NCBI GenBank assembly: GCA_014239775.1 | Contig: JAAZYG010000008.1 | Span: forward strand, 1-41,148 | Direction: 5' to 3' | Source of the DNA: Candidatus Uhrbacteria bacterium | Lineage (GTDB): Bacteria > Patescibacteriota > Patescibacteriia > UBA9934 > GWF2-40-263 | Length of the DNA: 41,148 nucleotides | In this document: one piece after another, positions 1-41,148 of the stretch | Numbering within the stretch: the stretch's first letter is position 1 | Layout: the number at the start of each line of letters is the position of its first letter | Position numbers and translations under genes: made by a program | Notes under the pieces: generated by a model | Database searches by the model: none | Seen by the model: only the letters and a program-made list of their open reading frames with translations | Told to the model about the DNA's origin: nothing

Positions 1-2
1 AT

Positions 3-224
3 GACTCGGCTGTAGAAGATTCTTCTGAGGAAGAGGGCGAAGGCAGTGATCCAGAGGCAGAGGAGTCTGGTGGCGACGAAGACTCCAGTAACGATGCTGG
101 TAGCAGCGAAGAAGCAGATTCTTCAGAGGAAGAGAATGGCTCTGAAGAGGAAGCTGCAGATGAATCTGAAGATGCAAATGAGTCTGATGACTCGGCTGTA
201 GAAGATTCTTCTGAGGAAGAGTAG
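3..224 (+). CDS. C-terminal end of a highly acidic Glu/Asp/Ser-rich protein (5' truncated by window)
   Basis: Open frame from the window start: DSAVEDSSEEEGEGSDPEAEESGGDEDSSNDAGSSEEADSSEEENGSEEEAADESEDANESDDSAVEDSSEEE*; followed by a terminator hairpin. Confidence 0.7.
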   Translation, partial: DSAVEDSSEEEGEGSDPEAEESGGDEDSSNDAGSSEEADSSEEENGSEEEAADESEDANESDDSAVEDSSEEE

Positions 225-300
225 TCAAAACAAAGAGCAATCTTAGGTGGTCATGCATCACCCATCATTGAAAGTGTATGAAATATTTCACTTTCCACTA

Positions 301-337
301 CCCTGGTACGGACAATGTCTGTACCAGGTTTTTATTA
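301..337 (+). terminator. Rho-independent terminator
   Basis: CCTGGTACgGACAatGTCtGTACCAGG followed by TTTTTATT. Confidence 0.75.
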
Positions 338-455
338 TCATAATAAGATATGGTATATGTATATGCAGAGCATTGCCAAAATTAAAGGTTTTTGTTAAAG
401 TAACGCAGTATTTTACTATGTTTAGCCGTCTATAATAGCAATAAAAGTTAATTAT

Positions 456-532
456 GGGCATGTAGCTCAGCTGGTTAGAGCGCATCCCTGATAAGGATGA
501 GGTCGGAGGTTCGAGTCCTCCCATGCCCACCA
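456..532 (+). tRNA. tRNA-Ile (GAU), CCA encoded
   Basis: Cloverleaf GGGCATG...CATGCCC-A-CCA, anticodon loop CTGATAA, T-loop GGTTCGAGTCC. Confidence 0.96.
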
Positions 533-610
533 TTTATAGTTTTATACATGTTTAATTATTGTGTATATTTATCACATTGTTATAATAATTTAGTATAAAT
601 AAAATAATTT

Positions 611-685
611 GCCGAGGTAGCTCAGTGGTAGAGCAGAGGACTGAAAATCCTCGTGTCGTGAGTTCAATTCTCACTCTCGGCACCA
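611..685 (+). tRNA. tRNA-Phe (GAA), CCA encoded
   Basis: GCCGAGG acceptor, anticodon loop CTGAAAA, T-loop GTTCAATTC, CCA end. Confidence 0.96.
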
Positions 686-688
686 TAT

Positions 689-719
689 AAAAATAGTCAC
701 CTAAAAGGTGACTATTTTT
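689..719 (+). terminator. Terminator after tRNA-Phe
   Basis: AAATAGTCACCtaaaAGGTGACTATTTTT perfect hairpin with T-run. Confidence 0.8.
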
Positions 720-799
720 ATATGGTGCGTTATTAACAAAACTTATTTTCGGAGTGTTATAAGAAACTTTCTGGACATTAAAATAATTATTTAAAAACA

Positions 800-832
800 A
801 AAACCCGACTTATAAAAGCCGGATTTTTTAAT
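800..832 (-). terminator. Putative 16S rRNA transcript terminator
   Basis: On the - strand AAATCCGGCTTttatAAGTCGGGTTTTTG; the two imperfect positions are G-U only in the - sense, matching the 16S direction. Confidence 0.65.
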
Positions 833-940
833 ATTCAATTATCTACTATGTGATTGCAACGTTATCCAGATTGTTATCTCATTTGAGATCCGATTAGTAA
901 AAGACTAATCTCGACCTAGGAATGATTTTGTTTCCCTTGA

Positions 941-2437
<1,497 letters not shown>

Positions 2438-2659
2438 TATATCTTGAATAAATTCAAGACTCTGTCCTGCACCTAAACTAGTTAACTAGTAAGGTGTATT
2501 TATTTTTTGGAATAAACGTTGCAATCACACAATAGATAATGTGTAATTGAATATTTTTATGGTTTATTTAATTGTAAAGTTCATTCTAGTTATTTTTAAA
2601 ACCCACTTGGTAAAACCATGTGAGTTTCTATTAAAACCTTATAATTAACTAGCGGGCCT

Positions 2660-2688
2660 ATAATATAAATTTATTGGGATTGTGTCAA
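2660..2688 (-). promoter_or_regulatory. 16S rRNA promoter
   Basis: On the - strand TTGACA-N17-TATTAT followed by the GC-rich discriminator AGGCCCGC. Confidence 0.75.
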
Positions 2689-2854
2689 GGGTTTATTAGG
2701 AGAAATTATGCAAACGAAACAAATTGACCATACATGTAATTTTGGGTATATTTATAGAGTCAAAATCATGTGCTTGGCATTCCCATGCATTAGGTCGGCA
2801 GGCTATAAACATGATACGACTTTCATGAATAGATAATAGCGATTAGCAATAGTT

Positions 2855-3223
2855 ATGGATGAGAAACAGATCGACCAGCAGTTTGTCGAATTCGTTGTTC
2901 GTTCAATCGTCAACAATCCAGATGACGTTAGAACAGAGCGAAAAGTAGATGAACGCGGTGTGCTTATTACCCTTCATATCAATTCAGAAGATATGGGGTA
3001 CGTAATTGGTCGGCAGGGTCAGACAGCTCGTGCGGTCCGAACACTACTCAAGATCGTTGGCGCAAAAGAAAATGCACGCGTCAACCTAAAGATCTATGAG
3101 CCAGAAGGTTCACGTCGTCCTGCTCCAGCTCGTGCTGAGTATAGCGACTCCGATCGTCCTGCTCCAGCTCGTGCTGAGTATGAGGACTCCGACGATACGT
3201 CTGTAGACGACCTTGGAATATAA
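2855..3223 (+). CDS. khpA: KhpA-family KH-domain RNA-binding protein with duplicated acidic tail
   Basis: MDEKQIDQQFVEFVVRSIVNNPDDV...GYVIGRQGQTARAVRTLLKIVGAKENARVNLKI (GxxG KH loop). Confidence 0.88.
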   Translation: MDEKQIDQQFVEFVVRSIVNNPDDVRTERKVDERGVLITLHINSEDMGYVIGRQGQTARAVRTLLKIVGAKENARVNLKIYEPEGSRRPAPARAEYSDSDRPAPARAEYEDSDDTSVDDLGI

Positions 3224-3230
3224 AAAAACA

Positions 3231-3260
3231 AAAAACCAATTGCATTGCAGTTGGTTTTTT
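3231..3260 (+). terminator. Rho-independent terminator
   Basis: AAAAACCAA...TTGGTTTTTT hairpin. Confidence 0.7.
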
Positions 3261-3358
3261 ATTTGGGTGCTATTAGAATTGACAGATTGATTTTTTTAAA
3301 ATATACTTTTTTGTCCTTGTTAAAATAATTTGACAAGCACAGCAAACCGGAGGCGCAA

Positions 3359-3871
3359 ATGCTAAAACGTGATTGGAGTTCGATTGCAAAACTAATTGAT
3401 GTACACACAAGGGTTGCGATTTCACTTGCAACAGATTCAGAAATACTTAAGTGTTTTGAGCTAGGATTTCCTCATTTATTTACAGAAGGTGATGATGAAG
3501 GACCGTTTAAGATTCCATTATCAATTTTGCAGCAGGCTGCAACAGAGGTCGCAGTAGAAGAGTATGGTGATGAAGAGTTTGAAGGCAATTTTTGGCTCCA
3601 TCGTGGTGGGCAAAAATATCCTCATTTAAACATACCTCTTTCTCACAAGTGGGATCTTGATAATGAGGTACCAAAGCAAGTGAGTGATCAATTTGTAGGC
3701 CAAAAAGCGCTCGCGGGAATTGTTGTTACATATCTTGGTAGACAGCATTTTGTTTTAAATATGGTGTTAAGTTCTCGTCAAGAGTTTGTGGTAGGTTCTG
3801 TAATAACTAAACCACTTAGGTTCGATGAGCTATACCTCGTCCTTCTTGATTATATTGATGTTGACAAGTAA
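3359..3871 (+). CDS. Hypothetical protein (170 aa)
   Basis: ORF with good RBS (CCGGAGG) upstream; no family recognised. Confidence 0.75.
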   Translation: MLKRDWSSIAKLIDVHTRVAISLATDSEILKCFELGFPHLFTEGDDEGPFKIPLSILQQAATEVAVEEYGDEEFEGNFWLHRGGQKYPHLNIPLSHKWDLDNEVPKQVSDQFVGQKALAGIVVTYLGRQHFVLNMVLSSRQEFVVGSVITKPLRFDELYLVLLDYIDVDK

Positions 3872-3953
3872 ACAATCCGTCCACACTCGTCACTTCTTTT
3901 ATGGGGTGATTTTTTCTTTATAAAATTTAACAAACAAGCTATCCTATACATAA

Positions 3954-4619
3954 ATGAAAAAAGAAAAGAAGCGTTTTTTTGACGTCATTACAATTTTTCC
4001 AAATATTATAGATTCATATTCCAGTGAATCTATTTTAGGACGTGCACAAAAGAAAAACATAATTTTAATTAAATCCCACAACCTTCGTGATTTCACAAAA
4101 GATAAACACAAGACAGTAGACGACACTCCTTATGGAGGAGGTCCTGGAATGCTGATGAAAGTAGAACCTTTTGATTTGGCTGTAAAAAAAGTTAAAAAAA
4201 GGCTTAAAAAAACAAGAATTATAATGACTGCTGCATCTGGCAAAAAATTTACTCAAAAAGATGCTAGACGTTTATCTAAGTATGATCAAATAATATTTTT
4301 GTCAGGTAGATATGAAGGTATTGATTATAGAGTGCAAGAAAATATCGCAGATGAGGTATTTTCTGTAGGAGATTATGTACTTACAGGTGGGGAATTGCCT
4401 GCACTTACAATGATTGATGCGATTTCAAGAATGGTCCCAGGAGTTCTTGGTTCAAAAGAATCGTTAAAAGCAGAGTCACATACAGAAGAGGGTGTAATGG
4501 AGTATCCTCAATATACAAAACCTGAGGTTTACAAAAAATGGAAAGTACCAGATGTGTTATTGAGCGGTCATCATAAAAAAATAGAAGAGTGGCGTAAGAA
4601 AAAACAAAACAAAAAATAA
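3954..4619 (+). CDS. trmD: tRNA (guanine-N1)-methyltransferase TrmD
   Basis: FFDVITIFPNIIDSY...DDTPYGGGPGMLMKVEP...SVGDYVLTGGELPALTMIDAISRMVPGVLG. Confidence 0.97.
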   Translation: MKKEKKRFFDVITIFPNIIDSYSSESILGRAQKKNIILIKSHNLRDFTKDKHKTVDDTPYGGGPGMLMKVEPFDLAVKKVKKRLKKTRIIMTAASGKKFTQKDARRLSKYDQIIFLSGRYEGIDYRVQENIADEVFSVGDYVLTGGELPALTMIDAISRMVPGVLGSKESLKAESHTEEGVMEYPQYTKPEVYKKWKVPDVLLSGHHKKIEEWRKKKQNKK

Positions 4620-4647
4620 AACAACCGGAGAAATCTCCGGTTGTTTT
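4618..4647. terminator. Bidirectional terminator
   Basis: AAAACAACCGGAGaaatCTCCGGTTGTTTT. Confidence 0.75.
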
Positions 4648-4670
4648 ATTTTGCAGCAGTTTTCAATTGT

Positions 4671-5285
4671 TTAGTTTAAATTTGCTGAATTAAATACAAC
4701 ACCAAATGGTTTGCAATAAATAATAACAGATTTAAAATCAAGACCATGCTCAAGTGCAGAAAATTCGTAATTTTGATTTCCTTTATTTCCTTTTAATTTA
4801 CCAAGCTCAATATATTCTCCAAGATCATCTGAAGAACGAACGTTTGTTTTTTTTGAAAGTAATACTCGTAAATCTGGGCCATTTAGCACGTCTAAGTCTT
4901 CAATTCTAAGAGTGCCTGGTCCATCACCTTCTGTTCCATATAATGACACAGAACCACTTCCATGATGGGCAACATCTTCAAAGGTTCCTTTACTAACCAA
5001 GTAACCTGTGCCATTGGCGGGTTCGTTCATTTCAACTTCTTGATCAATTTCATTCATCTCATTTTCAAATTCTTTCATTATTTCTGAAGAAAGTTGGTCC
5101 TCAAGATTCATGACAATAGGTGTGTCATCAACAGTATCTTCTGTATTCACCGGAAGTTCATCTGAAACTGCTATTGAGAATTCTTCATTTACAACCTTAT
5201 CAATAAACAAAGGTGAAATAAGCCAATAAGCTACACACAGGCTAACAAGACCTACGATAATTCCAACTTTTTTTTTCATATACAA
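4671..5285 (-). CDS. DM13-domain protein, membrane-anchored
   Basis: N-terminal TM; GTGYLVSKGTFEDVAHHGSGSVSLYG...LRIEDLDVLNGPDLRVLLSKK resembles the DM13 domain. Confidence 0.75.
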   Translation of the reverse strand: MYMKKKVGIIVGLVSLCVAYWLISPLFIDKVVNEEFSIAVSDELPVNTEDTVDDTPIVMNLEDQLSSEIMKEFENEMNEIDQEVEMNEPANGTGYLVSKGTFEDVAHHGSGSVSLYGTEGDGPGTLRIEDLDVLNGPDLRVLLSKKTNVRSSDDLGEYIELGKLKGNKGNQNYEFSALEHGLDFKSVIIYCKPFGVVFNSANLN

Positions 5286-5315
5286 CTTATAGATTAGGGA
5301 TTTTGAAACTTATTT

Positions 5316-5909
5316 TTATTTTTTATCTTGAGCGGCGTTAGTCTCAGTAGTCTCATCCTTAACTATCTCTTCTTTTGGTTCATTTGTAGTTTCATCTTTT
5401 GTTTCTGCTTCAGCAGGAGTCTCTTCTTTTGGCGCAGCTTCTTCAGCCTTTGCTTCCTCAGCAGCTTTTGTAGTCTCAGCTTCAGCTTTCTTTGCAGCAG
5501 CTTCTTCTGCTTCTGCAGCTTTCTTTGCAGCAGCTTCTTCTTTAGCAGCAGTCTCAGCTTCAGCTTTCTTTGCAGCAGCTTCTTCATCCTTAGCTTTTTT
5601 CTCTACAATCTTTTCCTCAATTTTAGCTGTTCGTTTTTTACTAATATGTGAAGATGTTCTTTTTTCACCTTCAATAACTTTTTCACCTACAAGAAGATTC
5701 CATACAGTATCAGTTGGCTGAGCACCTTTATTGATCCAGTACTTAATACGATCTGCTTGAACCACAAGTTCTTTAGGTTGTTTTCGTGGATTGTAATGTC
5801 CAAGAATTTCTACTGATCTTGCCCATGGATCACGTTGTTTAGGCATGACAACTATACGGTATGTTGGGGCCTTCTTTTTCCCAACCCTTGAAAGTCTAAT
5901 TGATAACAT
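5316..5909 (-). CDS. rpsP: 30S ribosomal protein S16 with ~110-aa Ala/Glu/Lys-rich C-terminal extension
   Basis: MLSIRLSRVGKKKAPTYRIVVMPKQRDPWARSVEILGHYNP start typical of bS16. Confidence 0.96.
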   Translation of the reverse strand: MLSIRLSRVGKKKAPTYRIVVMPKQRDPWARSVEILGHYNPRKQPKELVVQADRIKYWINKGAQPTDTVWNLLVGEKVIEGEKRTSSHISKKRTAKIEEKIVEKKAKDEEAAAKKAEAETAAKEEAAAKKAAEAEEAAAKKAEAETTKAAEEAKAEEAAPKEETPAEAETKDETTNEPKEEIVKDETTETNAAQDKK

Positions 5910-6121
5910 AGTTTAAATGTATAAATTACAAGTATTTAAGTGTAAATACGTAGATTTTAAGATATTAATCAAAGCGTACTTACTTATATGTATTAATAAT
6001 AATCACGAGCGATGTGACGGTGGGGAAAGGATACGTAAAAAAAACAATTTAGTCAAGTTCGGATTGATCTTAACAAACTACTAAATTAAGCTAATCTTAG
6101 CATAATCTTTGTCAGTACCTC

Positions 6122-6150
6122 TTGACAAACTTGTAAAAACATGCTATTAT
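6122..6150 (+). promoter_or_regulatory. Strong sigma-70-type promoter at the head of the cassette array
   Basis: TTGACA-N17-TATTAT with extended -10 TG (aTGcTATTAT). Confidence 0.75.
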
Positions 6151-6269
6151 ACACGTATTAAAGATGCAAAAGCTCATTAAAAACTATTTTGGGGAGAGAG
6201 AAACCACAAACTATTAATGAACGCTTAAATATGCATATTTTGCTATAAAAGCTACCTTAATGGTTAAAA

Positions 6270-6317
6270 ATCGATTATTTGATGTTTCTAAGAAATTTCC
6301 AGTAATCGGTTTTTTAT
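6270..6317 (+). terminator. Leader hairpin with U-tract (candidate attenuator)
   Basis: ATCGATTA...(TTTCTaAGAAA)...TAATCGGT followed by TTTTTTATTT, between the promoter and the first ORF. Confidence 0.55.
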
Positions 6318-6414
6318 TTGTTCTTCTAAAGTGTTCCTTGTCTGTCATGTAGAGGGTGTGTTGATGTTGTATCGGCATGGCTCTGCATTCACCAGACAAG
6401 GAGGGTTTTTACCC

Positions 6415-6837
6415 ATGAAGAAGACCATTATTCCCGCAATCGCTATTATCAGCTTGACCGCACTGCTTCTCGGTGCAAACTTCGCATCTCAGAGTGTTGA
6501 GAAGGTGTCTGCAACGATCAATCACAATACTCAATCCTCTGCTGAGAGGCTGACCAATGATGTCAGTCCTTCCGTAGGAGACCGAGATGGGGTTGTTCAT
6601 GCAGATTTCGATCACGTCGATGAGAATGGTGCGCTGCATTTTGCACCAATCATGATCATCGGCAATCCGGATGCAGATATGTCTGCATATGAGGATTTTT
6701 CTGAGTACGAGAACGCTGATAACGCGACTGTTATCGAGTTCTCTGATGAGGAAGCTGGTGAGATCGTTGTGTCGCTTAAGACCCTCGATCATGACATTGA
6801 GCAGTATCGGCTTGCCGGTCTGCTTCTTGATGACTAG
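6415..6837 (+). CDS. Small secreted/lipid-exposed hypothetical protein (~140 aa)
   Basis: MKKTIIPAIAIISLTALLLGANFASQSVEKVSA signal-peptide-like N-terminus; AAGGAGGG RBS. Confidence 0.7.
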   Translation: MKKTIIPAIAIISLTALLLGANFASQSVEKVSATINHNTQSSAERLTNDVSPSVGDRDGVVHADFDHVDENGALHFAPIMIIGNPDADMSAYEDFSEYENADNATVIEFSDEEAGEIVVSLKTLDHDIEQYRLAGLLLDD

Positions 6838-6866
6838 CCTTAGTCTCAGCTCCAGTCATCTCAACT

Positions 6867-6951
6867 GCCCGTACCTCACATGTGATACTTCTCACATGTC
6901 AGGTACGGGCCTTTACCTGAGAGCTTGAATGAAAATTCAAGATATCAGGTA
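6867..6951 (+). repeat. Array element copy a (H1 6867-6910; H2 6914-6951)
   Basis: H1 GCCCGTACCTcACATGTGA...TCACATGTcAGGTACGGGC; H2 TACCTGAgagCTTGAATgaaaATTCAAGatatCAGGTA. Confidence 0.75.
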
Positions 6952-7040
6952 GAGTGCTTGCGTGTGGTAGGTGCTCTTTAAAAGAATCAGACAAAGTGCA
7001 TTTGCACTATGTCTAGTTAGAAGAAAAGGGTTTATCCCAA

Positions 7041-7279
7041 TGCAGAAGTTGTTTTTCTTGATCTTGTGTTCCGCTCTGTTTGGAGCGGCTGTTAATCCCA
7101 AGAGTCTGGAGCTTGTGGAATCGAGCATCAAAGTCCTTACCCCAGGTAAGGGATTTGTGGAGACGATGATTCCTAATGCATACACCACGACCAAAATCGA
7201 CATCAATCAAGGAAAGGTAATTCCCGCATTGTATGTTGGGAAGAACTCCAAAGGCGAAATTACAATTATGAACGACTAA
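7041..7279 (+). CDS. Small secreted hypothetical protein (79 aa)
   Basis: MQKLFFLILCSALFGAAVNPKSLELVESS signal-like N-terminus; start preceded by GAAAAGGG. Confidence 0.6.
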
Positions 7280-7287
7280 AAATACTG

Positions 7288-7375
7288 CCCAGTGGCTCAC
7301 ATCTATGCAATCTAGCATAGAAGGTGAGCACTGGGATATGACCTGAGTTTTTGAGTAATATTCGAGACATCAGGT
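7288..7375 (+). repeat. Array element copy b (H1 7288-7335; H2 7341-7375)
   Basis: H1 CCCAGTGgCTCACatCTATGC...GCATAGaaGGTGAGcACTGGG; H2 ACCTGAgttTTTGAGTaatATTCGAGacaTCAGGT. Confidence 0.75.
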
Positions 7376-7457
7376 TGTAACACGTGCGGTTGGTATGTGT
7401 TTAAAAAAAATAAAGAATGTTCGCAACGCGAGCATTTTATGCTGTGAGAACTGTAAA

Positions 7458-7694
7458 ATGTTCAAAGAACTTCTACTGGTTTTATTGATTGCTGTAATTA
7501 TTGGCGCAATGACGGTCATCGGACTAGAAGATCGATTTTCGGTAAAGTTGTTGATCTGGGTTGGGGTCATGTTTTGCACTTCTGCTATTATGTGCTTCGG
7601 ACATGTTGGCAAAAGCTCTATACAGATTGATAGATGGGTAAAAACCCTACTATTGTGTGTAATAGCACAATTCGTATACATCTCTTTGTATTAA
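7458..7694 (+). CDS. Small membrane protein, hypothetical
   Basis: MFKELLLVLLIAVIIGAMTVIGLEDRFSVKLLIWVGVMFCTSAIMCFG; hydrophobic helices (ORF-track start is 7395). Confidence 0.55.
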   Translation: MFKELLLVLLIAVIIGAMTVIGLEDRFSVKLLIWVGVMFCTSAIMCFGHVGKSSIQIDRWVKTLLLCVIAQFVYISLY

Positions 7695-7702
7695 AAAATC
7701 TA

Positions 7703-7769
7703 GCCTGTCTTTAGTAATAAAACTAGACGGGCATTCATCTGAGATCTTGATTCAAAATCGAGACATCAG
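7703..7769 (+). repeat. Array element copy c (H1 7703-7732; H2 7739-7769)
   Basis: H1 GCCTGTCTttAGTaataaaACTAGACGGGC; H2 CTGAgatCTTGATTcaaAATCGAGacaTCAG. Confidence 0.75.
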
Positions 7770-7772
7770 GCG

Positions 7773-8545
7773 GCTCCTCCTCCTCTTTAGTTATGGAGTA
7801 GGAGTAAACTATAATCCTCAGCAAAGGAAAAAATGCTGTATATCAAGAAGCGTTGAGAACCTAATCGTTCGCTCAGCGTGGATCGGTTTAAAAACCAAGG
7901 AACGATCGTCGTACCATGCTCTCATACTAAGTATGAGGTCGGACAATACCGTAAAACAAATGAGCCGTATCCGTTTTAATGGATTCGATAAATTGTTTAT
8001 TCGGTAGTTCAGAACGTAGGACAAAGCATGGAGGGTGTGTGTCACATCCTAAACTTACGGGAGATGCCCGCATATATGATACTGGCAATTTCGCCAAATA
8101 ATTCTCTTTCAAGCAGAAGTTTGGGAGACAAACAATAAGATGTATAAGAAATCGTCTTATTATGGGGTAACAGGCTTGATTAGATAAAATTAAACGTTCG
8201 GGGTCTAAGACATATCACTTGCCCGGACGTGGATACATAAAAAGTGGTCGGTGTACTATGCGTGGCTGATTGATAGAGAGTGGGGAAAAGGTGCAAGTCG
8301 GACTGAGCATGAGCTCTACTGATATGAACTGAGTACGTAGCGAGGCTATCATGAAAGCTCTCTGATGATTATCGGGCAACACGCCATAAAAAATCATCAG
8401 AACACCGTTAGGGTCGCGCCAAAGCATAGAAGGTTAAAAAGATTCGTGAAACCTTTGAGGGTGTGGAAACTCAATATACGAATCAAAAGGCGTTTTGTGT
8501 TTCGCCCAACAGAACACTCCTGGACATGGAGGTTAATGTCCACTC
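7773..8545 (+). ncRNA. Putative large (~770 nt) structured noncoding RNA, class unknown
   Basis: No convincing ORF; many local and medium-range stems with + strand G-U pairs, e.g. 7850-7857/7872-7879, 8134-8142/8153-8161, 8194-8202/8222-8230, 8361-8370/8392-8401, 8441-8447/8478-8484, 8522-8527/8536-8541. Confidence 0.6.
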
Positions 8546-8616
8546 GGCGGTAGGGTTCCTTTGAATCCTACCGCCATTTACTTGATACCTTGAGTATTTA
8601 CTCGAGATATCAAGTA
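8546..8616 (+). repeat. Array element copy d (H1 8546-8575; H2 8579-8616)
   Basis: H1 GGCGGTAGGGTTcctttgAATCCTACCGCC; H2 TACTTGATAcCTTGAGTatttACTCGAGaTATCAAGTA. Confidence 0.8.
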
Positions 8617-8639
8617 AAAGATAATATTACATAAATATA

Positions 8640-8680
8640 CATCGATTGATTCTGTGAAATACTTCGCAGTATCTGAGATG
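8640..8680 (+). repeat. Array element copy e (H2 only, no H1)
   Basis: CATCGATTGATTCTGTGAAatacTTCGCAGTATCTGAGATG. Confidence 0.65.
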
Positions 8681-8742
8681 TTCATTTTAGCAGCTTCGGT
8701 TGCAACAACGATTTCCTGCATTAGTCAGGATGAAAGAAGAGA

Positions 8743-9078
8743 ATGATGTTTAGTTTTAAACTCATTACATTTGCTTCCCTTTGTGCAATGACGTATTGCG
8801 GAAGCATACCTGAGATTCCCGGATGCGCTCTGATTGGCCTTTGGATTTTCTGTGTTGCTGCATCGACAGGCTTCATTGCCAAACTCGGTCGCTTCATTAT
8901 TGAAATGATTGATTGGTCATTCGAACCTGCACCATTTCTCATGTTCTCTATCTTTTTCACATATGTTGGCTTCGAGTATGATTTATTTGCTGGATTCATT
9001 GCTACTTGCATAGCTGCATGGGCAATAGTCAGATTCATGATATATGAAAAAACTGAGAAGGATAAAGTGGCGGCATAG
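8743..9078 (+). CDS. Small integral membrane protein, hypothetical
   Basis: MMFSFKLITFASLCAMTYCG...; several hydrophobic segments. Confidence 0.65.
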   Translation: MMFSFKLITFASLCAMTYCGSIPEIPGCALIGLWIFCVAASTGFIAKLGRFIIEMIDWSFEPAPFLMFSIFFTYVGFEYDLFAGFIATCIAAWAIVRFMIYEKTEKDKVAA

Positions 9079-9116
9079 TAAGATCAGTGCAAGGATGATG
9101 ATAGTTTGTATTTTCC

Positions 9117-9413
9117 TTGAGAACATTACATACATTCACCACACGTACCTCTGTGCGGAATAATGAATTATTAAAAGAGGTTCGGCTGAAATGCCGTGAA
9201 AGAAAGACTGTGTCTGAATTAGATAAACTGCTTAAGCAGTTTGAAGAGGCTGACAAGCAATTGGTAGAACTCTTGAAAGCTATCAATGTATCTGCCGGAG
9301 AGAATGAACGTACAAAGGCGTTATACGATTCGGATCTTGACCCTAGGAAGGCATGTGATTTTATCCACTTCAACTTGGTGGAAAGCATTTTGTCTACTGG
9401 AGTAGAAGCATGA
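9117..9413 (+). CDS. Hypothetical, probably coiled-coil protein (TTG or internal ATG start)
   Basis: VSELDKLLKQFEEADKQLVELLKAIN; stop overlaps the next start. Confidence 0.5.
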   Translation: MRTLHTFTTRTSVRNNELLKEVRLKCRERKTVSELDKLLKQFEEADKQLVELLKAINVSAGENERTKALYDSDLDPRKACDFIHFNLVESILSTGVEA

Positions 9414-9613
9414 GCGATCTGTTTGTTGAGATGATTAATAATCCTTGGTTGCTTTGTACAATTGCAATTCCTGTTAAGGGAATGCATGTTGTACTTCAGC
9501 ACGCGATTTCGCCAAAAAAGGATTTGGATGGACCAGATCCGTCTGATAGTAAGGCGAAAAAAAAGTGGCTTCAATCGTTGAAGGATGATTTCAAGAAGTC
9601 CAATAAGAGTTGA
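9410..9613 (+). CDS. Hypothetical protein (67 aa)
   Basis: ATGA overlap with the upstream ORF indicates translational coupling. Confidence 0.55.
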   Translation: MSDLFVEMINNPWLLCTIAIPVKGMHVVLQHAISPKKDLDGPDPSDSKAKKKWLQSLKDDFKKSNKS

Positions 9614-9623
9614 AAGGTATGCT

Positions 9624-9776
9624 GTGTCAGATAAAGATATGACCCCTTCCGAAATTAAAGCTTTTCTTCGTTGGAAGGTACGAGTTGATCCTTCGAATGA
9701 AGATGAGGAATTGAAGGCTACATTGAAGAACATGAAAGATCTTCAAGACGCTCTGGACAGAAAAAAGAAAAATTAG
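9624..9776 (+). CDS. Microprotein (50 aa, GTG start), hypothetical
   Basis: GAAAGG RBS upstream of GTG; VSDKDMTPSEIKAFLRWKVRVDPSNEDEELKATLKNMKDLQDALDRKKKN. Confidence 0.55.
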   Translation: MSDKDMTPSEIKAFLRWKVRVDPSNEDEELKATLKNMKDLQDALDRKKKN

Positions 9777-9789
9777 TTCATTTTAAACT

Positions 9790-9857
9790 GTCCCTGAAGT
9801 TTTAACTTTAGGGACCATTGACTGATTTCATGAATTTACTTCGTGAAACCTGAGATG
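9790..9857 (+). repeat. Array element copy f (H1 9790-9815; H2 9816-9857)
   Basis: H1 GTCCCTGAAGTTttAACTTTAGGGAC; H2 TTTCATGAAtttacTTCGTGAAA then CCTGAGATG. Confidence 0.8.
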
Positions 9858-9890
9858 TACTTTATTAATGAGACTTAAAGGTCACAGAAA

Positions 9891-10250
9891 ATGGCTGATA
9901 AAAAATTGGTAGCCAGGATCAAGGAAGTTGGTGGAAAGCAAGCTGTTGAGGAATGGAAGTCTGCTGGCAAGAAAATTGATCTCGCTTGGGCGAATCTATC
10001 TGAAACAAATCTTCGAGAAGCAGATTTCTATTGTGCAAATCTCTATTGTGCCAATCTTTCTGAATCGTATCTCTCTGGAGTGGATTTTCGTAGAGCGGAT
10101 CTCCGTAAAGCGAATCTCTCTGGAGCGGATCTCCGTGGAGCGAATCTTTTTAAAGCGAAGCTCTTTGGAGTAAATTTTACTGCAGCTAAAGGTTTGTCCG
10201 AAGAAATGAAGGAAAAAATCCTTAACTTGCTTCGTGAGAGCTGGGAATAA
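9891..10250 (+). CDS. Pentapeptide-repeat protein (119 aa)
   Basis: A(N/D)LxxAxL-type repeats: ANLSETNLREADFYCANLYCANLSESYLSGVDFRRADLRKANLSGADLRGANLFKAKL. Confidence 0.85.
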   Translation: MADKKLVARIKEVGGKQAVEEWKSAGKKIDLAWANLSETNLREADFYCANLYCANLSESYLSGVDFRRADLRKANLSGADLRGANLFKAKLFGVNFTAAKGLSEEMKEKILNLLRESWE

Positions 10251-10273
10251 AACCCACGTTTTCTAACACTCCC

Positions 10274-10347
10274 CCCCCAGCTGTAGTAATGACTATAGCT
10301 GGGGGCATCGATTGATTTCATGAATACACTTCGTGAAACCTGAGATG
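10274..10347 (+). repeat. Array element copy g (H1 10274-10305; H2 10306-10347)
   Basis: H1 CCCCCAGCTGTAGTaatgACTATAGCTGGGGG; H2 CATCGATTGATTTCATGAAtacacTTCGTGAAACCTGAGATG. Confidence 0.8.
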
Positions 10348-10423
10348 AAAGTTTTTATAAAATTTATCTATATACTTGTACAGATTTAAGATTCTGTTAC
10401 ACTCTACACCTTGTGAGAAGGAA

Positions 10424-10478
10424 CAGGTTATTATTTGAGTACTTAATATATTTTAAGTACTCAAAGGACAACCTGTAA
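10424..10478 (+). promoter_or_regulatory. Long leader hairpin
   Basis: ACAGGTT...TTTGAGTACTTAAtatattTTAAGTACTCAAA...AACCTGT: 13-bp perfect inner stem plus 7-bp outer stem. Confidence 0.6.
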
Positions 10479-10527
10479 TTTAGTGGGTTGATCTATAAAC
10501 TTGAGATTACAAGAAAGGAATCTCAAA

Positions 10528-10808
10528 TGCATAAGTTCATTAGATTTCTTAGAACATTTATTGTGTCTATTTTGTTTGTTGCTCTGCTTCTTGAAATGTC
10601 ATACGCAGCAAGTGAAAACAGAAGTATCTTATTTGGTGCAACAACAAAGACGTGTGAATTTGATATGCCCAGTTGGTCTATTTCAGAAGGTGTTTGGTAC
10701 GGTGTAATGCACTGTAAAAATCCTGACGAGGACCTTAATTTTATTATCGATCGTGATGCAAAAGGAGCTCACACAATCACATTATCCAAAAAGAGGTTGG
10801 TTCAATAG
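10528..10808 (+). CDS. Small secreted hypothetical protein (93 aa)
   Basis: MHKFIRFLRTFIVSILFVALLLEMSYAASENR signal peptide; RBS GAAAGGAA. Confidence 0.65.
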
Positions 10809-11074
10809 ATTAAATAAAATCCAGAGTTATTATACGGATTAACAGTTAACTTATTTAGTAAATTGTTGGTCACAAACACAAGAGACCGTCTGTAATTTAG
10901 TGGTCCCAATAGCTCTGATGTTAGTTTTATTTGATGAGCCAAGGCTTTCTTACTGGATTTTGAATGTAAAATTTCCAAATCCTGATAGGAGAGAGTATTA
11001 ATAAATCTGTCACACCTCCTCAGTGTGAGAAGCAGATCAATAAATGAGGGCGACTTAAGTCGTGAAAGATAAAA

Positions 11075-11302
11075 ATGAGAGGACGACTTCAAAACTCGTT
11101 TGATAAATATGATCAAGTTGATCGTGTTTTAGTAGAAAAGTTGGCACACAAAGGACTGTCGGTTACATACGATGAGCGTATGGCTGCATTGTTATCATTT
11201 GGTGGAGATACCAACAAAGCACTGTCAAAGATATCTCAAGATCACGGTATGTACATTTTAATTGATGTTGAGCGTGCTCACATCTATAAAGAGCTTTTGT
11301 AG
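11075..11302 (+). CDS. Hypothetical protein (75 aa)
   Basis: ORF in the array, same strand. Confidence 0.45.
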   Translation: MRGRLQNSFDKYDQVDRVLVEKLAHKGLSVTYDERMAALLSFGGDTNKALSKISQDHGMYILIDVERAHIYKELL

Positions 11303-11327
11303 ATAAGTTGTTATGGAATAAACTGCA

Positions 11328-11477
11328 ATGAATCGCAAAAAGGGCGAAGCAAAACTTGAAGCTTTTGTTCGTTGGTTTCTCAAAGGTGGTGATCAAGAGG
11401 TCGAAGATCTTTTGAGAGCAAACCGCATAATTGAGAAACGTCATGCTTTTAAAAAAGACAATACCTTTAAAAAGTAA
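11328..11477 (+). CDS. Microprotein (49 aa), below the ORF-track cutoff
   Basis: ATG..TAA: MNRKKGEAKLEAFVRWFLKGGDQEVEDLLRANRIIEKRHAFKKDNTFKK; resembles the 9624-9776 product. Confidence 0.45.
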   Translation: MNRKKGEAKLEAFVRWFLKGGDQEVEDLLRANRIIEKRHAFKKDNTFKK

Positions 11478-11496
11478 GTACCTACTTACTGTTACT

Positions 11497-11564
11497 GCCT
11501 GGTCAAACAAAGTAGTTTGTCCGGGCTTTTACTTGATTGCTGGATATTTATCGAACAATCAAGT
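11497..11564 (+). repeat. Array element copy j (H1 11497-11526; H2 11531-11564)
   Basis: H1 GCCTGGtCAAACaaagtaGTTTGtCCGGGC; H2 ACTTGATTG...CAATCAAGT. Confidence 0.7.
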
Positions 11565-11603
11565 GAGAAAAGAATTGTGTGCACAAGCACATCAGGAGGT
11601 GAG

Positions 11604-11915
11604 ATGTATTTTCTCTTTTTATTTTCTACAGTAACAATGGTTGTTGCAATTTTTTTTATTGTTTCAATCATATGTAAATCAACGAGTTTGCAAAAGCAAA
11701 AGATTACAGATTTGTGTGTATTTCTAAGCATAGTGATTTTATTTAGTGGTGCATTAACCACAGTCTTAGCAATTGTTATTACGGAGCTGTCTTGGCAAAT
11801 TTTTCCAATAGTTTACTCAAGTGTTGTACTAGGAATCTCAGTTGCTGTTACCACAATGACTATTATTCTTAATAAGTATCATGAACAGTCATTAAAGTCA
11901 TTCGTTGACTTTTAA
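11604..11915 (+). CDS. Small integral membrane protein, hypothetical
   Basis: AGGAGGTGAG RBS then MYFLFLFSTVTMVVAIFFIVSIICKS...; hydrophobic helices (ORF-track start 11517). Confidence 0.65.
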   Translation: MYFLFLFSTVTMVVAIFFIVSIICKSTSLQKQKITDLCVFLSIVILFSGALTTVLAIVITELSWQIFPIVYSSVVLGISVAVTTMTIILNKYHEQSLKSFVDF

Positions 11916-11921
11916 CACTTT

Positions 11922-11991
11922 CCCCAATCAAGTATTAATTTTGATTGGGGGCATCAATTAATTTCATGAATTTTTTATGAAATTTGAGATG
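11922..11991 (+). repeat. Array element copy h (H1 11922-11950; H2 11952-11991)
   Basis: H1 CCCCAATCAAgtattaattTTGATTGGGG; H2 TTTCATGAAtttTTTATGAAA then TTTGAGATG. Confidence 0.75.
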
Positions 11992-12061
11992 ATTTATGTG
12001 CATTTAATTATAAGTGCATTCGTTATTTACATATTTCTGCTGTGCAGATGAAAGAGGTTGT

Positions 12062-12394
12062 ATGGAGTTTTTGATTTTTGCTGCGGCAATTGGCTACATG
12101 ATGATGTCTGTTGGACGAATTGTTCCTAATTTGATGGAATATACAATGTGGGAAAAAAGAACCATGTTTGTATGTTATTTAAATGTATGTGCTTTTATTT
12201 TTTGCACAGCATCATCTGTGTCAGCAATGCTTCATTTTTTCTTGATAAGACAAGATATGTTTCAATTCGTGATTATGCTATCAGCATTTATCACGTGTTC
12301 GTCTATTGTGCTTCAGGTTACGTTGTATACTGTGAAACGTTTTCAACGAAACATACTTCACAGAAGTGGCATTGATAGAATTGATCTCTTCTGA
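12062..12394 (+). CDS. Small integral membrane protein, hypothetical
   Basis: MEFLIFAAAIGYMMMSVGRIVPNLMEYTMWEKRTMFVCYLNVCAFIFCTASS...; AAAGAGG RBS (ORF-track start 12014). Confidence 0.65.
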   Translation: MEFLIFAAAIGYMMMSVGRIVPNLMEYTMWEKRTMFVCYLNVCAFIFCTASSVSAMLHFFLIRQDMFQFVIMLSAFITCSSIVLQVTLYTVKRFQRNILHRSGIDRIDLF

Positions 12395-12413
12395 TTAATT
12401 CATTCAAAATCTA

Positions 12414-12482
12414 CCCCAGTTACTAATTTTGGTAGCTGGGGACATTAACTAATTTTCTGAAATTTTCTGAGAATTTGAGATG
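12414..12482 (+). repeat. Array element copy i (H1 12414-12441; H2 12443-12482)
   Basis: H1 CCCCAGTTAC...GTAGCTGGGG; H2 ATTTTCTGAAattTTCTGAGAAT then TTGAGATG. Confidence 0.75.
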
Positions 12483-12486
12483 TAAT

Positions 12487-12516
12487 TAAAAAACAACCTT
12501 ATTGGTTGTTTTTTAT
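12487..12516 (+). terminator. Canonical intrinsic terminator closing the array
   Basis: AAAACAACCttattGGTTGTTTTTTATT. Confidence 0.8.
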
Positions 12517-12561
12517 TAATCAAGACACTTGCATTGTTACCCTAACAGAACATTGTATTTT

Positions 12562-14790
12562 TTATCTTCTTGTTATTTCGTTTTGTGTAATATCTTTTAG
12601 CTGTACGCTTAATAATTTAGAAATACCTTCGTTATTCATTGTGACCCCATAAAGCATATCTGCTTTTTCCATTGTTGCACGGTTGTGAGTTATAATAATA
12701 AATTGACTCTTTTTTGCGAGGTCATCAAGAATCATTGCAAATCTAATTGTATTTGATTCATCTAGTGCTGCGTCTACTTCGTCTAGTACAACAAAAGGAG
12801 AAGGGTTTACAGACATGATTGCACTAAGTAGTGCAATAGATGTAAGAGCTCTTTCGCCGCCAGAAAGCAAGTTCAAGGATTTTAACTTTTTTCCAGGCGG
12901 AGTTGCTTCTATTTCTACACCAACAGTATCTTGTGAATGTTTTTTTAACGTTTTATTTATTGTTTCTTTTTCTGAATCCGTAATAGCTTCAATTGAATCT
13001 TCCGATGTTTGTTGTAGCTGGTTTATTTTTATAAGCGCTGCATTTCCACCACCAAATAAAATTTTAAAATATTCCTGAAACTTTTTATTAATATCAGAAA
13101 AGACTTTTTTGGATTGTTTCTCAATTTTTTCATCAAGTTCTTGTACTATTTTTTCTGTACTATTGATTCCTTTTTTTAAGTCTGTTAGTTGTGTATCTAA
13201 AAATTCGTATCTTTCTTTTGTTTCTTTATATTCATTTATTACCTCAGGATCTATACCCCCAATTAGTTCTAATTTATATCTATATCTTTGTATGTCTGAA
13301 TAAATAGTTTCTGTATTTGTGTTTGAGATTGTGCGTGTTTTTTTAACTAAATCAGCACGATCCTTCATGAACTCACTTATTTCACGATTTAAACCATTTT
13401 GTCTTTCTTCAAATCGTGCACGCTGAATTTCAATTGTGTTTTTTTTGGATTGAAGTGTGTGTATTTCACTTTGTTTCAATCGTAGAGTTCGTTGTGACTC
13501 AATAAATTCTTTTCTCACTTTTTGTTCTTTTTGAGCATAAGAATCCATTTCATGCTCAACATTTTTTAAATTATCTAAGTATGTTTTTGAAGTTTTCTTA
13601 AGTACTGTAAGTTTAGATATTAATTTTTGGTCTGGCTTTACGTCTTCTGGATTTGGTCTTTGTAGACGTGATGCAAATTTTTCTGATCGAGCAAGAAATT
13701 CATCAAGTTCCGCACTAATTAGTTCTATGGAATCTAATTTTTTTAGGGATTTAATTCCTTTAACAACCCATTTAACTTCTTCGATAATTTTTAATAATGG
13801 AAGTGGTGCCCAGTTTGATTGTGCTCGAACTTTTGAAAGTTCTATTTCTTTTTCTGTCTCAAATTGCTCTCTTCGGTTTTGCTCAACCAACTTTTGTTTT
13901 TCTTTATAGGAGGACTGTAATTTTATAAGACCATAATCTGGTTCTGTATTTGTTTCTGTATCATTACTTAATTTATCTAATTCTGCTAATTCATTTTTCT
14001 TTTCTGTTACAGTTTTATCAATTACAGAAAATTGTTGATTAATTTCATTGACCTGATCTGATAGTTTCCACCAAAGTGTACCGTAATATTGTTTTTCAAG
14101 TTCATTTAAATTACTTTGTACTTCATCCCTTTTTTCAAGACGATCAGCCTGTCTTTTTAATGAGCGCATTCTTGGTTCTATTTCTTGTATAATCATTTCA
14201 ACATCTGATAAATTTTCAAGTGTACGCTTTAGTTTAAGTATTGCAGAATGTCGTTTAATCTGAAATTGTTTTACGCCAGTAGCATCATCAAAAAATGTTT
14301 TACGTTCTTCTGGTGAGGCAACTAAAATATGATCAATCATGCCTTGCGCGATGACAGCATAGGATCTTTGCCCAACATTTGCTTGTGCTAGAAGTAGATG
14401 TATGTCAGATAATCGGGTCTTACCTTCATTTAGTAGATATTCAGAAGAACCATCTCTAAAGAGTCGTCTAGTAATAATTACTTCAGAAAAAGCGATTGGC
14501 ATTGATTTGTCTGTGTTATCTAGTGTTATAGATACTTCAGCAAAACCAGATCGTTTTTTTGCTTCAGAACCAGAAAAAATAACATCTTCAGATTTTTTAC
14601 CTCTTAATAGTTTTAAGCTTTGTTCACCTAAAACCCATCTCATTGCATCAGCTATGTTTGATTTACCAGAGCCATTTGGACCAACAATTGCTGTAATTGG
14701 GTGGTGTGTTTTATTGGGTGGTAAGAAATTTAATGTTGTTTTTTTTGCAAAAGTCTTAAAACCTTGCACTTCCAGTCGTTTAACATGCAT
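12562..14790 (-). CDS. smc: SMC-type chromosome segregation ATPase, short (742 aa)
   Basis: Walker A GPNGSGKSN, signature LSGGERAL, Walker B FVVLDEVDAALDESN; MHVKRLEVQGFKTFAKKTTLNF start. Confidence 0.93.
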   Translation of the reverse strand: MHVKRLEVQGFKTFAKKTTLNFLPPNKTHHPITAIVGPNGSGKSNIADAMRWVLGEQSLKLLRGKKSEDVIFSGSEAKKRSGFAEVSITLDNTDKSMPIAFSEVIITRRLFRDGSSEYLLNEGKTRLSDIHLLLAQANVGQRSYAVIAQGMIDHILVASPEERKTFFDDATGVKQFQIKRHSAILKLKRTLENLSDVEMIIQEIEPRMRSLKRQADRLEKRDEVQSNLNELEKQYYGTLWWKLSDQVNEINQQFSVIDKTVTEKKNELAELDKLSNDTETNTEPDYGLIKLQSSYKEKQKLVEQNRREQFETEKEIELSKVRAQSNWAPLPLLKIIEEVKWVVKGIKSLKKLDSIELISAELDEFLARSEKFASRLQRPNPEDVKPDQKLISKLTVLKKTSKTYLDNLKNVEHEMDSYAQKEQKVRKEFIESQRTLRLKQSEIHTLQSKKNTIEIQRARFEERQNGLNREISEFMKDRADLVKKTRTISNTNTETIYSDIQRYRYKLELIGGIDPEVINEYKETKERYEFLDTQLTDLKKGINSTEKIVQELDEKIEKQSKKVFSDINKKFQEYFKILFGGGNAALIKINQLQQTSEDSIEAITDSEKETINKTLKKHSQDTVGVEIEATPPGKKLKSLNLLSGGERALTSIALLSAIMSVNPSPFVVLDEVDAALDESNTIRFAMILDDLAKKSQFIIITHNRATMEKADMLYGVTMNNEGISKLLSVQLKDITQNEITRR

Positions 14791-14848
14791 ATCGGCTGTA
14801 TTATAACACGATTGACGATAAGGTATTTATAATATAGGATACTTTGCT

Positions 14849-15823
14849 ATGGAATCATTTATCCATCGAAAAATTAATGACGAACTAATGAAAGCACAGA
14901 ACCCTGTGTTTATTTCTGATGAGCGAATAGATGGGGATAGTTTAGGTGCGTCACTTGCTATGGTTGATTACATGAAGCAAAACGACAAGCCAAGACCAGC
15001 TGTGTATGTTACAGAAAAGGTACCAGACCAATATCTAGAGATGCCACATGTAGATGTGTGTACATATGACAAAGAAGTTTTCAATGATCCAACAATAGAT
15101 CTTGTTGTTGTTTTTGATTGTTCAGATGATGTGTATGTAAGAGGTTTGTTGGAGCATATACCAAACAAACCACGAGTAATAAACATTGATCATCACAATA
15201 CTAATCCACATTATGGGGACATTAATCAGGTTATAGTCGGCTCACCAGCAACTGCAGAGGTTGTATTTAGGTTTTTTGAAACAAATGGTGTAGTTGTCGG
15301 TAAGGATGCAGCAACATGTCTTTTGACTGGTTTGTGTTTCGACACAACTGCTTTTTCAAATGAAGCTACAAATGATCTTGCATTAAGTGCAGCATCAAAG
15401 TTAATTCTACAAGGAGCACGTGTACAAGATGTAATATCTGCAATGTTTAAAAATAGATCAATTGCAGCTTTACGTGTGTGGGGCACAGCACTTGAGAGAT
15501 TACATTTTAATAAAGAGTATGATTGTGTGATTACTTGTTTGGTTAGGGATGATATAGAAAATAATCAGGTTACAGATGATGAGATTGGTGGTTTAACAAA
15601 CTTTTTAAGTTTAGTTACAGACACAGACGCACTATATGTATTAAGGGAGACGGTTGATGGTGGAGTTAATGTAAGCATGAGATCATCTTTACGTGATGTG
15701 TCTCAAATAGCTAAACAAAATGGAGGCGGAGGTCACAAGAAAGCTGCTGGGTACACAATAAGTAATGCAAAGCTTAAGTGTGTAGATGGTGAATCTTGGA
15801 AGGTGGAGAAAGCTGTTAATTAA
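14849..15823 (+). CDS. DHH/DHHA1 family phosphoesterase (NrnA-like)
   Basis: [37 protein letters not shown] motifs. Confidence 0.9.
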
Positions 15824-16458
15824 TGATAGAGTTATTTAATATGAATTACTTAGATATAAAATCACAGGCTACAGTTGAGGATAGTATATTAATTCCTACT
15901 GTTATAGAAAAAACTCATTTAGGTGAGCGTGCATATGATATTTATTCACGACTCTTAAAAGATAGAATTATTTTTTTAGGAACAGCAATAGATGACACTG
16001 TGGCAAATTTAATAATTGCACAATTGCTTTTTTTAGAAAGCCAAGACAAGACAAAGGATATTAAATTATATATAAATTCACCTGGCGGTTCTGTTACATC
16101 CGGTCTTGCAATATATGATGCAATGCAATACGTAAAACCAGATGTGTCTACTATTTGTGTGGGAATGGCTGCATCAATGGGTGCTGTATTGTTGGCTTCT
16201 GGTGCACCTAAGAAAAGGTTTGCACTTGCAAATGCTGAGGTCATGATCCATCAGGTTTTAGGCGGTGTGTCAGGGCAGGCTACAGACATAAAGATTCATG
16301 CTGAGCGTATATTAAAGATAAAAGATAGCTTAAATGAGATACTTACAAAGCATACAGGGCAGAAAAAGGGTAAGGTGGCTCAAGATACAGAAAGAGATTA
16401 TTTTTTAGATCCAAGTGAGGCAGTAAAGTACGGATTAATAGATAAAGTGATTAAATAG
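15823..16458 (+). CDS. clpP: ATP-dependent Clp protease proteolytic subunit
   Basis: [41 protein letters not shown] motifs; true start may be 15841. Confidence 0.97.
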
Positions 16459-16483
16459 TGGATTTCTTGTGGAAAAATATTTT

Positions 16484-16512
16484 AAAAAACCGGTTTAAAA
16501 ACCGGTTTTTTT
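16484..16512 (+). terminator. Terminator after clpP
   Basis: AAAAAACCGGTttaaaAACCGGTTTTTTT. Confidence 0.8.
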
Positions 16513-16653
16513 GCTAAATTTAGATAAATTTATAGTATATATGAAAATTAAACAATATAAATACAAGAGTAATTGATAAAACCTCAAAAATAGGGTATTA
16601 TTTATATGTTATAGATACTTGACAATTAACATAAAATAACATAGACTGAGGAG

Positions 16654-16899
16654 TTGTCCTTAGTCTGTTGCTTATTTCAGATTAAGAATAAATCGATCGT
16701 CATTACTTATCTGCAGGCACGACAAGCATGGGATTTCAATTAAATGGAAGCTTCGGGTTCTCGAACTTGACCTTTCCATTGATGAAATTTCTTGCCTGCA
16801 GTTGAGTTATGATGATTTTTTTTATCACAATAAGATCTTAGTCCTCTAGACAAACTTGAGCAAGTGTAAATTGTGGAAAACTAATTTTCCACTTTTTTA
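16654..16899 (+). ncRNA. Putative structured ncRNA with own promoter and terminator; class unknown
   Basis: Promoter TTGACA (16619-16624)-N17-TAGACT; AGACTGAGGAgttgTCCTTAGTCT; long hairpin CTGCAGGCA...GGATTTCA..AATGGAA......TTTCCATT..TGAAATTT..TGCCTGCAG; terminator GTGGAAAActaaTTTTCCACTTTTTT. Confidence 0.6.
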
Positions 16900-18788
16900 T
16901 TTGTATTATTTTCTAAATTTTCTTTAGTGTTATCATCTTCTGAAGAAAGCTCTTCAACTCCTACTAAACAAATTTCAGGAAGTGGTCTGTAGTGTGATGT
17001 AAAGCGTGTGGTTTCAGGTTCTGTATCCTCTCTTTCTATTGTGTAATCAAAATATGCATTCGCACCAATATGTTTTGCCTGACACTTTTCTTCACCAGGT
17101 TCTAGGTCTGTGGTCTCTCTATAAATAGTTTCTCCAACAGGAATCCATCTCGTTACAGTTGGTTGATTATATGACGCTTTTCTGCCGTCTGAGGTACCCC
17201 AAAAAGTAAATTGCAATGAGTTTCTGTTCATAAAATTTTCTGCCTGAAATAGAACGTAATTTTCTGTGTCATTTCTAAATTTATAATCAGGTGCTGGCTC
17301 ATATATTGTTGCATCTGTTCCAGGATTCCCATTTCTTTCATCATTATAGTAAGACACCACTAAAGAATGATTTTGTCTTTCTATTATCTCAAGTCCAGAA
17401 TTCATTGTAGTTCGAAATGTGGTTGTACCAATTTGACAAAGACCACCACCAATCTCTGGTTTAATCTTCTCACCTTTAATAACCAATTCTGGTAAATATC
17501 CGTTTTCAAAGGTAAACGGTTTCAGTGCATTCACTAAAGAAAATGTGTCTCCAGGTGGAATAAGTAATCCATTAAGTAGGTTGACTCCATTTTGTATATT
17601 TATTCTTCTGTTTTTAGGACTTCCTGCATAACTGGATGTACCAACTCCTAGAACTTCAGTTATACCAAGATCATTTATGTCTTTTATTTTAATTTCAGGT
17701 TCAATAATTGTGGTAAATATATCTATATCACCAGTTGGTTCGCTAAAGGGATAATTTATAAATGAATCATAAATTTCATCTCTATTTATAGAAAGACCGT
17801 TACTACTTTTTGTAAAATCAACCACTCTGCTATTTTCGATTTCTAGTTTTGCGTCCTTGGATTTCACTTCTAAATTTTTAGCAATCTCATCTAGAAATTC
17901 ATTAAATTTTTCTTTACCAATATTCACACCAGATTCATCAGGTGTAATTAATTTTGATATTTCAAGTTGGCTCAGTGTCCATGCTTTCTGTTTCTTTCCT
18001 TCATCAGGTGTATATACAAAAGTCATTGGACCAGCATTGATAATTATAAGCGCATCTTCCCCATATGTTGAAGCTTTTGAATTGCTTAGTTTAGGTTCTT
18101 GATACGACAAGACTAATTTTATTGGTGATAATTTAAGTTTGTCCAGCTGTTGTTTGAGTTCTGTGAAATATGCATCAAACATAAATTCCTGACCAGGTCG
18201 TCCATCATCAATTCCAACACTCCATCCACTATAAGTATTAGAAAATATAAATTCTGGTTCTGTGGCTAGTTGTTCAACATCGCTAAAAAGAGAGTATATA
18301 CTTTCTTTGATGTTGTTATCTGATAGTTTTACATCTAGGTTTAAATTTGTTTTTTTCTGTAGACTTCTAATCAGTAAATGTAGATCTATAAAAGGATTAG
18401 GGTCGTGATTTATTAATATTGCTTTTTCAATTGTGGTATCTACTTCAAATTGAACGTATTCAATTAGATCTCCTGATATGAGAGTAGATAAGGGTATTTG
18501 CTTCTGAACACCCTGTACATCGATGGTTGATCCATTAGTAAAAATGTCATCTATCTTATCTTGTATAACCAGATTTGCACTGTATGGGTCCATTCCACTA
18601 ACATCTAAACCTGCAATTATTGTATTTGGAGATAGTTTTCCAGAATATCCACGAGACCAATATAGTAGATATGAAAGTAGAATAAGTAAAAGAACACAAA
18701 AAATTAAAACAAACTTATAAGTATTTGAAAATCCTCTCGAGCGCAGTGCCGAGAGGAGATTGTGGTTATGTGAATCTTTAAAGCTCAT
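16881..18788 (-). CDS. VanW-family protein with N-terminal TM and peptidoglycan-binding-like region
   Basis: PPGDTFSLVNAL...GGGLCQIGTTTFRTTMNSGLEIIERQNHS...YYNDERNGNPGTDATIY. Confidence 0.88.
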   Translation of the reverse strand: MSFKDSHNHNLLSALRSRGFSNTYKFVLIFCVLLLILLSYLLYWSRGYSGKLSPNTIIAGLDVSGMDPYSANLVIQDKIDDIFTNGSTIDVQGVQKQIPLSTLISGDLIEYVQFEVDTTIEKAILINHDPNPFIDLHLLIRSLQKKTNLNLDVKLSDNNIKESIYSLFSDVEQLATEPEFIFSNTYSGWSVGIDDGRPGQEFMFDAYFTELKQQLDKLKLSPIKLVLSYQEPKLSNSKASTYGEDALIIINAGPMTFVYTPDEGKKQKAWTLSQLEISKLITPDESGVNIGKEKFNEFLDEIAKNLEVKSKDAKLEIENSRVVDFTKSSNGLSINRDEIYDSFINYPFSEPTGDIDIFTTIIEPEIKIKDINDLGITEVLGVGTSSYAGSPKNRRINIQNGVNLLNGLLIPPGDTFSLVNALKPFTFENGYLPELVIKGEKIKPEIGGGLCQIGTTTFRTTMNSGLEIIERQNHSLVVSYYNDERNGNPGTDATIYEPAPDYKFRNDTENYVLFQAENFMNRNSLQFTFWGTSDGRKASYNQPTVTRWIPVGETIYRETTDLEPGEEKCQAKHIGANAYFDYTIEREDTEPETTRFTSHYRPLPEICLVGVEELSSEDDNTKENLENNTNKKVEN

Positions 18789-18790
18789 AT

Positions 18791-19177
18791 TTAGTTAATA
18801 TCTACAACGTGTACCTTTTTGTCCATCTCAACTTTATTCATAACTATTGTTAATATACCTCTCTTGAGTGTGGCGTCAACCGTGTCTGGGTCTATGTGTG
18901 ATGGAAGTATGACAGATCTTGAAAAAGAACCCCAATGGCATTCTTGAACATGCACCTGGTCTTTATTGGTCTCATTGCAGTGATGTGATCTTTCTCCTCT
19001 GATTGTAATAGTATCTTCAGTTAGTGTAATATCCAAATCCTCTGATTTAACACCAGCAATAGCAGATCTTACAACTATTGTACTATCTGTTTCTATGACA
19101 TCAACACTAAGTTGGCCTTCGTCATGAGTAAGCCATGTTTCGTCAATGAAATCATTTAGTTGATTATCTGTGTTCAT
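18791..19177 (-). CDS. Hsp20/alpha-crystallin small heat shock protein
   Basis: VRSAIAGVKSEDLDITLTEDTITIRGERSH...GSFSRSVILPSHIDPDTVDATLKRGILTIVMNK. Confidence 0.9.
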   Translation of the reverse strand: MNTDNQLNDFIDETWLTHDEGQLSVDVIETDSTIVVRSAIAGVKSEDLDITLTEDTITIRGERSHHCNETNKDQVHVQECHWGSFSRSVILPSHIDPDTVDATLKRGILTIVMNKVEMDKKVHVVDIN

Positions 19178-19189
19178 ACAAAATGTATA

Positions 19190-19882
19190 TTACTTAAGTT
19201 TGTAATGTCTTATATATTCATACATTGGCCCAATAGCAAAACCTACAACAGATGCCCATAGTATTTTTTCAACAGGCACACTAGAGATCATTATTGATTT
19301 TATATTGGCAAACTGCCAGAAGCCTTCTGCAATGGAAGGGGATAGGCGTATGGCAAACAGTTGCTCTAAAATAAATATAAGTACAGCCATCATAAGTCCA
19401 CTCAGGAGAGCATTTATCAGTAAGTCGTGTCTTTCAATTATTATATAGACACCAATGATTAATCCTCCAGCAACCAGAGCTCTTACAGCATGCAAACCAA
19501 ATACATTGGTTAAGAGTAATGCAATAGAAGCCCACAGGCCAAGAAGTGCAATGAGATGAGTGATCCAGTTAATTAGGGGGTGTTCTACTTTATAACGCTT
19601 ACCTTTCAATTTAACAAAATGCTTACCAAGAAGTGCGTGGTAAATAACTGAAGCAATACCAAAAAGTGAGAATGAAAATATTAAATCCTCAATACCCATT
19701 ACGATTAGTGGGTCTTTTGCTGCTAGGCTGTGATCAATTGCAACCATGAGTAAAATTGTTGGGGTTATAATTAAACCAACAATACTCATTATTAATTGTT
19801 CTTTTCTGGTATTTTTTGAAAATAAGACCAATGCAAGCCAAAGTATAAATAATGCCATTGATGTAAGTAAAAATGATTGCAT
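19190..19882 (-). CDS. Multi-pass membrane protein, hypothetical
   Basis: Several hydrophobic segments across 230 aa. Confidence 0.75.
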   Translation of the reverse strand: MQSFLLTSMALFILWLALVLFSKNTRKEQLIMSIVGLIITPTILLMVAIDHSLAAKDPLIVMGIEDLIFSFSLFGIASVIYHALLGKHFVKLKGKRYKVEHPLINWITHLIALLGLWASIALLLTNVFGLHAVRALVAGGLIIGVYIIIERHDLLINALLSGLMMAVLIFILEQLFAIRLSPSIAEGFWQFANIKSIMISSVPVEKILWASVVGFAIGPMYEYIRHYKLK

Positions 19883-20040
19883 ATCTTTTTAATATATAAC
19901 AACAATATTTTACACGAAATCTTAACAAGACGCTATTTTATTTAGACACTTTAATTACCAGCAAGATTATTCAGTTTTTTATCGTTTTATAAGCTTTTTT
20001 AATTTTATTACTCATGATATGTTTAATTCAAATTTTATAT

Positions 20041-21039
20041 ATGGATCAAAATATAAAAAAGAGGGTTGTTGTCATGATGGGTGGTTCTTCTTCTGAACAC
20101 GATGTATCTATTGCAAGTGGAGAGATGGTTATAAAAAACATTCCTCAACAAAAATATGAGGTTCGTTCTTTGGTTTTAAATTACAAAGGTCAAGATTTAT
20201 GGAAGTTTGAAGATTCGCTGCTTACACCATTTGAAGCTTTAAAAAAAATTAAGCAATGGACTGATGTGGTTTTCATTGCATTACATGGAATATTTGGTGA
20301 GGATGGTACAGTGCAAGCTTTGCTTGATTTTATGGACATAAAATATACAGGCTCTGGAGTGCTTGCAAGTGCGTTAGCAATGGATAAAGCTAAATCTAAT
20401 GAGTTATTTTTATACCACGGAATGAATGTTCCAAAATTTATTAATTTTTCAGATTCTGATTGGGAAGAAAATTCCAAATTAGTTACTGATAACATAAAAA
20501 AAGAAATTGGGCTCCCTTTTGTTGTCAAACCGATAAATAATGGTTCAAGCCACGGTGTAATGATAGTAGATGATCAGGAAAATTTTCAAAAAGCAATTGG
20601 TAATGCATTAAAATACGGTTCAGAAATAATGATTCAAAAGTATATAAAAGGAGTTGAGGTTACATGTGGTGTGTTGTATGACGGTAAAGATGAAACAGCT
20701 CTTATACCAACAGAAATAGTTCCTCCTTCAGAATCTTTTTTTGACTATAAAGCAAAATACACACCAGGTGGTAGTGAAGAGATTACACCAGCAAGACTGT
20801 CTGAAGATTTGTTAAAAGAAATTCAGTCTATTTCCACAAAAACACACAGGTTAATTGGATGTAAAGGTTTTTCTCGTACAGACATGATAATAAGTGATGG
20901 CAATATTTATGTTTTAGAGATTAATACTATTCCAGGTTTAACTAAGACAAGTTTATTGCCCCAGGGCGCAGAAGCTGCAGGGATTAGTTTCTCAGATTTA
21001 CTTAACAGGATTATAAAAGAAGCAATGAGTCGTAATTAA
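20041..21039 (+). CDS. ddl: D-alanine--D-alanine ligase
   Basis: VVVMMGGSSSEHDVSIASG, HGIFGEDGTVQ, FVVKPINNGSSHGV, RTDMIISDGNIYVLEINTIPGLT. Confidence 0.95.
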   Translation: MDQNIKKRVVVMMGGSSSEHDVSIASGEMVIKNIPQQKYEVRSLVLNYKGQDLWKFEDSLLTPFEALKKIKQWTDVVFIALHGIFGEDGTVQALLDFMDIKYTGSGVLASALAMDKAKSNELFLYHGMNVPKFINFSDSDWEENSKLVTDNIKKEIGLPFVVKPINNGSSHGVMIVDDQENFQKAIGNALKYGSEIMIQKYIKGVEVTCGVLYDGKDETALIPTEIVPPSESFFDYKAKYTPGGSEEITPARLSEDLLKEIQSISTKTHRLIGCKGFSRTDMIISDGNIYVLEINTIPGLTKTSLLPQGAEAAGISFSDLLNRIIKEAMSRN

Positions 21040-21116
21040 GTATTTCTAGTATTTTAGACCATAGAGACCTTTTTCTATTTACAAGTATGCTTAATTTAGG
21101 CAATGTAGAGTTTGAT

Positions 21117-21731
21117 ATGTATACAGGAATTATTGCTGGAAAGTTTAAAGTTAAAAAGATTGTAGACACAGAAGGTTTGCGATCTTTTATTGTAGAATTA
21201 AATAAGGATCTTATTTACGGATTAAGTCTGGGTGCGAGTGTGTCTGTAAATGGTGTTTGTTTTACTGTAACCAAGGTTGAGGGTTTGAATGTTGGCTTTG
21301 ATGCAATGCAAGAGACATTAGATAAGACAACTATAAGTGATATTAAAGAAGAAGATTTTGTAAATATTGAGAGGTCAGCAAAAATTGGTGATGAAATAGG
21401 TGGGCATACAATGTCTGGGCATGTGTCCACGATGGCAAATATTATTAATATAAAAACCAGTCAGAATAACAAAGTGATGACTTTTAAAGTTGACAATGAT
21501 TGGATGAAATATATTTTCTCAAAAGGCTTTATTGGATTAGATGGTGCAAGTCTGACTGTTGTTAATGCACAAAAAGAAGACGGTTTGTTTGATATTCACT
21601 TTATACCAGAAACATTGCGTAATACTTGCTTTGGAGATAAACAAGTAGGGGATAGGGTGAATTTAGAAATCGATCCATCCACTCAAACAATAGTAGATAC
21701 AGTTGAGAGGTATTTAGAAAATAAAATATAA
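21117..21731 (+). CDS. ribE: Riboflavin synthase alpha chain
   Basis: MYTGII, duplicated barrel, SVSVNGVCFTV, GGHTMSGHV (ORF-track start 21087). Confidence 0.93.
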   Translation: MYTGIIAGKFKVKKIVDTEGLRSFIVELNKDLIYGLSLGASVSVNGVCFTVTKVEGLNVGFDAMQETLDKTTISDIKEEDFVNIERSAKIGDEIGGHTMSGHVSTMANIINIKTSQNNKVMTFKVDNDWMKYIFSKGFIGLDGASLTVVNAQKEDGLFDIHFIPETLRNTCFGDKQVGDRVNLEIDPSTQTIVDTVERYLENKI

Positions 21732-21735
21732 AAGT

Positions 21736-22155
21736 ATGACTTCAAAAAATCGAATAGCAGTAGTTCTTGGTTCATTTCATAAAACAGAAATTACACAAAT
21801 GTTAGATGCTGCACGTGGTGAGGCAAAAAAATTAAATTTAAAAATAGTTGAAGAGGTGTGGGTGCCAGGTTCAATTGAAAAACCATTAGCACTTAAAAGA
21901 CTATTGATGAGAGACGACATTGATGCTGTGGTAGTGCTTGGTATTATAGAAAAAGGTGAAACCAAACATGGTTTTGTAATGGGTCAGGTGGTATATGATG
22001 CAATCATAAAATTACAACTAGAATTTATGAAACCAATAGGACTGGGCATATTGGGCCCATCAATTACACCGAATCAAATACAACCAAGATTAGACTCGTA
22101 TGCTATTGCGGCAGTAAGTGCGGTAGATGTGATGTTAAATAAAAATGACCGGTAA
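21736..22155 (+). CDS. ribH: 6,7-dimethyl-8-ribityllumazine synthase
   Basis: WVPGSIEKPLALKRLL, DAVVVLGIIEKGETKH, GILGPSITPNQIQPRLD. Confidence 0.88.
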   Translation: MTSKNRIAVVLGSFHKTEITQMLDAARGEAKKLNLKIVEEVWVPGSIEKPLALKRLLMRDDIDAVVVLGIIEKGETKHGFVMGQVVYDAIIKLQLEFMKPIGLGILGPSITPNQIQPRLDSYAIAAVSAVDVMLNKNDR

Positions 22156-22162
22156 TAACCGA

Positions 22163-23236
22163 TCATTTTTTTATATCTAGGGCTCCAGATTTATATAGTT
22201 CAAGTAGAGCTAGTCCAGCTGCAAGAATGGTTGGTCCTATTATTATTCCTATGTATCCAAATGTATAAATTCCACCAAGTACAGATAATAGCACCAAAAA
22301 TGCATGCATATGAGTCGTTCCTTTAATAAGGTATGGTCCAAGTAAGTTATCAGCTAAACCAACAACTATTACAGACCAAATAAGTAATCCAAATGCAGAA
22401 GCAGCTGATCCTGTAAATAGTAGGTATAGTATCGCAGGAACTAATATTAATGCTGAACCAACAAGAGGAACTAGTGCAGCAAGCATTGTTGCAGCACCCC
22501 ATAGTAGGGCTGCTGGTACACCAAAAATAGACATACCAATTGCTGCAAAAATTCCTTGAATGATTGCAAGAAGTAAAATTCCAAACACAACAGAACGAAC
22601 GGTGTTAATTATTTTTTTCAAAATTTTTGTATCGATTGTATCTCTGAGTGGGCTAAGTTGTAGAACTTCAAGAAAGAGTTTGTTTCTGTCTACAATAAAA
22701 TAGTAAAGTGCAATAAAAAATAGGAATGTATTTAGTATCAATTTGGTTGTGCTGGCAAAAACATCTCCTATATTTTCAAAGGCCCATTTTGCTATTGTTG
22801 AACCTAAGGTACCCAGGTCATAGGTTAGAACATATGTTTGCACTCCTTTCGGAAAAAGTGCTAAAAGTGGTGCAAATAATCCTCTTATTCCAGTGATCCA
22901 GTTTTGATCAGCAAAGGATGTTTTTAGCAGGTCAGATGCTTGTGTTGCCATAACAAAAAGTAAAAGCATCATTGGAATAAAAACAAGCATTACGACACCA
23001 AGTGATATTATTGCAGCAGACGTTTTCGGGTGCTTTATAAATTTATTGAATTTCTTATCTAGAGGCACGAGTACAATAGCTGCAATAAGGGCTGTTATCA
23101 GAACAAGCGCAAAAGGTTGTATTATGATCCAGAAAAGATACAGTACAACTACTGAGATTAGTAGAAAAAAACCTTGTTCAATTGTCATTGAGTGTGTCCT
23201 TCTTGCCATATATATAAATTTTACCTTAAAAATCAA
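22163..23236 (-). CDS. AI-2E family transporter (PerM/YdiK-like)
   Basis: Multi-pass; GIFAAIGMSIFGVPAALLWGAATMLAALVPLVGSALILVPAILYL. Confidence 0.88.
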   Translation of the reverse strand: MIFKVKFIYMARRTHSMTIEQGFFLLISVVVLYLFWIIIQPFALVLITALIAAIVLVPLDKKFNKFIKHPKTSAAIISLGVVMLVFIPMMLLLFVMATQASDLLKTSFADQNWITGIRGLFAPLLALFPKGVQTYVLTYDLGTLGSTIAKWAFENIGDVFASTTKLILNTFLFFIALYYFIVDRNKLFLEVLQLSPLRDTIDTKILKKIINTVRSVVFGILLLAIIQGIFAAIGMSIFGVPAALLWGAATMLAALVPLVGSALILVPAILYLLFTGSAASAFGLLIWSVIVVGLADNLLGPYLIKGTTHMHAFLVLLSVLGGIYTFGYIGIIIGPTILAAGLALLELYKSGALDIKK

Positions 23237-23262
23237 TTAAGGCCTAGGCAAGACAGGGAATA

Positions 23263-23291
23263 TTGACTTTAATGATATTTTGGTTTATTAT
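23263..23291 (+). promoter_or_regulatory. tRNA-Glu promoter
   Basis: TTGACT-N17-TATTAT, ~70 nt upstream of the tRNA. Confidence 0.7.
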
Positions 23292-23359
23292 CTTCGCAGA
23301 ATTCAACGTTATTTGTTATTTAGCAAATATAAAATTGAATACATTGGCTATTTAATTAT

Positions 23360-23434
23360 GGCCCCATCGTCTAATGGTTAGGACGCCAGGTTTTCATCCT
23401 GGAAATCGGGGTTCGATTCCCCGTGGGGTCACCA
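23360..23434 (+). tRNA. tRNA-Glu (UUC), CCA encoded
   Basis: GGCCCCA acceptor, anticodon loop TTTTCAT, GGTTCGATTCC T-arm, CCA end. Confidence 0.96.
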
Positions 23435-23554
23435 CAAAAAGTTCAGATTCATGCTGGACTTTTTTTGTATCTAAATACATGGATTTTTATAAATTTTATT
23501 TATTTAAATATTGACCAAAGTTGTATAAAAATTTATTATCTAAATTCATTAAGT

Positions 23555-24433
23555 ATGGATAATATAAATAAAAATAAAACAGGTAAGATTGCTGTATTCG
23601 ATTCAGGAATAGGTGGTTTAACAGTATTGGAGCATTTGGTAAGAGAAATGCCTAATTATGATTTTGATTATTTTGGAGATGTGGCTCGTGCGCCTTATGG
23701 AGACAGGTCGGTGGAAACAATAATAGAATTTACAGAACAGTCAATTAGATTTTTATTTGAAGAAGGTGCAGAGATTGTTATATTAGCTTGTAACACATCG
23801 TCTGCTGTGGCGTTAAAATATTTACAAAATAAATTTTTAAGTACACCTAAATTTAAGAATAAAAAAATATTAGGAATAATAAGACCAACAGCAGAATTTG
23901 CGGTAGAAAATACAAATGCAAAATCTTTAGGTGTAATTGGTACAGCAGCAACAATCAAATCTGGTGCATGTAAAAAGGAATTATTAAAGATCGATAAAGA
24001 TTTGTCTGTACTTTCCGTACCATGTCCTTTATTAGCACATTTAGTTGAAGAAGGACTTGAAGATACCGAGATTGCTATCAATGCGTGTAAAATGTACATG
24101 TCTAAATTTGATAACACCTTAATAGATACGCTTATTTTATCATGTACACATTATCCGTTTTTAAAAAACGTTATTCGTAGTGTGACAGGTCAAGATGTAA
24201 ACATACTAGAACAAGGGCCTATTGTGGCAATAAAAACAATTGACTACTTAGATAGAAATAGAGATATTGAGTTACGTTTAAGTAAAAAAAGCAAGATTAG
24301 ATTATTTACTTCCGATCAACCAGAACGTTTAAGGAAATTAGGTTCCAAGTATTTTACCGGTGATTTAACTAATATTAGAAAAGTTGGTTTGTCAGACGGT
24401 GGTAGATTTGTATTGGTAAATAAGTGCAGGTAG
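23555..24433 (+). CDS. murI: Glutamate racemase
   Basis: IAVFDSGIGGLTVL, YFGDVARAPYG, ILACNTSSA, LSCTHYPFL; ORF-track start (23423) overlaps the tRNA so ATG 23555 preferred. Confidence 0.95.
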   Translation: MDNINKNKTGKIAVFDSGIGGLTVLEHLVREMPNYDFDYFGDVARAPYGDRSVETIIEFTEQSIRFLFEEGAEIVILACNTSSAVALKYLQNKFLSTPKFKNKKILGIIRPTAEFAVENTNAKSLGVIGTAATIKSGACKKELLKIDKDLSVLSVPCPLLAHLVEEGLEDTEIAINACKMYMSKFDNTLIDTLILSCTHYPFLKNVIRSVTGQDVNILEQGPIVAIKTIDYLDRNRDIELRLSKKSKIRLFTSDQPERLRKLGSKYFTGDLTNIRKVGLSDGGRFVLVNKCR

Positions 24434-24445
24434 TATATTTATGTT

Positions 24446-25462
24446 ATGAGAATATTAGGGATTGAATCAAGTTGTGATGAAACATCTATAGCCATTGTTG
24501 ATGAGAATGGTGGTAGTTTTAAAATTGAAAATCACATACTTGCATCACAGATCGATGTACATGCAAAGTACGGAGGTGTTGTTCCTGAAATTGCTGCACG
24601 AGAACATGTTGTGAATATATTTCCAATGCTAGAACAAGTCAATGTTCCAAGAGATGGTAAGGGCATTGATGTTGTTGCTGTAACTTCAGGTCCTGGTTTG
24701 GCGCCAGCGTTACGAATCGGTGTTGAGTTAGGTAAGTCTTTGGCTTGGATGTGGAATAAACCTCTTGTAGGTGTAAACCATCTAGAAGGACACATATATT
24801 CAGTTTGGTTGAATAAGGATGGTGTGCAAAATATTCCACAATTCCCAGCATTGTGTCTTTTGGTTTCAGGGGGGCACACAGAACTAATCTTAATGAAAGA
24901 TCATGGTAGTTATGAATTGATTGGTATGACTCGTGATGATGCGGCTGGAGAGGCGTTCGACAAGGTTGCTAAAATGTTAGGACTTAAATATCCAGGCGGT
25001 CCAGAAATAGCAAGATTGGCCATTCGTGGCAACAAAACTGCAATTAAATTTCCACGACCAATGTCATCGTGTGATAACTATGATTTTAGTTTTTCTGGAT
25101 TAAAAACTGCGGTAATGAATCACATAAAAAACAATACAATGGATTCAAAAGAAGATATTGCAGCATCATTTCAACAAGCTGTAATTGACTCACTTATAAA
25201 CAAAACACTTAGTGCAATGGAAAGACATAACCCCAAATCAATAATTCTTACTGGTGGAGTTTCTGCAAATACAGAATTACGCACTACATTAGAATCAAAA
25301 GTAAATATACTAAGTCAAGATACTTTATTTCATGCACCTTCTTTAGATTTAACAGGTGACAATGCTGTAATGATTGCTGTTGCTGGTAGTTTTCGAGCAA
25401 AGAAAAAAGAATTTACAAACCCACTTACATTAGTTGCTAATCCAAATATGAGACTTGCATAA
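24446..25462 (+). CDS. tsaD: tRNA threonylcarbamoyladenosine biosynthesis protein TsaD
   Basis: MRILGIESSCDETSIAIVDE, VPEIAAREHV, GVNHLEGHIYS, LLVSGGHTELILM. Confidence 0.97.
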   Translation: MRILGIESSCDETSIAIVDENGGSFKIENHILASQIDVHAKYGGVVPEIAAREHVVNIFPMLEQVNVPRDGKGIDVVAVTSGPGLAPALRIGVELGKSLAWMWNKPLVGVNHLEGHIYSVWLNKDGVQNIPQFPALCLLVSGGHTELILMKDHGSYELIGMTRDDAAGEAFDKVAKMLGLKYPGGPEIARLAIRGNKTAIKFPRPMSSCDNYDFSFSGLKTAVMNHIKNNTMDSKEDIAASFQQAVIDSLINKTLSAMERHNPKSIILTGGVSANTELRTTLESKVNILSQDTLFHAPSLDLTGDNAVMIAVAGSFRAKKKEFTNPLTLVANPNMRLA

Positions 25463-25463
25463 T

Positions 25464-26429
25464 ATGGAGTATATTTCATCATCTGCAACAGAGACAAAAG
25501 CAATTGCATCTAAGTTTGCAAAAAATATTAATGCAGGCGATATTATTTTTTTAAATGGTGATTTGGGTTTTGGTAAGACTACATTTGTTCAGGGTGTGGC
25601 AGAATATTTTAATTATACAGATCCTGTTCGTAGTCCTACATACACATTTATAAATACTTATAAGATAAAAAACAAAAACATAAAGCAAATAGTTCATATT
25701 GATTTGTATAGAATTAATAAATCAAGTGAATTAACTCAGCTTGCATTAGAGGAGTATTTAAACGATGAATCATCAGTTGTATTTATTGAATGGCCAATGA
25801 AAGAGGTTGGTGATATTATTACAAAACAATATACTTCCATTAAGTTTGAGTATTTAAATAATGAAGAAAGAAAAATTATAATTAATTATATGAGAGAACA
25901 CAGAGGTTCGAGAGAATTTTATTCAGGAAAATTAAATGAGAGAGACATGTTGGGTGAATACAGGCCAACTGCTGAATATATAAGAAAATATAAAGAGTTA
26001 TCTAAAGACGGTAAGTATCTTCCGTATAGGCAATCTATGGATTTAGTTCGTGAATATCATGCAGAAGATCCAACTAATCCAAGTAAGCCTTTTGCAAATG
26101 AATTACGATTATCAATAGCAGAAGAGTTAGGTCTTGAAACAGAGCAAGACATGGATAGATTAAAATTTTTTTCTGCAGTCAACAGTGGAAGTTTGGATTT
26201 TCACCATGGTGTAGATGCATGGATTGAACTTTTACCAAAAGATAAAAGTGAAAGATCTGCGATAGTAACAATGGATGTTACATTGCGTGAAACAGTAGGT
26301 AAGTCAGACAAAGCAGATGTAATAATTGGACAGGTGCCAGATCCATCAGAAGATGAGAAAAAATTTATGGAGCTAGTTTATGAGGAGTATGGTCCTGATA
26401 TAGCTGGTCAGATTCAACAACAAATATAG
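25464..26429 (+). CDS. tsaE: TsaE (N-terminal) with ~175-aa C-terminal extension of unknown function
   Basis: GDLGFGKTTFVQGVAEYF, SPTYTFINTY, HIDLYRI, FIEWP motifs in the first ~145 aa. Confidence 0.9.
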   Translation: MEYISSSATETKAIASKFAKNINAGDIIFLNGDLGFGKTTFVQGVAEYFNYTDPVRSPTYTFINTYKIKNKNIKQIVHIDLYRINKSSELTQLALEEYLNDESSVVFIEWPMKEVGDIITKQYTSIKFEYLNNEERKIIINYMREHRGSREFYSGKLNERDMLGEYRPTAEYIRKYKELSKDGKYLPYRQSMDLVREYHAEDPTNPSKPFANELRLSIAEELGLETEQDMDRLKFFSAVNSGSLDFHHGVDAWIELLPKDKSERSAIVTMDVTLRETVGKSDKADVIIGQVPDPSEDEKKFMELVYEEYGPDIAGQIQQQI

Positions 26430-26435
26430 ACTTTA

Positions 26436-26474
26436 TACATAAAACCATCTATTTCGCATAGATGGTTTTATGTA
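26436..26474. terminator. Bidirectional terminator hairpin
   Basis: TACATAAAACCATCTATttcgcATAGATGGTTTTATGTA. Confidence 0.7.
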
Positions 26475-26547
26475 TTGACAAAATCTCTGATTATATGTAA
26501 GTTTATTAGCTCCAAAACGTATTTAGAATGATTGGAGGATTTGTAAA

Positions 26548-26868
26548 ATGACAAGTTTTAGTGAAAGAGAATCATTTTCTTTATGTTCTGTTTGTGGAAC
26601 AGGAAGTCGTAATGGGCATGTGATGATTTGTACTGACTGTGTTAGTCCAGATCAAGTGCGTACATTTTGCAGAAAATGTAACGTGCGCCACAACTTAACA
26701 GTTAACAAAGCAGCTGATTTATTTGGTGCGGCAGGCATTAATGTTGTTAAAACAGGATTGGTATATTGTTTTGACAACGGATGTCCTCAATGTAGTCCTT
26801 TCAACCACGTTGCACCACTTGAGTTTGAAGTTGTGGGTGCGGAGTTCGGTCCTGGCTATCTAGCATGA
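26548..26868 (+). CDS. Small multi-CxxC (zinc-ribbon-like) protein
   Basis: LCSVCGTG, ICTDC, FCRKC, GCPQC pairs; RBS TTGGAGG. Confidence 0.75.
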   Translation: MTSFSERESFSLCSVCGTGSRNGHVMICTDCVSPDQVRTFCRKCNVRHNLTVNKAADLFGAAGINVVKTGLVYCFDNGCPQCSPFNHVAPLEFEVVGAEFGPGYLA

Positions 26869-26887
26869 AACTAGATAGCCTTTTTAT

Positions 26888-28624
26888 TTATTCAGCACCT
26901 GCAACTCTCATCACCTCATCAATTGTTGTGAGTCCTGTAATTATTTTAAGAACACCATCTTGTTGCATGGTTACCATACCTTGTGTTTTCGCAAGTTCAC
27001 GAACCTCATATTCTGATATTTGTTCTGAAAGTGCTGCTTTAATTTCATCGCTCATTGTAAGAACTTCATAAATTCCAACCCGTCCTTTATATCCAGAAGA
27101 ATTACATTTTTCACAACCCTTACCCTTCAATGTCTGCCATTCAGATTCGGGGGGTATGGTCTCACCAGAATTTGCAGGAATTTTTGATAGAGATTGTTTT
27201 ATATACTCCATTTGTTTTTCATCCAAAGTAGTAGGCTCCTTACAGTTCTCGCATATTCTACGCAGAAGCCTTTGTCCAATAACAGCATTAAGCGCCGGTG
27301 CTAGTAAGAATGGTTTTATACCCATTGAAATAAAACGTGGCAGTGCACCAGCTGCATCATTTGTATGAAGAGTTGAAAGCATCATGTGACCTGTTAAGGC
27401 TGCATTGATTGCAACCTCTGCAGTTTCAAGATCACGAATCTCACCAACCATAACCACATCTGGGTCTTGCCTAAGAATAGAACGAAGACCAGATGCAAAG
27501 GTATATTGTTTAGAATGGTCAATTTGAGATTGGTTTATGCCTTCCAGTTTATATTCTATCGGATCTTCTAGCGTAATAATCTTTTTATCTGGTGTATTTA
27601 ACTTACGCAATATTGCATATAAGGTTGTGGTTTTACCTGATCCTGTTGGACCAGTTGTTATTACCATTCCGTGAGGTTTTTCAATTTGAGCAAGTAGTTT
27701 TTTTGAAATTGCTGGACGATAACCAAGTTGGTCGAATTCAACACGAATAGAACCTGGTTTTAATAGGCGCATCACTACAGACTCTCCCCATGTCGTTGGA
27801 ATTGTAGATACACGTACGTCTGTGTCTCCGTCTTTTAGAAAAATTGTAAAACGTCCATCTTGAGGTCTTTCAGTTACGTTTATTTTTAATCCACTAATTA
27901 ACTTGATTCTAGAAATAATTTTTTTCCACAAATCATGGTCTAATGAAGCTATCTCTTGAAGTATTCCATCAACTCTAAAACGAATAGCTATTTTAGTTTT
28001 TTCAGCTTCAATATGAACATCAGATGTTCCTAGCTGAAGTGCGGCGGCCATCACTATCGTCATTATTTCACTAATAGATGCATCCTTTAAAACATTTTGT
28101 ACATCTGAAAAGTTTTTAATTTTATCTTGATATTCTTTTAATTCTTCATCAGTAACTTTTACACCCTTAATTATTTTTTTAATTTTGGGCAACGCTTCAT
28201 ATGCCTTTAGTGCCACACGTAAGCTTTCATCTGAAATTTTATATAAAGCACCATTAGCTTTTCTCCTTTCTTGCATTTGAAATAAAAGATCCTTTACCTC
28301 TTGGTTTTCTGGATTGGTTGAAGCAATTCTAATTTCTGGTCCAGTAAATAAAAAACAAACACACTTTAATTTCTTGGCCTGTTCAAGTGGAATTTCTATG
28401 AGCGCTTCAGGTGATATGGGGAATCCGACAAGATTTATGTAATCAAAACCAATCTGATTAGCAATTGTTTGTGCTTCAGTTTCTCTTTCCTTTAAGCGTA
28501 CTTCGTGCATTTTATTTTCAAACTTTTCAACAACAGTTTCTTGCCCTGGGTCACTTTTAGTGGCAGTTTGGTCAGCACCGGTATACTTAATCAAATCTTC
28601 TATACTTTGAATATCATTCGACAT
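26888..28624 (-). CDS. Type IV pilus assembly / type II secretion ATPase (PilB/GspE)
   Basis: GPTGSGKTTTLYAILRKLN, ITLEDPIEY, LRQDPDVVMVGEIRDLETAEVA, CENC/CEKC zinc motif. Confidence 0.95.
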   Translation of the reverse strand: MSNDIQSIEDLIKYTGADQTATKSDPGQETVVEKFENKMHEVRLKERETEAQTIANQIGFDYINLVGFPISPEALIEIPLEQAKKLKCVCFLFTGPEIRIASTNPENQEVKDLLFQMQERRKANGALYKISDESLRVALKAYEALPKIKKIIKGVKVTDEELKEYQDKIKNFSDVQNVLKDASISEIMTIVMAAALQLGTSDVHIEAEKTKIAIRFRVDGILQEIASLDHDLWKKIISRIKLISGLKINVTERPQDGRFTIFLKDGDTDVRVSTIPTTWGESVVMRLLKPGSIRVEFDQLGYRPAISKKLLAQIEKPHGMVITTGPTGSGKTTTLYAILRKLNTPDKKIITLEDPIEYKLEGINQSQIDHSKQYTFASGLRSILRQDPDVVMVGEIRDLETAEVAINAALTGHMMLSTLHTNDAAGALPRFISMGIKPFLLAPALNAVIGQRLLRRICENCKEPTTLDEKQMEYIKQSLSKIPANSGETIPPESEWQTLKGKGCEKCNSSGYKGRVGIYEVLTMSDEIKAALSEQISEYEVRELAKTQGMVTMQQDGVLKIITGLTTIDEVMRVAGAE

Positions 28625-28680
28625 AAATAAAACTAGGAGTTATGTCTCCTAGTTTACTGTTTTTTATACTCTTTTTCAAT

Positions 28681-29667
28681 TTATGATCTAAATATTCGTA
28701 ATAATTTAGAAAATGCTATATTAGCGTAGTTTTTATGTATTGCATGTTGATAAAATCTATACCATGCATTGTATTGAAAAGATACGATACCACCAGCAAA
28801 AGCAACTATAATTACTAAGAATAATATTCCAAAAATAACGTTCGCTGCTAAAAATATTTGATATGATCCTGTGAACAATGCTGCAGAATATATTAATGCA
28901 TAAGGGATTAATAATAATGTAGATGCAAGAAGAAGTGTAATACCAGAGAATAAAACTATTGAAAATAATAATAATCCAAATTCGAATGCGGCCAACCATT
29001 GTTTGTGAATAACTTTTAATGCAACATGCAGTGCATTAACAATGGAAGATCCGTGATCGACAATGTGAATCATTGTAATCATTGCAAGTATGTTAATTAA
29101 AATTATTAAAGGTATGAATAGTAGTGTTTGCAGGAACATCAAAGAAAAACTGAATACAGATGTCTTGATGATATAAAGCAATACTGGCAGAGAGAACACT
29201 ACGGTTAATACAGTCATTAGGGTTTTTGCGAGTATGTCTATTGTCAGGATTCGTATAAAATATTTAGGTGCTTTTTTAAATACTAGTTCTCTATGCTTAA
29301 TTTTTTTATTTTCAGCTGTTAGTATTAATACAGTTTGTGAATATACACCAGCAAATGTAAGTAGTATAAATAGAGCTACAAACATTATGAGGATAAGTGT
29401 TGATCGTGATGGTCCTAGTGTAAGCAGTTGCTCAATATATTGTGCAAAAAGTGTGTATCCAAAAAAGGAACGATCCATTAATTGATCAAGCAGTGTGCCT
29501 GTTTTGTTGACACGTTGCAGTGAGCTTATTGCGATATCCACTACTCCACCGGTTGAAATTAAACCAGCAAATATACCAAAAACCCACAAAGTCTTATGTT
29601 TCAAGATCTGCTTGAATGAATTAGCAAATATCTTTCTGTAGACTGTTGTGGGTTTATTTGTTGGCAT
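28681..29667 (-). CDS. Multi-pass membrane protein, hypothetical
   Basis: 328 aa with multiple TM segments. Confidence 0.8.
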   Translation of the reverse strand: MPTNKPTTVYRKIFANSFKQILKHKTLWVFGIFAGLISTGGVVDIAISSLQRVNKTGTLLDQLMDRSFFGYTLFAQYIEQLLTLGPSRSTLILIMFVALFILLTFAGVYSQTVLILTAENKKIKHRELVFKKAPKYFIRILTIDILAKTLMTVLTVVFSLPVLLYIIKTSVFSFSLMFLQTLLFIPLIILINILAMITMIHIVDHGSSIVNALHVALKVIHKQWLAAFEFGLLLFSIVLFSGITLLLASTLLLIPYALIYSAALFTGSYQIFLAANVIFGILFLVIIVAFAGGIVSFQYNAWYRFYQHAIHKNYANIAFSKLLRIFRS

Positions 29668-29704
29668 ATTCCTCCTTAAATTTATTTAGCTCTGCTAGTA
29701 GCAG

Positions 29705-31522
29705 TTATTCACTTGATTCAAATAGTGCTTCAAATTCTTCTTTTTCAATAGTCTCATTTTTTAGAAGTGTTTGAGCAATCTTATCAAGGTATTTTTTTTC
29801 TGTTCTAATTATATCACGAGCCTTCTCCATTGCGCTATTAATAAGTGAACCAACTTCCTCGTCAATCATTTCAGCTGTTTTTTCAGAGTAGTTTCGTTTT
29901 TCGTGAATGTCTTTTCCTAAAAAGATCATTTCTTGAGATTCACCAAATACACGTGGACCTAGTTTTTCACTCATACCATAACGAGTAACCAAGTCTCTGG
30001 CCATGCTAGTACATTTTTTTAGATCATCTGATGGGCCTGTTGTAATATCTCCAAATGTTTCTTTTTCAGAGACTAATCCACCAAGAAGCACGGATAAGTC
30101 GTCAATAAATTCGCTTCTTTTATGCATTCTTTTATCTTCTGTTGGTAGTTTTAAGGTATAACCACCAGCAGATCCACGTGGAATTATAGATATTTTATGA
30201 ACAGGATCAGTATTTTCAAGCATGTGTGCAACAAGAGCATGACCTGCTTCGTGGTATGCAGTAACTTTTTTCTCTTCTTTGTTCATTATGTAACTTTTTC
30301 TTTCTGGTCCAAGCAAAACTTTTTCAATTGATTCTAATATGTATGATTGTACAATTTCTTTTTCATCTTTTCGTGCAGTTAATATTGCAGCCTCGTTAAG
30401 TAGATTGTTTAGGTCAGCTCCGGAGAATCCAGGTGTTCTTTCTGCTGCACGTCTAAGATTTACATTTTTTGCAAGAGGCTTATTTTTTGCATGTATGTTA
30501 AGAATCGCCTCTCTGTCTTTTATATCGGGTAAATCAAGCATTACTCTACGATCAAAACGTCCAGGTCGAAGTAGTGCAGGGTCAAGTACGTCAGGTCTGT
30601 TTGTAGCCGCAATAACAATCACTCCTAGGTTAGGATCAAAACCATCCATTTCAACTAAGATTTGATTTAGAGTTTGTTCACGTTCATCGTGTCCACCTCC
30701 AAGGCCAGCACCTCTTTGTCGTCCTACTGCATCTATTTCGTCAACGAAAATAATACATGGTGCAGATTTCTTTGCTCTGTTAAAGAGATCTCGTACACGT
30801 GATGCACCCACACCAACAAACATTTCAACAAACTCAGATCCGCTAATATGGAAGAATGGAACTTCAGCTTCACCTGCAACAGCTCTTGCCAAAAGTGTCT
30901 TACCGGTTCCAGGACGCCCCATCAAAAGTACGCCTTTTGGAAGTTTTGCTCCCAGATCAGAGAATTTTTTTGGATTTTTTAAAAACTCAACAATTTCTTC
31001 TAGTTCTGTTTTTGCTTCTGCAGAACCAGCTACATCTTTAAAAGTCACTTGTTGTTTTTTGTCTTTGACTTCTCGTGCGTTACTCATTCCAAATGACATT
31101 GCTCTGTTATTTGCACCTTGCATTTGTTTAAACATGAACCAGAAAATAAATATCAATATAATCAAAGGTAAGAGTGAAGGTAATATCACTCCAAGAAAAT
31201 AAGATTTTGTACTACGGTCTTTTACGGTTATGTTTGAAGCTTTTAATTGTTCTGAGCTAATTCCGTAGTCGATTAATATTTCAGATAATGAAGCAGCGCC
31301 TTCTTTTCTGGTTTTTTGTTCGGTTCCATCAGTTAGTCTAACAGTTATTTCAGACCCTTCTATGTCAATTGCTTCAATTACACCATTCTCTATACCACTT
31401 ACCAATGTAGACATGTTTATCTTTTCTGGTTTTTGAGTGTTTAAAGAATATGATGAGAAAATTGCTGAAATAACCAGTACTGATAATATTGCTAGAATTA
31501 TATTCTTTGAAAGAGGTTTCAT
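29705..31522 (-). CDS. ftsH: ATP-dependent zinc metalloprotease FtsH
   Basis: [26 protein letters not shown]-type [14 protein letters not shown] zinc motif. Confidence 0.98.
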
Positions 31523-31525
31523 AGT

Positions 31526-32812
31526 TTATTCGTTCTCCTTATTAGCTTCTTCGTTATTATTTACCTCCACATTTGTTGTGTCTATTTTTTTTTCAGTTAC
31601 TGGTTCAGTTTCAGATTTAGTTTCTGATTCAACTTCGTTTGTACCATCTTCTGTTTTGGTTTTTTCTGCTTTAGATTCATTTATTTTATTTTGTGCAGCA
31701 TTGTCTCGTTCTATAATATCTTCTAACTTTTCATCCATGGCTTTTATTGAAAGTCCAAGCCTATGTTCTTTTGCAGAAATTGAAACAATTCTAAACTTCA
31801 GTCTGTCACCAGTTTTTCCTATCTCTGATACGTCATCAGTTGGTTTACTCGATAGTTCACTTACATGTGCAAGACCATGAATTTCATTGTCTAGTTCAAT
31901 AAAGAAACCAAAAGGATTAACTTTTAAAACAGTTCCTTCAACAATGTCACCTATTTTATAAAGTTCCTCCACGTTGTGCCAAGGATCTTGTAATAACTTT
32001 TTCATTGACAGGAATATTTTACTTCCCTCGATTCCTATTATTTCTGCCTTAACAGTTTCATTTATTTTTAATAGATCGCGTGGGTGATCAATTCGTTGCC
32101 ACGCAATTTCTGATATATGAACCAGACCTTCAATTGAATCAAATTTAATAAATGCACCAAAATCAGCAAGTGCTGTAACTTCACCTTCAACTGCATCACC
32201 TACTTTATATTGAGATAGAACATTTTTCTGTTCATCTTCCCAGATTACTTTTTCTGAAACAATTAGCTTTTCATCTTCTTTATTGACATCAAGTACACGT
32301 ACCTTCATTTTTGATCCTATATAACTCTTAAGTTTTTCTAGTATCTTTCCTTTGTCACCACCACTAACACGGGGGTAGTGTTCAGGAGAAAGTTGAGAAA
32401 CAGGTAAGAATCCAGTTACATGCTGTAAGCTTATAATTAAACCACCTTTATTTGCTTCTAAGATTTTTGTATCAACAGCTTCACCGGTTGTAAATAATCT
32501 TAATAGCTCATCCCATGCTTTCTGTTGTCCAGCAAATCTAAATGAAAGTTCCATTTCACCATTTTCATTTTCAATGTCAATAACAGTTGCCTCAACTGAT
32601 TCACCTGGTTTTAAGTTGCTGTATTCTGTACTTTCAGCAAATATTTCTCTTCCTCTTACAACACCTGTTGCAATACCTCTAATATCAATACGGACCTCTT
32701 TTCGTCCTGTACCGATTATGGTTCCGTTAACCACATCACCTATTTTGGGTATATTTAAATAATTTCCCTCCTGAAGTAGTTTTTGGAATTCTGAAATCGT
32801 ATCTTTTGACAT
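31526..32812 (-). CDS. S1 RNA-binding domain protein (ribosomal protein S1-like)
   Basis: About four S1 repeats, e.g. VGDAVEGEVTALADFGAFIKFDSIEGLVHISEI; acidic C-terminal tail. Confidence 0.92.
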   Translation of the reverse strand: MSKDTISEFQKLLQEGNYLNIPKIGDVVNGTIIGTGRKEVRIDIRGIATGVVRGREIFAESTEYSNLKPGESVEATVIDIENENGEMELSFRFAGQQKAWDELLRLFTTGEAVDTKILEANKGGLIISLQHVTGFLPVSQLSPEHYPRVSGGDKGKILEKLKSYIGSKMKVRVLDVNKEDEKLIVSEKVIWEDEQKNVLSQYKVGDAVEGEVTALADFGAFIKFDSIEGLVHISEIAWQRIDHPRDLLKINETVKAEIIGIEGSKIFLSMKKLLQDPWHNVEELYKIGDIVEGTVLKVNPFGFFIELDNEIHGLAHVSELSSKPTDDVSEIGKTGDRLKFRIVSISAKEHRLGLSIKAMDEKLEDIIERDNAAQNKINESKAEKTKTEDGTNEVESETKSETEPVTEKKIDTTNVEVNNNEEANKENE

Positions 32813-33019
32813 ATGTGTTCCGCAAGACGGTTATCAGCTTAATTTAGCCAAATTCGGTCCAGTACGGTGCTAATAATTAATAATATTTAACGACGCGATT
32901 GTAGCTGAAAATAAGTAATTTGGCAAGGGTTTGCTTGAATAAATGGAATTATTTAAGCATTGTCAACAAAAGGTCTATGAAGTAAGATAATTTAAATAAT
33001 TAAATATATTTATTTACGT

Positions 33020-33697
33020 ATGTCACACCCACATCAGTCAATGCTTGATGAATTTAAGTATGCATTTGATCATTTTGTGCCAACATTGCCAGATTCAATA
33101 AAGGATGAAGCAAAAAGTATACATTCTAAGTTGTTGAACGATCAGTCATCTGATGAAGTTGCTATAAAAAAAGTATTTCACGATTTGGGAATTAAGGAAT
33201 ATCCACATCGCAAAGCCTATGAGGAGCTAACTTTAGAAAAAGGAGCTGCACGTCTAATCGAACTAGTGTTAGAGCATGTAGATGCTTCAGTGATAAAAAT
33301 AATAAAACCACATTTGGATTCAGGAGTAAGTTTAAATGAGTTGGTTTCTAGTGATATGTTTGATACAAAACTAACACCAGAAGAAAGGTATCAGATTGAA
33401 GATGGTGTATTAGTTGGAAAAAGCAAGTTGGCAGAAGAGCTTAAGGGTGACATAAGTGATCAGTCTGATGAATATAAGAACTTGGTAGAAAAATGGACGA
33501 AGAATGCTGAACAAATTGATTTAGCAATAAATAAACTTAAAAAACTTGAGCAGTCAGGGACCGCTGATCAGAAGCAGGAAATTGAAAATAAGGTTAGTAG
33601 ATTCAGAGAAGGTTTTTTATTAACAGAAAGAGACCCTGTACTTTTAGAGGTAGAAAAAGAGACAGAGTATTGGGCTGACACGCTATCTCAAGAGTAA
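33020..33697 (+). CDS. Hypothetical protein (225 aa)
   Basis: Long ORF, charged helical composition. Confidence 0.75.
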   Translation: MSHPHQSMLDEFKYAFDHFVPTLPDSIKDEAKSIHSKLLNDQSSDEVAIKKVFHDLGIKEYPHRKAYEELTLEKGAARLIELVLEHVDASVIKIIKPHLDSGVSLNELVSSDMFDTKLTPEERYQIEDGVLVGKSKLAEELKGDISDQSDEYKNLVEKWTKNAEQIDLAINKLKKLEQSGTADQKQEIENKVSRFREGFLLTERDPVLLEVEKETEYWADTLSQE

Positions 33698-33780
33698 TTA
33701 GTTTATGTTGTTATTTAGGGGGTTCCATGTTAATATTGCCTCATATTAATGTTTAAATCCTTTTGTTTTTAGTTGAATTT

Positions 33781-34431
33781 ATGCAAATTTCTTGGCACGG
33801 ACTATCTTGTTTTGAGATAACAAACAAAGTAAACAATAAAGAAGTAACAATAATTACTGATCCTTATCAGAACACAACTGGATTACGTATTCCAAGAACA
33901 TTGGAGTCTGACATTGTTCTTTCATCACATGATGAAGAAGATTCAAATAACATAGCTGCAGTTGCCGGCACACCATATCTTATAGATCAACCAGGTGAGT
34001 ATGAGGTAAAGGATATTTTTGTATTTGGTATTAATGCAAAATTAAAACGCACAGAACAAAATAAACCTGTTAAAAACATGATGTTCAGAATTGAATCTGA
34101 AGGTATGCATCTTGCTCATTTAGGTGCTTTAGATAGGATCTTAACAGATGAGGAATTACAAAGGTTACAAAATGTAGATATTTTAATGATCCCAGTTGGT
34201 GGTAACAGAGTAATGACTCCAAAGGTTGCTACGGAGGTTATTTCACAGATTGAGCCGCGTGTAATTATTCCAATGACACACCATACAGCCAATGTAAAAG
34301 AAGATTTAATGAATGTAAGTGAATTTTGTAAAGAAATGGGTGTTTGTAGAAATGAAGAGATGAATAAATTTAGGATACAACGTAAAGATCTTCCAGAAAC
34401 AGACATGCTCATTGTTACACTTAATAGGTAG
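33781..34431 (+). CDS. MBL-fold hydrolase-like protein
   Basis: MQISWHGLSCFEITNK...TIITDPY; UPF0173/UlaG-like start; degenerate HxHxDH motif (ORF-track start 33763). Confidence 0.82.
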   Translation: MQISWHGLSCFEITNKVNNKEVTIITDPYQNTTGLRIPRTLESDIVLSSHDEEDSNNIAAVAGTPYLIDQPGEYEVKDIFVFGINAKLKRTEQNKPVKNMMFRIESEGMHLAHLGALDRILTDEELQRLQNVDILMIPVGGNRVMTPKVATEVISQIEPRVIIPMTHHTANVKEDLMNVSEFCKEMGVCRNEEMNKFRIQRKDLPETDMLIVTLNR

Positions 34432-34433
34432 AT

Positions 34434-34826
34434 ATGTCAGATGCCAAAAAACCCATAAGGATAAAAGAGGCAGATAAAATTCACGGCATACACTTCTGGT
34501 TGGTATTAATAGTTGCATTAATCATAATTATTTCTGGTTGGTTTTTTACTGTAAGAAAGGTTGTGGTAAATGATTTTAAAAATGTTGGTGTAGAAATTAA
34601 GTATTCAGCAAGTTCAATAAAAAGTGATATAGATACTGTAAAAAAAACCATTAAACCTTTAGATGTAGAGACAACGCAAATAAAGAGTGCGTTTGAGAAT
34701 GTGGTTAATGTATTTAATTTAACAAAAGAAAATTATCCAGTAATCATTGAAAAAGTTAAGGAAAAAATTGAAACTGAAGAGACAAATAACATCAAATATG
34801 TCGAAGAAGAAACAACAAAGCAATAA
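34434..34826 (+). CDS. Single-pass membrane protein, hypothetical
   Basis: [22 protein letters not shown] segment; 29-nt overlap with gyrA. Confidence 0.7.
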
Positions 34827-37290
34827 ACAAAAACCTGAAAAAGAGGTTGATTTGGTTGGTACAATCCAAAATCAAAGTTTAGCAGATGAGATGCAAAATT
34901 CTTATCTTGACTATGCAATGTCAGTAATTGTTGGGCGCGCACTTCCAGACATAAGAGATGGTCTCAAGCCTGTTCATAGAAGAATTTTATATTCAATGTG
35001 GCAAACAGGCCTTCGTTCAAGTGCAAAGTTTAAAAAGTGTGCAACTGTGGTTGGAGATGTTCTTGGAAAATATCATCCTCACGGAGATTCGGCTGTTTAT
35101 GATTCATTGGTGCGTTTAGCTCAAGATTTTTCAATGAGATATCCGTTGATACGCGGGCAAGGTAACTTCGGTTCCTTAGACGGTGATTCAGCAGCAGCTT
35201 ATAGGTACACAGAAGCAAAACTCGAACAAGTTTCAGAGGAGTTGTTGTTAAATATTGAAAAAAATACAGTTGATTTTAGACCAAACTTTGATGGGACTCA
35301 TAAAGAACCAATTGTTCTTCCTGCAAAACTCCCAAACTTATTAATTAACGGTACGCTTGGTATTGCGGTTGGAATGGCATCAAATATTCCACCTCATAAT
35401 TTAACTGAAATTTGTGACGCTGCACTGCAGTTAATAAAAGACAAAGACACAACGATCGATGATCTTTCTAATATTGTGAAGGGTCCAGATTTTCCAACTG
35501 GAGGAATAATTTATAATGTAAAAGATATTAAGCAAGCTTTTTCTACTGGAAGAGGTGGGGTGGTTGTTCGTTCAAAGACTGAGATTGTTGAGGATAAAAA
35601 AGGCAACTTTACAATTATAGTCACAGAAATTCCTTATCAAGTTAATAAGTCAAAATTATTGATGAAAATTGCACAAAATGTTCGTGATAAGAAGATCGAG
35701 GGTATTAGAGACTTGAGAGATGAGTCTAATAAAGACGGAGTAAGAATTGTGGTTGAATTAAAGAAAGACGCTTATCCTAAGAAAGTTTTAAATAGGTTGT
35801 TTCAAACCACTCAATTACAGGAGACGGTGCACTATAATATGTTAGCTTTAATAGATGGTATTCAACCTCGTGTTCTTAACATAAAAATGATTCTGGAAGA
35901 GTATTTAAAACACAGAAAGGTATCTGTAAGACGACGAACTCAATTTGATCTAGATAAAGCAAAAGATAGAGCCCATGTTTTGGAGGGTTTAAAAATTGCG
36001 ATATTAAAAATCGATCAGGTAATTAAGACAATTAAAAAATCTAAAGATAAAGATGAGGCAAAAGGAAACTTAATTAAACAGTTTAAGTTGTCTGATATAC
36101 AGTCTGTGGCAATTTTAGAGATGCGTCTGCAGCAGCTGGCAAACTTAGAAAGTCTTAAGGTTGAGCAAGAACTTAAAGACAAGCTAAAACTCATAAAAGA
36201 GTTGGAGGCAATTTTAAAATCAGAAAAAAGAATATTAGAAGTAATTTCTGAGGAAGTTACATTACTACGTGATAAATATGGTGACGATAGGCGTACCTCC
36301 ATTGTAAAGCATGGTATAAAGGAGTTTTCTATAGAAGATGTAGTACCAGATACCCCAACTGTTGTTATGATTACTAAAGCGGGTTATATAAAACGTATTG
36401 CACCAGACATGTTTAAAACGCAGAAGCGTGGAGGAAAAGGTGTGTCAGGACTTACAACAAAAGAAGAAGATGTGGTAGAGAAGGTATTTTCTACAACCAC
36501 TCACAAAGATTTATTATTCTTAACAACAAGAGGTAGGGTTTTTAGGTTAAAAGCATATGATGTTCCAGAGACATCACGTACAGCAAAAGGTCAGGCGTTG
36601 GTGAATTTTTTGCAATTAGCACCAGGTGAGAGTGTTTCTGCTACTTACTCAGTTGCCGATGTTGAAAAAGACAATTATTTATTAATGGTTACAAAAAAAG
36701 GTGTTGTAAAGAAGACAGAGATGAAGGAGTTTGAAAATATTAGACGATCAGGGTTAATTGCTATTAAATTGAGAGATGGTGATGCTTTGGAATGGGTAAG
36801 ACCTACAACAGGAAAAGACAGTGTGATGCTTGTAACAGCTGGAGGACAGGCTATTAGATTTAATGAAAAAGATGTAAGGGCAATGGGAAGAGTTGCGTCA
36901 GGTGTAAGGGGTATAAAAATGAAGGGAGATGATGTTATTGTTGGTATGGGAGTAGTCAATTCCACTGTTAAGAAAAAAGGTTCACAAGAATTATTGGTTA
37001 TAATGAAGAATGGTTATGGAAAGCGAAGTGATGTTTGTGAGTATAAGATTCAGGGAAGAGGTGGTTCTGGAATAAAGACAGCAAATATTACAAAAAAGAC
37101 TGGCAACATAGTGTCTGCACGTATTGTAGAGTCAAAAGACGAACGAGACTTCTTTGTAATTACAGAAGCTGGTCAGGTGCTTAGGTCGGGTTTAAAATCA
37201 GTTCCGGTGTTGGGTAGAGCAACACAAGGAGTGAGAGTTATGCGTTTTAAAAAAGCCGAGGATACAATTGCAAGTTTAGCCTTAATTTGA
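34798..37290 (+). CDS. gyrA: DNA gyrase subunit A
   Basis: [65 protein letters not shown]-terminal beta-pinwheel repeats. Confidence 0.97.
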
Positions 37291-37319
37291 TAAGACTGCG
37301 GTATATCCGCAGTTTTTTA
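37291..37319 (+). terminator. Terminator after gyrA
   Basis: GACTGCGGtataTCCGCAGTTTTTTATT. Confidence 0.7.
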
Positions 37320-37321
37320 TT

Positions 37322-38323
37322 ATGAATGATCAAAGTTTAAACAAACAACTGCAAATAATCTTAAAAGATGATTTTGGAATCACCGATATTCAGGATTATA
37401 AAAGAGTTCCACTTGGAATGATGTGCAACAACTTTTCATTTATTTCATCTGGGAAAAAATATTTTTTAAAACAATATAGAAGAAGGGAAGGAATATCATT
37501 ATATGACGTAAAGGCATCTGAGGCCTTGTTTTCAGAAAATGGTTTTCCTGTTATTTTGCCAGAGTTAAACAAAGAAGGTGAGGGTACTTTTAAAATTAAA
37601 GATGATTGGTGGAGCTTGTTTCCTTTTATAGATGGGTCTTCACCAACTGCAGACACATTAAACCCAAATATTTTGGCATATATGGGTAAAATGCTCGCGT
37701 CTATTCATGAAATAAGTACAAGAAAAATAGACTATCCATTTAAAAAAATGCCATTCTGGAATACAGGTGCATTTTTAAAGCAAGTACAAAAAGTAGAGGA
37801 GGCTGCATCGAAGATGGTGCTTACAGATGTAGAGGCCATGTCTTTACTTACTCTTACAATACAGAAAGATTACGTTGAAAAAAACAGACCACAACCAGAT
37901 CATTTTTTTGTACGTAGAGAAAGTTTGTTGCATGGAGATTTTATTTATCAAAATGTTTTTATAGAAAATGATAAAATCATTTATTTATATGATTTTGAAA
38001 GAACAGGACTTGGACCGCGTGCATTTGAGTTAGCAAGAAGTTTGTTTTTAAATTGTTTTGATGATGGGTGGAATGAGAAGAATTATGAATTTGCAAGAAT
38101 ATTACTTTGCGCTTATCAAACAATCTATCCGATTAAAAAAGCGGAATTATTAAAGGGTGCGCAAATGTATGTTGCTGATTTTATGCACACTTCATGGATG
38201 GAGACGAAAGTAATAATTGAAAAGTCAAAGCTTCACAGTAGATTGGTAGAACCAGCCCATAAAAGAGTAAAGCATTTTGTAGAAGGAGTCGATTCAATTA
38301 TAGACACAATTTTTGTAGATTAA
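37322..38323 (+). CDS. Aminoglycoside phosphotransferase/choline kinase-like protein
   Basis: LLHGDFIYQNVFIENDKIIYLYDFERTGLGPRAFELA (HGDxxxxN...DFE). Confidence 0.85.
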   Translation: MNDQSLNKQLQIILKDDFGITDIQDYKRVPLGMMCNNFSFISSGKKYFLKQYRRREGISLYDVKASEALFSENGFPVILPELNKEGEGTFKIKDDWWSLFPFIDGSSPTADTLNPNILAYMGKMLASIHEISTRKIDYPFKKMPFWNTGAFLKQVQKVEEAASKMVLTDVEAMSLLTLTIQKDYVEKNRPQPDHFFVRRESLLHGDFIYQNVFIENDKIIYLYDFERTGLGPRAFELARSLFLNCFDDGWNEKNYEFARILLCAYQTIYPIKKAELLKGAQMYVADFMHTSWMETKVIIEKSKLHSRLVEPAHKRVKHFVEGVDSIIDTIFVD

Positions 38324-38401
38324 ATAGACATGCAGGCGTACAGATTGACAGAATTGGTAATTTAAGTTATCTTTCTGCAGTAAACATCATATTTTACTAT
38401 T

Positions 38402-38662
38402 ATGTCAGTACCAGCAAGAAAAAAATCTTCATCTTCAGTTAGGCGAAGACGATCACATCACTCTTTAAGTAAAGTGGATATCGCTTCATGTGCTAAATGT
38501 AAGGAAGCAGTTCAGTCTCATAGGGCCTGTACAAACTGTGGAACATATAAAGGAAGACATGCAGTTGAAACGTCGAAGGATACTGTTAAACTGATTGAAA
38601 AGTCAACCAAAGCAAAGGCTGTAAAAACTGAAAAAGAAAAGAAAAAAACACCAAAGAAATAA
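38402..38662 (+). CDS. rpmF: 50S ribosomal protein L32
   Basis: [22 protein letters not shown]...[23 protein letters not shown]. Confidence 0.93.
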
Positions 38663-38676
38663 TACTTTGGTGTTTT
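38648..38676 (+). terminator. Terminator hairpin after rpmF
   Basis: AACACCAAAGaaataataCTTTGGTGTTTT. Confidence 0.65.
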
Positions 38677-38711
38677 GTGATACAATAAAAAAAAGTTCTT
38701 TATCGTCCTTT

Positions 38712-39182
38712 ATGTCTAATAGACACCTATCACGAACAATAGCATTACAATCATTATATCAGTGGGATTTTTTAGATAAGCCAGAAGAAAAACTTCAGGA
38801 AATTATTAAATTTAATAAAACAGAATTTGCACCAGCCTTTGATGATGAGAATTTTATAGAATCTATAATTAATGGTGTTATAAAGCACATAGATGAAATA
38901 GACAGAGTTATAACAGACTTTGCTCCAGATTGGCCGATTGAAACTATTTCTATAGTAGATAGAAATGTTATAAGAATTGGTATATATGAACTTAAATTTG
39001 AGGATGCCATTCCAGCAAAGGTGGCTATCAATGAATCCATTGAGCTTGCAAAAGGTTTTGGGGGCCAATCATCAGGTAGATTTGTTAATGGAGTATTAGG
39101 TGCTGTATATAAGGATATGTTGAATAAGGGGGAAATTAAAGAAGTAGATAAAAAAGAAAAAAGTTCAGAAAATAAAATATGA
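38712..39182 (+). CDS. nusB: Transcription antitermination protein NusB
   Basis: [14 protein letters not shown]...[50 protein letters not shown]. Confidence 0.95.
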
Positions 39183-39874
39183 ATAAAGAAGACTTAGGAG
39201 ATTTAGAGCAAACGCTTGGTGTAAAGTTTAAAAATACCGACACTCTGCGACAGGCGTTTGTTCATCGATCGTATTTAAATGAGCATACTGATTTTCCATT
39301 AGGACACAATGAACGTCTAGAATTTTTAGGGGATGCTGTGTTGGAATTAGTTGTGACAGAAAATTTATATGCAAATTATGAAAATCCAGAAGGAGAGCTA
39401 ACTAATTGGCGTGCATCATTAGTAAATGCTGAAATGTTATCAAAGTTGTGTAATGAACTAGACGTAGAAGAGTACCTATACTTATCAAAAGGAGAAGCAA
39501 AAGATAAAGCTTCAAAGGCTAGAAAGTATATTTTGGCAAATACATTTGAGGCAATAATTGGTGCAATATATTTAGATTGTGGATGGGACGTTGCAAAAGT
39601 TTTTATTGAAAAGCATGTAATGAAAGAGTTGCCATATATTTTGGAGCATAGATTATTCATTGATCCAAAGAGCCGATTTCAAGAGGCTGCTCAAGAGCAT
39701 GTTGGAACAACTCCTTCGTATAAAGTATTATCTGAGATTGGCCCAGATCATGAAAAAGAATTCGAAGTGGGCGTGTTTATATCAAAAGAGCATATTGCTA
39801 CTGGTAAGGGCACGTCAAAGCATGAGGCGCAAGTTGCAGCAGCAGATGAGGCGATAAAATTAAAAGGATGGTAA
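39179..39874 (+). CDS. rnc: Ribonuclease III
   Basis: [18 protein letters not shown] signature; C-terminal dsRBD; ATGA overlap with nusB. Confidence 0.97.
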
Positions 39875-39879
39875 AAAAA

Positions 39880-39905
39880 TAAACGGCCTTAGTTGGCCGT
39901 TTTAA
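39880..39905. terminator. Bidirectional terminator
   Basis: AAACGGCCttagttGGCCGTTT between convergent genes. Confidence 0.7.
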
Positions 39906-40546
39906 CGTTGCGCAAAACGTAAAAGATCAAGCGCTGTCTCAGCACCTTCTTGTTGTTCAGGTAAAACCAAAAGTATACATGAGTAATTTGGAATTACATC
40001 TCGAATCATGATCGGCTTTTTATCAAATGTCTGTTCGACAATTTTACGTGATTTTGAAGAGCCGTGAATGATTGTTTTGTTTGTTGTTAAAATTCCAACA
40101 TGTCCGATAGAACGATCAGAATCCGTAATCGGAAACCGATTCTTATAGAATACCAACGACCCTTCACAAGGTTCTTCAAGAAGGGTGCCTATATAAGATT
40201 GATCGATTGCATAACGTGGAAGATGGATACCTACATTAGCAAACACTGCTTGCGTTAATGTCGAGCAGCTATATTTGCCAGGTGCTTCTGCAGGAGTTGA
40301 ACGAGCTTTATATTCTATATTGAGTTTTTCATATGCGATAAGCTCAACCAATGTACGAATATCAGGCTGTGTTAATCTGCCTCCACATTTTTTAAGAATC
40401 AAGTCTGCACATTCAAGTAGTCTGTACGGAAGAAGTATGCGAGGGGCATCACCGTTTTCAAAAGGGTAATCACCTTTTTTTTCTTTTGGTCTGCAGATAG
40501 AAAGCCCTTGAAGGAACTCACGATCTGTTGTTGACAGAGTAATCAT
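39902..40546 (-). CDS. NlpC/P60-like cysteine peptidase (putative)
   Basis: YSCSTLTQAVFANVGIHLPR and GHVGILTTNKTIIHGSSKS resemble the catalytic Cys and His motifs. Confidence 0.7.
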   Translation of the reverse strand: MITLSTTDREFLQGLSICRPKEKKGDYPFENGDAPRILLPYRLLECADLILKKCGGRLTQPDIRTLVELIAYEKLNIEYKARSTPAEAPGKYSCSTLTQAVFANVGIHLPRYAIDQSYIGTLLEEPCEGSLVFYKNRFPITDSDRSIGHVGILTTNKTIIHGSSKSRKIVEQTFDKKPIMIRDVIPNYSCILLVLPEQQEGAETALDLLRFAQR

Positions 40547-40647
40547 TTGAGTCCTCCAATAGTTTTGTAATGAGCACGATTTGCAGCTTAAACAAACCTT
40601 GTATTTTTTTCAAGAAAATAAGTGCCAATTAGGCACTTATTTTTACT

Positions 40648-41148
40648 TTAGGAAGATTCTTCTTTGCGTTTTTGTTTGCGCTGTTCTTTGCGTTTTTGTG
40701 ATATTTTCTTAGCTTTATCTGATCTTTCCCCCCCTTGTTTAGAACGTTCCCTTTCTCCTAATTGAAAAGCTGCTTTTGGAGCGGTGTCAGCGTCACCTTG
40801 TTCATCCAATTCTAATGATTTACGGTATTCAGGTTTTTTATCTGTATAGCGAGGGTCTACATCGCCTATCACATCTCCAGCTGAGTCTCTTTTGATACGT
40901 CTTGTTTTCATTGGAACTGTCGTTGTCTTACCAGTACCATGAGGTGGGTTGTAATATTCCGGTTCATCTATTGTGATTTCTGGGGGTTCTACCATAACTT
41001 CTCCATCTCCACCACCTTCTCCACCACCCTCTCCATCTCCACCACCTCCATTTGGTGGAGTTTCTGTTGTTGGAGGAATTGGTGTTGGTTCAGGATCAGG
41101 ATCAGGAACAGGTGTTGGTTCAGGATCAGGATCAGGATCAGGTGTTGG
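40648..41148 (-). CDS. Pro/Asp/Glu- and Gly-rich low-complexity protein, N-terminus beyond the window
   Basis: Frame is open to the window edge: ...PTPDPDPDPEPTPVPDPDPEPTPIPPTTETPPNGGGGDGEGGGEGGGDGEVMVEPPEI...KRKEESS*. Confidence 0.7.
   Translation of the reverse strand, partial: PTPDPDPDPEPTPVPDPDPEPTPIPPTTETPPNGGGGDGEGGGEGGGDGEVMVEPPEITIDEPEYYNPPHGTGKTTTVPMKTRRIKRDSAGDVIGDVDPRYTDKKPEYRKSLELDEQGDADTAPKAAFQLGERERSKQGGERSDKAKKISQKRKEQRKQKRKEESS

Follow-up and report, generated by a model that had tools for sequence, protein, structure and literature searches.

A covarying two-hairpin element between the small genes of a variable array at the rpsP-smc locus of Candidatus Uhrbacteria

A row of small genes in the chromosome of a member of a Candidatus Uhrbacteria family, in a group of ultra-small bacteria, makes two questions testable: by what means bacteria with reduced genomes retain and exchange genes particular to their lineage, and how a single long transcript can be divided up when its genes have no promoters of their own. 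The stretch of DNA analyzed, here called the window, is 41,148 nt long (contig JAAZYG010000008.1), and the space from rpsP to smc is taken up by the array. Among relatives the length of this interval varies between 0.12 kb and more than 16 kb, and where expanded it holds small orphan ORFs, all in one direction, separated by hairpin pairs of the same architecture and differing sequence. Few ORFs are common to the arrays, even within one genus, and their position in the row varies. Array content differs between species (only one genome per species was compared), and arrays are altogether absent from many genomes of the family. The feature is larger than first described, being a fixed rpsP-smc locus with a hypervariable gene row; the hairpin element reported in a preliminary description of the window stands, while the fixed locus, its hypervariability, a structured ncRNA and the conserved promoter and leader were not visible to it. 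Literature searches found nothing on an array locus between rpsP and smc. This one chromosomal site of uncultured, small-genome bacteria gathers new genes whose functions are unknown and whose expression apparently starts from one promoter, and the paired hairpins provide an RNA signature by which such units can be recognized.

The features of the window array are listed in Table 1. Each element consists of a first hairpin, H1, and a second, H2, the latter in two subtypes. Nine tandem copies and one H2-only copy had been described between plus-strand ORFs, and all fold accordingly (z from -3.2 to -12.2, + strand); none of 200 shuffles per element folded as well for nine of the ten, and two did for element e. 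The subtype-2 H2 pattern occurs five times in the window, with 0 expected. The elements were said to separate the ORFs, which is true in general and fails at 8743-9776 and 10528-11477, where gene pairs lack an element. The structure of H1 is kept, as had been claimed, and its supposed uniqueness in each unit is not, since the H1 of element g is close to those found in the genome's second array (L004/L026). A kink-turn or C/D box in H2 subtype 2 was rejected by inspection, the tandem G-A pairs being lost in h and i, and a dif/Xer-type double-stranded site was rejected on the variable loop length and one-sided wobbles. As for a phage or defence island, there was no PHROG or PADLOC match beyond marginal E-values.

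Table 1. Features of the rpsP-smc array and their positions in the window.
Feature	Position	Strand	Remarks
Array promoter, TTGACA-17-TATTAT	6122..6150	+	11/12 consensus letters
Conserved leader motif GGGGAGAGAG	6191..6200	+	Same motif in L082, L083, L085 and L096 leaders
Terminator-like leader hairpin ATCGATTATT...CAGTAATCGGTTTTTT	6268..6319	+	Read from sequence
ORF 1, signal-peptide-like small protein	6415..6837	+	No family
Element a	6867..6957	+	H1 6867-6910, H2 6911-6954; fold z -11.0
ORF 2	7040..7279	+	No Pfam or PHROG family
Element b	7288..7375	+	Fold z -7.9
ORF 3, small membrane-like protein	7458..7694	+	No family over cut-off
Element c	7703..7769	+	Adjoins ncRNA on its upstream side; fold z -6.1
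Structured ncRNA unit	7780..8545	+	Ends approximate; aligned core 8170-8450; homologues at same locus
Element d	8546..8618	+	Immediately 3' of ncRNA; fold z -12.2
Element e, H2 only	8640..8680	+	41 nt; fold z -3.2; identical to second-array H2 (L026 669-709)
ORF 4, membrane-like	8743..9078	+	No family
Three small ORFs (9117-9413, 9410-9613, 9585-9776)	9117..9776	+	Tightly spaced/overlapping, no intervening elements
Element f	9790..9857	+	H2 subtype 2; fold z -7.5
Pentapeptide-repeat protein ORF	9891..10250	+	PF00805, E 5.6e-33
Element g	10274..10347	+	H2 subtype 2; fold z -8.2
Small ORF, N-terminal hydrophobic stretch	10528..10808	+	No family
Two small ORFs (11075-11302, 11328-11477)	11075..11477	+	
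Element j	11497..11568	+	Fold z -6.9
Membrane-like ORF	11604..11915	+	No family over cut-off
Element h	11921..11991	+	H2 subtype 2; fold z -4.4
Membrane-like ORF	12062..12394	+	No family
Element i	12414..12482	+	Last of the array; fold z -5.6
Intrinsic terminator with T-run	12490..12516	+	Directly 3' of last element; read from sequence

Judged from its sequence, the window array looks like a single transcription unit running from the promoter at 6122-6150 to the terminator at 12490-12516. Promoters matching 10-11 of 12 consensus letters lie at the same place in the array-bearing relatives L082, L083, L085, L092 and L096, the leaders of L082 and L096 carry a hairpin similar to that of the window leader, with a T-run and GTTC, and in L080 the last element is likewise followed by a terminator. 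No promoter with at least 10/12 matches was found in the 64 leaders that follow elements, and a run of at least five T within 12 nt after H2 was seen in none of 58 elements. The preliminary description noted that H1 lacks a U-tract and held the elements not to be ordinary terminators; this count agrees, and the elements do not fit the definition of an intrinsic terminator, a GC-rich hairpin followed by a U-tract. They do have the architecture of the V-shaped tandem class, with two abutting hairpins shortly behind a stop codon (PMC8355165), and H1-H2 could then be partial terminators without a U-tract, used for graded expression down the array or to insulate units. A terminator-like hairpin is also present in the leader, and the locus may therefore be under antitermination control. 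However, the elements have no T-run and are not followed by promoters, so that efficient termination would shut off every gene further down the array, and in both the window and L080 the last element is immediately followed by a true U-tract terminator. The V-shaped class is also rare, with only 0.1% of predicted terminators (PMC8355165), and would not require the conservation of H2 sequence across genera, so we consider partial termination distinctly unlikely.

Within 871,035 of the 871,931 bases of the window's own genome, copies occur at two loci only, and in relatives nearly all model hits lie in one locus; in L085, the element is repeated some 20 times or more in a single locus. Since nearly all hits are confined in this way there is no sign of a dispersed transposon-derived repeat, which would have refuted the preliminary description, and copies at many genome places, as expected of REP or MITE families, are not seen. 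The second array has a tRNA-Leu behind its last ORF, at the place of an element, and in the typA array an element lies directly behind the promoter with no preceding gene. Similarity between elements of one genome reaches 100% even with differing ORFs beside them, and the identity often stops at the 3' end of H2 or in its loop. Near-identical copies within single genomes, and the many family genomes without arrays, might suggest a repeat that is selfish or a by-product, multiplied within the locus by gene conversion and without host function. This we regard as very improbable given the cross-genus covariation with the architecture kept, the strict orientation and intergenic placement, the presence behind an ncRNA, and the failure to spread to the rest of the genome.

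Absence of covariation, or of further copies in relatives, would also have counted as refutation, and neither was the case: copies are many and covariation is strong. The H2 score is 0.300, compared with 0.135±0.014 for shuffles and at most 0.064 for slid controls; 86% of the alignment cells are paired and the helix is symmetric in the model. In homologous intervals totalling 75 kb, a scan for two-tier hairpins with another hairpin ahead of them gave 37 on the strand of the array and 19 on the opposite one, against 0 in dinucleotide-shuffled sequence. H1 lies 0-2 nt upstream in 39 of 40 curated H2s. H2 starts a median of 85 nt past the upstream stop codon, against 254 nt for random positions, and its end lies 60 nt ahead of the next start codon, which has a Shine-Dalgarno sequence. 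A model trained on relatives (R1) did not find the window's own H2s, and the subtype-2 sequence pattern had no match in genome_contigs and viral_contigs. The sequence of this subtype is genus-specific, with relatives reached through structure and position only, and it is by locus, architecture and alignment that the window H2s are tied to the family.

The wobble pairs of the helices are unevenly distributed between the strands. With G-T and A-C weighted equally, the counts in the window are 9 GT:0 AC for H1, 10:2 for subtype-2 H2 and 12:5 for subtype-1 H2. The plus-strand G-U asymmetry claimed for the window holds across 60 distinct elements, with 62 G-T and 9 A-C on the coding strand, a count for which the alignment had been fitted to a model that was itself trained on array-strand sequences. 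A smaller, unfitted set using fixed stems only gave 19:6 (p 0.015), a strand-neutral count over all curated H2s gave 47:40, including invented pairs in internal loops, and the asymmetry in the H1s of relatives is not significant (14:11). Searching both strands returned 12 elements on the array strand only and 0 on the opposite strand only; the two-strand count of CTCAAC...GTTGAG carries no information, since this motif is identical to its reverse complement. Covariation and one-sided wobbles together support the initial reading, in which selection acts on a structured element at the level of the transcript or of the plus single strand.

Folded single-stranded DNA is also what H2 would be as an attC-like recombination site, served in trans by a tyrosine recombinase, on a platform without an adjacent integrase and with H1 as a passenger, terminator-like hairpin. 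In keeping with this, the arrays are rows of ORFs that all point one way, are mostly orphans and have a hairpin after each, at a single locus with few common ORFs in shifted places. The likeness of elements beside differing ORFs, the frequent end of their identity at the 3' end or loop of H2 and the insertions in some H2 loops also agree with it. Most H2s of the CTCAAC-type arrays have YYYAAC...GTTRRR ends as in attC cores, with the outermost letter off the RYYYAAC/GTTRRRY core, but the GTT/AAC boxes are missing from most window H2s and from those of L096 and L098. No protein in the 43 family genomes reached the 265-bit cut-off of the integron integrase model TIGR02249 (the best single matches, at about 118 bits, cover one part of the protein only), and the window genome has a single Xer-like gene. 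The attC site uses the bottom strand, folded as a hairpin with extra-helical bases; H2 is symmetric without such bases, its coding strand folds better and is favored by the wobble bias (62:9), and H1 is nearly always attached. An attC-like site remains possible and is, in our opinion, unlikely.

Between elements c and d, the place of an ORF is taken by a structured ncRNA. Homologues occur at the same locus in G041, L092, L095 and others, with compensatory changes in 13 of 26 consensus pairs. At the gathering score, Rfam searches of the window, the ncRNA and the elements gave nothing besides 16S rRNA and tRNAs, which agrees with the elements having been described as unrecognized (a match to a known family would have refuted that description), and the ncRNA is a new conserved structured RNA of the rpsP-smc locus. 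An element follows it in seven genomes, including the window, and in L027 it stands alone with its own terminator and no element behind. Its identification as a missing tmRNA or RNase P RNA was rejected, a tmRNA and an RNase P candidate being present elsewhere in the genome.

Pairing in H1-H2 has been kept while the letters changed, and it is therefore probable that individual messages, which we infer to be cut from one long transcript, have their ends marked by this hairpin. Our preferred reading, to which we give a probability of roughly 0.55, is that H1-H2 is a transcript-level 3'-end module punctuating a long, cassette-like operon; the processing is inferred, without RNA data. In structure and position the elements fit an intercistronic 3'-protective hairpin, being stable hairpins behind a stop codon in an operon without internal promoters. 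Transcription from one promoter with a conserved leader at rpsP-smc would cover a long operon in which mostly orphan small genes and the ncRNA all face one way. Each gene or small gene group would end in two stacked hairpins, H1, which may be any stable GC-based stem, and the conserved two-tier H2. Cleavage of the primary transcript would occur in the open leader that separates an H2 from the gene after it, so that the released mRNA or ncRNA keeps H1-H2 at its 3' end as a cap that, by inference, blocks 3'-5' exonucleases. A purely mechanical cap needs no conservation of H2 sequence, and a specific reader must therefore be assumed; it may be a nuclease or RNA-binding protein that recognizes H2. 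Cassettes might come, go and be shuffled because the units are self-contained and near-identical elements can recombine, although the route of exchange is conjectural.

Several observations are counted against the 3'-end module. With H1 and H2 only 0-2 nt apart, there is no open site between them, elements are missing from some gene pairs, and the element of the typA array has no gene before it; the weak H1 asymmetry in relatives (14:11) and the origin of the 62:9 count in an array-strand-trained model are also counted here. A wider and speculative proposal, which we hold to be improbable, is an integrase-less, single-locus platform for gene capture, where orphan cassettes were added on both sides of an ancestral rpsP-smc ncRNA unit, each with an H1-H2 module giving it independence in the shared transcript and guiding exchange via RNA or single-stranded DNA.

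Among known systems, mitochondrial tRNA punctuation uses structured RNA between genes to mark the ends of individual messages. The tRNA-Leu at an element's place in the second array recalls this arrangement, but H1-H2 is no tRNA and its processing enzyme is unknown. REP and BIME sequences, associated with RAYT transposases, are intercistronic and often paired palindromes, dispersed in the genome and of fixed sequence, whereas H1-H2, likewise intercistronic and paired, is nearly confined to one locus and changes sequence under a kept structure. Integron and CALIN arrays are one-directional rows of orphan ORFs with trailing imperfect palindromes, a single promoter and changing content. The H1-H2 arrays have the same layout, and part of the family the YYYAAC/GTTRRR ends, but they lack IntI or an identified attI, the boxes are not universal, the hairpin is symmetric with a coding-strand bias, and H1 is nearly always attached. 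V-shaped terminators of the WebGeSTer classes (PMC8355165) also have two gapless hairpins behind a stop codon and no U-tract; H1-H2 differs in lying inside an operon without internal promoters, in the separate U-tract terminator at the end and in its conserved second hairpin. In the malE-malF, papBA and menBCE transcripts of E. coli, intercistronic hairpins cap the 3' end of the upstream mRNA released by an endonuclease cut (PMC5927463). They too lie between the genes of one transcript, shortly behind stop codons, but are few and individual with no common family, whereas the array has one covarying two-hairpin element in many copies, in several genera, and also after an ncRNA.

In the window, rpsP and an smc-like gene bound a 6.65-kb interval that reads on the plus strand. 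It opens with a promoter and a leader, continues with small ORFs in a row, then with a unit that lacks ORFs and with further ORFs, and closes with a terminator. The sole ORF of this array with a Pfam match above cut-off specifies a pentapeptide-repeat protein; the others matched no Pfam family above cut-off, and PHROGs and PADLOC gave nothing convincing. The nine two-part hairpins (variable, GC-based H1 and two-tier H2) and the H2-only copy e of the preliminary description were recovered at the same positions, and fold far better than shuffled sequence.

Features of the rpsP-smc array, the second array and the third hairpin (L numbers denote sequences from relatives or from the window genome)
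Feature	Position	Strand	Remarks
rpsP	start 5909	-	left flank of array
Strong promoter TTGACA-17-TATTAT	6122-6150	+	start of array
Structured ncRNA unit	7780-8545		between elements c and d; homologous RNAs in rpsP-smc gap of relatives
Intrinsic terminator	12490-12516	+	end of array
smc-like gene	end 12562	-	right flank of array
Second array, behind typA	L004 9163-9327 and L026 1-1430		two overlapping contigs
Third hairpin CCCACCAGG...CCTGGTGGG	L083 interval (oriented) 906-929, 4522-4545, 5098-5121		also in L081, L082

A leader motif, GGGGAGAGAG, is conserved in the window (6191-6200) and in the leaders of L082, L083, L085 and L096, and in several genomes a terminator-like hairpin (window 6268-6319) lies between it and the first ORF; operon attenuation or processive antitermination via these features is possible. 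A long inverted repeat (10423-10476) and CTGTAATTTAGTGG, present twice (about 10475-10490 and 10893-10906), are found near window ORFs without H1-H2, and ribosomal protein S16 has a repetitive C-terminal extension (5412-5607).

The ORFs of relatives are likewise separated by H1-H2, the architecture being kept and the letters different. In most genera H2 has the form CCTCAAC..GAG-inner stem-CTC..GTTGAGG, in L096, L098 and L100 it is CTTTTCCAGAGA..GATCTGNGAAAG, and the window carries two further forms. Among 26 sequences from nine genomes, H2 covariation is strong (score 0.300, against 0.135±0.014 for shuffles and at most 0.064 for slid controls), with 11 pairs changed on both sides. H1, not conserved in sequence between genera, lies directly 5′ of H2 in 39/40 curated cases, and since the gap is 0-2 nt the two stems can stack. 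An H2 covariance model was positive in 13 of 43 family genomes and in one of 30 genomes searched in the order outside the family. Nearly all family matches are at rpsP-smc or on short contigs, which may be broken pieces of that locus. The model misses the window's own H2s, and their membership therefore rests on locus, architecture and alignment. The third hairpin occurs upstream of H1-H2 in several genera.

The rpsP-smc locus is hypervariable among relatives: L084 and L086 have a gap of about 0.12 kb, L091, L087 and L093 one of 0.6-1.0 kb, and many other relatives one that measures from 2.5 kb to >16 kb. Most expanded gaps exceed their flanks in G+C (0.58 versus 0.47 in L080), and their array strand carries small ORFs that are GC-rich at third codon positions (GC3 reaches 0.93 in single ORFs), which suggests foreign origin or strong expression. 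Very few ORFs are common to several arrays, even within a genus, and those that are differ in their place in the row. This layout and turnover resemble an integron, in which H2 would be the recombination site, and part of the family has H2 ends of YYYAAC/GTTRRR. However, neither the window nor L096/L098 retains these boxes, a search of 43 genomes yielded no integron integrase, H1 is nearly always joined to H2, and the better hairpin is that of the coding strand. Identity between within-array repeats often stops at the border of H2 or inside the H2 loop, which may reflect exchange at H2 or plain homologous recombination between conserved elements.

The excess of G-T over A-C pairs reported for the window stems holds, and coding-strand stems of 60 distinct elements in relatives have 62 G-T versus 9 A-C. 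In a search of both strands, 12 elements were detected solely on the coding strand and no element solely on the opposite one. These observations point to the sense transcript, or the plus single strand, as the selected form.

H2 starts a median of 85 nt past the upstream stop codon (254 nt for random positions) and ends a median of 60 nt ahead of the next start with a Shine-Dalgarno sequence. Promoter-like sequences (at least 10/12 matches) were found behind none of 64 elements examined, while several array starts carry promoters with 10-11/12 matches. No U-tract (run of five T) was found after the elements, and a separate, true terminator directly follows the last one. Thus H1-H2 are not ordinary terminators, in agreement with the preliminary description, nor dividers of independently promoted genes. 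Partial termination by tandem hairpins without a U-tract, a rare class of terminator (PMC8355165), is not excluded.

The ORF-free unit represents a new conserved structured ncRNA, with no family match in Rfam. Homologues occupy the rpsP-smc gap of at least nine relatives. In the window, L080, L082, L095 and L027 the RNA is roughly 450-750 nt long, with the motifs GGCGYACUAUGCGNGG, AGUACGAAGCRA and AGGGUCGCGCCAAAGCAUGG, and the core shows compensatory changes in 13/26 consensus pairs. Elsewhere, the window genome has a tmRNA as well as a candidate RNase P RNA. In L027 and L093 the ncRNA is alone in the gap, where a dedicated promoter and terminator serve it and no element is present; within arrays an element comes next (d in the window; also L080, L081, L082, L090, L092 and L095). 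The simplest history, which is inferred, is an old rpsP-smc ncRNA gene whose transcription unit was later joined by cassettes, before and behind. An ORF of 10-11 codons, reading M/V-T-[YF]-P-L-L-F-Y-x-x-stop or similar and preceded by a Shine-Dalgarno-like sequence, lies inside the 3′ part of the ncRNA in L080, L081, L082 and L083.

Whole-genome searches placed the 872-kb window genome in a family in which most of the named members belong to Candidatus Uhrbacteria. Beyond rpsP-smc, H1-H2 occurs at just one more place in this genome (about 900 bases could not be read), behind typA, in the order promoter, element, pentapeptide ORF, element, pentapeptide ORF, tRNA-Leu; the second H2 is identical to copy e.

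Most likely, H1-H2 protects the 3′ ends of transcript pieces. The array would be transcribed as one long RNA and cut in the open leaders, and every released piece would retain H1-H2 as its 3′ end, a shield against 3′-5′ exonucleases; cutting and protection are both inferred. The element behind the ncRNA, its absence where the ncRNA ends in a terminator of its own, and the tRNA-Leu instead in the second array all fit this reading. Neither Rfam nor the literature searched yielded a covarying two-hairpin module that punctuates a hypervariable single-locus operon and is accompanied by a new ncRNA; intercistronic hairpins and cassette arrays are each known separately. The proposed principle is the same as that of malE and papBA in E. 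coli, where hairpins protect the 3′ ends of cut transcript pieces (PMC5927463), but the Uhrbacteria arrays would use one dedicated element.
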